64,000 nucleotides of DNA, from positions 186,001 to 250,000 of the forward strand of contig NW_025934728.1 in the NCBI RefSeq assembly GCF_000764305.2, written 5' to 3'. The stretch comes from Hyalella azteca. Its lineage: Eukaryota > Arthropoda > Malacostraca > Amphipoda > Hyalellidae. The notes under the pieces are model-generated. The model saw nothing but the letters and a program-made list of their open reading frames with translations, searched no databases and was not told the origin of the DNA. Position numbers and translations under genes: made by a program. This document shows, piece after piece, positions 1 to 64,000 of this stretch. How positions within the stretch are numbered: the stretch's first letter is position 1; the number at the start of each line of letters is the position of its first letter.

Positions 1-420
1 ATATTTACCCAGTCATGTCCTATAGGAGCGATCCGACAAGATTTACGACATCCTACGGCGAGGCAGCAGGTAAATGCCCCGATGCTTGTTATTGAGATGT
101 ACAGCAGCGAGCGAACTGGCCATAACCCAGTCAAAATTAGAAGCAGTGTAGGAGCTGGGCCGGCGCTGAACCAAGAGCACGATAGAAGCATGCGGGAAGC
201 AGGAATCCAGCAAGGATGTCCGCTTATTACGGGGTTCAAAACGTTCTGCGTAAGGCCTTATTTGGGCGCTGGCGCTCGGCTGCAACGAATCAGTCCTGCC
301 GGGCTCCGGCTCACTTACAGCCGACACGCCCCATACGCTGCCCTATACCTGCTCTCTTTAGGCTTACTTTATTTTCTTTCGGGGATAACTAAAGAATTCT
401 GTCCACACAATTAAACGTTT
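1..420. other. GC-richer region, no gene recognised
   Basis: This stretch is visibly more GC-rich than the AT-rich sequence after it. Open frames of about 94-110 codons exist on both strands but overlap each other and match no family I recognise. A good acceptor-like tract (CTCACTTACAG, ending about 320) is on the plus strand and a GTAAGTGAG donor on the minus strand, so an exon is possible. It could also be TE-derived. Confidence 0.2.
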
Positions 421-2156
421 ATTATACTTTATTACACATTTACATAACCTATGCAAATAAGATGGATTGGCAGAAACGCCGCTTAGAGTATGATATACTA
501 CTGGCTTTATGCATCATACATACTCGCAATAATCAGCAATAACACATTTATGAACATTATTCTATATTCTGGTACAACTATTTCTGACAAAAATTCAGCA
601 ACATGTTAAGACACTGAATATACACACATCAATAATGCAAAGGGCAGAGCAAAGCGTAATAATAGGATAAAAATAATTAATGCAGTAGTCCTCAATCATA
701 AGTCATATTAACGAGATTAAATGATCGGATATCTCCTTCCTTAACCAAAAAATTCTCAAACCCATATTAACCGATGTAGCAAAAATTATATCATTATATT
801 TCGATGCAAGAACTAACATCAACGTAAGTTCAGCATTTGTTAATTAGAGAATTTATGAAGAATAATAATATTCCGAGCACTATTTAGAAAATCAATTAGA
901 CTGAATTTATGTCAAAATATTTTTGATAAATATTTCTTATCAATATTTAAAGTTTATAGCCTGTTACGAACTGTTTGATTTATTTCAGGAAATCAAACAG
1001 TTTTTCAGGAGGAAGATTGTTGATTGTACCTAGATGCAATATGGGATTTTATGCTAATCATTCTATATGGAATACCTCTCTTTACGTTACAATTCTTTTA
1101 AAAACTCATCTATTGCTTTTATATTCTTCGACAAGAAAGTTTTTTAATACATTTAGTCACCACCGTATAATATGACATACAAATCGTGAGCAAGATAAGA
1201 TATGCTTCGCCATGGTTATGACGTATAGTTGCGATTTCAATAAACATAGTATACAAAACGTTTAGGTAAACTAGTTGTCAACATAGAAACTCATTCGCTC
1301 TCCCACTTCTTACCAAACCCCCAATTCACCCCTATTGATGTCCTGCTCTCACCCTGCTTCGACACGGACACGGACGGCGAGCCGTTGCCTATATATATGA
1401 CGCTGTGAAATTCCAGCCAATATGCGGCTGCTCACTGTCTCGATTTTTAACAAGGGACAGTTTCCTGAGATTCCTGCTGCAATGAGGCTGCTAAACTGTT
1501 CTTCTGCCGTGAACGGCGCAGAATGCGTCTCCGCAATTTAACTGGGAACGGAATTGAAACTGCCCGAAATTGAGAGCAGTTCTTCGTCAAGGAATTTAAC
1601 ATGATAAATATGCCGAGTAGAAACGACTTCGTCTGACATATAGACTTTCTATAGACTTTCTTCTTTTCTTGGGGAAATGCAAGCGTAAACTGACGCAAAG
1701 GGGAGCGAACATGGTGGGTTTGTACAATAAATGAAATCAAGGCCACTGACTGCAAATGTTTTTTAAATCAATCACATGTTTTTAAGCAATTTTAATTAGT
1801 GTGAAGTCTTTTTATTTCGGCAGATAAAAGCGCGATTTCCAGGGGAAAAATTCTTCCGGTGGGCATCGGAAACGAGCTCAAAATTTCTATGAATATTAAA
1901 TAACTTACAAAACACGGCAAACTTAAAAAATTTAAATTCGATCTTAGAAATCAACAGTGCTAACAGTGGTAACATCAACAGCGCTGACATCAACAAAGCT
2001 GACACCACTATTTGCTGACACAATATTCAACATGTGTTAATTAACTTGGTTCGGGCTCAAAATAATCATTTCGTGCAGCTCGATATCATCAGTGCTGCTC
2101 TCCAGTAACTCAATATATTTCATAAAATACATATTGATTTGTATTTCAATGAATAC
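421..2156. other. AT-rich intergenic stretch, nothing recognised
   Basis: I see no gene, RNA or clear mobile element here. Open frames are short and show no protein-like composition. No convincing tandem repeats. Confidence 0.4.
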
Positions 2157-2390
2157 CTAACGACAATTTTCGGAACGTATTCTCTCTTCATACTCTTCTG
2201 GATATATTACAGTATCCCTCCTAATTGTTAAAAATATTGCTAACAAATCTATCACAATATTTCCATCACATCCCTCACAATGCAACATCTGAACAGTCTC
2301 GCTATGAATGTGCATCTCACTAACAGTTTGAATGTGGTTCAAAATCCCTGGAAACTTGCGCTCAATTTCTGGTGGCTTTTCATGAAAATC

Positions 2391-2556
2391 ATGGCCGACC
2401 CAGCGTCGGCCACAAGATGGCCGCCGATGATAATGACCGACCCAGCGTTGGCCACAAGATGGCCGCCGATGATAATGACCGACCCAGCGTCGGCCACAAG
2501 ATGGCCGCCGATGATAATGACCGACCCAGCGTCGGCCACAAGATTGCCGCCGATGG
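2391..2556. repeat. 42-bp tandem repeat, about 4 copies
   Basis: The unit begins GATAATGACCGACCCAGC and includes GGCCACAAGATGGCCGCC. The period is divisible by three, so all frames stay open (14-residue protein period on either strand). No homology or splice context supports translation, so it is treated as a minisatellite. Confidence 0.85.
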
Positions 2557-3235
2557 CCGCCTATGAAGCCCGGCCCTCGTTTCGTTGGCAGTTGGAATGT
2601 GACCCAGAATTTAATTTTCAAACAAGACTCGCCGACTGCTTGTCTTCATTCCCACCTTGGAATCCCATGACTGGAATCCGCAAATACTAGTTTGGGAACA
2701 CGGATCTGGAACGAGGATGAAATTCGGAACCGCAGGCGAGGAATTGGGAACGCCGATCTGATATGGGAATGTAAATAGGAACGCAGGCGAGGAATTGAAG
2801 GTCTGGGAAATGAAGGTAGCATTTCCAGACGAAAGATATTTTGGAAGATGAGTGTAGGAATGTTATATTACGTCCCGTGAATATCTATATACGCTGTCCT
2901 GCTACTACATTTTGAAATTAAAACAAAAATTACAATAGAATGAATGCAATTGTGCATGAAAGACGCCGAACAACAGTTGAGTGCGAGGTGCAAGAAGGAC
3001 GAATTTACCTGTGGACCACAAAGGTAACGAAATATCACTTTTAAAAATATATTACAGTAATCTTATTTCAAATAAATGTGCACTAACACCAATAAAAGTA
3101 TTACATAAGAAACACGGAGAATTATCAGGCGATGGCTCTGTGCGCTGTGCTGTACAGGGAAATACGATAACTAAAGGAAACGAGTGGCACATTTTGTTGA
3201 GTCTGTTCAAAAAATCGCATGTTCTAACTTGGAAC

Positions 3236-3735
3236 AACGAAATCGAACATAACACTTCCATTGAGCGACACTGAATTCACGAACGCACGCAGCCCATAAA
3301 ACCATTCAACATTACACTTCCTTTCTGGTACACAAAGAGATTTACGAAAAAATCCACGCACAATGCGATGAACATTACACATTCTTGCAGCCACAGAATT
3401 CACGAAAGAATCCACGCACAATGCATCGAGCATTACACTTCCTTTCAAGCAATGAGACTTATGAAAAAAAAAACACGCACAACGCACCGAACATTGAACT
3501 TCCTTTCACCAAGACACATATTTACGAAAAAAATCCACACACAACACTATGAACATTGCAATTCCTTCCACCAACACAGATATTTACGAAAAAAATCTAC
3601 GCACAACGCGATAAACATTGCAATTCATTTCGCTAACACAGATATTTACGAAAAAATTCATACACAACGCGATGAACATTGCAATTCATTTCACCAACAC
3701 ATATATTTACGAAAAAATCCACGCACAACGCTACT
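3236..3735. repeat. Degenerate ~61-bp tandem repeat, about 8 copies
   Basis: Successive copies share ATTTACGAAAAAATCCACGC and AACATTGCAATTC. The earlier copies (3236-3480) are more diverged and contain GAATTCACGAA instead. The 142-codon open frame across it is a by-product of the repetition. Confidence 0.75.
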
Positions 3736-3904
3736 ACAATTTCCTTATCTAGAGTTCGCTGGCAACCACGAGACGCCGCGTCTCTATCCAAATTGACATC
3801 GAGATTCGGTTGGACTGACGGGATCGAATCGCCACAAAATCACTGGAAGAAAAACTGAGACTCTGAATCGCCTTGTCGCAATCTTTAGTCAAGGAGGAAT
3901 TTTC

Positions 3905-4054
3905 CTGGGCCCATACTTCCAAAAAACGTTAAGAGATCGTAAGTTCATCAGCCAATCATTGACGGCCTTTCAAGCAAAATCCACCAATCATAGACAAGAA
4001 AATAGAGCGTAAGTACTTACGTTCACTTAGCGAGTTTTGAAAGTATGGCCCCTG
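3905..4054. mobile_element. MITE, hAT-like ends (family copy 1)
   Basis: About 150 bp bounded by imperfect inverted ends CTGGGCCCATACTT and AAAGTATGGCCCCTG. The interior carries the palindrome CGTAAGTACTTACG. Four other copies lie at 11.5, 15.9, 25.5 and 60.0 kb. CAGGG-type ends suggest a hAT origin (inference); no clean 8-bp target duplication is visible. Confidence 0.75.
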
Positions 4055-5650
4055 GTGTTTGGCTGGACGAAATTGTCCCTTTTGAAGGACGGGAATGCTT
4101 ACTTTTTGCTGCAAAACTTCAAGTGCTGCAAGAATGGTACTAATTTAACAACCATATGCAGCTTATAAACTACATTTGCAACACATAAAGCATGTATTTT
4201 ATGCTGTAAATAAGTAGCCGTAGAAGGATGACTTGAGAAAAATATAATAACATTATTTTCTGCTCACTCAGGACATTTCGCTATTGAAAAACACTCACCA
4301 CACAGCGTGTGCATGATAAATTTACATTCAGATGAATTTAAACATAATAATGCCAATAAGGCGTTAGAATTTCGTTCTCGTTAGAATATCGGATTTATAG
4401 ATCATTCATTTGCATAACATTTTCCAGTCAGGCTATTAGATTTGTTTTTGATCGACATTAATTTGAATGAATTTTTTAAACCTAGGGCCTGAGTAGAGGC
4501 GAATCTTTACTACGATAAGTGTTTTAAATATATCCCGAAAGCAGCACATGAGCAAATGGCTCAAAACTTTAAGACAACAAAAACTTCTACTCAATAGTTT
4601 TTGCCCGGTCAGAACCTCATTAAACTAAAGAGAATCACTGGTTTAACTTTACAAATAGGATAGGTTTTCTCTGGATAGGTTTTCAAACGTTTTTTACTTA
4701 ATGTATTTTAAAAGTTTTTGAGACATGACGTGATTTCTTTGCGACTGGAAAACTGAGAAGTGTTTTGTAATAATTTTGTATTTCAAAAAAACATGTAAAC
4801 TGTACGGTAAAACATCTGCTAAGTGCAGCATTGAACTATAGCAAGACTCGCTACATCGCAGAAGCTCATGATAAATAATGTAATTAAATATATGGACATT
4901 AGGAACATTGCTAGCTTTTCTAGCACAGTGTAAAGCATACAACATGAATATAACACTGTACTGTTCAGTAAGAGCAATACAGGCCACGCAATAGGCCAAG
5001 AATCGCACTCTTTACTCAGTCTTCATGAGTAAAGAAAAAAATGAAATATTTATTTCATTTTTTCTTCATGAAATATTTCTTCTTCATGAGTAAAAATATT
5101 ATTACACAAGGAACGCCTGAAACAAAAAAAGATAACTAAGCATTTGTTCAGTTTTCCGCAACGCAGCGGAAAGTTGACAATATTTTGACAAAAAATATTG
5201 AGCGACTTGAGAAACAAAACTTGCAGAAGCAAAAATACTCTGTGCTGACTGGCGATTCTAACACACGAATATTATTCAGGCTAATGAGTGGACCGTTGTC
5301 AACGAGTATGAACTTCTCCACTAAACTCTTGCAGCTCATTCAGTACAGGTTTCTTAAAGCAATAATACGGAGCAACGGTTTGCTCTTAGCTCGAGTTGTG
5401 GATAAAATAGTTGCATCGCTTTTAGGACAATAGCCAACTCATTTTTGTGTGTGTCCAGGCCACCTCGATAGAGGAGCCGTGAGCAAGCGAAGATCCGTGG
5501 TCAGGTTTTGTGATATGCAAGAGGCGGCGACCGAATTAACATAAAAAATTGAAGCCCCTGTCACGCGAGATCTGCGGTCACCGCACTATGAATCGACACG
5601 GACTGACACGAATCTGGGCTGATCCTGAGTCATGCCCAGTGTGTTGTAAG
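4055..5650. other. AT-rich intergenic stretch, nothing recognised
   Basis: Several ORFs of 60-104 codons occur on both strands, but all overlap one another and have low-complexity AT-driven composition. No mobile element or RNA gene recognised. Confidence 0.35.
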
Positions 5651-5669
5651 TGCTGAATACAGGGTAACA

Positions 5670-5785
5670 TGAATAGTGCGTGACACGCTGAGTCTGAGAC
5701 AGTGCGTGACACGCTGAGTCTGAGACAGTGCGTGACACGCTGAGTCTGAGACAGTGCGTGACACGCTGAGTCTGAGACAGTGAGT
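5670..5785. repeat. 26-bp tandem repeat, about 4.5 copies
   Basis: The unit reads GTGCGTGACACGCTGAGTCT plus GAGACA and repeats almost perfectly. No exon is recognised next to it. Confidence 0.9.
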
Positions 5786-5901
5786 CACGCTAGATATCTA
5801 ATGAATAATAGTTAGAACACTTGTAGATTTCAAGAGAACTTTTAGCTCTTACGAACAGGACTTCGCATCCTTGCAGGTATTGATGAAGCTTTGAATTATT
5901 G

Positions 5902-6272
5902 ATCTCAACATTGCCTCGAAAACTTGCCATCAACATTGCCTCTAACTCTTGACGTCAACATTTCCTCGAACCCTTGACATCAACATTGCCTCGAACCCTT
6001 GACATCAACATTGCCTCGAACCCTTGACATCAACATTGCCTCGAACCCTTGACATCAACATTGCCTCGAACCCTTGACATCAACATTGCCTCGAACCCTT
6101 GACATCAACATTGCCTCGAACCCTTGACATCAACATTGCCTCGAACCCTTGACATCAACATTGCCTCGAACCCTTGACATCAACATTGTCTCGAACCCTT
6201 GACGACATCAACATTGCCTCGAACCCTTGACATCAACATTGCCTCGAACCCTTGACATCAACATTGCCTCGA
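5902..6272. repeat. 25-bp tandem repeat, about 14 copies
   Basis: The unit is CATCAACATTGCCTCGAACC followed by CTTGA. Outer copies are diverged and inner ones near-identical. It passes directly into a second array based on CTCGAGACGCTCCTACATC (6272-6350). Confidence 0.9.
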
Positions 6273-6350
6273 ACCTCGAGACGCTCCTACATCCTCGAGA
6301 CACTCCTACATCTCGAGGACGCTCCTACGTCCTCGAGACGCTCCTACAAA
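6272..6350. repeat. 19-bp tandem repeat, about 4 copies
   Basis: The unit is CTCGAGACGCTCCTACATC with small length variants. It abuts the preceding 25-bp array, as if one minisatellite gave way to another. Confidence 0.75.
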
Positions 6351-7138
6351 AACCTGAAACATCACGAGACTCGAGGCTCATGAATGCGACATCCAAACTT
6401 TCGTTTCAGCAGCAGAATCTCGGGCAGTTCCCTAGAGGGTTGGATGGGAAAGTCGACGTGGAAAAGGCGAGGCTTCTAAGCAAAAAAAAAAACGCAATAC
6501 TAATGAGATAATAGGCTTTCTGGCGCTTTATACTGATTGATGTCATGAGTTGAACTGATTGAAGATGATTCATTAAAAGAAGGAAAATATTCAGACCAAA
6601 GAGTTTTTAGACAACGAGCCAAACGTACTGCAAGCAAAATTACTAAACTATGTGCATCACGCAAATGATCGATTAAGTACATTGAAAACCATCAAATTTT
6701 GTTTAGAAAAAGTCTGAATTAAAGCAAACCTCCGACTTTCATCGGTTGATATTAATTGATTGAGCAATAATTTAAAGCCAAACTCGAATATAATGTAAAA
6801 ATTTTGAGAAATACAATTTGAAAACAAACTGACGATGTACGAAATATTTATAACAATTTTCTTTTTAGTTTACAGTTCGACAATGAGAAATTTGAGACGG
6901 TATTCAATATATTGAATTTCGGACTATTGTATTTTCCGGATCTTTTGACAGTAACTGCAACAATAAATAAATAATTTATTAAATATTATTAATTAACGTT
7001 TTTATCAACCTAAATGTACATTAACTTTTTGCACACTGGAACATACTGGGTACTAATCTTGAATAATATTATTCTTTAATAGTATATAGCACTCACCGAT
7101 GTAATAAATTTTTTACAAGGACACACAAAGATCAAAGC
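6351..7138. other. AT-rich intergenic stretch, nothing recognised
   Basis: Low-GC sequence with only short, overlapping open frames. No element, RNA gene or coding exon recognised. Confidence 0.35.
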
Positions 7139-7265
7139 AGGAGTATAATAACGCAAGCAGCAACAGCATACATAACCGTACACAATAACACAAGCAGTAA
7201 CAGCATACATAACCGTACACATTAACACAAGCAGCAACAGCATACATAACCGTACACAATAATAT
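7139..7265. repeat. 37-bp tandem repeat, 3 copies
   Basis: Copies share CAAGCAGCAACAGCATACAT then AACCGTACACAATAAC, with single-base differences. Confidence 0.85.
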
Positions 7266-7619
7266 TTCTAGTGGTATTCACCGGAGGTTCAATAAGTGAA
7301 AACATTTGAAATAATTGAACTACGAGCGGTCGCTGAACTCTGACACAAAAGCCTTCACTTTATACTTTATGCACGTCAATAAACCATTATAATAAATAGC
7401 CCAACTATCATATTATGCGGCAGGGATAATAATTCTAATTAAGACCTAAAAAATCTTCATGTAGGAACTGGTAAAATGAGACTTTATGAATGATGAATAA
7501 GACTTGAACTAGAGTCAGGTCATCAGGTCAAACTGTAGTCATTAGCGATACGTGTTCGCCTTGTAATTTAAGTATAAAAAGCACAATTACCTTCTTCAAT
7601 ATATTCGGCCGCAATATTC

Positions 7620-7825
7620 TGGCAACTGACATATACACGGCATATACACGGCCTCTTATACACATCTAGATGTGNTGTACACGGCATGTACACGACCTGT
7701 ACACGGTATAGACACGCCGTGTACATGCCGTGTACACGGCGTGTACACGGCATGTACACGGCGTGTACACGGCGTGTACACGGCCTGTACACGGCATGTA
7801 CACGGCCTGTACACGGCATGTCGAA
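7620..7825. repeat. 11-bp GTGTACACGGC tandem repeat
   Basis: Near-palindromic TGTACA-containing units run on both sides of an assembly join at 7675. About 15 copies are visible. Because adapter sequence interrupts the array, its true length is unknown. Confidence 0.85.
7653..7675. other. Residual Nextera mate-pair junction adapter plus N
   Basis: CTCTTATACACATCT followed by AGATGTG and one N is part of the two abutting Tn5 mosaic ends of the Nextera mate-pair junction. This is a sequencing-library artefact, not genome sequence. It breaks the surrounding array. Confidence 0.93.
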
Positions 7826-7904
7826 CACGCAACGCCCTGCATAACGAGGGTTCAGGTCGAGGTTATCCAGCCATGAGCCTGACGCATGTCAAACTTCTGG
7901 AATT

Positions 7905-8097
7905 TGCCAGCAATATCGAAGCAGGTCGAGGAGTGAATAGAGAATTTATTAAATATTACAGACTTATATTCCGTTACAGACTTATATTCCGTTACAGACT
8001 TATATTCATTTGCCAGCAATATCAAAGCAGGTCGAGGAGTGAATAGAGAATTTATTAAATATTACAGACTTATATTCCGTTACAGACTTATAGTCCC
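7905..8097. repeat. Direct duplication with CAGACTTATATTCCGTTA units
   Basis: A segment of about 115 bp containing TTTGCCAGCAATATC and GCAGGTCGAGGAGTGAATAG is present twice in tandem. Each copy ends in 2-3 units of CAGACTTATATTCCGTTA. Confidence 0.8.
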
Positions 8098-8280
8098 AAC
8101 GATGACGTTTGGCCGGCGTTTTCAGTTCATGAAGCACGAATTTTGGTTTCAAGTTTAAACCAGACCATACCATTAAACCAGACCATTAGTTCTGAAATCT
8201 TTTGAAACGCAAATTTTATTTACTAATACGATTTGGGCAAAAAAATCGTAGCAACATCATGCAAAGTTGAAGTTCAATTA

Positions 8281-8446
8281 TTTTTAGAGCATTTTCTCAT
8301 TTATGAAAAAAGGCGCTATTGTGCTCGTCATGTCCGTCCGTCTAACCGTCTGTCTGTCCGTCCGTGACTTCATGTTTTCGGCAACTAGAAAATGCGCTCT
8401 CTGTCACTCACTGCAGTGAGTACTGATATATTTATTTAGTGATGTT
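8281..8446 (-). mobile_element. (GGACAGAC)n-containing interspersed repeat, copy a
   Basis: Family structure: AGCGCATTTTCTC arm, a (TCCGTCTG)n core, then GAGAAAATGCGC, a CACTCACTGCAGTGAGT palindrome and an AT-rich end. The plan, a short non-coding element with a GTCY-type internal microsatellite, resembles DINE-1/Helentron relatives of insects and bivalves. That assignment is an inference. Confidence 0.65.
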
Positions 8447-8634
8447 GCAAGGAAATAAAAGATCTCAAAAAACAACGCGACTATAAGAAATTCAGGCTTT
8501 AGAAGTCAGAGGAGCGATCCATCACGTTAAGGCGAGACATGTGACAGGCGAATCATCAAACATCCAATACAACAAAGTGTATAACATGGCACCTTCGCGT
8601 CATTGTGTTCAAACGAAGGCAATATAAAAAAACT

Positions 8635-8850
8635 CAACAGTTTCCAAGACGAAGAATCAATCTTATGATTGATTCTTACTACCAAAAGCTCAACAGTTTC
8701 CAAGACGAATAATCAATCTTATGATTGATGGTCAATCTCTTGCTTCAATCTAATGATGTCCAGCTTATCGAAGTTCACTCAATCTTATGATTGATGGTCA
8801 ATATTTTTATTTAATCTAATGATGTCCAGCTTATAGAAGTTCACTCGGTA
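8635..8850. repeat. Tandem/nested duplications with AATCAATCTTATGATTGA
   Basis: CTCAACAGTTTCCAAGACGA is present twice, as is a longer block containing TAATGATGTCCAGCTTAT and AGAAGTTCACTC. The self-complementary AATCAATC...GATTGATT element recurs three times. Confidence 0.75.
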
Positions 8851-9164
8851 TAAAGGCATTTCTTACCAAGCTGAACCATAGAAAATATAACATCGAAGTG
8901 ATAATTTTCGTTACACATTTTTATAACTTCACAACAATAGCGGGGCTTCATGGTCAGCCCAAATGAATCAATCAAGCTAGAAACGTGGTAGAAATATTGC
9001 TCAAAATGCGAATTTTTCATTTAGAAAATGATGGAAAGGTACAAAAAACGATGAAAACCAAGGTGGGCAGAGCAACAGAATATCATGGAAATACAAAACT
9101 GAGGTAAAAACAACAAACAAGCAACAAAATAAAACCGAAAAGATAAAACTAAGGCAAAAACGAA

Positions 9165-9361
9165 AAAATATATATAACTCAGCACCCACTGCGTGAGTGA
9201 CAGAGCGCGCATTTTCTCGTCGACGAGAACGTGAAATCACGGACGGACGGACAGACAGACGGACAAACAGACGGACAGACAAACGGACAGACAGACGGAC
9301 GGACATGACGAGCACATTTGACGAGTGCATTTTTCCATAAATGAGAAAATGCGCTAAAAAC
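9165..9361 (+). mobile_element. (GGACAGAC)n-containing interspersed repeat, copy b
   Basis: Opposite orientation to copy a, with the longest microsatellite core of the family (about 70 bp). It directly abuts the ACAGGTATGAGG minisatellite, so that array may have grown from its end. Confidence 0.65.
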
Positions 9362-9384
9362 AACAGAATATCACCGAAAAGATA

Positions 9385-9632
9385 GGTATGAGGTATGACA
9401 GGTATGAGGTATGACAGGTATGCTAGGTATGAGACATGGACATGACAGGTATGAGGCATGACAGGTATGAGGCATGACAGGTATGAGGCATGACAGGTAT
9501 GAGGCATGACAGGTATGAGGCATGACAGGTATGAGGTATGACAGGTATGAGGCATGACAGGTATGAGGTATGACAGGTATGATAGGTATGACAGGTATGA
9601 GGCATGACAGGTATGAGGTATGAGGTATAAGG
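9385..9632. repeat. 16-bp ACAGGTATGAGGCATG tandem repeat
   Basis: About 15 near-identical units with some 13-15-bp variants. On the minus strand it starts within about 15 bases of the donor of the candidate signal-peptide exon (9646-9724). That is consistent with the donor-proximal arrays in the downstream genes. Confidence 0.9.
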
Positions 9633-9645
9633 TAGCATTACTCAC

Positions 9646-9724
9646 AGACACAGAGCAGCAGCAGCGTCGCGAGCAGCAAGGGAGACCGTCGCTGGCCCCT
9701 CCAGCCCAGAGAAGAAACTTCCAT
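9646..9724 (-). CDS. Candidate first exon encoding a signal peptide
   Basis: Reading the minus strand from ATG at 9724 gives 26 codons plus one base, then a consensus donor (GTGAGTAAT). The peptide starts MEVSSLGWRG, has an RR pair and then the hydrophobic core SPLLLATLLLLCV, a textbook secretory signal. The exon is GC-rich against an AT-rich background. The following intron begins with a minisatellite, as in the SCLY and glycosyltransferase genes. I found no later exon on the minus strand, so the product is unknown and the call is inferred from signal-peptide shape plus donor quality. A longer open frame starting upstream is in another frame and less protein-like. Confidence 0.4.
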
Positions 9725-10739
9725 CGTCGCTTCAAACGTCGCTTCTATAATTCCCGAACATCTTCTTAGTTCAAAAATGTTTTAAAATATATTAAAACAA
9801 GTTCTTAAATTCAAAATATTGGTCTAAAAGTTCAGTAATATTTCGCCAATTATGTTTCACTTCACTAATTCTACTAATGCATATAATGATGCACACTACA
9901 TCACCATTGCAAATATATTATAAATCAACATTATCTTTATATATATTTATTAAGTGATTTATATGTTTGCTTGGAGGTTCGTCACGTTTACAACATATGG
10001 AAGAATTAATTAGGATGTTTCGCTATATATCGTTTGCTGAACCAACTTTATTGGTGTGTTGATCTGCGCCTGTTGAATAAATAAATTCAATATATATATA
10101 ATAAATAAATTTAATGTATATACATATAATAAATAAATTCAATATATACTCAATAAACTAATAGTCGCGCCGCTTAACTAAATTGCAATGACTATTTTCA
10201 TCGTTTTGATATTCACATAAAAGCCTTTAAAATTAAAACTAGACTATTTTTATGAAAGTTTCTACGTCTGGTATTAAAATCAGAAGGCATTTCGCATGCA
10301 TGTAACAATAATCGGATTTCCTCAAAATTAAAGAGGATTACTGGCAATGTTCTTTGGCTTCATGAGGTCTAGTACTAGTAAATATATTAATGCGCTATTA
10401 ATCATTCAATATTTGCTGAATAAATAAGGTAGCACATCATTACGCATTTAAATAGAAGAAAATCATCAAAATGGAGTAGGTTAGACTAACGTTTAAATTA
10501 TCAGCTAATGGACATTCGAACTAAACACAACTCTTTGATCGAGGAAAATAATTATCGGGATCACTTTTGCCTTATCTAATCCCCCTTAGTAATACATTAC
10601 ATCTATTGACGGCCATTCAGAATCATTAGAAGATATATTCCTCTGAAGAATTAAGAATTATTCGTAACATATTTTTGAATCATTTTCAGAGTGAATCACG
10701 AAGGCGCTAAGCACAGCGACCAGCTCACTTAGTGAACGA
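9725..10739. other. AT-rich intergenic stretch, nothing recognised
   Basis: Contains short AATAAATTCAATATATAT duplications at about 10075-10150 but no recognisable gene or element. Confidence 0.35.
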
Positions 10740-10832
10740 AATGTCGAAAGCGGAAAGACCAAACGAAATGTCGAAAGACGAAAGACCAAACGAAATGCAT
10801 GTCGAAAGACGAAAGACCAAACGAAATTTCGG
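10740..10832. repeat. ~26-bp tandem repeat, 3-4 copies
   Basis: Units contain ACGAAATGTCGAAAGACG and AAAGACCAA, with one copy expanded by GCATGT. Confidence 0.8.
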
Positions 10833-11483
10833 TGACAAAAGCATCGAAATAAGAGGATGACAAAAAAAACAGTTGAAAGAATAGACTAAGCAACAGAAGC
10901 AAGAAAGCACAAGAAAGGCCAGAGAGGGGGCCGATGATGTGAGAAACGTAGCGAGCTCGTTGCTTTCTGCTATGCAAAATACGATTTGTAGTCGTTATAT
11001 TAATATTATATTATCATTATCATTACATCATCATTATTTAATTATACGCCGTACACTATAATTGAATATTTAACACTTAAGATGATTTTTTTGTGGGCAT
11101 TTTTTGGAAAAATATGTTCCGGGAAAAATTGACCCTACGAAAAGTTTCCATTTTCTGATAGGGCCACAGCGTGCAGAGCTAATCTGAGAGCAAGCGATCT
11201 CGTCAGGGGCAGGCCATTTAATATTCGTCAAGTTCACGCCCGAGGTAACACTGCTTTCAAGTCCACGTTAACTTCATTGTTAAGTTAGAAAGTTCGCTTG
11301 AAAGTTGGCGGAATTTTCCCCAACTTCTGCGTAAGCCTGCGAGACAAAGACCTGCAAGAGCCAACTAAGCTGGATGACCAGCAACGATGGAAGCCGGTAC
11401 ATGAATATCTAACAAACTTAGGTAGATAAACACGATCTAAAGGACTGAAGACCTACGTATAAATTGCTGACATCCGCACGGCT

Positions 11484-11633
11484 CTGGGTCCATACTTTCA
11501 AAACTCGCTAAGTGAACGTAAGTATTTACGCTCTATTTTATTGTCTATGATTGGTGGATTTTGCTCGAAAGGCCCTCAATGATTGGCTGATGAACTTACG
11601 ATTTCTTAATATTTTTTGAAAGTATAGGCCCTG
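11484..11633. mobile_element. MITE, hAT-like ends (family copy 2)
   Basis: 150 bp with ends CTGGGTCCATACTTTC and GAAAGTATAGGCCCTG. The interior matches copy 1 (in the reverse orientation), including TCTATGATTGGTGGATTTTG. Confidence 0.75.
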
Positions 11634-11894
11634 GAAGACAAGGTATAGCAAGTGCCTCTGTACGACAGTAAAAGTTTTCTTTGATGATCTATAGCGAATT
11701 TGAGGGAAAGATGCGCCAGAACGATGTATGTGGGATCAACACAAGGGAAAGTGGATCGAATCCTGAGACTAAAACCGCCTTTCATTGCCTCAGATGCCTG
11801 AGTCCCATCAGTAATTAAGACAAAATGCATGCATCACCCACATGGCATTTATTTCCGAGGGTGACATCATAAGACTCACATAATAAAAATATAA

Positions 11895-11981
11895 TAAAAA
11901 AATATAACTCAGTACTCACTGCAGTGAGTGACAGAGAGCGCATTTTCTCGTCGACGAAAACTTGAGGTCACGGACAGACGG
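11895..11981 (+). mobile_element. Truncated (GGACAGAC)n-type repeat, copy c
   Basis: Only the palindrome end is present (AGTACTCACTGCAGTGAGTG to GAGGTCACGGACAGACGG). The microsatellite and the distal arm are missing. Confidence 0.6.
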
Positions 11982-11989
11982 AAATTATA

Positions 11990-12786
11990 TTATATTTAAA
12001 GTATTTAAATAAACGTAATGTGAGCCTCATATCATATGAACAAACAGCACAATTATCATGTCATTTCCTGTGCCTGAATATTTAAGGGGTACTCGACCAG
12101 GGCAATTGTTATCGCGCAGAATTACTTGTCGAACAAATAAAATAATATTGTGCTTAGGAGCGAAAAACAAGTTTTTATGCAACAAACAAATAAATATTAG
12201 GAGCTAAGTCTGTTGAATAAATAACCAAAAGAAGTTGTGTAAAATTCTGCAGCTCTTTACAAGTATTATAGTTCTGTGATAATGTCCATAATAAAATTAA
12301 GTCGAAGCGAAGTCTTCAAAACTTCTCGTCTAGACGTAAAATCGAGTGAATAACGACTCATTTTTTTTAATATTTTTCAATCGTCTTAATAACTCCCGAA
12401 TGAAGAGGCAGAAAAGGAGTAACTCATGAGGCATAAAGGAGAAGAGGAGGCAGATCTCGGTTCACAATTATTAAGGGTGAAGAAGCCGTTGTGACAAGCT
12501 GATTTGCAAAGAAAAAAATATTAAGTATTAGGAGAGCAAAGAGGCAAGACGAACTGTCACTCAAGCGCTTCGGTCATTCAGCGATTACTTCATAAGATAA
12601 ATTCAACAGTTTAGATCAATCTTCTCAGAGTACCCATTGTTTTCGAAATTTTTTTGAATGACCTTCAACTTAATTGCTTTTCTTGTAGCACAAAACTACA
12701 GAGCAAAAAATCTATAAAATCAGAGTCAACGGAGTCAAACATCACAATATGAATGTCGACTATGAAAAATAAAAAGCAGCTTGAAA
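11990..12786. other. AT-rich intergenic stretch, nothing recognised
   Basis: No gene, RNA or clear mobile element seen between the truncated repeat and the Tc1-like element. Confidence 0.35.
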
Positions 12787-13999
12787 TACAAAGGTTACAT
12801 AAAATAAGGGAAGCACATGCGAAATTCGCAAAATATATTTTAATATGGTGAAGGTCCACCTTTTGCGGCAAATACAGCCTCAATTATCCGAGGCATTGCT
12901 TCATACAAATTATGAATTGTTTCCAACGGAATTTTAGCCCATTCTTCAGTTGAAACTCTCCCCAGCTCTTTTAAAAGCAACGGCGGCGGGAATTGACTTT
13001 TGACTTGCATCTCTAAAATCGACCATCAATGCTCGATAATATTCAGGTCTGGTGATAGTGGTGGCCAAATGAGATGCTCAACTTCATTTAAAATATTACT
13101 CGTGCCATTTTTTAACTATTCCAGCTGTATTGAATGGGGCAACATCACCTTGAAAGATGGCGTGCTTGAACAATTGGATTAAATTGGTTGGATGGTCCTT
13201 CAAAATTTCTAATAGTCACATCTGTTGATACTTCCATGAAGAGAAATCATTGGTCAGCCAGATTTCTAAGAAATATCACCCCAGATCATCACAGATTCCC
13301 CGTCATGTTTTACGGTTGGGAGGAGGCAGTCCGGATTAAATCATTCTTTTGGCTGTCTCCAAACGTAAACTCGGCTAGAGGTCGGAAATAAGGTAAACGA
13401 TGATTTGTCAGAGAAAATCACATTTTTCTGCTCGAGGGACCAATTCTGCCGGTTTTTACACCACTCTTAACTCTTTGAAGCATTTGTACCTGAAACCAGT
13501 GGTTTCCTAATAGCAGCTCTTCCATAGAATCGTAATCTGTGCAGCTCTCGCCGAATAATCCTTACGGAAACTGGGTTCTGTAGTAATTTTAACAGCCGTG
13601 CTCTTTCGATTGCCCATTGCAATTCGATTTAGGTAACGACGGTCTCACCCAGACAACTTCGACTTTCGGTCAGACAACTCCGACTTCAACAGCAGTCATT
13701 ACTCTTGGGACAGTACCTCTAGAAACGTCAAGCACTCGGGACGTTTCTGTCACACTAGCACCTGTCATACGGGCACCAACAATTTGGCCTCTATGAATGT
13801 CAGAGAGGTTTGCCATTTATAGATTATAAGTTAGGTTATAGAAACAAAAATTTACCAAAAATGTTTGTGCAGGGATAAAATATCAATTAGAAGAAACAAT
13901 AAAACTTAAAAATATGTCACGTTTTCATTGTTTATAACCAGTTCAAAAATTACGATATCAAGATGTCAGGTGTTTCCCTTATTTTGCCCAACCCTTGTA
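12787..13999 (-). mobile_element. Tc1/mariner-like element with decayed transposase
   Basis: About 1.2 kb bounded by inverted ends TACAAAGGTTACATAAAATA and, on the other side, TACAAGGGTTGGGCAAAATA, each starting with TA as expected for Tc1/mariner. On the minus strand the transposase begins near 13815 (MANLSDIHRGQIVGARMTG), a Tc1-type helix-turn-helix opening. Near the end come WPPLSPDLNIIEH and EEWAKIPLETIHNLYEAMPR, the conserved tail around the last catalytic acidic residue. Several stops and frameshifts interrupt the frame, so it cannot encode an active enzyme. A related, shorter copy lies at 35.0-35.9 kb in the opposite orientation. Confidence 0.9.
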
Positions 14000-14740
14000 T
14001 ATAAAAAAGTGGTTTGGATTAATTACCGAACAAGGATCAAATCGAATTCAAGAATAATATACGGGCAGCTTCTTAAAAATGCATAGCTGATACAGAAATG
14101 CATAGCTGACCTATTTGGCTTACTCTGTGTTATCTAGCTGGCGCTCAATGGGATAAAATTGAACACTTTCGGGGTCATGAACAATATTAATTGGGGCGTT
14201 TTCTTTACTAAAAATGCCAACTGCCCATGACATTACTCCTCCCTAAAATATCTTTATGTACCGGTATATATTGAATATTTATACACTGATTAAGTCAAAC
14301 GGTAAACACAATCAAAGTCACTCAATGAGCTGCAAATTAGCACATTTACTTAATCACCGGTGATGACGCATATTAACATCTTTAGCATGATTAATGTTCT
14401 GCCGCGGGCATCAAGTGATTAGAAGTGACTTACGAAATCTGCAAGAGACATTTGACAACAGATTTGAGAAACTCAAATTTTAATTTGAGAAAAACAAAGA
14501 CAGGCAGAAGTTCGTACTGATCCCGATATCCCCGCGAGAATCGTTCCTGTTTCTAAAGCAGGTGAAGCATTCTTCCTTTCTTGCGAATGCTGGATATTCC
14601 TATGACGTTTAATCGGCTTCTAAGTCAGACGTAAATTTTTTTGAAATGCCGTCCGCGAATAAAAGAAGACCAGCGGCTTCCGTCGGCGAGGCAGCTGCGT
14701 GATGAGCGCCAGAGAAATGAAAGATCCGCGGTCATGTCTG
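14000..14740. other. Intergenic stretch, nothing recognised
   Basis: AT-rich at first, becoming more GC-rich after about 14640. The open frame there runs into the 62-bp array and matches nothing I know. Confidence 0.3.
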
Positions 14741-14745
14741 AGAGC

Positions 14746-15058
14746 TTATACCAGCTCGGGCGTGTAGATGATGGCGGTAGAAATACGGCAGTAGCGTACC
14801 ATAAAGGCTATACCAGCTCGGGCGTGTGGAGAATGACGGTAGAAATACGGCAGTAGCGTACCATAAAGGCTATACCAGCTCGGGCGTGTGGAGAATGACG
14901 GTAGAAATACGGCAGTAGCGTACCATAAAGGCTATACCAGCTCGGGCGTGTAGACGATGACGGTAGAAATACGGCAGTAGCGTACCATTAAGGCTATACC
15001 AGCTCGGGCGTGTAGACGATGACGGTATAAATACGGCAGTAGCGTACCATAAAGACTA
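14746..15058. repeat. 62-bp tandem repeat, 5 copies
   Basis: Units share ATACCAGCTCGGGCGTGT, GACGGTAGAAATACGGCAGT and AGCGTACCATAAAGGCT, differing at a few positions (GGAGAATG versus AGACGATG). Confidence 0.92.
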
Positions 15059-15919
15059 TTGTTGTTCTTTGAGTTAGTCACAGAGAGAGCAGAAAAAACG
15101 CCTGAGCGAGTCGTTGAAAGTTGATGGCACATTTTTTGAGAAAGACAAAGATTAAAGACGAAAGTTAGGATTGTAATAAAATATTCACACTGAGTAAAGA
15201 AAGTTAAGCTTGTAATAAAAAAATCACACTGAGTAATAATACGAATAAAAAGTTAAAGCATAACATGAAACGTGAAAAAGAAAGTCAGCCAAATTAAAAG
15301 GATTAAAAATTCAACAGTTTCGTTCAAACCGTAGATACATCTCGTATATCGAGCATTTAAGTTTGAACTTTTTTAGAAAACTCGAGAAAACTAGAACTCA
15401 GAACGCCTGGTGCGTGCACTAGACGTCCAAGAACTACAGCACGCTTGTAAAGCACGGGTGCTTTGGTTAGAAATGTTTAAGGAAGCCTGCGTAACTTCTA
15501 AGTTTTCATTCCAATTTGGTGTTTTTTGCATTGATTCTTTCGTACTTACAGATATATATTATTCTGTTATGCAGCCCGACAAAGATTAAAATTTAATAGC
15601 TCAATCTTGCATTCTTTACTAGAAGAAGAATAGCTCCCTTTTCTGTTGTTAGCTGACAAACCGAGTTGACGCGGTGAACTTAAAGTCACACATTACACAA
15701 TTCAAATTAAACTGTAAAATTTAATATATATTATCTATAATTTTTATATCCTCACCAAATAATTCCGCTCTTTCTCGCAAAAACCAAGCCTTAGTATTCC
15801 TAGAAGTTAAATTACGTTTTTGGTCGCGGGCAGCTGAAGTTTCAGCAAGTGAGGTACTGAAGTAATTGTCCAGCTTGAGAGCCGCTTTAATCCGGTTTGT
15901 GGAGGCCGCGTACCGACTC
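15059..15919. other. AT-rich intergenic stretch, nothing recognised
   Basis: No coding exon, RNA or repeat family recognised apart from the MITE that follows. Confidence 0.35.
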
Positions 15920-16060
15920 CTGGACCCATACTTTCAAAACTCGCTAAGTGAACGTAAGTACTTACGCTCTATTTTCTTATCTGTGATTGGTGGATTTTGC
16001 TTGAAAGGTCGTCAATGAATGGCTGGTGAACTTACGATCTCTTAACTTTTTTTGAAAGTA
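15920..16060. mobile_element. MITE, hAT-like ends (family copy 3, one end lost)
   Basis: Left end CTGGACCCATACTTTC; the right end stops at GAAAGTA. The 16-mer GTACCGACTCCTGGAC occurs at both edges. This implies a microhomology-associated event or a rearranged target duplication. Confidence 0.7.
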
Positions 16061-16137
16061 CCGACTCCTGGACGACGCTGTTTACACAGAGTTTGCTGCG
16101 TTTGTCTTCCACCGAAGTTTGTCGTCTCGTCGTGAAA

Positions 16138-16302
16138 GAAAAATATATAACTCCGCACTCACAGCAGTGAGTGACTGAGAGCGCATTTTCTCGTCGATGA
16201 AATCACGGACAGACAGACAGACGGACGGATGGACGGACGGACAGACGGACATGGCGAGCACAATAGTGCATTTTTTTCCATAAATGAGAAATGCGCTAAA
16301 AA
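16138..16302 (+). mobile_element. (GGACAGAC)n-containing interspersed repeat, copy d
   Basis: Complete copy from the AACTCCGCACTCACAGCAG palindrome to GAGAAATGCGCTAAAAA, with a microsatellite core of about 45 bp. It lies under 80 bp from MITE copy 3. Confidence 0.65.
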
Positions 16303-16309
16303 TATGAAC

Positions 16310-18280
16310 TATCGTTGTGAATCTTTTGACGAGACTTCTAATTAAGGGACGACTTCAATTAACTGATGAAATGGCATTTGTTGAGTGCAAGATAAAGGTG
16401 AGATCAAAGTCGGGCAAGTTGTTGCGAGGCCATGGGTTGGCTTGTCACACGGTTAGGAGGATGCAATCATACCTACATTGAGATATTCTCAAGTTTTACT
16501 GAGATCATCTAGAAACAAAATCTAAATAAGCAATTATATATATTATTGTTACTGGGATTAGGTTAATTTCTTCGCCTGCTTTGAAGAAAGCAGGTGAAGA
16601 AGAAATAATATTATATATAAAAAAATAGATAGAAGCGTGGCTCTTCACATGAAGAGCCGCGAATGGGTAGTGGTGAAGACAAGAGGATAATATTCTCGTG
16701 TGTGTCTATAATTCACTACTTAGTTATCTATACTTTTCGTAAAAAAATATGTCCAAAGGAATAACATGGTGGTCAGAAAGTGGTAACATTTTACAAGGTA
16801 TTTATTGGCCTGAGCCTTCGCTCAACGCTGGGGAGCCTGACAATAATCAAGCTGGATTTCATTAGGCGATGCGTCGCAAAAATTCTTTCAGGGGAAATTC
16901 TTTTTAACTCGGCAGGAGTCCTTAATATAAAGGGTCTAATGCGGCCAATATTTCCGGGGGCTTTTGAAGCTCCTTTTGGCATCAATAATGGTATGGCAGG
17001 CGATGGGGACGAAAAAATAATGAGAAAGATTAACATGCGAGAAAAAATATTGGTTTAAAAAGGTGAAATACATCTGGGAAGTATAAAAATTTATAATGCT
17101 GATAATGAATGGAAAGTAAAGGACGCGGGATATAAATATCAGCAAAAAGAAAACGCTGCATATTAACGGAAGTCAACTGTTCTTCTACCTTCGGTAGAAA
17201 TTAGACCAGAACAACAGGGACACGATCAATATACAGTATATTGATCGTGATTTAGTAAATTTTAGATATAGCACTTTCAGTGGGGGCAACTTCATGCAAT
17301 CTGAGCAGCGGGGTGTTACACTAAAAATGACCGCCCGGCGCACACCGATGGTACCCGAATAATCCAAAAAGTTCCAACCAAATTTATTTCCTGCCTGTAT
17401 GTATATGGGCCACATCCAACATATTCTGCAAATTAATTAGATATTCCAACAGTCCCGACTCCCGCCTCCAGCAGGCACTTCGAGAGTAAGTATTGCTTCA
17501 GATACTTCCACTGTTGGTATTGTTAATGCCAGAATATTCAATGGCAAGGGGAGCTTGCAACTACCTGTTAGTTTGGAATTCTACTGATAATGCTTCAGCT
17601 ATTCAAGATTGATCCAACCTGTAAGCGTTCTTCAAAAATATCACCCAACTTGTACAAGGGAGCTATATTGTGATGACCGCAGTTTGTAGGGAGCTATCGT
17701 CAAAGCCGTTGTCTTAACGGCCACCCAGACGTGACACAGTAATGTAGTTGCCGGTTTCCAATTTCCACATGAAACGATCTATCATGTAAACAGAACTGAA
17801 TCAAAACTTTCTCTTAGATCAAAACAGCTTCGTACTTAGCATATGGTAATCCAAGCCAACAAATCATAGTTCTGACCAGTAACCTAACATACTGTATTTA
17901 ATGACAACGGCGAAGTAGGCTAAGAACAGTATCTCCGCTGAGTTGGGATTTACGTACCACTGACAGCAAAAATAACGTTGATCGTACGTTTGCGGTTTGA
18001 CCAGTCAGGATTTGACTTTGTTGGTATATTATGGAATAATTATAGATTACATCAAGAACTAGATATTAGAATTCACTTGTGCTTTGATTCTAAATGTCAT
18101 TGCGAGATTCTGCTACGAAGGATCGAGAAAAGAGAATGCGTGTGTAGGAGGCAGGACGTATTGTAAGTTAGGTTATCAGAGTTCAGTAGCAAGTACTTCG
18201 TCTAACGCTTTTAAACGTTTCCGTAAAGACATACCATGGTTGTACTTCGTCCTATGTCGGCTGTGCCATAACAATTAGTG
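16310..18280. other. Unassigned stretch with a 13-bp-arm hairpin
   Basis: No gene recognised. Open frames of 80-92 codons at about 16780-17060 lie on both strands and shadow each other. A perfect inverted repeat CACGATCAATATA / TATATTGATCGTG with a 3-base spacer is at 17221-17249. A plus-strand frame at 18282-18440 (starting CLAYTREHLHQFLEAELHV) looks protein-like but has no recognised relatives or splice support. Confidence 0.3.
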
Positions 18281-18934
18281 CCTGGCTTACACACGAGAAC
18301 ATTTGCATCAGTTCCTTGAAGCTGAACTGCATGTCAATCCACGTGATATTACCGCAAGACTGGAAGCAACAGAGAGGCACAGGAGAGCAACGAGCGACAC
18401 CACCACACCATCTGACGGCCGAAGCCAGACTGGCAAATATTAAGTTTTGCGCCTGGTTAAATGTCGGTAGAGCGAGCACATTTTGCACAAAAATAAGTCA
18501 AATTATAATGTTTAATATGTTTAATAATGCGAGATTATAATTTGGATAAAGATTTTTTACACAACATAAGACTTTATGAGAGAATGGAAAGTAGAAGCTG
18601 TCTTTCGTTCACCTAAATAATGTTGTTTAACAACTAATTTGTAGACTTTTAATTCAGTGACAGAACGAGGATTCTATCGAAAGTTTTCTGAATTTGATCT
18701 GCTTGCCCATATACTGCATTGACACTCGATAATTTTCTTCCCTAAAATCAAATGAATCACAAGAATGTCTGTCATTATAGGTTGATCAATAATATACTCG
18801 ATCAGCACGTAATTAATCGCAAAAGACGTTAGGATAAACAAAGCGAATCATCTATACAATTTTCACCACTAATATCATCATGAGCCAGCCATTAAGGAAT
18901 GAAACACCGCCAATCACAGCGATAACAGGAGAGA

Positions 18935-19050
18935 AATGTAATGCAAAGGCTTTATCGTCGGCGTATGTTTAATGAATGTAAAGCAAGGGCTTTATTGTGG
19001 CGTATGCTTAATGAATGTAAAGCAAAGGCTTTATCATCGGCGTATGTTTA
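18935..19050. repeat. ~47-bp tandem repeat, about 2.5 copies
   Basis: Copies share AATGAATGTAAAGCAA and GGCTTTAT followed by CGTATG, with small indels. Confidence 0.75.
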
Positions 19051-19249
19051 AACTTCTCAATAATTTGAAAGTTCTTAAATCACCAAGTTAATTCAACATA
19101 TTTTTGCAAGAATTTTAGAGATCAGTTCGCAAGTCAGTTCAAACATATGATCTGCATATGATCAAACATATGATCATATGTTCCATAATGTACAGTTTCA
19201 AAATTTATAAGTACTAAAGATTTATTCGCATCAAGTTTTTGAACTGTTG

Positions 19250-19375
19250 TTGGAGGAGGTCCCCGCAACACATGCAATGGAGGAGGTCCCCGCAACACGA
19301 AGGAGGTCCCCGCAACACATGCAATGGAGGAGGTCCCCGCAACACATGCAATGAAGGAGGTTCCCGCAACACTTT
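19250..19375. repeat. 27-bp tandem repeat, 4-5 copies
   Basis: The unit is GGAGGAGGTCCCCGCAACAC followed by ATGCAAT, with one copy lacking ATGCAATGG. Confidence 0.85.
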
Positions 19376-20204
19376 ACAATTTTTACTTTACAATCTGTAT
19401 GCTTAGTATACGGAGACTGAGGTCAATATTTTGGGCAGTAATTCTTTGCAATTAACTTATTGATCTTAAAAAACAAAAGCACCAAGCTTTCCCCTGAATA
19501 TTAGCAACAATTTTACGACTGTTTGTTTGTATAAATCTGTCGCCTATGAAACATAATTACTAATATCGTTCCAATATTGAAGGAACCTTCTTAGTTAGGA
19601 TCACTAGAATTATATAACTAACCAGATTCGTATAAATAGCGTGGTCAATTTTTTTCATCGAATTTGCGACTTATACAGCCTGATTAATTTTAATGTAGCT
19701 ATAATCGTTTCCAACTAATGGACTAGTGATCTGCAATCTGAAATACATTGGAAAGATTTAAGTCGGTACAATGAGAATTAAACATGCCATTAGCTTGTTC
19801 CGCCATCTGATTAGCTCGAAATACGAATATAAACAGCATTTACAGTCAACAATTGAATACTGTCTTACAAAAGAGAACTTTTAGAACGCAATTGAACTTA
19901 CAAATCGATAAACAAGATCTGCTCTTTCATTCCTGAGTCTAATTTGAGCTCACAGATCACCGAGATAACAACTTTTCCTCAGTAACATGAAGGTAAACTT
20001 TTCCCAAGTAACACGAAGGTAAACAAACTGTCAAGATCGAGGCAATTCAAGAAGCGTTTGTGCGATGCACAGTCATGTACGGACGGCCGCTCATGTCACG
20101 CCGATAACGCGATCAGCTGTCAGGGGCAACCGTAGCAGGAGCGCCACCGGCCCCTGGGGCGACCGTTGCTGCGCGAGGGAGCGAGCGTGCGTCGCGTCAA
20201 CGCA
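19376..20204. other. AT-rich stretch, then a GC-rich patch (about 20060-20200)
   Basis: The GC-rich patch has an acceptor-like GATCAGCTGTCAG followed by an open frame (starting ATVAGAPPAPGATVAARG) that runs into interspersed repeat copy e. It may be a broken exon; there is no homology to support it. Confidence 0.25.
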
Positions 20205-20357
20205 AAAAATATATATAACTCAGTACTCACTGCAGTGAGTGACAGAGAGCGCATTTTCTCGTCGACGAAATGTGAAGTCATGGGCGGACAGACAGACGGA
20301 CAGACAGACGGACATGGCGAGCAAAGAAGTGCATTTTTTCCATTAATTAGTAAATGG
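20205..20357 (+). mobile_element. (GGACAGAC)n-containing interspersed repeat, copy e
   Basis: Starts AACTCAGTACTCACTGCAGT and ends near GTGCATTTTTTCCATTAATT. The final GAGAAAATGCGC arm is diverged. Confidence 0.6.
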
Positions 20358-20411
20358 AAAAAAAAGCATGCGTCATACTGTCCAAATAAATAGTAAAACA
20401 CTCTCTGCACG

Positions 20412-20747
20412 GTGGCCAAAAATCATCGCTATTTAGACAAAATATCGCTAATTTCTTTGAGTGCCTTGTTATTTCCTGAGAGGGAATTATTTACTGAATA
20501 TGTTGTGGCTCACGATAAGTCTGCTAAGTTTAAATTGGGTGAAATTGCTTCGAGTTCCTTGGTTGCCTCTGGAATGAAATGTTATGTTTGCGAAAAAGTT
20601 ATTTATGGTAAAGAAATGTTGAATTTTACCAAATTGTTGTACGGCAAAATAGATTTCATTTCTGGTGGAGTTTCAACGGCGAAAAATACAAAATTTCATG
20701 AAAACTCGACGCTGCAACAAATTGTATTAATGTTGATTCTCGAGTAA
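20412..20747 (+). other. Open reading frame of unknown nature (111 codons)
   Basis: An uninterrupted frame includes GEIASSSLVASGMKCYVCEK and a pair of cysteines (CYVC). It lacks a strong start context and matches no family I can name. Composition is AT-rich but less biased than neighbouring ORFs, so a TE remnant or exon is possible. I do not claim a gene. Confidence 0.15.
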
Positions 20748-21329
20748 ACTATGGCAGAAACTTAAACAATATTATTGGTGTACATCTGTACATCTATTAT
20801 TGGTGTACATCTTAAATAATATTTCATCATTAAATATGTTATCTATATACGAATAAGAAGACAGGCTGGTATGGAGAAATTGTTTTCTCTCTCGTAGGTG
20901 CGAAGTAACACTCCTGAAGACGCAGTAACTAACCCGTTATCTCGTTGCTGTGGAACTGATAAGATAACTTAACGTTTATTTTATTTTCTGATGTAATGCC
21001 AAGTTATATTATTTATTTTGCATCTTCAAGTATTTTGTGTTCCAATAATCAAGCATGCTTGCTTCATGTCACCAGATTAGGAGAAAGGTTTATGGTTATA
21101 ATTAATTAAATAATTATTCTCTTTTATAATTAATTGGTTATAATTAATTTATTAATTATTGTCTTTTTGTCTCGCGTCAATTAATATTTAGCATCTGTAG
21201 AGAATACAGTTAACATGCATGAGATGACATTAAAAGGGACGTGTCTTAATGACTCAGCAATATTCACCAACATCGAAGCTCGAGACGATATTCGGTGCAT
21301 ACGAACCTCCCTGTAGCGCTGGATCTCAT
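20748..21329. other. AT-rich intergenic stretch, nothing recognised
   Basis: No gene or element. Short ATAATTAATT-type low-complexity runs occur around 21100. Confidence 0.35.
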
Positions 21330-21332
21330 CGC

Positions 21333-21750
21333 AATGTCTCGTTGCAATGTCTCGTTAGCAATGTCTCGTTGCAATGTCTCGTTAGCAATGTCTTGTTAGC
21401 AATGTCTCGTTTGCAATGTCTCGTTAGCAATGTCTCGTTGCAATGTCTCGTTAGCAATGTCTTGTTAGCAATGTCTCGTTTGCAATGTCTCGTTAGCAAT
21501 GTCTCGTTGCAATGTCTCGTTAGCAATGTCTTGTTAGCAATGTCTCGTTTGCAATGTCTCGTTAGCAATGTCTCGTTGCAATGTCTCGTTAGCAATGTCT
21601 TGTTAGCAATGTCTCGTTTGCAATGTCTCGTTAACAATGTCTCGTTAGCAATGTCTCGTTTGCAATGTCTCGTTAGCAACGTAACGTTAACAATGTCTCG
21701 TTTGTAATATCTCGTTTGCACTGTCTCGTTTGCAATGTCTCGTTCGCATT
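21333..21750. repeat. CAATGTCTCGTTAG array with higher-order structure
   Basis: The basic 13-15-bp unit CAATGTCTCGTT(A/T)G is organised into a higher-order unit of about 70 bp, marked by one CAATGTCTTGTTAG variant, repeated about four times. The 152- and 175-codon open frames through it are repeat artefacts. Confidence 0.9.
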
Positions 21751-22395
21751 GTCTCGGAATTAACTGAGGGGAGACGAGGCTACATGTATGCAGGGGCAGA
21801 GCAGGATAGACAAGTCCACGGACTTTACTCCCAGCATTTGAATATGTTTTCAAATGTTCCGCAATATCAAGAACGTTGCTTTTCGAGTCCGGTTTCAGTG
21901 CCAGATGAAGTTAATCTTCTATCAATATTAATTAAACGCTAGAGATGGATGCACCAGGGAGCTTCAGTTTTTCTGTGTCGGTATGTCTCACAAACGAGTT
22001 TTTGAGAATAATTGAGCGCGATGAACTAAAACATTTTATAACTTTTTAATTTAATTTAAAATTTTGTTTTCATGAATGGACTAAGAAACAAAATACTTTC
22101 ACACCGAAGCATGCTTATAACGTGAGACCAAAAATTCGTTCAATTTCTAGAAAGAAGATTTCATGACTTTTCATAAAGCGTTCAGTTATTGCACCACAGT
22201 GCATTCGCCAAAATCTAATTGTGATTAAGTTTATACCATTGTAATTTATTGTAATGTACAAGTAGAAATGCAGTGCTGAGCTGTGCTGAAATTCTGAAAT
22301 TGAACTCGGTTTCTTCAGAAGCAGAATTTTTCTTTTGCTCGCCGAAACGAGTTTTTAACAAACCCGAGCCAGTCAATGGTAAAATTTGAGTATCT
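21751..22395. other. AT-rich intergenic stretch, nothing recognised
   Basis: The 70-codon frame at its start is continuous with the array and not otherwise supported. Confidence 0.35.
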
Positions 22396-22399
22396 ATTC

Positions 22400-22750
22400 A
22401 TGTATCTGGAGCATTTTATTATCTAGAGCATTTAAGTGTATCTAGAGCATTTTATTATCTAGAGAATTTAAGTGTATCTAGAGAATTTAAGTGTATCTAG
22501 AGCATTTAAGTGTATCTAAAGCCTATAAGTGTATATGAAGTATTTAAGTGCTTATAGAGTATTTTATTATCTAGAGCATTTTATTATCTACGACATTTTA
22601 TTGTCTAAAGCATTTTATTGTCTAGACACTAGAGCATTTTATTGTCTAGACTCTAGAGCATTTTACCGACTAAAGCATTTTATTGTCTAGAGCATTTTAT
22701 TGTCTAGAGCATTTTGTTGTCTAGAGCATTCATTGTCTAGAACATTTTAT
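22400..22750. repeat. TCTAGAGCATTTTATTG tandem repeat, about 18 copies
   Basis: Degenerate 17-18-bp units, AT-rich, with XbaI-like TCTAGA in most copies and occasional ATTTAAGTGTA variants. Confidence 0.85.
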
Positions 22751-22759
22751 TTCGAAAAA

Positions 22760-24303
22760 GAAGAAAGACTCACTTCCACTTCCATGGCATATATATAAAC
22801 TGATTTAAGAAATATGTCTATGCAGGATATTTATAATGGGCATATAAATCAAACTTTCTCAAACTGTCGACAGAAGTTTCACACTTTTCAACTTGAAAAT
22901 TAATAATTTGCTGAAACTTCACAATTGAAATCCACCCATAAATTTATCCGTGAAGAACTGTAAGCAACTTCCTAGTTGCCTTGCTTGACAATATTAGACT
23001 TTGGCAGCCCCAATACTTTGAGTGTGTGGAAGGAGGCTCCGAATTCAGCAACACAATTCCCTGAAATATGTAACGATTGGGACGTGAAAACGAAATGGAA
23101 GCTTCAACTGAGGCTGCGGTCGCATATTGAAGCCATGAGTGGCTCGATGCAAATAAAATATCTCCGGTATTGGCTCTTCAATGATGCAATCTGGCACGCG
23201 AAGATTTAGACGCGGCAAAGGGATTTTTCTAGCGTGCGGCGGGCAAAGTTTAGTGGCATTTGCGACAATTTCCGGGATAAGAAACATGGCAAAGCTTTAA
23301 AAACGCGAGAAATGATTTAATTTTAAAATTAGAAAGAACGAAGGTTTTATGAATGCAAATGAAAGGTTTCTGTACAATCTGGATCATCAATATTAATAAT
23401 ATTTTGAAATAAAAAAATAAGAACTGATAAAAATGCGATTAGGAGTGACTGATATATAAATATTTTTTTAGATATTTATTTTTAATTAAGTAAGGAAATG
23501 TTGAATTGTAGTTCTCAATAGAGGCAGAAAGTTAACATAGCAGGAATATTCGGTTGGTATTATCTGCTTTTATTTTGGGGAAGGCTGGTCGAAAAAAAAT
23601 ATCTAGATGAGATTTTCACAAGTTTGTGTTTCCCAATGTGGGCTAAATCTCTATTAATTTTAATCGACAGGTCTACGGCAAAATCAAATGTTATCACGTA
23701 TATAGCACCATCATTTGCATCATCGTAAACAAGTATATAGATCGCACACAACTTTCAAAGATTTCCGTCCACGAAATGGTCTCAAACATTCTGGCCATTC
23801 ACGTTCCAGGACCTCATTAATGAACTGAACTTTCAAGAGGGAGAAAGTTTCATCATTATTTTGCAAAATAATATTTTCTTCGCGATATAACATTGCTATC
23901 GTCATCACTTACGTCTCTCTCTGATGAAGCTACAGACACGCCTCCATAGAAATGGGCTGCGGTAAATCTAGAAAATTTATTAGTGGGTCAGAAAGGTTTG
24001 CGACGTAAGACGAACATGGTTAAATCTCCTGAAATATACAGGATGTTCATTCTAAAATTGCTAAAATTTAGTGAAATTTGATTAACGGACTAAAAGTTAG
24101 CTCCAATAATACTACAGTATGGCGACTTCCTGAGGCACGACTCCAGAAGGCATGGGATGCTCAACTTGAATCCCGAAAATACTTGGTCTCAAATCCACGA
24201 CACCTAAAACTCTTGTTTCGCTGCTATTTATTCCAGTTAATAATTTGTCGCTGGAACTACGCATGACAATTGAAAGTACCTCTGCATGAAAGAATCGTAG
24301 GCA
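22760..24303. other. Unassigned stretch; source of a misplaced fragment
   Basis: No gene recognised. The 41 bases at 23895-23935 recur exactly at 27815-27855 between two library adapters. That makes this the probable true origin of the chimeric insert there. Confidence 0.4.
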
Positions 24304-25183
24304 CAGAGCTGGGCAGCGCTACTTTGAAATGTAGCGGCCGCTACCGCTACTACTACATGCTCTAAATGTAGCGGGTGCTACCGCTACCGTACACCCACTA
24401 GATTGTAGCGAGCGCTACCGCTACAGTAAAATGTAGCACCGCTACATTAGCCGCTACAATGGCCAAAATTATTGGAAATCTCTAAATATTTATTGTTCTG
24501 CTATTGGGATTTACTCATAAACATTTAATGATAATAAAACATTTTGAAAACATATCAATGTAACTTTATTGCAATTAACCTAACCGAACTAGTACGGGTT
24601 AGATAGAGTAAATAAAAGTTACAGTTATTTTTGTGCTTTACCTTCCCTACATGGATGTCTACTTTAATCTACCAATCTCAAAAATTATCCACATATACAT
24701 ATAAAAAATCAATCTTTTATTTGTATATATATGTGGATTATTTTTGAGATTGGTAGAGGGATTGGTCCCTACATCCATATAGGGAAGGTGAAACATAAAA
24801 ATAACTGTAAGTGAACTGAGACATGAAAAAATACCTGTAAGTGGTAACTGGTACAGTAACAACTAACATGCTGAAACGAGTATCAGGCTGAGGTTGACAA
24901 CATTACTCTTTCGTACAGTTTCATTCTGTAACTTATATTTTGTATGTATCATGCTGGTTTTTAAATAATATTTGATACTATTAAGTAAAATCTAAAGGCT
25001 TTATCTATAAATGTAGCGGTAGCGCTGTAGCGGCAAAACCTCGTATCGTTACTTAAATATGTAGCGGGCGCTGCCGCTACCACTACATTGCCTTAAATAT
25101 AGCGCCGCTACCGCTACCGCTACTGAAAATGTAGCGGCCGCTACCAGCGGCCGCTTCATGCAGCGCGCTACTGCCCACCTCTG
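24304..25183. mobile_element. Non-autonomous hAT-like element with GTAGCGG ends
   Basis: About 880 bp with inverted ends CAGAGCTGGGCAG and CTGCCCACCTCTG, typical of hAT elements. Subterminal regions on both sides are dense with TAGCGGCCGCTACCGCTAC-type motifs. No transposase frame is present. The middle has a ~75-bp-arm inverted repeat (about 24632-24706 and 24725-24800, arms ending TATCCACATATACATATA). No exact 8-bp target duplication is visible. Confidence 0.7.
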
Positions 25184-25347
25184 CTCGTCTGGTATGGCTC
25201 CCTCGGTGTGGTCCATCTCGTCTGTGAGACACGAGTAAGGGTTGCTGTAGGGTACTTTGAACGTATTCAGCTCCGGCGTTACCCTCGTTGGGCCAGAGTT
25301 TCTTAGTAGGGCTTTTAATATGCGGAGAGAACCCGTCGCTTTCGTGG

Positions 25348-25545
25348 CTATGGCTCTTGCATGAGGGGAGAAAGTGAAGTGTGAAAAGTGACCTCAGCTG
25401 TTCTTGGCCCACCGCGTTGCATGGATGGTCGCACATCCTCATGACCGTTTGAGCTGCGTACGAAGCGTGAGCGAGGTGGTTGTGACGTAGATCTCCGATG
25501 CGGGGCCGGCACGTATCTTCTTCGGTCGTTACGAGGGCAACTGTT
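25348..25545 (-). pseudogene. Distal part of a retrotransposon gag remnant
   Basis: On the minus strand a basic, Arg/Pro/Ser-rich frame resumes directly on the far side of the MITE at 25546-25695. It looks like the C-terminal tail of the gag whose zinc-knuckle part is upstream. Beyond about 25340 the frame decays. Confidence 0.5.
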
Positions 25546-25695
25546 CAGGGGCCGTAATTTCAAAATTCGCTAAGTGAACGTAAGTACTTACGCTATATTT
25601 TCTTGTCAATGATTGGTGGATTTTTCTTGAAAGGCCGTCAATGATTAGCTGATGAACTTACGATCTCTTAACATTTTTTGAACTTATAGGCCCAG
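25546..25695. mobile_element. MITE, hAT-like ends (family copy 4), inside a gag remnant
   Basis: 150 bp with ends CAGGGGCCGTAATTTC and GAACTTATAGGCCCAG. It interrupts the gag-like frame just after the second zinc knuckle begins. The bases flanking it (CAACTGTT and GAAGTGTC) agree at five of eight positions, a possible eroded 8-bp target duplication. Confidence 0.75.
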
Positions 25696-26510
25696 GAAGT
25701 GTCTCCTGAGCCACAGATGAAGCATAGGCGATTGTTCTTTTTGCATTCCCGAGCTTCTTGTCCTAACCTTTCGCAGAATGTGCACCGTGAACTGAGATTA
25801 TCTGGTAGCTGGGCCTGGAATATAGGCTGGTTCGGACGGCTGATTTGGAGTCGAGTTGGAGTCGAAACGGGAGTCTCTCGCACGGAAAACAGATTGGCAT
25901 CGGCCTGTTAACACGGTATCGCGTTGGGTGGTGATATCATCATTCACGATATCACCGTTGCGTTCCTCGACAATCTGATCCTTTTCGTTCTCAAGATCAT
26001 AGCATCTGGCGCACTTCTGGATGATGCTGCACGTGATGGGCTGATCCTTGATTTTCATGTGTGGAATTCTTGAAAGAAAGCCATCACTGTTCTTTCCTGA
26101 CGTCTTTCATCTCATCATGCCACTGTCGGATCTTCCTCTTCAGGTCACTCACCATATGAATCATTCGTATCTCTAAGGGAAGTGAATGCTTAGACGATTC
26201 GTCCTGAAAAGTTTTTCTCCAACTCGCCTGTCCAAGTATCCTTACTATCTTTGAAATTGAGTTCGCAGTACCGCTCGAATTACTCCAGGTAGGCCCGCAA
26301 ATTGTCGCCAGACTCTTTAGAAAACTTATCCAGTGTTGGAGCTTTCCGCGTTTCGAGTTTCTCGAGGATGGTCGCCAAGCTTCTCAAATCAACGAAATCC
26401 GTCTTGGCTGAAGTAATTTTTGGAACGTAAGGAGTCTCATCTTCATATGACGAGGAGTTTCCTGTCCCTTCGTCGTTCTGGTTCATGTTTTCATCCGAAT
26501 TCCAGGATGT
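25696..26510 (-). pseudogene. Retrotransposon gag-like remnant with CCHC knuckles
   Basis: The minus strand reads first (about 26486-26280) an acidic N-terminal part, then SGDNLRAYLEYCELNF-like capsid sequence, and at 25870-25700 two Cys-rich knuckles (CTFCERLGQEARECKK and CFICGSGD). This order, capsid-like then nucleocapsid-like, is that of LTR-retrotransposon gag. Several frameshifts and stops occur between the pieces, and a MITE splits the second knuckle. It is a dead fragment; no protease, RT or integrase is seen next to it. The BEL versus Gypsy clade cannot be decided by eye. Confidence 0.7.
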
Positions 26511-26719
26511 GGCGGCGGCTATAGTTTATGGCTTCAGCTTGGGAATTCCTCCGCTTGTTCTTTTGCCACAATCTGCAGCCGCTGCGCCGCCACTCTAGAC
26601 AAAGAAATCTGACCAGTCATTCTTGAAGACGTCAATGCGGTCACGAAACTGAGATGGGAACTGATGCTCACGTTCGCGCAAGGTAGTTAGGAATCGGTGA
26701 ACAAGCTCATGACTGTTTG

Positions 26720-26850
26720 AAATGTGCTCGTCTGTTCATGATGTGCTCCTGTTCATCATGCTGGTCATGTTCATCATGCTGGTCTTGTTATCATGCTGGC
26801 CCTATTCATCATGCTGGTCTTATTCATCATGCTGGTCATGTTCATCATCT
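26720..26850. repeat. 15-18-bp tandem repeat (TCATCATGCTGGTC)
   Basis: Short degenerate units TGTTCATCATGCTGGTC, about 7 copies. Confidence 0.8.
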
Positions 26851-26859
26851 TCGGGTGGA

Positions 26860-27595
26860 ATACAAGGCTCACGAATGATGAACATCACAGTTGGTGCTTC
26901 AATTAAGAAGAGCTGGCTATATAGGTAGGCGCTAATGTAGGGCAGTCACGGAACATTAGGGCTGGAGTGTCACGGCACCAATTTACGGCACCAATTACGC
27001 CGAGGTCACCTAAGTTAGGCCAGCCGTACTGAAAGTATTTTAACGTGGATCCGAACAAAGGCGTGCATTAAAATACACGAATTCAAATCCACTCTCTTGA
27101 ATCTGTACTTCCAAACTCTAATATGAGAAAAACAACAATGAATAAATAACTTACAGTAACAATTAAACGAATACATAGAAGACAAAGTATGAATAATCAC
27201 ATCTCATGAAAAAATTAATCTAACTTTACAGAATATGGGTACATAAATAACATATCGAAATAATCACTGAATGTTAAACACAGGAACAAACAAATAACCA
27301 AGTTAAAACTCACCTTGATACTGTGCCGGGTTCAAATGCGGGACTGACTAGAACAGCCAATGACCTACAAATCTAACATCCGAATTTCTAAGCTGGAAAC
27401 TAAAATTACTAAATTAAAACAATGTTAAATCCTATATTTCCCTAACACTGAGACCGCTTAAGAATAAATTCGATGTGTTTCAAACGCGAAGAAAAGCTCG
27501 TTGTTTAATTAAGATCATTAACATGCATAATATTAAAAAGGTTTTCTCTTAAAATAGTTTTAATACTTTTAGATTTTGTACTGCCCATTTTCTTG
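26860..27595. other. AT-rich intergenic stretch, nothing recognised
   Basis: No gene, RNA or mobile element recognised. Confidence 0.35.
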
Positions 27596-27599
27596 TCAG

Positions 27600-27776
27600 T
27601 AACATTAGGCGTGGCGAACGACAAATGTTAAAAGCGTTAAGAGTTAAAAGCGTTAAGTTTGTACAACGAATTTTATTGTCTGCAATATTAGGCGTGGCAA
27701 ACGACAAATGTTAAAAGCGTTAAGTGTTACAAGCGTTAAGTTTGTACAACGAATTTTATTGTCTGCAATATTAGGC
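27600..27776. repeat. ~85-bp direct duplication (ATTAGGCGTGGC...)
   Basis: Two tandem copies share CAATATTAGGCGTGGC, GACAAATGTTAAAAGCG and TTTGTACAACGAATTTTATT. They continue across the adapter artefact into the 16-bp array. Confidence 0.8.
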
Positions 27777-27894
27777 CTGTCTCTTATACACATCTAGATG
27801 TGTATAAGAGACAGGCTATCGTCATCACTTACGTCTCTCTCTGATGAAGCTACAGCTGTCTCTTATACACATCTAGATGTGTATAAGAGACAGN
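27777..27894. other. Chimeric insert: two Nextera junction adapters around a 41-bp fragment
   Basis: Two complete 38-bp palindromic mate-pair junction adapters (CTGTCTCTTATACACATCT joined to its reverse complement) occupy 27777-27814 and 27856-27893. The 41 bases between them are identical to 23895-23935. An N follows at 27894. This is an assembly artefact and should be masked. Confidence 0.97.
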
Positions 27895-27970
27895 GTGTTA
27901 CAAGCGTTAAGTGTTACAAGCGTTAAGTGTTACAAGCGTTAAGTGTTACAAGCGTTAAGTGTTAAAAGTG
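27895..27970. repeat. 16-bp GTGTTACAAGCGTTAA tandem repeat
   Basis: Five near-perfect units after the assembly join; the same unit occurs singly in the preceding 85-bp duplication. Confidence 0.9.
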
Positions 27971-28910
27971 TGTTGAATCGATATCTGTACCACAGCTATT
28001 GATTACAAGTACGCCTCAGTACAGAGCTCGGAGTGATCGTGTTGACAGAGCGCGTATGTCAGCCAGGAGTTCAAATCAGGAAGCTGTGGCTTTCATTGTT
28101 AAATTATTCATCAGATTAGTTAATCAAGAACACAAGGTTATCCTTCTACACTTCATAATCGATAAGTGCCTTGTTGCCGTGACATGATTTTCTTACCGGC
28201 TGCAAGTGAGTTTGTTAAAGTTGAAGTTTAATGAAAAAATTGGCAGATAAAGGCAAAAATTAATTATAAAACTAAATAAAGACATAAAAATTGCTAAAAT
28301 TGTGTAATTTTGAATGTGGGAGAGATAAAGACTACATTGAGATAGTTTTATATTATTGATTTAATGTAAAGTAGCTATTAATATCAACGATCCAAAATAA
28401 CAATCAGAATTCTTTGGAAAGGTAAAAATATTCTGTATGCTAGACAAATAGAATGTTTCAGCCAGAGCGACTATATTCATACTCAAAAGTATTGAAGTGT
28501 GGATCAAAGTTTTAATAGATAATAAAATTTTTTAGATAATTAAACTATTTATTAGTCAAAATTATCATAAATAGAATTAATTGAAACATATCTGTATTCC
28601 ACTGAACAAATATCAATTAATAACTTCACGCAAAGGGCACAAAGTTTAATCATTTTGTTTCGCTGCAACAGACCTCGCCTCCTAATTTTATATAAACTTA
28701 TATATGTTTATTTATTTATTGTTAGCTCCACCAAAAATTATATTAAAATACCGTCAATTCAATGTTTTCTGAAATACTATTGTCAACTTCTTCAAGTTTA
28801 ACATCTATGTTCAACATAGAACAATCCCGCCAGTTCGAATTTTTTACTGAAATAGTAAGGTATTCAGTTAGTACTTGCTTAATAAATACGGTAAATTCCA
28901 CTCTCTAGCC
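27971..28910. other. AT-rich region upstream of the glycosyltransferase gene
   Basis: No exon recognised. This would hold the promoter and 5' untranslated region of the gene starting at 28911; I see no unambiguous TATA/initiator pair. Confidence 0.3.
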
Positions 28911-29004
28911 ATGCCAAGGCTGCTCTACTGGAAACGGCGTACGAGACTCGCAGTGGCTATAGTCGTGACTCTTCTGCTGGTGGTGGTCTTTTACGAACAC
29001 ACAG
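28911..29004 (+). CDS. Glycosyltransferase exon 1 (cytosolic tail and membrane anchor)
   Basis: ATG at 28911, 31 codons plus one base, donor ACACAG|GTAAAG. Twelve mostly basic/aromatic residues precede a membrane segment of about 16 residues. Confidence 0.8.
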
Positions 29005-32000
29005 GTAAAGTGGGATGCGTATACAGGTAAACTATTGGCGTGTATACAAGAAAACTGGGATGCGTATACAAACTGGAAAGCGTATACAGGTAAACTGGGA
29101 TGCGTATACAGGTAAACTGGGATGCGTATACAGGTAAACTGGGATGCGTATACAGGTAAACTGGAATGCGTATACAGGTAAACTGGAATGCGTATACAGG
29201 TAAACTGGAAAGCGTATGCAGGTAAACTGGAAAGCGTATACAGGTAAACTGGAAAGCCTATACAGGTAAACTATTGGCGTGTACACAAGAAAACTGGTGA
29301 CGCGTATACTGGTAAAGTGGGGGCGGGTGTACTGGTGAATTGGGTTAATGGAATCATCCGATCAGTACATTAGCGGCATTTACTTATATCCTTTGTTGAT
29401 ATCAATAATTGTAATACTCCAGGTTAATCTCTCAAAATTACTCACTCAAATTACTCAAGTCGATTTCTCACATGGTATGTATTTGGCACGGCGATAATTT
29501 TGTCCTGATACATTTCCAACATTGTTGCTTGAACTGCCAAGCTGAATGTGCATACGTAACCCTTAAAATGTGCGATCGAATGAAAGGAGTGTCGGTCAGG
29601 GTAAAAGTGCTCTGTTAAAGGATTTGACTTTAACGGGAAAATATGTGTTAAACAAATAGTCCGTACGTAATCAGGCTCAATAATTTGTGAGATAAATAAA
29701 AGGAAAATTAATTATCTGTCCCTCACCTGATGATGCTTAGAATGAAAATAATTAGCTTATCATCGCCGCTATCGAAACAGCAAGACAAGTTGAAAATTAA
29801 AAAAAAATGAAAAAACCCTTAAAAATAGTTTCTAGAGAGAAATATATAGTTTTAAGCTCAGAGTATTATGGCACCATAGTTATAGCATATTAATGCTCTA
29901 ATCGAGAGGTGGCCATCGATGGCTCATCGATGCGCCATCCGTGCCCATGGGTAATCATAGGAGAAAAAAGAGTTTTTTTTTCGGTTAGAATGGCCACCCG
30001 TAGGTTATATATGTAGAAGGAATATAGGCGTGTCATGCGATCGATGCGCCACCGTTGCTCAACTTATAATTTCAGCCTATGGTCACCAATAATCATAGGT
30101 GCTCAACCAATAGTTATAATTTGGGTGGAAAGGTAATTTGCAGGTAATGCGAGAGCGCGTATACAGGTTTATGGGAGACACTTTTTATGTGAGCTGGGGG
30201 TATACAAGTATATTGGTTTGAAAAAAGGTAATGCGAGAGCGCGTATACAGGTTAATGGTAGACACTTTTTATGTGAGCTGGGGGTATACAAGTATATTGG
30301 TTTGAAAAAAGGTAATGCGAGAGCGCGTACGTATGCAGGCTTATGGTGGACATTTTTTATGTGAAAAAGAAAACTGACTTTGGAAGCAGATTTTGCGAAA
30401 TAAAATTTTTTTTAACTCAAATCATAACCGCCCGTCCGCGCAGGTTTTCCCGGTGCTCTGTTCAGCCGGTTACCGTCTCCAGTTGCTACAGGACGCGGAG
30501 TAAAGGAAGGGGTTCACAGGACTGAAAAATCTCTAAAGAAATTTTGCCGCTTAGAATTTTCTGAACGCGGCACAGTTGAACTGCCTGAGTTGTACAAGTG
30601 AGTTTGAAAATATATCATTAATTTTGGCTTGGATTTTTAACTGTCGCCCGATGAAATAGGCTGGATACAAAATAAAGTTAACACAACGATGTTAAAAACT
30701 ATATATGTTTATGCCATATGCACTATGTACAATAATTGTGGACATACTAAACCGATGAAGTATGAAATACTCGTATATAGTTTCAGGTCGTGCAATACAG
30801 AATGTCTAGAATGTCCAAGTATATCGTCGTGTGCGTGTGTTCTGGTTAAAAGATATATTATAATATTTTTCAACTAATCTATATATTCAACTATATTTTA
30901 TATTATAATATTTTTCAACTAATCTGGCAGTTAGAACAAATAACGTCTATTTAAGTTAGGTAGTAACGTAATGACATTTGACCACACGTGTCACCAGAGA
31001 CGTGACGCCAGACGTCGCCGCGTACAACGTCTACTTGATGGAGACGTCGCGTGCCACAGTCGTGCCCCCCAGGGCACTCTGTGGACTGGAGAGGTGATGA
31101 GTGGGGACTGATGATGGTGATGAAGCATGTATGTTGGTGATGAATTCCGTGTGATGGTAATGAGACACGTTTGTAACGGCGATGAGAAACGTATGTTGGT
31201 GATGAAGCGCGTGAGATGGTGATGAAGAACATGTAACGGTGAAGAAGCATGTATGTTGTGATGAAGTTCGTATGATTGTAATGAAGCATATATAACAGTG
31301 ATGACAAATGAATGTTAGTGATAAAGGGCGTATGTTGGTGCTGTAGCACGTGTGAAGATGATGATGAAGCACATGTCATAATGCTGAAGCACGTGTGATG
31401 ACGATGAAGGATGCATGTTGGTGATGATGCAAGTGTGTTAATCTTAACAACAGAAGGCTTTAAGCCCATTTTTCTAGTCTCTATCACTACCAGCAGCTGG
31501 TTTGAACCCCAATATATTGTTTTCAGTCGTGACCAGCAGAAAGTCTGAACTCCACATTTCTGGTGAAGTCGTCACCAGCAACAATTCCTTACCTGTGGTA
31601 GCTGCAGTTAGTGATGTAACCAGCTCAGTTTTTATAAGGATCTCAATCAGGATTAGAAGTACTCAGCAATAGTGCGTCAGGTTGAAACTATTAACCGACC
31701 ATATGATTTTATATCTACCTACTATAGGAACTGGCATAAGTACACTGTTAGAAAAAACGGTGAAAAAACTGTCCCACTGGCGTTCTAGTGGCCGGTCGCG
31801 ACGTGAAAATAAACTGTTTCGCCGTTTTTATCAGATGTTTTACGGATTTCTAGTGTAAAATTAGAATAAAAACGGCGACACGGTGTTTCTTTTCATGTGC
31901 CGACCAGCCACTGAAACGCCGGTAATACCGTTAACGGTAATTTTCCTAACAGTGTAGCCCTAGTTATAATCCCCACCACTGTCATCAATCCAAATTATTA

Positions 32001-32945
32001 ACCTCATTTCCGCAGTTACTGCAACCATAATCCCGGCGCTCACGTGTGGTTCTTGGTAACATCGCAGTACTTAGAATCTACGACGCTGGCAGAATTGATG
32101 TTACTTCAGGCTAAATATCAGAACTTGTGCGTGGTTTATTTAAACTTCAACTCACATTTCCAGGACACTCTACTACTAGAACTCTACCACTCCCAGAAGT
32201 TCAATAAAACTTGTAAGTAACGTCTTTGGTAAATAGCTGCTTGAAAAATCGCAGTAAGAATGTAAATACGGAGCCAAAGCGTAGCCCAGAGTGTGTTGTT
32301 TGGTTGTAATGTTTGTTAACAATTTGCTAGGCATTTGCTTGCCCAAAAAAATTCATGAACAGAGGGAGCAATTTGAAATCTGAATAACATGGATTCCTAA
32401 AAATCACACAACGGGACAAAATCTAACCACACTGCTAGAAAAATTACCGATAACGGTATTACCGGCGTTTCAGTGGCCGGTCGGCACGTGAAAAGAAACA
32501 CAAGTTACCGCTAACGGTATTACCGGCGTTTCAGTGGCCGGTCGGCACGTGAAAAGAAACACCGTGTCGCTGTTTTTATTCTAATTTAACACTAGAAGTC
32601 CGTAAAACATCTGATAAAAACGGCGAAACAGTTTATTTTCACGGGGCGACCGGCCACTAGAACGCCAGTGGGACCGTTTTTTCACCGTTTTTTTTTTCTA
32701 ACAGTGCATGCATTTCGCTACATGTTTCAACCCGGAAAGAATAATAGAGATAATTATTAAAATAATAAGTATCTCCATTATTCCAATCTCCAAAAAAAAA
32801 ATAATGTTTGTCAGCGTTCAAAGCGAACAACCTGAGCAACACGGGCCGTCTGGCGATGGTGTACAAGTTCGGAGGCCTGTACAGCGACATGGACGTCATC
32901 GCGCTCCGTCCTCTTATGCCTGCTGACAACTTCATCGCATTGCAG
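28911..32945 (+). CDS. A4GALT-like glycosyltransferase (partial, exons 1-4)
   Basis: Four exons join in phase: 28911-29004, about 31012-31093, 32016-32212 and 32815-32945. The N-terminus is a type II signal anchor (basic MPRLLYWKRRTR, then LAVAIVVTLLLVVVFY), as expected for a Golgi enzyme. The lumenal part has YNVYLMETSRATVVPPRALC, NPGAHVWFLVTS and then NTGRLAMVYKFGGLYSDMDV. The last contains the DXD motif (DMD) that binds the metal/UDP-sugar in the Gly_transf_sug (PF04488) domain of the alpha-1,4-GlcNAc/galactosyltransferase family. The C-terminal Gb3_synth-type half is absent from the window: after exon 4 the sequence enters repeats and a 23-bp array. Acceptor and donor substrates cannot be told from this part. 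Introns 1, 2 and 4 start with repeats built on their own donor. Confidence 0.85.
29005..29335 (+). repeat. 22-bp donor-anchored array in glycosyltransferase intron 1
   Basis: The unit GTAAACTGGGATGCGTAT plus ACAG starts exactly at the intron's first base. Each unit regenerates ACAG|GTAAAC, so about ten intact donor look-alikes follow the real one. Outer copies are diverged (ATTGGCGTG variants). Confidence 0.92.
29336..30145. other. Intron 1 sequence without recognised features
   Basis: AT-rich; a short CATCGATGGCTCATCGATG inverted motif lies near 29915. No coding exon seen. Confidence 0.35.
30145..30345. repeat. ~84-bp tandem repeat related to the 22-bp array
   Basis: About 2.5 copies of a unit containing GGTAATGCGAGAGCGCGTAT, ACAGGTTTATGG, then a TTTTTATGTGAGCTGGGGG block. 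The GCGTATACAGGT core is the same as in the donor-anchored array 1 kb upstream, so the two are probably related. Confidence 0.8.
31012..31093 (+). CDS. Glycosyltransferase exon 2
   Basis: In the frame required by exon 1 this reads (D)VAAYNVYLMETSRATVVP...CGLE and ends GAG AG|GTGATG. The acceptor at 31010-31011 fits the phase but has a poor pyrimidine tract. The true start could be elsewhere, or another small exon could precede it. Confidence 0.65.
31094..31440 (+). repeat. Degenerate donor-derived array in glycosyltransferase intron 2
   Basis: From the donor AGGTGATGAG onward, GTGATGAAGC-type units with a ~20-base spacing (GTATGTTGGTGATGAAGC) recur about 15 times with decay. This is an older, more diverged version of the pattern seen in intron 1. 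Confidence 0.7.
31743..31954. mobile_element. CACTGTTAG MITE, copy 1, flanked by TA
   Basis: 212 bp with inverted ends CACTGTTAGAAAAAACGG and GGTAATTTTCCTAACAGTG, TA on each side. The interior has GTGGCCGGTCG and its counterpart CGACCAGCCACTG, so the whole element is nearly palindromic. The TA duplication suggests a Tc1/mariner-mobilised MITE. Confidence 0.85.
32016..32212 (+). CDS. Glycosyltransferase exon 3
   Basis: The acceptor is CATTTCCGCAG and the donor T|GTAAGT. One base completes the serine codon split from exon 2; then comes YCNHNPGAHVWFLVTS, matching the family's ES-x-NP-x-V segment after the exon 2 motif. One base is left for exon 4. Its intron is the only one in this gene lacking a donor-anchored repeat. 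Confidence 0.85.
32430..32706. mobile_element. CACTGTTAG MITE, copy 2, inverted
   Basis: Same family as 31743-31954 but in reverse orientation and with an internal tandem duplication of about 62 bp (ACCGGCGTTTCAGTGGCCGG present twice). The two copies flank exon 3. Confidence 0.85.
32815..32945 (+). CDS. Glycosyltransferase exon 4 with DXD motif
   Basis: The acceptor is TTTGTCAG, with two bases completing the serine codon. The peptide FKANNLSNTGRLAMVYKFGG continues to LYSDMDVIALRPL and ends NFIALQ|GTGCCC in phase 0. The family requires further exons, which I do not find before or after the 23-bp array. Confidence 0.85.
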
Positions 32946-33175
32946 GTGCCCACAAGCACTCATTAATACAATCCAGAGCATATAATATAAGTTATATATC
33001 ATTTAACTTCGAGGCACTCCAGATGCCCACTACGACCTTTATACATATAATCAAGGTGCATATATAGCTGCCAACTTCATCGCACTGCAGGTGCCCACTA
33101 CCACACATCAATACAATCCAGGGCATATAGTGAATAACTGCATGTGCCCACTACCACACATCAATACAATCCAGG
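32930..33175 (+). repeat. Duplicated exon 4 end and donor
   Basis: The junction CTTCATCGCATTGCAG|GTGCC and about 60 intronic bases recur diverged at 33070-33125 (CTTCATCGCACTGCAG|GTGCC). A partial further copy lies at 33142-33175, up to the N at 33176. Confidence 0.8.
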
Positions 33176-33176
33176 N

Positions 33177-34596
33177 TTCATCACCGCGGACTGCAGTGCT
33201 TCATCACCGCGGACTGCAGTGCTTCATCACCGCGGACTGCAGTGCTTCATCACCGCGGACTGCAGTGCTTCATCACCGCGGACTGCAGTGCTTCATCACC
33301 GCGGACTGCAGTGCTTCATCACCGCGGACTGCAGTGCTTCATCACCGCGGACTGCAGTGCTTCATCACCGCGGACTGCAGTGCTTCATCACCGCGGACTG
33401 CAGTGCTTCATCACCGCGGACTGCAGTGCTTCATCACCGCGGACTGCAGTGCTTCATCACCGCGGACTGCAGTGCTTCATCACCGCGGACTGCAGTGCTT
33501 CATCACCGCGGACTGCAGTGCTTCATCACCGCGGACTGCAGTGCTTCATCACCGCGGACTGCAGTGCTTCATCACCGCGGACTGCAGTGCTTCATCACCG
33601 CGGACTGCAGTGCTTCATCACCGCGGACTGCAGTGCTTCATCACCGCGGACTGCAGTGCTTCATCACCGCGGACTGCAGTGCTTCATCACCGCGGACTGC
33701 AGTGCTTCATCACCGCGGACTGCAGTGCTTCATCACCGCGGACTGCAGTGCTTCATCACCGCGGACTGCAGTGCTTCATCACCGCGGACTGCAGTGCTTC
33801 ATCACCGCGGACTGCAGTGCTTCATCACCGCGGACTGCAGTGCTTCATCACCGCGGACTGCAGTGCTTCATCACCGCGGACTGCAGTGCTTCATCACCGC
33901 GGACTGCAGTGCTTCATCACCGCGGACTGCAGTGCTTCATCACCGCGGACTGCAGTGCTTCATCACCGCGGACTGCAGTGCTTCATCACCGCGGACTGCA
34001 GTGCTTCATCACCGCGGACTGCAGTGCTTCATCACCGCGGACTGCAGTGCTTCATCACCGCGGACTGCAGTGCTTCATCACCGCGGACTGCAGTGCTTCA
34101 TCACCGCGGACTGCAGTGCTTCATCACCGCGGACTGCAGTGCTTCATCACCGCGGACTGCAGTGCTTCATCACCGCGGACTGCAGTGCTTCATCACCGCG
34201 GACTGCAGTGCTTCATCACCGCGGACTGCAGTGCTTCATCACCGCGGACTGCAGTGCTTCATCACCGCGGACTGCAGTGCTTCATCACCGCGGACTGCAG
34301 TGCTTCATCACCGCGGACTGCAGTGCTTCATCACCGCGGACTGCAGTGCTTCATCACCGCGGACTGCAGTGCTTCATCACCGCGGACTGCAGTGCTTCAT
34401 CACCGCGGACTGCAGTGCTTCATCACCGCGGACTGCAGTGCTTCATCACCGCGGACTGCAGTGCTTCATCACCGCGGACTGCAGTGCTTCATCACCGCGG
34501 ACTGCAGTGCTTCATCACCGCGGACTGCAGTGCTTCATCACCGTGAACTGCAGTGCTTCATCACCGCGGACTGCAGTGCTTCATCACCGCGGACTG
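33177..34596. repeat. ~62-copy 23-bp near-perfect array
   Basis: Units of 23 bp start TGCTTCATCACCGCGG and end ACTGCAG. Only one unit near 34540 differs noticeably (GTGAAC for GCGGAC). The period is not divisible by three and no frame has a stop, so open frames of more than 430 codons exist in all three plus-strand frames; these are not genes. TTCATC...TGCAG|TGC resembles the end of glycosyltransferase exon 4, its likely seed. It begins at a single-N join, so its real length is uncertain. Confidence 0.95.
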
Positions 34597-34629
34597 CGAA
34601 CTTTTCGCAAGTTGGGATTGTAGACAATA

Positions 34630-35005
34630 TATAGACACCTCTCGACCCCTTAATTATTTTGATTGTGATTTTCCAAAGATTTCACTCTCGGCCACTTCTT
34701 TCATCAAGTCTGATTTTACATCTGATTGAAATTCTGATTTATCAAGTTCAATTTTACCTCTGCATGTTGACATATTTTCTGCGATCATGACTCGTTAGGG
34801 AGATTTTAATGGCCATTAAAAGCTTAGCGAAGAACCCTCGCGGATAGAGACCAAGTGCGGTCTTTTCTGCTGCTGAAATAAGCAGCTTAGATCGTCAAAT
34901 CATATGCTCTCTAATTGCAATAAAATCTATTAGAAAGTGAGGTTTCTGAGACTACCTGAGTTTTCATACATAATATCATCATATAATATCAATATATATA
35001 GTCGT
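34630..35005. other. AT-rich stretch, nothing recognised
   Basis: No continuation of the glycosyltransferase reading frame is seen here. Confidence 0.35.
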
Positions 35006-35851
35006 ACATGCAGGGGTTGGATAAAATAAGGGTAAACACTTGACATTTTAATATCGTAATTTTTTAACATGTTATAAACAATAAAAATATGGCATATTTT
35101 TACGTTATATTGTTTATTGTTGCTGCTAATTGATATTATATCCTTGCACAGATATTTTCAGTAATTTTTTGTGTCTATAACCTAACCTATAATCTATAAA
35201 TGGCAAAACTCTCTTACTTGTTACTCTCTTAATTGTTAGTATCCGTATAGCAGGTGCTAGTGTGACAGAATGCTTGACGTTTTTAGAGGTACTGTCTCAA
35301 AATAATGACTGCTTTTGAAAGAGGAGGAAAAACGGCCTATGCAAATGCTTCAAAGCGTTTAGAGTTGGTGTAAAACCCTCCAGAATTGGTCCCTCGAGCA
35401 GTGGAAAAATGTGATTTATTTCTCACAAAACATCGTTGATACAATGGTTCAAACACCGTTTCTCTAGGAGAACGCCATCTATCAAAATGATAATGCCCCC
35501 GATAGATACAGCTGAAATTTTTAAAAACCGCCCGAGGAACATTCTAATGAAGTTGAGCATCCAATTTGGCCACCACAATCAAAAGACCTGAATATTATCG
35601 AACATTTATGGTCGATTTAAGAGATGCAAGTCAGAAGTCGATTCCCGCCGCCATCGTCTTTAAAAGAGCTGGAGGGAGTTTTAACTGAAGAATGGGTTAA
35701 AATTCTTTTAGAAACAATTCACAATTTGTGTGAATCAATACCTCGGAGTATTGAGGCCATAATTACCGCTAAAGGTGGACCTACACAATAATAAAATATA
35801 TTTTGTGGATTTCTCAGATGTCTCCCAAATTTTGTCTAACCTCTTTTTGTA
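35006..35851 (+). mobile_element. Tc1/mariner-like element, internally shortened
   Basis: Ends GGGGTTGGATAAAATAAGGG and, reversed, ...GGTTAGACAAAAT match the family at 12787-13999. The length is about 850 instead of 1,210 bp. The transposase start (ATGGCAAAACTC, about 35201) and its tail (WPPQSKDLNIIEHLW and later PRSIEAIITAKGGP) are present; the middle is deleted and stops interrupt the frame. It cannot be active. Confidence 0.88.
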
Positions 35852-36114
35852 AAACCGAAATCGGTTAAGCCTGAGTTCCTCAATTATACAGCATCATAAG
35901 CTTTAAAAATGTTACTAATTATTAAAATGTTAATTATTAAAATGAAATAGACGAAAAACTTTCTCATCGTTGATTCAATTTGTGGTTAATTAATTGGTTC
36001 TTAAAGTTAACTAATTAAAGTTTAACTTATTTCGGCGTTTTTACGAGCATCTTCCATACTGTATTAGAAATTAAACTCATTATGTTTTCATTGAGGTTGA
36101 AACTCACAATGTTT

Positions 36115-36668
36115 CAACCTCCACTGTCTCGCGCACAACCTTCACTGTCTCGCGCACAACCTTCACTGTCTCGCGCACAACCTTCACTGTCTCGCGCACA
36201 ACCTTCACTGTCTCGCGCACAACCTTCACTGTCTCGCGCACAACCTCCACTGTCTCGCGCACAACCTCTACTGTCTCGCGCACAACCTCTACTGTCTCGC
36301 GCACAATCTCTACTGTCTCGCGCACAACCTCTACTGTCTCGCGCACAACCTCAACTGTCTCGCGCACAACCTCAACTGTCTCGCGCACAACCTCAACTGT
36401 TTCGCGCACAACCTTCACTGTCTCGCGCACAACCTCAACTGTCTCGCGCACAACTTCAACTGTCTCGCGCACAACCTTCACTGTCTCGCGCACAACCTCA
36501 ACTACTGTTTCGCACACAACCTTCAACTGTCTCGCGCACAACCTCAACTGTCTCGCGCACAACCTCAACTGTCTCGCGCACTACTTCAACTGTCTCGTGC
36601 ACAACCTCAACTGTCTCGCGCACAACTTCAACTGTCTCGCGCACATCCTTCACTGTCTCGCGCACAAG
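36115..36668. repeat. 21-bp tandem repeat, about 26 copies
   Basis: The unit is CTGTCTCGCGCACAACCTTC plus A, with CTTCA/CTCAA/CTCTA variants and a few length changes. The 268-codon frame across it is a repeat effect (7-residue period). The unit resembles CTCGCGCAC motifs in no other array here. Confidence 0.92.
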
Positions 36669-36889
36669 AAGGTGCAATGTCTCGTCCTTGGCTGCCATCT
36701 CGTCTCGGTCGGAGTGTCTCGAACGAGCATCAAGTAAGTTGGCATACAAGTATGGCGAACTCGAGCGAGACAATACGAAAGTCGCATCTGGAATGGAAAT
36801 GTTGAAATTACCGCCAACTTTGACCAGTCTTTCCTGGAAAAGTTCGGAAATTTACATAAGGAACTTCAGCCCTGAAGGGAAGTTCTAAT

Positions 36890-37365
36890 ATACTGGCCGC
36901 TAGATGGCATCGCTGCTGCGCTACAATCTTCTTCATATCGTAAATTTGGGCTTACGCTTTGCTGCATCTGACGAGCGTGATCGCCATCATCGTTTTAACT
37001 TCTTGAAAGTTTTAGGCCAAAGATACACTCGCTCAAAACATATTACTCCGTAAAAACACAATAATCTTATAAAAGCCTTGCAACCCAGGAAAGTATACGT
37101 AGAAGGTCTACACTTTTATGTCAATAGCTTCAGAGAGGTATATTATATCGAGATTACATACAAAAATTATAATATTGATATTCTATACAAGGTATGTCAT
37201 TTCGTTTATACATATAATATTTTTTCGTTGCGGTTCCATGTAGGCCATGACTTCACTCCTTACGAGCTGTCATTCTCATTTTCAAAAACTGGTCGCCCAT
37301 GCATGATTTTAACAAAAATCCTAAATCACGACTTGAAAACGACATTTATCAATTATTGGACCTGA
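36890..37365. other. Intergenic stretch, nothing recognised
   Basis: A 95-codon AT-rich frame is present without any family resemblance. Confidence 0.3.
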
Positions 37366-37560
37366 CAGGGACAGGGTGGCTTAGTAGTTACAGTTCAGAG
37401 TAACAAGTTTGGAGCAGTGAGTTGTGGATTCGATCCTAGCAAACAGCGACAGTTCTGGTCAAAATCATCGAGGTAGGTGGGTGGTAAAGCACAGTAAAAT
37501 CGGAGCAGTGAGTTGCATGTTTGAGACGCGCAACCAGCTGTGAAAATATCAGTTACAGAA
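37366..37560 (+). mobile_element. tRNA-related SINE-like repeat, apparently dimeric
   Basis: GGTGGCTTAGTAGTTAC resembles a Pol III A box and GTGGATTCGATCC, about 50 bases on, a B box. A second, diverged half follows (GGTGGTAAAGCACAGT then GCATGTTTGAGACGCGC) and shares GGAGCAGTGAGTTG with the first. It does not fold into a proper tRNA, so it is called SINE-like. Confidence 0.5.
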
Positions 37561-37919
37561 TCAGTTACAGGTATAATGGCTCATTCAATGCTGATATCGG
37601 TATGGTTATTATTCTTATTATGTTCGAGCCTCTAAGAGGTCCATGTTGATCTGGTAAAAACACAATAGCACCAAATCTTAGATGCTGTTCTTAGCGGAAA
37701 GGTTTCTGGAGTCAAAAACTTTTACAAACGTCCGACAAACTACATGCTCGACGATTCAGCCAATTCGATGATTAAATGTTACTTCAACCGAGCTCTTCCG
37801 GTTATTCGTTAAGATCGGAGATAGTACATATCATTGCGTAATGTTATTTTCGTGTTTTGATGTTCTATTTCACTGTCATTACATGCACAACTGTCATCGG
37901 TAAGGCATGAATAAAATTT

Positions 37920-38090
37920 CGATCGAAAAATTGGCAAGTATAAACAAACGTCTGAACAATTGACAAGTAACAAACGTCTGGACAATTTTCAAGTAATAAC
38001 CAAATGAACAATTGCAAGTAACAAACATCTCAACAATTGTCTAGTAACAAACGTCTGGACAATTGTCAAGGAACAACCATCTGGACCATG
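37920..38090. repeat. ~26-bp degenerate repeat (AAGTAACAAACGTCTGGACAATTG)
   Basis: About six diverged copies of CAATTGACAAGTAACAAACG followed by TCTGGA. Confidence 0.75.
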
Positions 38091-38458
38091 GGCAGATAAC
38101 AGTTTTCCAGACCGAGACAACACGACATAGTCACAGATCGTTCCAGGTCGCTTGAGAATTTCAGAAAATTTTCAGAATCATTGTATCCCAGCAAGTTTGC
38201 GCGGCATTGTTCGGATTCTAAAATTTCAGCAATTTTGAAATGCCAAATATGAATCTAATTATAGAAAGACCCGTTCATACACATATCTTAAAAAAAAACA
38301 ATGTACGTCTTAAATGTATAAACACATTAAATGTATCAAAGCATTTAAAGAAAAATAATTTAAATTTTCAATTCAAACCTATCCTCCCAGTATTGCTATG
38401 CCTACCTATTTTTCTACTGAGAATAAATTTTTGGTCGTGTTAGTATCCTGACATAAGT

Positions 38459-38580
38459 ATGGATGGATACGCGCCCCAACAGCCCCTATATATTGCGGCG
38501 CCATAAGTATCCTGGATACGCGCCCCAACAGCCCCTATATATTGCGGCGCCATAAGTATCCTGGATACGCGCCCCAGCAA
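38459..38580 (-). repeat. 49-bp repeat, locus 1 (also at 52.7 kb)
   Basis: About 2.5 copies, read on the minus strand, of a unit starting GTATCCAGGATACTTATGGC and ending TGTTGGGGCGC. The edge TATCCTGACATAAGTATGG matches the edge of the 52.7-kb array. Both loci therefore share an element boundary, not only the unit. Confidence 0.88.
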
Positions 38581-38599
38581 TGCTTGCTTGCTATATGAA

Positions 38600-40249
38600 T
38601 GCTAGCGGCGGTACAAATCACTTCGTCACATGAAACTTCCTATGTTGAATGATAGCGTTGTATGGGTCGACTGCCTTGGGTCTAAATGTTGCTGATGATG
38701 AACTAAACTAAGCAAGTTAATTTATTTATACGTTATTTGAGAACCGGCACGTGTTGAGTGATATTCACTGAATATTTTGACTCAACTAAGTCGCATGCGG
38801 AGAATGTCTGACGTGAAGGTCCTATCTTCAGCTCATGAATTTTCTTATGCACAAAATATATATCTATTAATATACAGCTCGTATCCCAAAAAAATTATCT
38901 TGTTATACAGCTCGTTCACGATTCCACTTCCATTGTATCCATGAACTTAAATTTCGTATATTAATCACAGCCCACTTACTCCGTGACCAGACTTGTTTAT
39001 TAAATATTATGCTTCATTGAATGAATGGTAATTGTTAAGTTGTCTAATTCGCAAATAAAGCTCTAGGTATTGGAAAATTTTTTGTTTCAATTTTAGGTTA
39101 ATCTAGTAATTGAACGACCAGATGTGTTGAACAGTTTTCATATTCGTATCGTAGTATTATGGCCGGTATTGTTCTTACATGTTCACATGTTCCTCGCGTA
39201 TCCGGATTGCACCGCTATTCCCTTATTAGTGCAGGTTTTTATTGTTTGTTCAAGGAGACATGTTTTTCATGAATAATATTTTTGTTCATTTAATTGTTTC
39301 ATTTAATAATCAACCTTTCGCGTGAACACAAATAATCTAAAAAATAGAAATACTGCTTAAAATTTTATATTTGGTACACTTATGGCCTTATACGCGGGGA
39401 ACGTGTTTAAATAATTCAAGATATAACAAATAGACAATAGTTTTAAACAGATTTGCAGATTGCAACAGATACAATAGTTAATACAATAATAATAGTTAAT
39501 ATTTGTAACAGATTGTAATAGTTAAAACAGATACCTGGCAATATATGGAAGCAGTGAATGGGACAACTAGAATAACATGTTGAACTCGGCTTAATAAAAC
39601 TCATTATTATTTATGAAGTTATCGTATTTTTTAAAATACATTTGAACATTAATTTTTAAAAATATACCCATATATTTTCATTATGAAAGGTCGCCATGAA
39701 AGCGTACGGTTATAGACTTGCGACGACTAATAGGCTTCATTACCACGCTATTGCAGCGCATAGGAACAGATAAGGAACATGCCAGACATTGCCAAGGAAG
39801 TCTAGTAGCTATTTCAAACTATCGTCAGTCTTGAAAAGATCCGGTCAAATGACACGATTTTAGATCTTCTGTGAACAAGGCACGAAAAGTTCAAGATTCG
39901 GCGACAGGCCACATCAGGCCTGATCTTTAGCACCGACATCACTATTTTATGTTATGTTATGTTATGTTATGTTAAGGTTACATAACCTGCGCATGAAACG
40001 CTTCCCACACTTGCCGAAACTTATATTCTATTCAACAGCGCATAGAAACAGATAAATAGCATGCCAGACATTGCCACGGCTACATACAATAGAAGTGTCG
40101 ACACTGAAGAAATATGCCCATGGCGCATATAAACAGATAAGAAGCATTTCAGACATTACCAATGTTTCTTTAACCAGCGCATGAATCACTTCCCATTTTC
40201 TGCGGATGTTTAGGTCGGTCGCTCGCATCGCTGGTGCGTGCCGTGGTTG
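38600..40249. other. AT-rich stretch with (TTATG)n and a dispersed 40-bp repeat
   Basis: (TTATG)5 lies at 39952-39976. Three copies of GCGCATA.AACAGATAA followed by a CATGCCAGACATTGCC block are spaced over 39740-40180. No gene recognised. Confidence 0.5.
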
Positions 40250-40383
40250 AGCCGTAGGCACTGCCGACCGAGCCCTTCCTTCTTCAGTTGCGCTGTGGCG
40301 GTGGTCGTGGACGTACGGTGAAAATTTGCTGCTGAATTTACATCATTTTCGTGAAATTTAATAGCTTATAATTTTAAAATCAC
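40250..40383 (+). promoter_or_regulatory. Candidate promoter/5' untranslated exon
   Basis: A GC-rich patch (CTTCTTCAGTTGCGCTGTGG) in AT-rich surroundings is followed by an AT-rich leader ending AAATCAC|GTAAGTATT, an excellent donor at 40384. There is no open frame of note. It could be the non-coding first exon of the gene whose start codon is at 44513. This is an inference from composition and donor strength only. Confidence 0.3.
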
Positions 40384-40479
40384 GTAAGTATTGACATTGT
40401 TATGCTAACTTGCTTTGTGCGTGGCGTATAGATGGCATACCTGTAGCTTTGAATGCTTGTGTCAGTTGTGTGAACTTTG

Positions 40480-40505
40480 TACAAGTGTTGTGTGTGTGTG
40501 TGTGT
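40480..40505. repeat. Short (TG)n microsatellite
   Basis: A run of GTGTTGTGTGTGTGTGTGTG. Confidence 0.8.
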
Positions 40506-42419
40506 AGATGTGGGTTGTGTGTTATCTCCCCGGTGCTATTCATCTTACTAGCTCGGGAATGATGATGTTCTTTAAAATAATAGTGTTGATAAACCTTATA
40601 GTTCTGATCAATTCAAGATATTGTAAGCAAAAAGAGTAATGAATCGTTTGTTTGTATAATTAGTATGCGTAAAGGGTAACTAAACCTCGCTTCGTGAATG
40701 CACGCAGCGAAGTTGCCAGATGCCGCCAGCCAACCCAGCACTAAACCCGCCGTTGCTCACTTGCTCTCTCGTCGTTATCAAAGCAATTAATCTTGGTTCC
40801 TTCACATGCTATTTTATTTTACATGAAATAATAAAGTAACAGAAATACCTGCAGCGAAAGAAAATACGTTGAGTTACATCTATTAATTGAGTTTGCACTG
40901 CAGTAAACGTTATTAGCAAACGTGTCGGTAACCACAAGGATTGTCTACGAGAGCTGCGACAATCCGCGTCGCGTTGTCGTAACATAATAGGACGTAAATA
41001 ATGTTGTTCCTAATGAGTCTTAAATCATCAAACCATGTTGCATTACTAAGTCTGTTCTAGGTGTTAATAGTTCAGACAACAATCATCCAAGATGGTCGTC
41101 ATAAATACAAAGCGCCATTAAAGATTGCAAGTATTCAAAAGATTGTTCAATTTCTTGAGCATCATCATATTTAACTTATTTACTTGTCACTGAAAGTTCT
41201 TGCTCTAACAAATCTATTAATTTTTTCGGAATAAAATTAGAAAGAATCGGCCCATACATTGTTCATTTACATACAGTATAACTTTACATTACAAATATTA
41301 TCACGGTGGTATAGCATTCTGATTAACTATTAGCGCGTTTGAACATTAAGCGGTTAACCTATACAATTAAATACGTACTAATCACTTAACAGTCTAAACG
41401 TGAGGTTATATTCCGTGTTAATTATTAAATTATGAAAGGATATACAGCCTCGGATTGCAGAAATTCACACAATTGCGAGTAGTGCCATTAAAATCATTTG
41501 TCCACACATGCAATACGAGTTTATAAAAACTGCCAGACTGACTTAAAACCAATATATTTTTTCCTGAAATTGTTTCCAAAATTGCAAAGAATTTTCTTTT
41601 TTCCAAAATTGCGAACAAATTTTCCCAAAATTCGAAGAAATATTTTGTCACGCGATGATGATGTTCGCCGCTCAGCTTCACTGCGCTCACTTATAAATAT
41701 CAATCACTTCTTCGCGTTATTTCAATTCGATTGGTCGTTGCATTACCATTTAAATGCAATACATTTAAATGCAATACATTTTAAATGAATATTTATTTAA
41801 ATGAATACATTTAAATGCAACATTTACATGAGTAATTTGATCTTATTCTTACTGGAGATGTCGACTGATTCTAGGCCACGTCAAGCCTGTAATAAACTGA
41901 GATATTTTGATCTATTTCTATAATTTCACGGCTATCAGTTCAGCCGTTTCAAAAATAGAAGTAGTATTCATAACTCCTGAAATTCAGCTCGAAAGTTCTC
42001 GCAAATGCAGAAATTTATTCATTTTAAAACGGTAAGAAGTCTGTTAAGTGCACATATCGGCATGTCGTTATTTACGTCACTCGTTTTGTTAATGAACGAA
42101 AGCAGTTTATTTTGTGTACTTTAAATCACGTTATTCACAGCATGAAAATTCTTTTATTTATGCTTAAAAATAGTTTGCAGTAATTTTCAAAGTTATTATA
42201 ACGTTACGTTAATTGATAGGGCTCTTAGATCAATGAATATGATAATTTTCACAGTAATGTTCTGAGAGTATTTATTCGTCGCAAAATTCAAACTTTTATT
42301 TTGTTGTGTTAAGATTTTAGCTGCTATGAACGGCTTAAGGTAATTGTACATCAACTGATAGGAAATTAGATATGAAAATATAGTGTGGTGTACCGCGTAC
42401 GAGCTGTGCACCTGCGCAC
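40506..42419. other. AT-rich stretch, nothing recognised
   Basis: Overlapping shadow frames around 41500-41790 only. Lies within the putative first intron of the 44.5-kb gene if the 40.3-kb exon is real. Confidence 0.35.
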
Positions 42420-42425
42420 ATGTAT

Positions 42426-42632
42426 GGTTCATTTGTGTGGTTCATTTGTGTGGTTCATTCGTGTGATTCATTTGTGTGGTTCATTTGTGTGGTTCATTTG
42501 TGCGGTTCATTTGTGTGGTTCATCACACAGGCGAGCAGGGTGACTATTCATTTGTGTGGTTCATTTGTGTGGTTCATCACACAGGCGAGCAGGGTGATTA
42601 TTCATTTGTGTGGTTCATCACACAGGCGAGCA
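42426..42632. repeat. 13-bp GGTTCATTTGTGT array with a 61-bp higher-order unit
   Basis: GTTCATTTGTGTG units are interrupted three times by ATCACACAGGCGAGCAGG followed by GTGA, giving a higher-order repeat. The HTGEQ peptide in one frame is coincidental, not a zinc-finger linker. Confidence 0.85.
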
Positions 42633-42894
42633 AGGTAAAGATGTTTGATTTATCAGGCTTATTATTTTTGCGAGAAATTCATTTTCTGCGTGACTCACAT
42701 TTGTATTAATCCATCCGCTGATGTCTTCCGTGTGAACTGAAGACGTATGCATCTCAAGTTCACACAGAATTACATAGCCATTGTAATTTGTAAATAAAAC
42801 GAAATAACATAATTTTCTAATAATAATGTTATACCGATCTATTATAATAATCAAATAAAAAACTCTAGTTGATTTTATATAAATTCATAAATTC

Positions 42895-43100
42895 GAATTT
42901 ATTTAGCAGAAATCAGTATTTATTTAGCAGAAATCCGAATTTATTTTGCAGAAATTCGAATTTATTTAGCAGAAATCCTGATTTATTTAGCAGAAATCTG
43001 AATTTATCTAGCAGAAATCCGTATTTATTTGGCAGAAGTCAGTATTTACTAAGCAGAAATCCGTATTTATTTAGCTGAAATCCGTATTTATTTAGCAGAA
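42895..43100. repeat. 20-21-bp AATTTATTTAGCAGAAATCC array, about 10 copies
   Basis: Degenerate AT-rich units; inverted copies of the same unit (ATTTCTGCTAAATAAAT) follow at 43152-43215. Confidence 0.88.
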
Positions 43101-43175
43101 GTACTCTCAAAGAAAGTATATCATGAATCATCAGGATATACTTTCTTTGAGAGTATTTCTGCTAAATAAATCCGG
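43082..43175. repeat. Inverted repeat, 41-bp arms
   Basis: Arms run from the CCGTATTTATTTAGCAGAAG side through ACTCTCAAAGAAAGTATATC to a 12-base loop and back. It joins the array to its inverted copy and would form a long hairpin. Confidence 0.85.
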
Positions 43176-43389
43176 ATTGCTGCTAAATAAATTAAGATTG
43201 CTGCTAAATAAATTAGAATTTACATAAAATAAACATGAGTTTATTGCTGTAATTAATATAACAGATCCAATTTACAATTAATAATGCAGAGGCGCTGGCG
43301 GCCGCCATAGGTCTACCTGCGGTGCACCGGAAAGGTTGCCGCCGTTTTTTTCTGCTTCCGCCGCCGCCTTCAATTGTTGGCGGCGGGCG

Positions 43390-43465
43390 AAAGGTTACCA
43401 GACGTGTGGTATCCGCAGCCTGCACGGTTACCAGACGTGTGGTATCCGCAGCCTGCACGGTTACC
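43390..43465. repeat. 32-bp GGTTACCAGACGTGTGGTAT array, 2.3 copies
   Basis: Copies share GGTTACCAGACGTGTGGTAT and CCGCAGCCTGCAC, GC-rich, next to a glycine-codon-rich GGCGGC patch. Confidence 0.85.
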
Positions 43466-44024
43466 AGCCATTAATTTACCATACTAATTAATAGCTACTA
43501 AATCAGCTCTAATTAACAGCTACTGAAGTAGCCATCACCAACTGAAGTAGAGCTAATTCGCAGTAAATGTAGAAGTAGTAAATAACAGATGCTTATCTGT
43601 AGTGAACAGTAGTTTTGAGTAGTAGCAGTCGTAGTAGAGTTTAATAATGAGTTGTAAAACTTTATTTTACGTCGTGATTAATCGGTAGCATTGTAGTCAC
43701 TTTTTAATAATAATGTAAAAATGTTTATTTATGTTATTGTAGTACTGCTTGCAGGGTTTTATAGTATTGATTAGAAAATGAACGAATACTTATAAAATTT
43801 GTCTTAGAAATGTTATCGTTCCTCATTGTTCACCGTCATCCGATCAGATTTTATAATATTTGCCATATATTTTCTTAATTTCGTGATTTTTTCCAATAAT
43901 CATTGAATGATGAAGAAGATGCTCTTCCTACATTCACCATGCGTCAGGATTTTAAGAGACAATGACGTGACCATTACTATAACCGCATCAGCTGACGTGT
44001 GTACACGTTTCGAGTGCTTGAGCA

Positions 44025-44105
44025 GCTTGACAGTTGACAATTGGGTGGCAGATTGACAGTTGACATTTGGGTGGCAGATTGACAGTTGACAATTGGGTGG
44101 CAGAA
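44025..44105. repeat. 27-bp tandem repeat, 3 copies
   Basis: The unit contains TTGACAGTTGACAATTGGGT followed by GGCAGA. Confidence 0.85.
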
Positions 44106-44512
44106 GCGTTGCTGGCTGTTACGCTGGTGACGATCAGTTGTAACTTGTACACTCAAATAGGTTCACTAACAGTCTAACACATCAGTAAAACAACATTTCT
44201 GGATAAAGCAACCCATTTCCTGTCAGTTTTACTCCCTGGTGCCTGGTGGTAGCACATTAAGGTTGATGACAGTTTGTGTTTCCGTATCTCCTTAACAGCT
44301 TAGCCTTACTCAAAGTTGACAGTCTAACCCTAACCTAAGACGAAGTTTATACAAAAAGTCAGAAATGAATCAAATTGGAATTTCCAGCAGATTTATTAAT
44401 AAACAGTTTAAACTACTGAGTAACTTTTGAAATGTGTCAAATCTTCTCTAATTGAGAAGATAGTAATATAATAATTTCTATGTATTAATAAACTAGAACT
44501 GTTTCCTGAAAC

Positions 44513-44597
44513 ATGCCCTACAATCTACCGTCATTTGAAGAATTGTTCGACTCTGCTGATTTAAATGAACGAATTCTCTGGAATCTGGATATTCCTC
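44513..44597 (+). CDS. Candidate start exon of the large nuclear-protein gene
   Basis: ATG at 44513 opens a protein-like stretch (starts MPYNLPSFEELFDSADLNER, then ILWNLDIP), too short to stand out as an ORF. A donor at 44598 (CCTC|GTACGC) leaves one base, exactly what the 46728 acceptor needs (it supplies two). Joining makes a histidine codon and continues with AATVLSQAAAMAKNGW. A second possible donor at 44609 leaves phase 0 and would not fit. The upstream acceptor is probably AATAAACTAG near 44492. I infer the join from phase and composition; there is no transcript evidence. Confidence 0.55.
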
Positions 44598-45535
44598 GTA
44601 CGCGCAATGTATACATAGCCTACCTAGTTGTCAAAGTTATTTTGTTTAAAAAGCTTTTTTCCTTTGCTGTTGCTTCAACTTTTTAAGTTCAACTACTCAT
44701 CTTTGTAGCAGCCAATCAATGCCTCCTACCTGTCTATTATAACATTGGTACAAAAAATCAGCACACATTTATAATGTAGGCCTAGCCAGTGTGCTTGCTG
44801 ATTGCTGCTAACTGCTTGGCTGGCACATAATATGGTTGTCAGTTGTCACTACTCACTAGGCTAGGCAGCATAGTGGTGCACTGCCAGCGCTGGAGCCATG
44901 ACATGCCTGCCATTGCCTGGTGCGGTGACTGTGGTTCTTTGCTGGCTTTGTCTTCAGATAGCTTGCCTCTTATTGTCTATTCAATGAGGCTATTTGGTGC
45001 TTAACAATTTGTTAAGAACTGAACTCAGAAAATTTGGATGCCAATTCAACTTTCAAGGTCAAGCTGCTTGTGGAAAAACAACACTTGATTCTTGATAGGT
45101 TCTTTTGAGGGGTCTGAATGATGTCACTAGTCACTTCCCCTGAGCTTGAGGTCTGGCATGTAAAGCCGCATACACTTTGCAAAATTATCTATCATAAATT
45201 TCTGAGAGTCTACCTACCTGCCATAAAAAAATCACTTTGTACATTGGTTTGCATCCATAATTGTAGCTAAAAGGAGAAATATATTTTGTCATTTTCCTTG
45301 GAATTGAAGAAAAGCAAAAGTAAGTTGGTGTAGATTTTGTCAAGTATGAAAATTTTTGATGACTGAGATGTTGAACTTTATTCACTTCAGATTCTATGCA
45401 CATTTAAACATTCCAGTATTTTGCATTGACTGATGTAGTGATGAAATGCAGCCTACTGCCTACATACTATTTAACTGAAGCATGAACACTTGTTTTATAT
45501 GAATTGGATTCTATTAAATATTCCCAACTTCCAAG

Positions 45536-46161
45536 TACCGTAAACTGGGGTAACTTTGACCACTTTTCTTTTTCAAAATGATGCCATTTTTTTACTAGAT
45601 AAGTTAAACTTAAATTTAAACATGCAAAATACAGGTCTATACTCTAGCTTTACAGCCTTTACTCACTATAAATTGCTGGCTCCTGCCTCTCATAGTTTTT
45701 ATGTGATTTCAAAAAAAGTGATGGTCTTTGTTACCCCAGCTCTTGGGGTTTCTTTGACCGGGTGGTAAAATCAATTTTATTTTTGGTAAAATAACTCCAG
45801 GTTGTGGTGCATTGTAGTAGAACTCTTCTAGTTACATATGTAACTAGAAGAGTTCTACTACAATGCATCAAAACCTGGAGTTATTTTACCAAAAAATGAA
45901 AAAATTTGAGGGGGTACTCCGACAGGCTTTAAATAATACCGTAGCTGTTTTTTGTGGGTCACATTATTAATTTTTTAACCTATTAGATATGCAAACTTTT
46001 TAAATCTTTCTATTGTGTTACGTAGCCTCAGTATTAGGCCTTCGATGGCCATTGACAAAATTTTTCTATGTCAAATCGTTTTTGAGTTTGGGGGTTTTTG
46101 TTGAAAAAACGAAAAGTGGTCAAAGTTACCCCGCCGGTCAATATAACCCCATTTTACGGTA
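45536..46161. mobile_element. Non-autonomous DNA transposon with TACCGTAAA ends
   Basis: Ends TACCGTAAACTGGGGTAAC and, reversed, TACCGTAAAATGGGG...GGGGTAACTTTGACCAC form long inverted repeats. The element holds a further near-perfect palindrome (45781-45896, arms of about 58 bases meeting at ACATATGT). No transposase frame. It lies in the intron between the 44.5- and 46.7-kb exons. Confidence 0.75.
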
Positions 46162-46334
46162 CCTATAATTTGTGTGAATAAAAATTCCTCTAACTGTTCT
46201 TAGATGTTCTTAGAGTACAAAATTTCTGAACATAGAAGATGCCTAACAGATTTGGAACAAAGTGTTTCATTTCTATTTAAAGATAAGGTGTACCTGTAGC
46301 ATAAATCAGTGATGCAGCACCTTTGAAAGTTCAA

Positions 46335-46625
46335 GAACTCATCTACATACTATTTTCATGATATTTAATTATTAACTAAAGTTAATATGGTATTTTCTCT
46401 GCTTAAATGCTATATGTATTCATTTAACTCACAGAAAAATTTTGAAACCCTAGTACTGTACACTGTTGTGATCTATTAACTCATCTACGTACTACTTTCA
46501 TGAGATTTATATATTAATTAAAGTTAATATTGTATTTTCTCTGCTTAAATGCTGTATGTATTCATTTAACTTTCAGAAAATTTTCAAACCCTAGGTAGTA
46601 CTGTACACTATTGTGATCCATCAAA
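46335..46625. repeat. ~150-bp tandem duplication before the large exon
   Basis: Two copies share AACTCATCTAC(A/G)TACTA, AAAGTTAATAT and TATTTTCTCTGCTTAAATGCT, and end at GTACTGTACACT. Divergence is a few percent by eye. Confidence 0.85.
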
Positions 46626-46727
46626 ATTTTTTGATATATTGTGTTCTATTGCATCTACCCCAATAATCCTAATAAACTATTTCCTTTTATTTTTGGAGTG
46701 GTTGATTAACAATGATTTTGATTACAG

Positions 46728-49700
46728 ATGCTGCTACAGTCCTCAGTCAAGCGGCAGCAATGGCCAAGAATGGCTGGGAGGTTTTCCTTGCCAAAAAGCG
46801 ACCTCTGGACAATGAACAACACCCTGGCGATAGTGGTCCAGACAGCGGCCAGAAGCGGCAAAAGGTGGCGCAGACTTCGCCACATGCGACTAAGTGTAGC
46901 AAGAGTGATTTGGCCAGTCTATTCCCTAACTTGTTCAGACTAACAAATGCTAAGCTGTCTACTGCAAATAAGAATGGGCGTAGAGTTGAAAAAAATTCTG
47001 ACCTTGTGGAAAGAGGAACTGTTGAAACAGCCTCAGCTTCTTCAAAGATTGCATCTGAGAAGACAGTAAGGAATGATTGGAAGATACTTCCAACTCAGCA
47101 CCATTCAGGGGTCAGAGATAAGTTTTTCACTACAAGAAATATGGTTGTCACAAACGTCAAGGTTCACAATGAAGTCAAGTATAGGGTCTTCAAGATGAAA
47201 AACAGTGCGCAGAACAGAGCAAAAGCTACATCAAAGAAGAGATCTGATGCTAGTCAACTCAAGTCTTCAACTGCCAAGTTGAACACAACAAAGACTGATT
47301 CTGAAAACAGTCTTTCCGATCAAGAATCGGTGAAAGTTAAATGGAACTTCACTGCCAGGGGCAAAAAAAATTCCTTGAAAACAAAATCAAACGAGACATC
47401 TCAGCAGCCTGCTTTTGCCATGAACAAAGAACAAACTTCTGTGAAAACTACAGAAAAACCGGCAGGCGAGAAAATTTCACAAGCAAATCAGGCTTCCAGT
47501 AAGGATTTAGTTTCGAATGATTTATACCAAAGTAAAATTTCACGCGATCACTGCTCAAATAGCGATAAAAATACTGACTCTACAGTGGGATGTTCTGGCC
47601 TTCCTTCTGGATCATCATGCACAGGCAGTAATGTATTGAATGCTAGCGACCATCAAAGAGACTGCGCTATATCTTCTCACCCTATTGAGGATGGAGAGCG
47701 TAAAGCCAAAGTATTCAAGAAAGAAAACGAGTGTTCCTCTTCAGACTGGGACAACAAAGATGGCAAACTTACGTCTGGGTTGAATGATAAAGATACAGAA
47801 TTATCACACGATCAGTCAGAGGCCGCCGATTCTTTAGATTTCATCAAAGAAGAAATGATTGACGACGCTGACAGTAATCCTGTTGAGGACCTCGAAGATT
47901 CTCTCGTTGACAACATCCTTGCTAAGTATTCAGACGTGCTACCTAAAGCTGCCAAACTTCTCAGTGATTTTTATGGTATATCTTGTCCGTTTCCTTCCAA
48001 AGCCGTATCTATCACGCCAGCATCTCAAGTGTCTTCATCTTCTGCTATCAAGGAAGAAAAATTCTCGAGTGAAGTTGGAGCGCAAGTTGGAATAAATAAT
48101 GGCGAAAACACTTTCACAATATCTCCCGTAGTGAAGCGAGTCCCGTCTTCAATACTTGAGCCGCAAGTTCTCATCCACGAGCCTGGAAATAGTTTGTCTA
48201 TGTTTGAAGACTATGGCGATGTGGTAGTAAGCGATCACGAAGTTTTCAGTGATGTTGAGAGCAGTGAAGATGAATCAGAAGGAAAGGACTACCGTAATAT
48301 GGAATATATTCGACATATCAGACGCCATATTGGCGTGACGCAATACAATCCAGCTGTGATACTTGATACTGGTAAGGTGGTCGCGCCTCAAACTGTTCTA
48401 CGGACCTCGCAGAGCCCAGTCCCAGCAGCCCAGGATGCTGATGTTGTGTCGTCGGTCCAGGCAGCTCTGTTGGCTCGTCCAGCTTTAACTATTACTCCTG
48501 TTCAAGGTTTGAATGCCACAAAAGAGCCAGATCAAAGTTTTGGTCGTTCTTTAAAATCAAATTTAGGTTCTCACGACAATAATCAGAACATTTTCGGCTT
48601 TAATAGCATGTCTTCTTGTGCAAGTGGTGTGAACAGTGCAATCTCTGAAAATTCTTTGAATAACGTGTTAACCAGTAAATCAAATAAAGATAAAAAATCT
48701 ATGAATAATCTCAAAGCTCCCGACTCAACTTTGACGAATTATTCCAAAAAATCCAAATCTCCGGAATCTCCATCGAAGGCATCTTATTGTATTAACCCTA
48801 GAACTCCTCACTACCCTGCCGTGATGAGTGCTACGCGCGGGTTGGCTGCTCCAGTAGTGAAAGAGTCGACCACGTCTTCTCCTGTGATACGCCAGCATTC
48901 AATTTCTTCACCTACGACTGTGCCAACAGTTACTTCTCCTAACTATGTAATGTCTAATCCTGCCACAACGTCTAGATGGAATCAAATGGATTCTCCTGCA
49001 ACTTCCATGATCCTTTCTAGCAACAGTAGTCAGATGACCTCTAGATCAGATGCTCGAACAAGCTCATCAATTTCTAGTGCAGTTGTGTCAGGTGGGAACA
49101 CAACGTTAGTTAGATTCGGAACACTGCTGATTTCTAAGGCTTCAACTTCGATACATAATACTTCAAGCACTAATCACTCTGTAGATTCGCATATTTCGAA
49201 ATGTGATGCAAAAAACATAATTGTGGGCAATACGATGAACGTTCCAACTTCTTCCAATGAAAATAGCTTAATACCTTGCAGTAGTAATGCTCCCGTTCAA
49301 ACAGCTACCAACAAGACACCCTTAACTTCAGTGAGTGCTCCTTGTCTGTCGAGTACCTCGCTAACCCAAGCCACGTCCACCACACAGACGTTCTTGGTGC
49401 AGCCTCATTCAGTTGCCGGTGAGCCTAAGCCCCCCATGCTGCTGGTCAGAGCTAACAGCATTGAAGACGTCAAGAATTTGTTCTTAAAGAGGCAGATTGT
49501 GTTTGGTCCGAGACCCGCTGTGGCCACCACATCCCAGACTTGTGTTAACAAGGTGCCCGTGAGCGCCATAGCTTCAATGGCTAATGGAAGTGATTCTGTC
49601 ACCACTACATCTTCATCACCTGCTACATCGTCATCGTGTAATTCACATAGAATTGTTCTTTCTTATTCAAAGAAAGGTTACTCAATAGCTTCTAGTACGC

Positions 49701-50929
49701 TTAAATGTGCGGTCGATGTAGACGCTCATGTGAAAAACTCGGCAACGAAGAAGTCTTCAGATCTCGGCTTTGAGCTCTTCCCTTCTGTGAAACCCTTCAG
49801 TATCGTGTTGAAGTCTTCCGACATAGTTGATCTGAAAGGCAAAACTACAGTTAATGTCAATGAATTGGTTGTACAGAATGGAAGGTTGTGCGTTCAAGAC
49901 AGTAAAGCGGAAGTCAAACGCGAGGAAGTTTATGCTCCACCAGAGCTTCTCTCAACGTCTCCAAGTCCTCCTTACATTCTTCCTACTTGCGCCAGTCCTC
50001 CCCTGGATGTTGTCTTAACGGAGGAGTCTAAGTTCAGTCTTGCAACTTCAAATTATCCAAAATTACATGAAAATCAAACTATTAGCGCCAAAAATGAGCA
50101 CGATGTTTGCGAAGCATCCGTTGGCAGCTGCGCTGAAGTCGAAATCAAGCATGAGCCTGATGTGTCTGATCCTGACGATACATCAGCTTGTCAGGATTTA
50201 GGTAATCCAATTAAAACTGATGTGTTGAATGAGACCAAAGCTTCACTGGGGATGACTAGCTCTTGTACCAGAGTCACTGTCAGCAACGGTTTAGCTAACT
50301 CATTTACCCTCTCTTCTCCAACAGCGGATAGTCCTCGATCTTGTACTGTTTCTTCGGCACTAAGCTTATCTGGTGCTGTTAACACTGTACCGATATCGTC
50401 TTTTGAAATAGTCTTGAATAAAGGAATTAGTCAAGCTGTTGGCTCGTATAAGTCTAGCTGTAGTCCTCCTGTGCTATTGGACCAACAACAGCCTCAAAGA
50501 TCCTCTAGTTTGTACGCTCCCAACATGTCTCAGCCCGCAAGTTCGCTTGCTGCAGCCGATGCTACACGCAGTAATGGCGCTGCAATATCCGATACGTCTG
50601 AAGTTGTGGAAGTCTCTGCAGTGCCCCATCGAGACACTACTACTACTGGTAGTAGTGTCACTACTAGTGGTAGTAGTGTCTCCTGCCAGTTGAAAGTTGC
50701 GGAGGTCTCTGCAGTGGAGGAAGACGGTGAGAGAGACTCTGGTGCAAAGAAGAGCAAATGTCGCGTCAAGTCGACGTCAACTTACGCGAGGCCGAGGCTC
50801 GCTGTCAAGAACTCGCTTGCTCTCATGGCGCCTACTGCCACCAGGTGCGTCTGTATGCACGCATTTTTATTGTTTCTTTTCAGTGCTTTCAGAGATTCAG
50901 AAATTTGCCGAATAGACAACATATTGTAG
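46728..50929 (+). CDS. Giant exon of an unrecognised Ser/Thr-rich nuclear protein
   Basis: An open frame of about 1,400 codons follows a clear acceptor (TTTTGATTACAG, ending 46727); the ATG at 46712 lies inside that intron end, so it is probably not the real start. Near the N-terminus a bipartite basic cluster (KKRPLDNE...GQKRQK) suggests nuclear import. At least four SUMO-acceptor consensus sites (IKEE about residues 381 and 445, VKRE about 1067, IKHE about 1143) and acidic patches (DVESSEDESEG) fit a chromatin or transcription regulator. Most of the protein is low-complexity Ser/Thr/Asn. The better-ordered parts are near DSLVDNILAKYSDVLPKAAK and NMEYIRHIRRHIGVTQYNP. No known domain or catalytic motif is recognised. 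The end is uncertain: either a stop at 50929, or a donor CACCAG|GTGCGT at 50845 leading to more exons. Confidence 0.75.
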
Positions 50930-51011
50930 TTGTAAACGCGGCACATATATTCTATCATATATCATTAATTATTTATAGTTTGCATATATAACGATTTTAT
51001 TGCTTTCTTTT

Positions 51012-51078
51012 TAGCGCATTGTCTCATTTATGGTAGAAATGCCCTATTGTGCTCGTCTTGTCCATCTGTCTGGTATGT
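51012..51078 (-). mobile_element. (GGACAGAC)n-type repeat fragment f
   Basis: Only the TTTAGCGCATTGTCTCATTT arm and the first TTGTCCATCTGTCTGG units remain. The sequence then changes into the 33-bp array, which may have grown from this end. Confidence 0.55.
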
Positions 51079-51368
51079 CGTCATGTCTGGTATGCGTACC
51101 GCAGGTCCACGCACCACTAATGGTATGCGTACCACAGTTCCACGTACCATTAATGGTTTGCGTACCGCAGGTCCACGTACCACTAATGGTATGCGTACCA
51201 CAGTTCCACGTACCATTAATGGTTTGCGTACCGCAGGTCCACGTACCACTAATGGTATGCGTACCGCAGGTCCACGCACCACTAATGGTATGCGTACCGC
51301 AGGTCCACGTACCACTAATGGTATGCGTACCACAGGTCCACGTACCACTAATGGTGTGCGTACCACAT
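51078..51368. repeat. 33-bp tandem repeat, about 9 copies, just upstream of SCLY
   Basis: The unit contains GGTATGCGTACCGCAGGTCC and ACGTACCACTAAT. It stops about 20 bp before the SCLY start codon. Confidence 0.92.
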
Positions 51369-51388
51369 TCTTTTAACTGCTGAATGTG

Positions 51389-51469
51389 ATGTCTCCTGAC
51401 AGTTGTGATGCTGACATCACCGCTGCTGAGCCATCACTAGCCGGCACTGCGGATCAGCTCGCTTCGCTG
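51389..51469 (+). CDS. SCLY: SCLY exon 1
   Basis: ATG TCT CCT GAC AGT opens 27 codons ([20 protein letters not shown] onward) and ends CTTCGCTG|GTGAGA in phase 0, joining exon 2. The same frame can also be entered by an acceptor CTCCTGACAG at 51402, so the ATG could be internal to a longer transcript. Confidence 0.6.
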
Positions 51470-54400
51470 GTGAGACTCGCAGTGTACACGTTTCTCTTCG
51501 CTATCTTTTATTCCTCATATTATGTTATATTATTTGCACACTTTTGAATTGAAATATATATTGCAAGTCTGATATATCTAAATAATGTCATCTGAAATAC
51601 CGCTCGCATTACCGACACCACATTACCGACACCATATTACCGACATCCCATTACCGACACCCCATTACCGACACCCCATTACCGACACCCCATTGCCGAT
51701 ACCACATTACCGACACCATATTACCGACACCCCATTACCGACACCACATCACCAATACCACATCATCGCTACCTTTACTACCCCCCCAGTCGCTGGCGCG
51801 CCCGTTGTTCACGACGTCCCTCTACTTTGACTACAACGCGACGACGCCCGTCGCTAGCTACGTCCAGGACGTCATCGTCAGGACCCTGCAGAAGGCCTGG
51901 GCCAACCCCAGCTCCTCGTACCCCCTGGGGCGCCGGGCCAGCCGGGCCGTGGATAAGGCCAGGGTCCGCGTGGCGACCCTGCTCGGTTGCCGGCCCGAGA
52001 ACATCGTCTTCACGTCAGGGGGCACTGAGGTCAGTGGGTCAAGTGAGGTCAGTGGGTCAAGTGAGGTCAGTGGGTCAAGTGAGGTCATTGGGTCGAGTGA
52101 GGTCAGTGGGTCGAGTGAGGTCAGTGGGTCGAGTGAGGTCAGTGGGTCGAGTGAGGTCAGTGGGTCGAGTGAGGTCAGTGGGTCACGTGAGGTCAGTGGG
52201 TCACGTGAGGTCAGTGGGTCACGTGAGGTCAGTGGGTCACGTGAGGTCAGTGGATCAAGTGAGGTCTGTGGGTCAAGTGAGGTCTGGGTCAAGTGAGGTC
52301 AGTGGGTCAAGTGAGGTCACTGGGTCAAGTGAGGTCAGTGGGTCAAGTGAGGTCAGTGGGTCAAGTGAGGTCAGTGGGTATATCGTTGATGTTTAATGAG
52401 ATGTTGCGCCCCCAGAGCTGACGGTGGTGGGGTGGCGTGCACAGAGCACACTATCGTTGATGTTTAATGAGATGTTGCGCCCCCAGAGCTGACGGTGGTG
52501 GGGTGGCGGCGGCTGACGGAGGAGTTGACCAAGCACGTCAAGTGCAACACGTGCCTCATCTCCATCATGCTCGCCAACAACGAGAGTGGCATCATCCTGC
52601 CTGTGGCGGAGGTGGCGAGGTGTGTGGCGCAGGTGGCGAGGTGTGTGGCGGAGGTGGCCGGGTGTGTGGCGGAGGTGGCCGTGTATCCAGGATACTTATG
52701 GCGCCGCAATATATAGGGGCTGTTGGGGCGCGTATCCAGGATACTTATGGCGCCGCAATATATAGGCGCTGTTGGGGCGCGTATCCAGGATACTTATGGC
52801 GCCGCAATAAATATAAGGGTTGTTGAGCGCGTATCCAGGATGCCTACTTATCGTGTCAGGATAATATTATTGGTTTATTATCATTAGTTATTTATGTATA
52901 AATGTTTTTTTAATGTAATAATTAACTTGTTTATTATTCCGTGTTTGTTTGCTGTGTGAGCTCTCTTACTTGAATTTGCTCAGTCTTAAGAATATTTATG
53001 ATCCCCGGTATATGACCTGTATATGGAGACATGAGCTGGGCTCACTGAGTATGGCTGATATGTAATTGATTAACTGCTATGTAATATGTTGCATGATTGG
53101 CTGATTTGTACTTGTATGGCTGATATGCAATTCTATGGCTGATATATAATTGTATAGCCGATATGTAATTTTATGTCTGATATATAATTGTACAGCTGAT
53201 GTGTAATTTGTTCTGATATGTAATTGTATGGCTTATATGTATGACTGATGTGTAATTGTATGTTACAGGAAAGTATACGAGGAAGTAAGCAAGGCGCGGC
53301 GGCAGCGGAAGCTGTTCTCAGTGCTCGTGCACACGGACGCCTCGCAGGCCGTCGGCAAACTCAACGTCGACGTCGACGATCTGGGCGTGGACTACCTGAC
53401 GCTTACGGGGCATAAGGTGTGTGAGGTGTGTGAGGGGTGTGAGGGGTGTGAGGGGTGTGAGGGGTGTGAGGCGTGGACTACACTCAACGTCGACGTCGAC
53501 GATCTGGGCGTGGACTGTGAGGTGTGTGAGGGGTGTGAGGGGTGTGAGGGGTGTGAGGTGTGTGAGGGGTGTGAGGGGTGTGAGGGGTGTGAGGCGTGTG
53601 AGATGTGTGAGGTGTGTGAGGTGTGTGAGGGGTGTGAGGTGTGTGTGGTGTGTGAGGTGTGTGGCGTGGTATGAGCAGGGACACTAGGTGTGTGACTATC
53701 AATAAGTCCTAATCTTTGTTGTGTATTTTTTTAGTGCTGCTACTACTAGGGAGATAATATTTACTACTAGGGAGATCATATTTACTACTAGGGAGATCAT
53801 ATTTACTACTAGGGAGATCATATTTACTACTAGGGAGATCATATTTTAAAATTTATTTATCATTCACTCCGTGTTGTTATGCAGGCTATTTCCTCGATGT
53901 CTAGTTAGAGGCACTAACGTACAGAGACAGTTTGTCTCTCATAGTTGAGGTCTACCTATGATGTCGATTGCAGGCCTCTCTCATCATGTTAAGTGGGAGA
54001 ACTTGCACAATTGGTGACTGACTTAACACTTCTTTTCCCACTTATTTTTATTTTCACACTTATTTATTTTTAACACTTAACACTTAGTCGGCAAGTTGAC
54101 CACCTTCACCATTCTCGCTGCCCCCAATAACATCTCAGAACCAATATTATTTATAAGTTTAGTTACCACAAGCGCTCCCAATTACACTGAAGAATGCATG
54201 ATTGGCTTTATGTACGTTATTGTACAATAAGTTAGAATGTTTAGTTACCACAAGCGCTACCAATTATACTGAAGAATGCATGATTGGCTTTATGTACGTT
54301 ATTGTACAATAAGTTAGAATCTTCTTAAAGCGTTTCATGCGTGCAGTTCTACGGTCCACGGGCTGGGGCGCTCTACGTACGCGAGGACCCCAAGGGCTTC

Positions 54401-57400
54401 TTGCCGGTCTACCCTCTCTTGTATGGAGGGGGCCAGGAGAGAGGGATACGGCCTGGTGAGTGGGGGCATGAGAGAGGGATATGGCCTGGTGAGTGGGGGC
54501 AGGAGAGAGGGATACGGCCTGGTGAGTGGGGCCAGGAGAGAGGGATACGGCCTGGTGAGTGGGGCCAGGAGAGAGGGATACGGCCTGGTGAGTGGGGCCA
54601 GGAGAGAGGGATACGGCAATATTCACATACACCGATGTATCAATGAACCACTTCACTATCTCCCATATAATAAAATATAATAATATAATATAACATAATA
54701 TAACACAGTATAATATAATATAATATAATAACATGGTTAGGCACGGAGAATGTAATATATGATATAATATAATATAATACCGTATAATATAATAAGATAT
54801 AATATAACATAACAACATGGCAGGCACGGAGAACACTGCGATGATCGCTGGTCTGGGCGCCGCCTGCAAGCTCGCGCACGACAACATCGCTGCCATCTAC
54901 AGCAAACTGAAGAAAACGCGAGGCTACCTCGAGACATGTCTTAAGGTGCGCGAGACCTGCCTTAAGGTGCGCGAGACCTGCCTCAAGGTGCGCGAGACAT
55001 GCCTTGAGGTGCCCTCGAGACCTGCCTTAAGGTGCGCGAGACATGCGCGAGACCTGCCTTAAGGTGCGCGAGACATGCGCGAGACCTGCCTTAAGGTGCG
55101 CGAGACATGCGCGAGACATGCCTTAAGGTGCGCGAGACCTGCTCGAGACCTGCCTTTAGGTGCGCGAGACCTGCCTTAAGGTGCGCGAGACCTGCCTTAA
55201 GGTGCGTGAGACATGCCTTAAGGTGCGCGAGACATGCCTTAAGGTGCGCGAGACCTGCCTTAAGGTGCGCGAGACCTGCCTTAAGGTGCGCGAGACATGC
55301 CTTAAGGTGNNNNNNNNNNNNNNNNNNNNNNNNNNNNNNNNNNNNNNNNNNNNNNNNNNNNNNNNNNNNNNNNNNNNNNNNNNNNNNNNNNNNNNNNNNN
55401 NNNNNNNNNNNNNNNNNNNNNNNNNNNNNNNNNNNNNNNNNNNNNNNNNNNNNNNNNNNNNNNNNNNNNNNNNNNNNNNNNNNNNNNNNNNNNNNNNNNN
55501 NNNNNNNNNNNNNNNNNNNNNNNNNNNNNNNNNNNNNNNNNNNNNNNNNNNNNNNNNNNNNNNNNNNNNNNNNNNNNNNNNNNNNNNNNNNNNNNNNNNN
55601 NNNNNNNNNNNNNNNNNNNNNNNNNNNNNNNNNNNNNNNNNNNNNNNNNNNNNNNNNNNNNNNNNNNNNNNNNNNNNNNNNNNNNNNNNNNNNNNNNNNN
55701 NNNNNNNNNNNNNNNNNNNNNNNNNNNNNNNNNNNNNNNNNNNNNNNNNNNNNNNNNNNNNNNNNNNNNNNNNNNNNNNNNNNNNNNNNNNNNNNNNNNN
55801 NNNNNNNNNNNNNNNNNNNNNNNNNNNNNNNNNNNNNNNNNNNNNNNNNNNNNNNNNNNNNNNNNNNNNNNNNNNNNNNNNNNNNNNNNNNNNNNNNNNN
55901 NNNNNNNNNNNNNNNNNNNNNNNNNNNNNNNNNNNNNNNNNNNNNNNNNNNNNNNNNNNNNNNNNNNNNNNNNNNNNNNNNNNNNNNNNNNNNNNNNNNN
56001 NNNNNNNNNNNNNNNNNNNNNNNNNNNNNNNNNNNNNNNNNNNNNNNNNNNNNNNNNNNNNNNNNNNNNCTGTCACAGCTGACACTCTCGCCTGTCACAG
56101 CTGACACTCTCGCCTGCCACAGCTGATACTCTCGCCTGTCACAGCTGACACTCTCGCCTGTCACTGCTGACACTCGCCTGCCACAGCTGACACTCTCGCC
56201 TGTCACAGCTGACACTCTCGCCTGCTACAGGCAAAGTTCGGGCGAGACCTGAAGCTGAACTGCCTGGAGCCCTGTGTACCCGATGACCCCGACGCGTGCG
56301 TGTCAGCCCACCTCTCCCTGGGGGGCGCCGGCCCCATACTCGTCTTCCCCCGCATCCCCAACACCACCAGCGTCACTTTCAACTACCCACAGGTGCCTAA
56401 ACTTTATTTGCTCCTATTATTTCTTTGTTAATTGTCGTTACACTTCATTTCTTCCTCTTATTTGTTTGTTAATCCTGCCCATATGTCGTCTTTATTCAAC
56501 ATTCAACTACCCACAGGTGCCTACACTGCATTTCTTCCTCTTATTTATTTGTTAATTGTCGTTACACTTCATTTCTTCCTCTTATTTCTTTGTTAATTGT
56601 CGTTACACTTCATTTCTTCCTCTTATTTCTTTGTTAATTGTCGTTACACTTAATTTCTTCCTCTTATTTGTTTGTTAATTGTCGTCTTCATTCAACATTC
56701 AACTACCCACAGGTGCCTACACTTCATTTGCTCCTCTTATTTAAGTACGGGCCGCGGATGAAAAGGCATATAATTCAAAATAAATTAGTAAATTGATAGG
56801 TTCAGGTGCAAAGATTAAATTTTATATTTTTTCAGTACTTATTAAAATTTAATGAAGTAGTACTTTCATCATAAATTTTTGTCGACAAACGCAATCGAAA
56901 AAACTAAATCGCGCAATTTGTCCGGAAAAAAGACCCTGCTACCCACCGTTGGGTCATTAAAATTATTAGTCCAAAACCCGTTCCACTCTGTTTATTGCGC
57001 AATCTTCCCCTCTGGTACCAGCAATTGTGCAATCATTTCAATCACGATTGTTCCTCTATCGAGCGCTTTCAAAACTTTGCTAAATCGCAAGTTCGCTAAA
57101 AATTTAAAAGCCAACATAACTTCAAGCAAATTTCCTATACCTTCATTGAAAAAGTTTTTGAAGGTTCTTTTTATCTAAATTGTTACTTTAACTAATGATG
57201 GAGCTTTTCTGTGAAACGTTTTCATTCATGATAGGGTGAAATCACTTAGCGTTTATTTCCTTTTAGATTCTTGCTTCCTCTCTCAATTTCCAGCACATTA
57301 TCTATACATTTTTTAACGAATCGTCTATCATTTATCACTATCCCCCTCACCATTACCATAATTATTTCCGCTGCACCATTTACCGCGCTACGCTGGCCCT

Positions 57401-57524
57401 GATCGCCGCTCACTCGCCGCTCCTGCGCAGGTGACGGCGCAGGCGCTGCTGCAGGTCTGCCCTAACCTCATGGCCAGCGTCGGCGCCGCCTGCCACTCTG
57501 CCGGCGCTCCGGAGTACAAGAATA
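51389..57524 (+). CDS. SCLY: Selenocysteine lyase (partial), eight exons found
   Basis: Exons 51389-51469, 51790-52029, 52487-52619, 53269-53416, 54347-54455, 54824-54945, 56231-56392 and 57431-57524 encode a class V aminotransferase fold (NifS family) that releases selenium from L-selenocysteine using PLP. Landmarks in order: [38 protein letters not shown] (cofactor aspartate), LTGHK (Schiff-base lysine), [33 protein letters not shown], and ASVGAACHS (loop with the catalytic cysteine). These order and match mammalian SCLY rather than bacterial IscS. All adjacent exon phases agree except between the second and third exons, where about 70 residues, including the conserved VEH histidine, are missing. 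The last exon(s) (family ending, about 50 residues) are also not found. Exons are GC-rich against AT-rich flanks. Nearly every intron starts with a repeat built from its own donor. Confidence 0.92.
51605..51775 (+). repeat. 13-14-bp ATTACCGACACCCC array before SCLY exon 2
   Basis: About 12 units of CATTACCGACACC(C/A) end some 15 bases before the acceptor of exon 2, so here the array is anchored at the 3' end of the intron. Confidence 0.88.
51790..52029 (+). CDS. SCLY: SCLY exon 2
   Basis: Acceptor CCCCCCCAG; 80 codons in phase 0, including [12 protein letters not shown] and [12 protein letters not shown]; donor [17 protein letters not shown] and the glycine-rich TSGGTE are signature segments of the NifS/SCLY fold. 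Confidence 0.92.
52027..52379 (+). repeat. 18-bp donor-anchored array in SCLY intron 2
   Basis: The unit GAG|GTCAGTGGGTCAAGT contains the last codon of exon 2 and its donor, repeated about 19 times. The period is six codons and the exon frame stays open for about 14 units. Variants GGGTCGAGT and GGGTCACGT form internal blocks, indicating stepwise expansion. Confidence 0.95.
52381..52508 (+). repeat. Duplicated acceptor and first bases of SCLY exon 3
   Basis: TATCGTTGATGTTTAATGAG through CCCCCAG|AGCTGACGGTGG is present twice with an offset of 71 bases (52381 and 52452). Only the second copy leads into the full exon. Confidence 0.92.
52487..52619 (+). CDS. SCLY: SCLY exon 3 (found), around ANNESG
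   Basis: Two bases, 43 codons and two bases: [18 protein letters not shown], then [20 protein letters not shown]. The donor GCGAG|GTGTGT gives an arginine codon with exon 4 and restores the family's PVPE-I-x-x-R spacing. Its incoming phase needs one base from the previous exon, but exon 2 ends in phase 0, further proof of a missing exon. Confidence 0.88.
52600..52682 (+). repeat. 21-bp donor-anchored array in SCLY intron 3
   Basis: The unit GTGGCGAG|GTGTGTGGCGCA (with AG/GG variants) includes the last eight exonic bases and the donor, about four copies. The period is seven codons and the frame stays open. Confidence 0.9.
52683..52865 (+). repeat. 49-bp repeat, locus 2 (inverted relative to 38.5 kb)
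   Basis: Three full copies of GTATCCAGGATACTTATGGC...GTTGGGGCGC plus a partial copy starting at 52831. They end with CTTATCGTGTCAGGATAAT, which matches the 38.45-kb edge. Confidence 0.92.
53040..53268 (+). repeat. Degenerate ~19-bp array ending at the SCLY exon 4 acceptor
   Basis: GTATGGCTGATATGTAATT-type units recur about ten times and run up to TGTAATTGTATGTTACAG, the acceptor itself. Confidence 0.8.
53269..53416 (+). CDS. SCLY: SCLY exon 4 with PLP lysine
   Basis: One base completes the split arginine codon, then [29 protein letters not shown] and [12 protein letters not shown]. The aspartate and glutamine of HTDASQ contact the cofactor in this family, and the terminal HK carries the Schiff-base lysine. 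Donor AAG|GTGTGT. Confidence 0.92.
53405..53668 (+). repeat. 9-bp donor-anchored array with captured exon sequence, SCLY intron 4
   Basis: GAGGGGTGT-type 9-bp units start at the donor and stay open in the exon frame for about 84 codons. At about 53468-53517 a copy of part of exon 4 (CTCAACGTCGACGTCGACGA then TCTGGGCGTGGACT) sits inside the array. Confidence 0.92.
53735..53848. repeat. 22-bp ACTACTAGGGAGATCATATT array, 5 copies
   Basis: Near-identical units inside SCLY intron 4, not touching a splice site. Confidence 0.92.
54158..54322 (+). repeat. ~82-bp tandem duplication before SCLY exon 5
   Basis: GTTTAGTTACCACAAGCGCT through TTGTACAATAAGTTAGAAT occurs twice and ends about 24 bases before the exon 5 acceptor. 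Confidence 0.9.
54347..54455 (+). CDS. SCLY: SCLY exon 5
   Basis: Acceptor [29 protein letters not shown] and [12 protein letters not shown], ending CCTG|GTGAGT in phase 1. This region packs around the cofactor lysine (GHK|FYGP junction conserved). Confidence 0.92.
54431..54616 (+). repeat. 33-bp donor-anchored array, SCLY intron 5
   Basis: Each unit is 23 exonic bases (CCAGGAGAGAGGGATACGGC plus CTG) and ten intronic (GTGAGTGGGG). Five intact donors CTG|GTGAGT result, all in the same phase. The period is 11 codons and the frame stays open through all units. Confidence 0.95.
54660..54823 (+). repeat. AT-rich run with duplicated acceptor of SCLY exon 6
   Basis: ATAATATAAT microsatellite-like sequence surrounds AACATGGTTAG|GCACGGAGAA at 54731-54751. 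This is a diverged copy of the true acceptor and exon start AACATGGCAG|GCACGGAGAA. Confidence 0.85.
54824..54945 (+). CDS. SCLY: SCLY exon 6
   Basis: Two bases complete the glycine, then [20 protein letters not shown] and a helical stretch ending YLETCLK|. The ENTxxIAGLG segment is conserved in SCLY/IscS proteins. Donor AAG|GTGCGC. Confidence 0.92.
54931..55309 (+). repeat. 21-bp donor-anchored array, SCLY intron 6 (runs into gap)
   Basis: The unit GTGCGCGAGACCTGCCTTAA plus G includes 15 exonic bases and the donor CTTAAG|GTGCGC. At least 15 copies are visible before the N run. The first three units hold the exon frame; a short unit near 55010 then shifts it. Confidence 0.95.
55310..56069. 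other. Assembly gap, 760 N
   Basis: Sequence unknown. Different arrays flank it on each side, so the gap probably hides more repeats. The open frames predicted across it are meaningless. Confidence 0.99.
56070..56230 (+). repeat. 22-bp CTGTCACAGCTGACACTCTC array ending at the SCLY exon 7 acceptor
   Basis: About seven units of CTGTCACAGCTGACACTCTC plus GC; the last unit, CTCTCGCCTGCTACAG, is the working acceptor. Each unit contains the acceptor-like CTGTCACAG. Confidence 0.93.
56231..56392 (+). CDS. SCLY: SCLY exon 7
   Basis: 54 codons in phase 0: [10 protein letters not shown] continues the family's helix, then a variable stretch and [14 protein letters not shown]| (the LPNT-x-x-x-F motif). 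Confidence 0.9.
56376..56745 (+). repeat. Donor-containing repeats, SCLY intron 7
   Basis: TTCAACTACCCACAG|GTGCC recurs at 56506-56520 and 56700-56714 as ATTCAACTACCCACAG|GTGC. A ~44-bp unit ACACTTCATTTCTTCCTCTT plus TTGTTAATTGTCGTT repeats between them. Confidence 0.9.
56750..57430. other. SCLY intron 7, remaining AT-rich part
   Basis: A ~99-codon frame at 56879-57178 has no family resemblance. Nothing else recognised. Confidence 0.35.
57431..57524 (+). CDS. SCLY: SCLY exon 8 with catalytic cysteine loop
   Basis: Acceptor [31 protein letters not shown] then [11 protein letters not shown], donor AATA|GTGAGT. The cysteine of GAACHS is the active-site residue. The family continues with about 50 further residues that I cannot find downstream. 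Confidence 0.92.
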
Positions 57525-57652
57525 GTGAGTGGTGTGAGGGGTGAGTGGTGTGAGGGGTGAGTGGTGTGAGGGGTGAGTGGTGTGAGGGGTGAGTGGTGTG
57601 TGGGGGTGGTGAGTGGTGTGAGGGGTGAGTGGTGTGTGGGGGTGGTGAGTGG
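57525..57652 (+). repeat. 16-bp donor-anchored array, SCLY intron 8
   Basis: GTGAGTGGTGTGAGGG repeats about seven times starting at the donor. The period is not divisible by three, unlike the other SCLY donor arrays. Confidence 0.93.
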
Positions 57653-57699
57653 TGCTGAAAATTTTCACATCGCTGGTCAAAATTCATAGTCATTCAACT

Positions 57700-57960
57700 T
57701 GCATGAACGATGGTCCCGGCGGAAAGCAGAGCTGGTGGCAAGACCACGCTGGTCCTCTGGGTCTGCCGTATTCGGATGACTTATCCGGCCAAGTTAGACG
57801 ACCAGGGTAAGAGAAATACTGATTTAGGCGAGAAGATAACTAGCGGACTGCAGCGTCGGAGGGGAATCCAAAGGCCTGTCTAGACAGACACGACAGCCGC
57901 GTCCAGCCCCGCCCGTTCAGAGAGACGGCTCAATTACGAGTGAGCCGACCAACGGTAGTT
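57700..57960. other. GC-rich island of unknown nature
   Basis: It contrasts with AT-rich flanks. A 57-codon frame from ATG at 57710 (starting MVPAESRAGGKTTLVLWVCR) includes a donor-like CAGGGTAAGAG. It does not match the expected SCLY C-terminus. It could be a TE piece or an unrelated exon. Confidence 0.25.
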
Positions 57961-58234
57961 CAATTTCTCAAGGGTAGTTCAATTTCTCAAGGATGATGAT
58001 GATAGTGATGATAGTGATGTGTGATGTGCTCTGATGATGATGGTGATCTGTGATGTGTTATGATGGCGATATGTGATGGTAGCGATCATCACCATCAGCG
58101 ATAATACCCTGAAGCTGGATTAAGTAATAGTGAAGCAGGATCAGTTACCAGGCTTGTGATGGTGGCAGGATTCTCAGTTTATGTCACGCAAGATCCCAGT
58201 TAACGAGTACTCTGCTATCTTTGTTTATCTTCTG
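57960..58234. other. Non-coding stretch with GATGATGRTGATG runs
   Basis: Low-complexity GATGATGATAGTGATG-type sequence (about 57990-58090) and no gene. Confidence 0.4.
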
Positions 58235-58491
58235 AAAAATTAAAAGCGAAGAAAACTCAAAAAAAAATTCAGCGTTTCTCTATTGAAAACGTTTCGGAGA
58301 CCAGCTCCATCGTCAGCTCGATAAATCTAGAACACAGATACTGTACTACAGTCCGAAAATACCACGGTAACTGTATTTTTTTGACTGTATTCGTGTTGTA
58401 GATTTATCGAACTGACGATGGAGCTGGTCTCCGAAACGTTTTCAATAGAGAAACGCTGCATTTTTGTGGAGTTTTCTTCGCTTTTAAATTT
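58235..58491. mobile_element. Foldback element, ~95-bp arms
   Basis: Arms beginning TAAAAGCGAAGAAAACTC and ending near GATAAATCTAGAACAC are inverted around a ~55-base centre. Each arm holds CTGACGATGGAGCTGGTCTC CGAAACG (read outward), reminiscent of the hammerhead-type motifs of Penelope-like elements. The family is not certain. Confidence 0.65.
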
Positions 58492-58499
58492 CTAGTGAG

Positions 58500-58919
58500 A
58501 TTCAAGCAATCTAAGTTACATTATTACTTGTTTATCTTCATCTTGCGTACGTTTCTCCTCGTTATCTTTTTATTTGATGCTGTGCTCTTTGATAATGTAG
58601 AGTCACTTGCTCTGTATTATAATGTAAAAGCTTTTTTTTTCACTGTGGGTGTATGATGTAGAAACTCTTTTTACTGTACACTGAAAGTTGACGTTGTTAG
58701 AGGAGATGTGTTACAAGGACTAAGAAATCCAGCATAATTGTTACGTTGGTTCAAATAAAACTGAATGTAGTAAACGTTTACGTTGCTAGCGTTATTTATG
58801 AAGACATTAAAGTAATGTGGTGCCTTCGTCTTGTGGTCTTCCAAATATGACAGTCCTAATAATTAATAAGTGCAATCCTTCGTCAGCGAACCGCTGCACT
58901 TGGATGTAGTTTTTACGTA
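58500..58919. other. AT-rich stretch, nothing recognised
   Basis: No SCLY C-terminal exon or other gene recognised. Confidence 0.35.
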
Positions 58920-59115
58920 TTTTTTTAGCGCATTTTCTCATTTATGGAAAAAAACACTATTGTGCTCGCCATGTCCGTCTGTCTGTTCGTCCGTCTGTCT
59001 GTCCGTCCGTCCGTCCGTCTGTCCGTCTGTCCGTCCGTGACCTCAAGTTTCCGTCGACGAGAAAATGCGCTCTCTGTCACTCACTGCAGTGAGTACTGAG
59101 TTATATTTTTTTAAG
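58920..59115 (-). mobile_element. (GGACAGAC)n-containing interspersed repeat, copy g
   Basis: Complete copy: TTTAGCGCATTTTCTCATTT, a (GTCCGTCT)n core of about 65 bp, CGTCGACGAGAAAATGCGC, CACTCACTGCAGTGAGTACT and an AT-rich end. Confidence 0.7.
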
Positions 59116-59454
59116 AACCTGCCTTGTTTTTCTCTTATTGAGATAATTGTAAGAAAATGTTCTAGCAGAATGTACATAAAGTTAGATAATAGAAGTATGA
59201 TGTTCCTCAGGTACTTTTACACTTGAATCAACGCTGGAATAGGAATAGGGGGATTGATGCATTGCCTTCTACCTATTAGAACTTGATTTTTTTATTTAAT
59301 TTAAAGGGAAATAATTATTAAATTAAATAATGAAGGGTCTTAGCATCGCTTGCTTTCAATTTAATTATTTGTGGATTTGCCGTGAATTTCTTCCTGTGTT
59401 TAGTTAACTTTTATTTTTGTGTGCAATCTGTTGATTTTTCGTGGATATATGATT

Positions 59455-59605
59455 TCCTGACATGTTGACATGTTCATATAACGCAGGTGCCTTCATACTT
59501 CATTTCCTGACATGGTGACATGTTCATATAACGCAGGTGCCTTCATACTTCATTTCCTGACATGTTGACATGTTCATATAACACATTTGCCTTCATACTT
59601 GGTCT
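59455..59605. repeat. ~50-bp tandem repeat, 3 copies
   Basis: Copies share ATTTCCTGACATG and TGACATGTTCATATAACGCA followed by GGTGCCTTCATACTT. CGCAG|GTGCCTTCATACTTC resembles the donor region of SCLY exon 7. Confidence 0.85.
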
Positions 59606-59950
59606 AAATTCTCTCGATTGCTTTTAAATATTTTTCTGCACTTTTGGTTCAGTTAATTATTTCTAATGGAGGATTCTTGACGTAGCATTGCAAGATCATT
59701 GAAAAATGTATTTACTTGCTGTCAATTTTCTTCGTTAAATTAATTTAAAAAGATATTGAGATGGCTCAAAATAGCAGTGATTTTTCTGCGTACCGATGAA
59801 ATTTTAATTAAAAAATTTTAATTTTAATTTAAATTTTTTAATCAAGTTTTTGTTGGTACTGAGCCAAACATTTCAGATGACTAGACTCGCGAAATATTAC
59901 GTTTGTGTGCAAAATGTTGAATCGCCGACATGCTGGTCACAACTGAACAT
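59606..59950. other. AT-rich stretch, nothing recognised
   Basis: No feature supported. Confidence 0.35.
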
Positions 59951-60168
59951 CTGGGCCCATACTTTCAAAACTCGCTAAGTGAACGTAAGTACTTACGCTC
60001 TATTTTCTTGTCTATGATTGGTGGATACTTTCAAAGCTCGCTATGTGAACGTAAGTACTTACGCTCTATTTTCTTGTCTATGATTGGTGGATTTTGCTTG
60101 AAAGGCCGTCAATGATTGGCTGATGAACTTACGATCTCTTCACTTTTTTTTTTAAAGTATGGCCCCTG
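59951..60168. mobile_element. MITE, hAT-like ends (family copy 5, internal duplication)
   Basis: Ends CTGGGCCCATACTTTC and AAAGTATGGCCCCTG. A ~68-bp segment containing CGTAAGTACTTACGCTCTAT is duplicated in tandem, making this copy 218 bp. Confidence 0.8.
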
Positions 60169-60169
60169 A

Positions 60170-60764
60170 TCCATGATACGCATAGCGAGTGCGTGGCAAT
60201 ACATTTATGGCCGCTCACGAAAGCTCTGGACTTGGAGTATTTTATTGATATAATTTTAGATGTTATTAGTATGCCAGTATATATGTATATTTAGTCTGTA
60301 ATTATCTTAAAATCGCTAAAATAAAGAGTAATTATCGTTAAATGGCCAGCATTAAAAGTAATCTATTTTCGTATCTTAAATTTCTTCGTATCTTCACTAT
60401 CTTTGTATTGGCATCGCTCAAAACTCTCATAATACAAAACTCAAAATTTTGACTTATTTACCATCGTGAAGACAAATGCTAACAAATATTACACAACTGT
60501 TGAACATAAACTATTATTTTGTACCTAATTGCAACTGAATTTTCAACAATTAACGCCCTTGATCCCGGAAAATTCAATGCCTCAGAGGTTTATTTTTCCG
60601 CTCCAGATAAACTAGAACAATTTGATGTTCTTTCATTTAAATCCTTTCATTTGTTCTGCCTTGTGAAGAAGCACCGCTTGGAATTTTGAATTCTTTCAAT
60701 CATTGCATTGGCTACATCGTTTATCCGATTCGGTTCTCACGCCCTCAGCCCTCCTTCCATCCCC
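60170..60764. other. AT-rich stretch, nothing recognised
   Basis: No gene, RNA gene or mobile element recognised. Confidence 0.35.
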
Positions 60765-60880
60765 AACTTATAACCAGGCGCCGAAGTTCCCTAACTTATA
60801 ACCAGGCGCCGAAGTTCCCTAACTTATAACCAGGCGCCGAAGTTCTCTAGCTTATAACCAGGCGCCGAAGTTCCCCGAGC
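60765..60880. repeat. 28-bp CTAACTTATAACCAGGCGCC array, 4 copies
   Basis: The unit is CTAACTTATAACCAGGCGCC plus GAAGTTCC; near-perfect. Confidence 0.92.
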
Positions 60881-61525
60881 TAAAACAAATGTACAGATGT
60901 CAGGGACATCGCTGCTGGACTTTTCTGCAATGGAGGGAATGAAAAGTTGTGTGCTGGTCTGCATAGTTTATTTCTATGAGTGTACAGGCCAGAGTGACTG
61001 ATTTGACAAACTGAGTCGTAAGTCCATGCATGACTGAGCACAATTTTTAGCTGTAAAATTCAATCGGTAGCAACTCATTCATCTCTCGAAATGTAGGGAA
61101 ACTCGACTCTTTTGAAGGTTATTATTTGTGTGAATCAAAGAAAATTAGACGGCTTGCTATCGTACACAGCTTGTCGAATGGAGAAGTTTCCTTGCGGCGA
61201 GTTTGAAATTCTGATTTTAGACGAGAAATTTGCGTTATGCCTTTTTACGGGTACACAATTTTTATCACTTATAGCATAGTAAACGATTAAGCATTAACAA
61301 ACCTAATTTACATGATATTACGTAGGTATTGTATACATATCAATTACAACTTCAATAGAAACAACGAATTGCAACTCCAATAGAAACAGATGGGCCGCGT
61401 CACTCTGCATGCCCCTAGTCAATGCACAGAACATTCAAGCTTATTTATTATAGGACAACAAATGGGGCAAGCATATCAGGCATACGTTCGAAATTATGCG
61501 TGGCGCTTGGACGTCTTCAAAGTCG
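60881..61525. other. Intergenic stretch, nothing recognised
   Basis: Short frames only, no family resemblance. Confidence 0.35.
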
Positions 61526-61526
61526 C

Positions 61527-61618
61527 GAAGAATTGATCGCTGAACTCGTGTTGATCGAAGAATTGATCGCTGAACTCGTGTTGATCGAAGAATTGATCGC
61601 TGAACTCGTGTTCTCTCG
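61527..61618. repeat. 30-bp array, 3 copies
   Basis: The unit is GAATTGATCGCTGAACTCGT plus GTTGATCGAA, ten codons long and open in several frames. Confidence 0.9.
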
Positions 61619-61667
61619 CAGCTGAAGCTCGAAGCAACGCGAGAGGACGGCATGATTTTACAATGTT

Positions 61668-61962
61668 ACAGTGGTGGACTGAGGCGCCTTACAGTGTGGA
61701 CATAAAGTAAACTGTGGTGCCTTACAGTGTGGATATCAGGTGGACTGTTGCGCCTTACAGTGTGAACACCAGGTGGACTGTGGTGCCTTATAGTGTGGAC
61801 GTCAGATGGACTGAGGCGCCTTACAGTGTGGACGTCAGGTGGACTGAGGCGCCTTACAGTGTGGACATCAGGTGGACTGTTGCGCCTTACGGTGTGGACA
61901 TCTGGTGGACTGTGGTGCCTTACAGTGTGGACATCTGGTGGACTGTTGCGCCTTGTAGCAAC
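61668..61962. repeat. 33-bp array, about 9 copies
   Basis: The unit contains GTGGACTGAGGCGCCTTACA and GTGTGGACATCAG, alternating GAGGCG, TTGCG and GTGGTG variants. The period is 11 codons. Confidence 0.92.
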
Positions 61963-61969
61963 GCGTGGA

Positions 61970-62864
61970 CCATCAGTTGCAGCCAAAGTCCCATGAAGGT
62001 CCGTGGTTGGCAGTAGCCACGTCCGTAAATTGTAACAAGCCGGTCGGTTTAGTCGGTGAACTCATCGTCTTGTCGGCAAGTAAAGCCATCCGTTAAGGTA
62101 AGTCTGTTGGTGACATCTTGCGAAAAAGAAACTTCACTGAAGAGGGAATTTTTGACGTCATATTTGAGTGCAGTCCCAATTATTGACGTCAGAATAGAGT
62201 TCAGTTCTAAAAAGGCGGAAGGAATGCGTCCCGGAATTGCTCCGTTAAAGGAGTCACGCGTTCGCTTGTTCAATCAATTCGCTCATTCCCTATAACGTGC
62301 ACCACTTTAGAAAAGGCACGTTCAGAAGATTGTCATTAGAAATATTCTTGTTGTTTTATTTTTTAGTTTAAGTGGAACAGATGGAATTGCACGTAATAAA
62401 ACACAGAGTGGAGCATGAAAGCATGAGCAAGTACAGGACTATTGGGGTGCGGTGACAGATGTCAAACTCGTTGCAGTCTTCAGTATTCTGAAAAGGGTTA
62501 TAAATTTGGTTTCTAAATCAATTTTTCACTTTAGCCTTTAATTGTTAAATCATTTAACCTTTAGACGATATAAAATATGATTATTAATGGTGTTCGATAA
62601 GTGGACAAGTGAAAACGTTTGTCTGAAAATAACGAATTGCCAAGTTTCAGAGTAGCCTTTCGCGTCCACAATAAATGAATTTCCAACCTCACAATTTTTT
62701 GCTTAAATCATTCAGCACTTTGATACCCAAGCCAATAACTTAACCGATAACTTCGATCCTTTAGATCATAGACCTTATTCTTTGAGGATAAGTACATATT
62801 TTAAATCACAAACAAACGTAACTTATAAAAAAGTATTCTAAATTTTGCGGAATTTTCTGCGATC
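61970..62864. other. Intergenic stretch downstream of the minus-strand secreted-protein gene
   Basis: A 74-79-codon frame pair at 62049-62295 shadows itself on both strands. The part 62600-62864 would be the 3' untranslated region of the gene ending at 62865. Confidence 0.3.
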
Positions 62865-63851
62865 TCATTTGCCGAACATACCAGTGAATTTTTTCCAATA
62901 CCCGCCACCTCCTTTTCCTTTTCCACTAGGCCTGTGACTAGGTCGAAGGGGTATGACGACTGCCGAGGTCAGATAAGGGGTCGGTGGTGGTCCGTAACTG
63001 GCGGGCGGAGGACCATAGCTCTGATGTGCAGGTCTGTAGGGTTTGGGTGGTGGTCCGTGCACCTTTAGTGGAGCACCGTACGATACGGCAGGAGGCCCGT
63101 ATGAATTAAAATTAGATCCATAGGGAATGGATCCATGTGATATCGGCTTAAAACCTCCCGAGCTGCCTATGGATACACTAGAGTGGGCTGATCCATGGCT
63201 ACTGTGGACAGAACCGAAGTTATGTAGTTTAGGTTTAGATGGAACATCGTAGCCGATGACTGAGTCGTGTTTTACTGGGCCGAAATCTCCAAGAGCAAAG
63301 TCCGAGTACCCAGTTGAGAGTTTGTGCCCTTTGGAGTGAGGTGCTCCGTATTGGACGTCGAATCCACCGTGCAGGATCTCCTGGTGAGGTACAACGCCGG
63401 CATCGTGCTTGAACCCATCACCTGTTTTGCCGAAATCTATACCACCTCCAAAGTCGAGATGCACATCGGCTGGTTTTCCAACATCTATTTGGACCCCGTG
63501 AGGTTTTCCAAAGTCCAAGCTTGATTCAAAGCCTCCTTGAATCTTCCCGAAATCAAAATCGGATCCAAATCCCCCTTTCAGTCCAGTTGAGTCAAAATCA
63601 ATACCGGACTCGAATCCACCATGGGGTTTCCCAAAATCCAAGTCAGACCCTAATCCAGGTTTGCCGAAATTGAAATCAGAGCCAAAACTATTGAAATCTC
63701 CGCCGAGATCATTCAAGCTTGGCAGCGGGGGACCCACGTTGAGGAGCTGGGTGTTGGCAGGCTGTCCGGCCACCGCCCCACCAGGGTTCTGGAAATGTTC
63801 TCGCGTGCCAGGTGGCAGGTCTAGAGGCTGGAGGTGCTCTTCAACGCCAAA
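62865..63851 (-). CDS. Terminal exon of a glycine/YGPP-rich secreted structural protein
   Basis: About 328 codons end in TGA at 62865-62867. The exon starts at an acceptor read on the minus strand as TTTTTGCAATTTCAG, then [15 protein letters not shown]. The N-terminal half has repeats of a [15 protein letters not shown] type (about residues 60-150). The middle is Ser/His/Gly-rich ([16 protein letters not shown]). The C-terminal third has [13 protein letters not shown] and ends with a basic glycine patch ([13 protein letters not shown]). This composition resembles cuticular or other extracellular matrix proteins of arthropods, where YGPP-type repeats are common; no chitin-binding domain is seen. 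The signal peptide must be in an upstream exon beyond 63863, probably past the window. Confidence 0.75.
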
Positions 63852-63863
63852 CTGAAATTGCAA

Positions 63864-64000
63864 AAATTAGTTAAAGCTTTCGATGAGGTTGTGGGCATGA
63901 GGTGAATTTTTCAAGGCACTATAAAATATACAATTTTTTTATCTAATGTCAGATTCCATGAGCAGTGAGAAATCAGTTTCTGCGCACCTAGCTTTTAGGA
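63864..64000. other. Intron of the minus-strand gene, to window end
   Basis: AT-rich, no further exon recognised. Confidence 0.4.

Follow-up and report, generated by a model that had tools for sequence, protein, structure and literature searches.

Tandem repeats resembling amphioxus mirages at splice junctions of SCLY and other genes of the amphipod Hyalella azteca

Background

In amphioxus, the tandem repeats called mirages lie across exon-intron boundaries, both 5′ and 3′, in Adh3 and the globin genes (PMC3087553). According to the available text of the reports on them, many copies carry AG/GT, the units measure 10-72 bp in Adh3 and 150-160 bp at the globin acceptor, and the authors' data suggest ordinary splicing (PMC3087553, PMC3902484); further mirages were described in PGBD5 and troponin C (PMC3902484). 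In human IFI6, reported by Turri et al. (1995), minisatellite units form multiple splice donors at an exon end (PMC4526556). Moreover, tandem duplication of AGGT has been linked to intron gain, in the Rogers model (PMC3087553) and in the potato RdRp case (PMC4974935), and dual-specific AGGT splice sites are described for polyubiquitin UBC, with repeated AGGT enriched in tandem-repeat genes (PMC10809524), as far as the available portions of these papers go.

Here, we followed up a set of repeats in the SCLY gene of Hyalella azteca, located in a window of 64,000 nucleotides (the whole stretch of DNA analysed). The original prediction for this locus stated that no named element shows such behavior, which does not hold: the amphioxus mirages and the IFI6 minisatellite with its multiple splice donors are precedents. 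For crustaceans, no earlier report appeared among the openly licensed papers surveyed, nor in the available parts of the genome papers on Parhyale and Platorchestia, although this tests its absence only weakly.

Methods

SCLY exons were placed using splice sites, reading frame, and homologues. For the SCLY shuffle, TRF arrays were moved inside their own introns, and a hit was an array ≤ 5 bp from a donor. The number of exonic bases in the unit at donor 56392 is a manual count from the sequence contexts.

The independent set consisted of 115 exons from 20 loci encoding myosin heads and TCP-1 chaperonins, chosen regardless of repeats. Whole-genome searches (519 Mb, 4890 contigs) gave 90 matches to PF00063, of which 86 were used –the other four lay outside the retrieved stretches and were left out– and 61 matches to PF00118, of which 29 were used. 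TRF rows scoring < 50 were excluded, and where rows overlapped only the one with the highest score was kept. The null for junction counts was a uniform origin of arrays, and the ranges given are bootstraps over loci. Splice sites were scored with our own tables, based on the animal consensus.

Results

SCLY exons and gaps

Seven of the eight SCLY exons had a protein homologue, and the remaining one was placed with splice sites and frame alone (Table 1). Among the best 120 of 7994 matches, the one with the lowest E-value was a hagfish protein (45% identity), and the one with the highest identity came from the amphipod Hirondellea gigas (63% across 71% of the query). A conserved exon of ~57 residues, expected after GGTE at 52030-52486, is missing from the window, and so is the last exon (57525-64000). 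Neither of them had a match in the assembly at E ≤ 0.001 when searching with the Trinorchestia longiramus orthologue, so they represent either an assembly loss or a damaged gene. Since SCLY lacks these two exons, the array lengths as assembled are unreliable.

Just upstream of SCLY, we observed an open frame of 1407 residues (46706-50926 of the window) with no Pfam match at E ≤ 0.01. Its single match was a predicted T. longiramus protein of 2026 residues that runs on into SCLY; a gene fusion in amphipods or a merged gene model are both possible.

Table 1. SCLY exons, tandem repeats, and gap, with positions in the window
Feature	Position	Strand	Details
Exon 1 of the set	51403..51469	+	Splice sites and frame only; donor without array
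Array, mid-intron after exon 1	51607-51763		
SCLY exon, end GGTE	51790..52029	+	Homologues
18-bp array, 19.8 copies	52026..52379	+	Unit with donor and 4 exonic bases
Acceptor duplicate	52381..52508	+	57-nt segment present twice, copies identical and spaced 71 bp; 22 exonic bases
SCLY exon, end VAEVAR	52487..52619	+	Homologues; codon split by intron
21-bp array, 3.7 copies	52602..52679	+	18 exonic bases in unit
SCLY exon, end TGHK	53269..53416	+	Homologues
123-bp duplication (compound repeat)	53359-53598	+	58 exonic bases
9-bp GT-rich arrays	53415-53475, 53516-53663	+	Within 53359..53663
SCLY exon, end IRPG	54347..54455	+	Homologues; codon split by intron
33-bp array, 5.7 copies	54429..54617	+	27 exonic bases in unit
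SCLY exon, end ETCLK	54824..54945	+	Homologues
21-bp array, 17.9 copies	54930..55309	+	16 exonic bases in unit; 3′ end is an N gap
N gap, 760 bases	55310-56069		Adjoins the 21-bp array
22-bp array	56070..56235	+	Stops 6 bp short of the acceptor at 56231; 86-bp row of the array to 56235
SCLY exon, end FNYPQ	56231..56392	+	Homologues
Long-unit repeat	56378..56740	+	Approximate ends; donor context three times (56380, 56504, 56700), flanking a 41-bp array (56522-56685)
SCLY exon, end EYKN	57431..57524	+	Homologues; codon split by intron
16-bp array, 7.1 copies	57525..57654	+	From intron base 1; 0 exonic bases; overlapping rows to 57654

Repeats at the SCLY junctions

Repeats of the donor region follow all seven homologue-supported exons. 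Thus, the claim that seven of the eight SCLY donors carry arrays was borne out, with six tight arrays and one long-unit repeat. TRF placed an array ≤ 5 bp from six of the eight donors; the repeat at 56393 had no TRF call at the junction. Most units had also been said to include the last 8-23 exonic bases: a substantial exonic piece is present in four of the seven, and the actual counts are 4, 18, 2, 27, 16, 15, and 0 bases, in gene order. The weakest case is the 9-bp array at 53417, which retains GT in the donor register in only 17% of its later copies. The units of 18, 21, 9, 33, and 21 bp are multiples of 3.

We compared the exon-proximal joins with the T. longiramus protein, and they fit between IAR and KK, GHK and FYG, RPG and TEN, and P(K/Q) and VTA. 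After LK, the orthologue has ~35 extra residues, and the joint after GGTE falls outside the comparison because the next exon is missing. For the duplicated acceptor of exon 52487, it was also the exon-proximal copy that fit the protein. These joins suggest use of the exon-proximal site, although homology gives the ancestral exon end and not splicing itself.

Elsewhere in the window, two arrays 14 kb apart (38452-38576 and 52683-52841) have a 49-bp unit in common, by eye and in opposite orientation, suggesting that such units have dispersed. Another array (33177-34597) contains 61.8 copies of a 23-bp unit with 99% identity and is probably very young.

Within SCLY, six of the eight donors had an array ≤ 5 bp away, when the within-intron shuffle gave a mean of 0.45 donors and none of 20,000 shuffles was as high, in line with the view that ordinary minisatellites would not be expected to start there. 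On the other hand, arrays cover 52% of the SCLY introns, and the binomial probability that mere coverage reaches six of eight donors is 0.17. An array covering a donor is therefore unsurprising; an array starting at the donor is the unusual part. As the two nulls ask different questions, the test was moved to genes picked regardless of repeats.

Junctions of independent genes

In the independent set, whose counts rest on two gene families, 18 of the 115 donors fell within an array's first copy, vs. 4.9 expected (3.7-fold, 2.0-5.9; P = 4e-6). Units ≤ 60 bp gave 12 donors vs. 2.1 expected (5.7-fold, 2.7-9.8), and those with at least 5 copies as well –hereafter, short high-copy arrays– gave 8 vs. 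0.5 (16-fold, 6.0-35.6; P = 6e-8). For units > 60 bp, the figures were 6 vs. 2.8 (2.1-fold, 0.6-4.2; P = 0.07). At acceptors, arrays with units > 60 bp held 11 exon starts within their last copy vs. 2.6 expected (4.2-fold, 2.3-6.4; P = 9e-5), and shorter units displayed no excess (2 vs. 2.2; 0.9-fold, 0-2.0). Adjusting for GC, GC skew, and array density changed the excess little, and base composition does not explain it. Units with exonic pieces were also found at several of these junctions.

Manual reading of the 18 counted donors located a GT at the assigned site in 11 and 1-3 bases off in three; it was absent in four, and about four of the 18 may be false. False donors inflate the denominator too, since a domain end is not always an exon end. 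Among the eight short high-copy donors, only one (a 5-bp repeat) had no GT, and 10 of the 12 acceptors inspected had AG. Counted donor arrays occurred in 10 of the 20 loci, a few of which rest on doubtful donors.

In the strictest set, which comprised 46 introns paired at both ends and excluded SCLY, nine donors lay in a first copy (2.96 expected) and seven acceptors in a last copy (2.55 expected). Their short high-copy arrays reached six donors vs. 0.29 expected, and six of the ten such arrays in paired introns start at a donor. With SCLY included, introns with arrays measured 906 bp and the others 406 bp (P = 0.002). Altogether, the sampled genes show a firm excess of arrays at junctions relative to random positions.

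Array coverage over 97 exons fell from 0.175 in the last 5 exonic bases to 0.026 at 31-60 bases inside the exon. Toward the intron, it was 0.21-0.22 over bases 1-30, 0.19-0.21 as far as base 300, and 0.15 at 301-500; in array-rich loci (37 exons), it was 0.43-0.45 over bases 1-30 and 0.34-0.39 at 31-300. Coverage per locus ranged from 0 to 43% (L039-L063). Two of the loci, L044-L045 (C3480:70020-74578), presented consecutive exon matches to myosin positions ~376-436, a series that we take to resemble the mutually exclusive exons known from muscle myosin genes.

Real donors and donor-like GT sites

Considering all arrays in paired introns without SCLY, real donors and donor-like GT sites did not differ significantly (P = 0.29-1.0). 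Short high-copy arrays gave P = 0.017, 0.031, and 0.17 at three thresholds, and P = 0.0009, 0.003, and 0.02 when SCLY was included. A looser control, contaminated with unrecognised exons, did not differ for all arrays (18/97 donors vs. 38/260 GT sites; P = 0.41) and did so for short arrays with at least 5 copies (8/97 vs. 8/306; P = 0.03). An excess over donor-like sequence is thus suggestive, with the difference seen for high-copy arrays only. In a weak test, the donor motif itself was discarded as a hotspot: 9 of the 94 interior arrays had a donor-like unit, and random segments gave 5.8.

Of the 23 donor arrays in the SCLY and myosin loci, 22% contained the hexamer GGGTCA on the sense strand, as did none of the 94 interior arrays.

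Discussion

We suggest that mirage-type minisatellites, tolerated via the exon-proximal splice copy, probably explain these arrays. In a minisatellite-rich genome, segments spanning a junction would duplicate in tandem and then go through minisatellite-like turnover. If the splice-site copy adjacent to the exon is used, the mRNA would remain unchanged and the duplication could be tolerated, leaving the remaining copies as passive decoys. Such tolerance would need a unit with a complete splice signal. A donor takes about nine bases, whereas an acceptor needs a branch site, a pyrimidine tract, and AG. Given the size of these signals, only long units would copy the acceptor signal whole, and a short unit would be enough for a donor. 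In this way, tolerance by splicing could cause the split between short units at donors and long units at acceptors. Moreover, when the unit holds the donor and the 5′-most donor is used, the array has to begin no more than a unit's length from the junction. This logic accounts for the anchoring of the arrays, not for its frequency; behind the excess there would be an extra bias, with duplications either arising more often at junctions or surviving better there.

The excess could also come from a boundary effect only, with minisatellites that are dense in introns stopping where exons cannot tolerate them and no preference for junctions. Such an effect would agree with the roughly flat array coverage from the donor inward, with the coverage by any array at donor +5 (19/97 vs. 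14.8 expected), with the binomial result for SCLY, and with donor-like GT sites equaling real donors over all arrays. However, exonic bases in the unit imply that the duplication spanned the junction, and 15-27 of them are found in four of the seven SCLY arrays. Together with first-copy donors well above expectation, both overall and for short high-copy arrays, this makes a pure boundary effect unlikely. Mutation coupled to splicing or transcription –for example, through R-loops on a G-rich sense strand after the donor– could instead produce the duplications at junctions, and it is compatible with mirage-type minisatellites, for which it would supply the cause. The excess of short arrays at donors fits it, as does the positive sense-strand GC skew of donor arrays (0.26, n = 23, vs. 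0.02, n = 94; P = 0.009, SCLY included). Nevertheless, donors with and without arrays did not differ in skew ≤ 20 bases from the donor (P = 0.64), the excess was unchanged once skew entered the model, and acceptors were enriched too, with long units, so we consider coupled mutation rather doubtful. Its G-rich or R-loop version was rejected, as the skew of the arrays is not borne out around the junction. That junctions are hotspots of tandem-duplication birth tied to splicing or transcription, donors for short units and acceptors for long ones, we propose only tentatively. The original prediction of a process amplifying segments across junctions stands with regard to random positions; it is less clear against GT sites, and it is not confined to donors, as acceptors are affected too.

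Selection for redundant donors, by splicing robustness or U1 recruitment, had been offered as well. The GT is kept in 13 of 14 decoy consensuses (the SCLY 9-bp array is outside the 14), and a first count on 15 arrays seemed to show better-conserved donor columns (P = 0.004), although that count was register-biased. In a register-free alignment of the 14 arrays, decoy donor columns were no better conserved than the others (0.927 vs. 0.919; P = 0.58), which is expected of passengers. Donors with arrays scored higher, not lower, than the rest on our consensus-based tables (4.03, n = 14, vs. 2.78, n = 49; P = 0.02, SCLY included), which rules out compensation for weak donors, and frame-preserving units were ruled out too, with multiples of 3 at only three of nine donors of paired introns other than SCLY. 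With decoys not specially conserved and array donors not weak, the proposal is left unsupported and we see it as very improbable. An assembly artefact would be in line with the N gap within one SCLY array and with the two SCLY exons that lack a match in the window and the assembly. However, donor arrays with differing units appeared in 10 of the 20 repeat-blind loci, even if a few of them rest on doubtful donors, and several independent donor arrays have exonic pieces in the unit; we give this explanation hardly any credit.

The mirage phenomenon is now described in an arthropod, and with a number attached. The rule of short units at donors and long units at acceptors lends itself to testing in any genome with an annotation, and these junctions are a natural experiment in spliceosomal choice when many sites are nearly identical. 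Arrays of this kind provide raw material from which new introns and alternative exon ends can arise, and at the junctions that bear them gene models, as well as assemblies, may fail. If the hotspot reading were true, gene structure would direct where minisatellites arise.

Regarding known systems, an introner-type element was discarded: judged by eye, the units differ between junctions and form no common sequence family; the motif GGGTCA recurs in 22% of donor arrays. Rogers-type intron gain shares the tandem duplication across splice signals, to the extent that the available text describes it. In contrast to that model, the amphipod arrays sit at one intron end and no intron lies between two duplicate ends; only one of the seven SCLY introns with both ends placed has an array at each end, and the units are different (TRF), unlike the arrangement that the model describes. 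With UBC, again from the portion of the source available, the amphipod repeats have the repeated AGGT motifs in common, but those of UBC are coding and these are intronic. For IFI6, the available text documents alternative use of the repeat units, whereas in the amphipod we infer exon-proximal use, and several genes are affected.

The closest likeness is to the amphioxus mirages, whose structural features the amphipod arrays have, as judged here from DNA alone. The unit extends across the junction, clearly in the four SCLY arrays with the longer exonic pieces and with 4, 2, and 0 exonic bases in the rest, and splice signals recur in the repeats, with the same 13 of 14 decoy consensuses carrying GT and the SCLY 9-bp array mostly without it. 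Unlike the amphioxus cases, the host is a crustacean, seven of the eight donors of one gene are involved, and the excess was measured against a positional null. What is new is therefore the crustacean host, the density, the measured excess, and the split between short units at donors and long units at acceptors.
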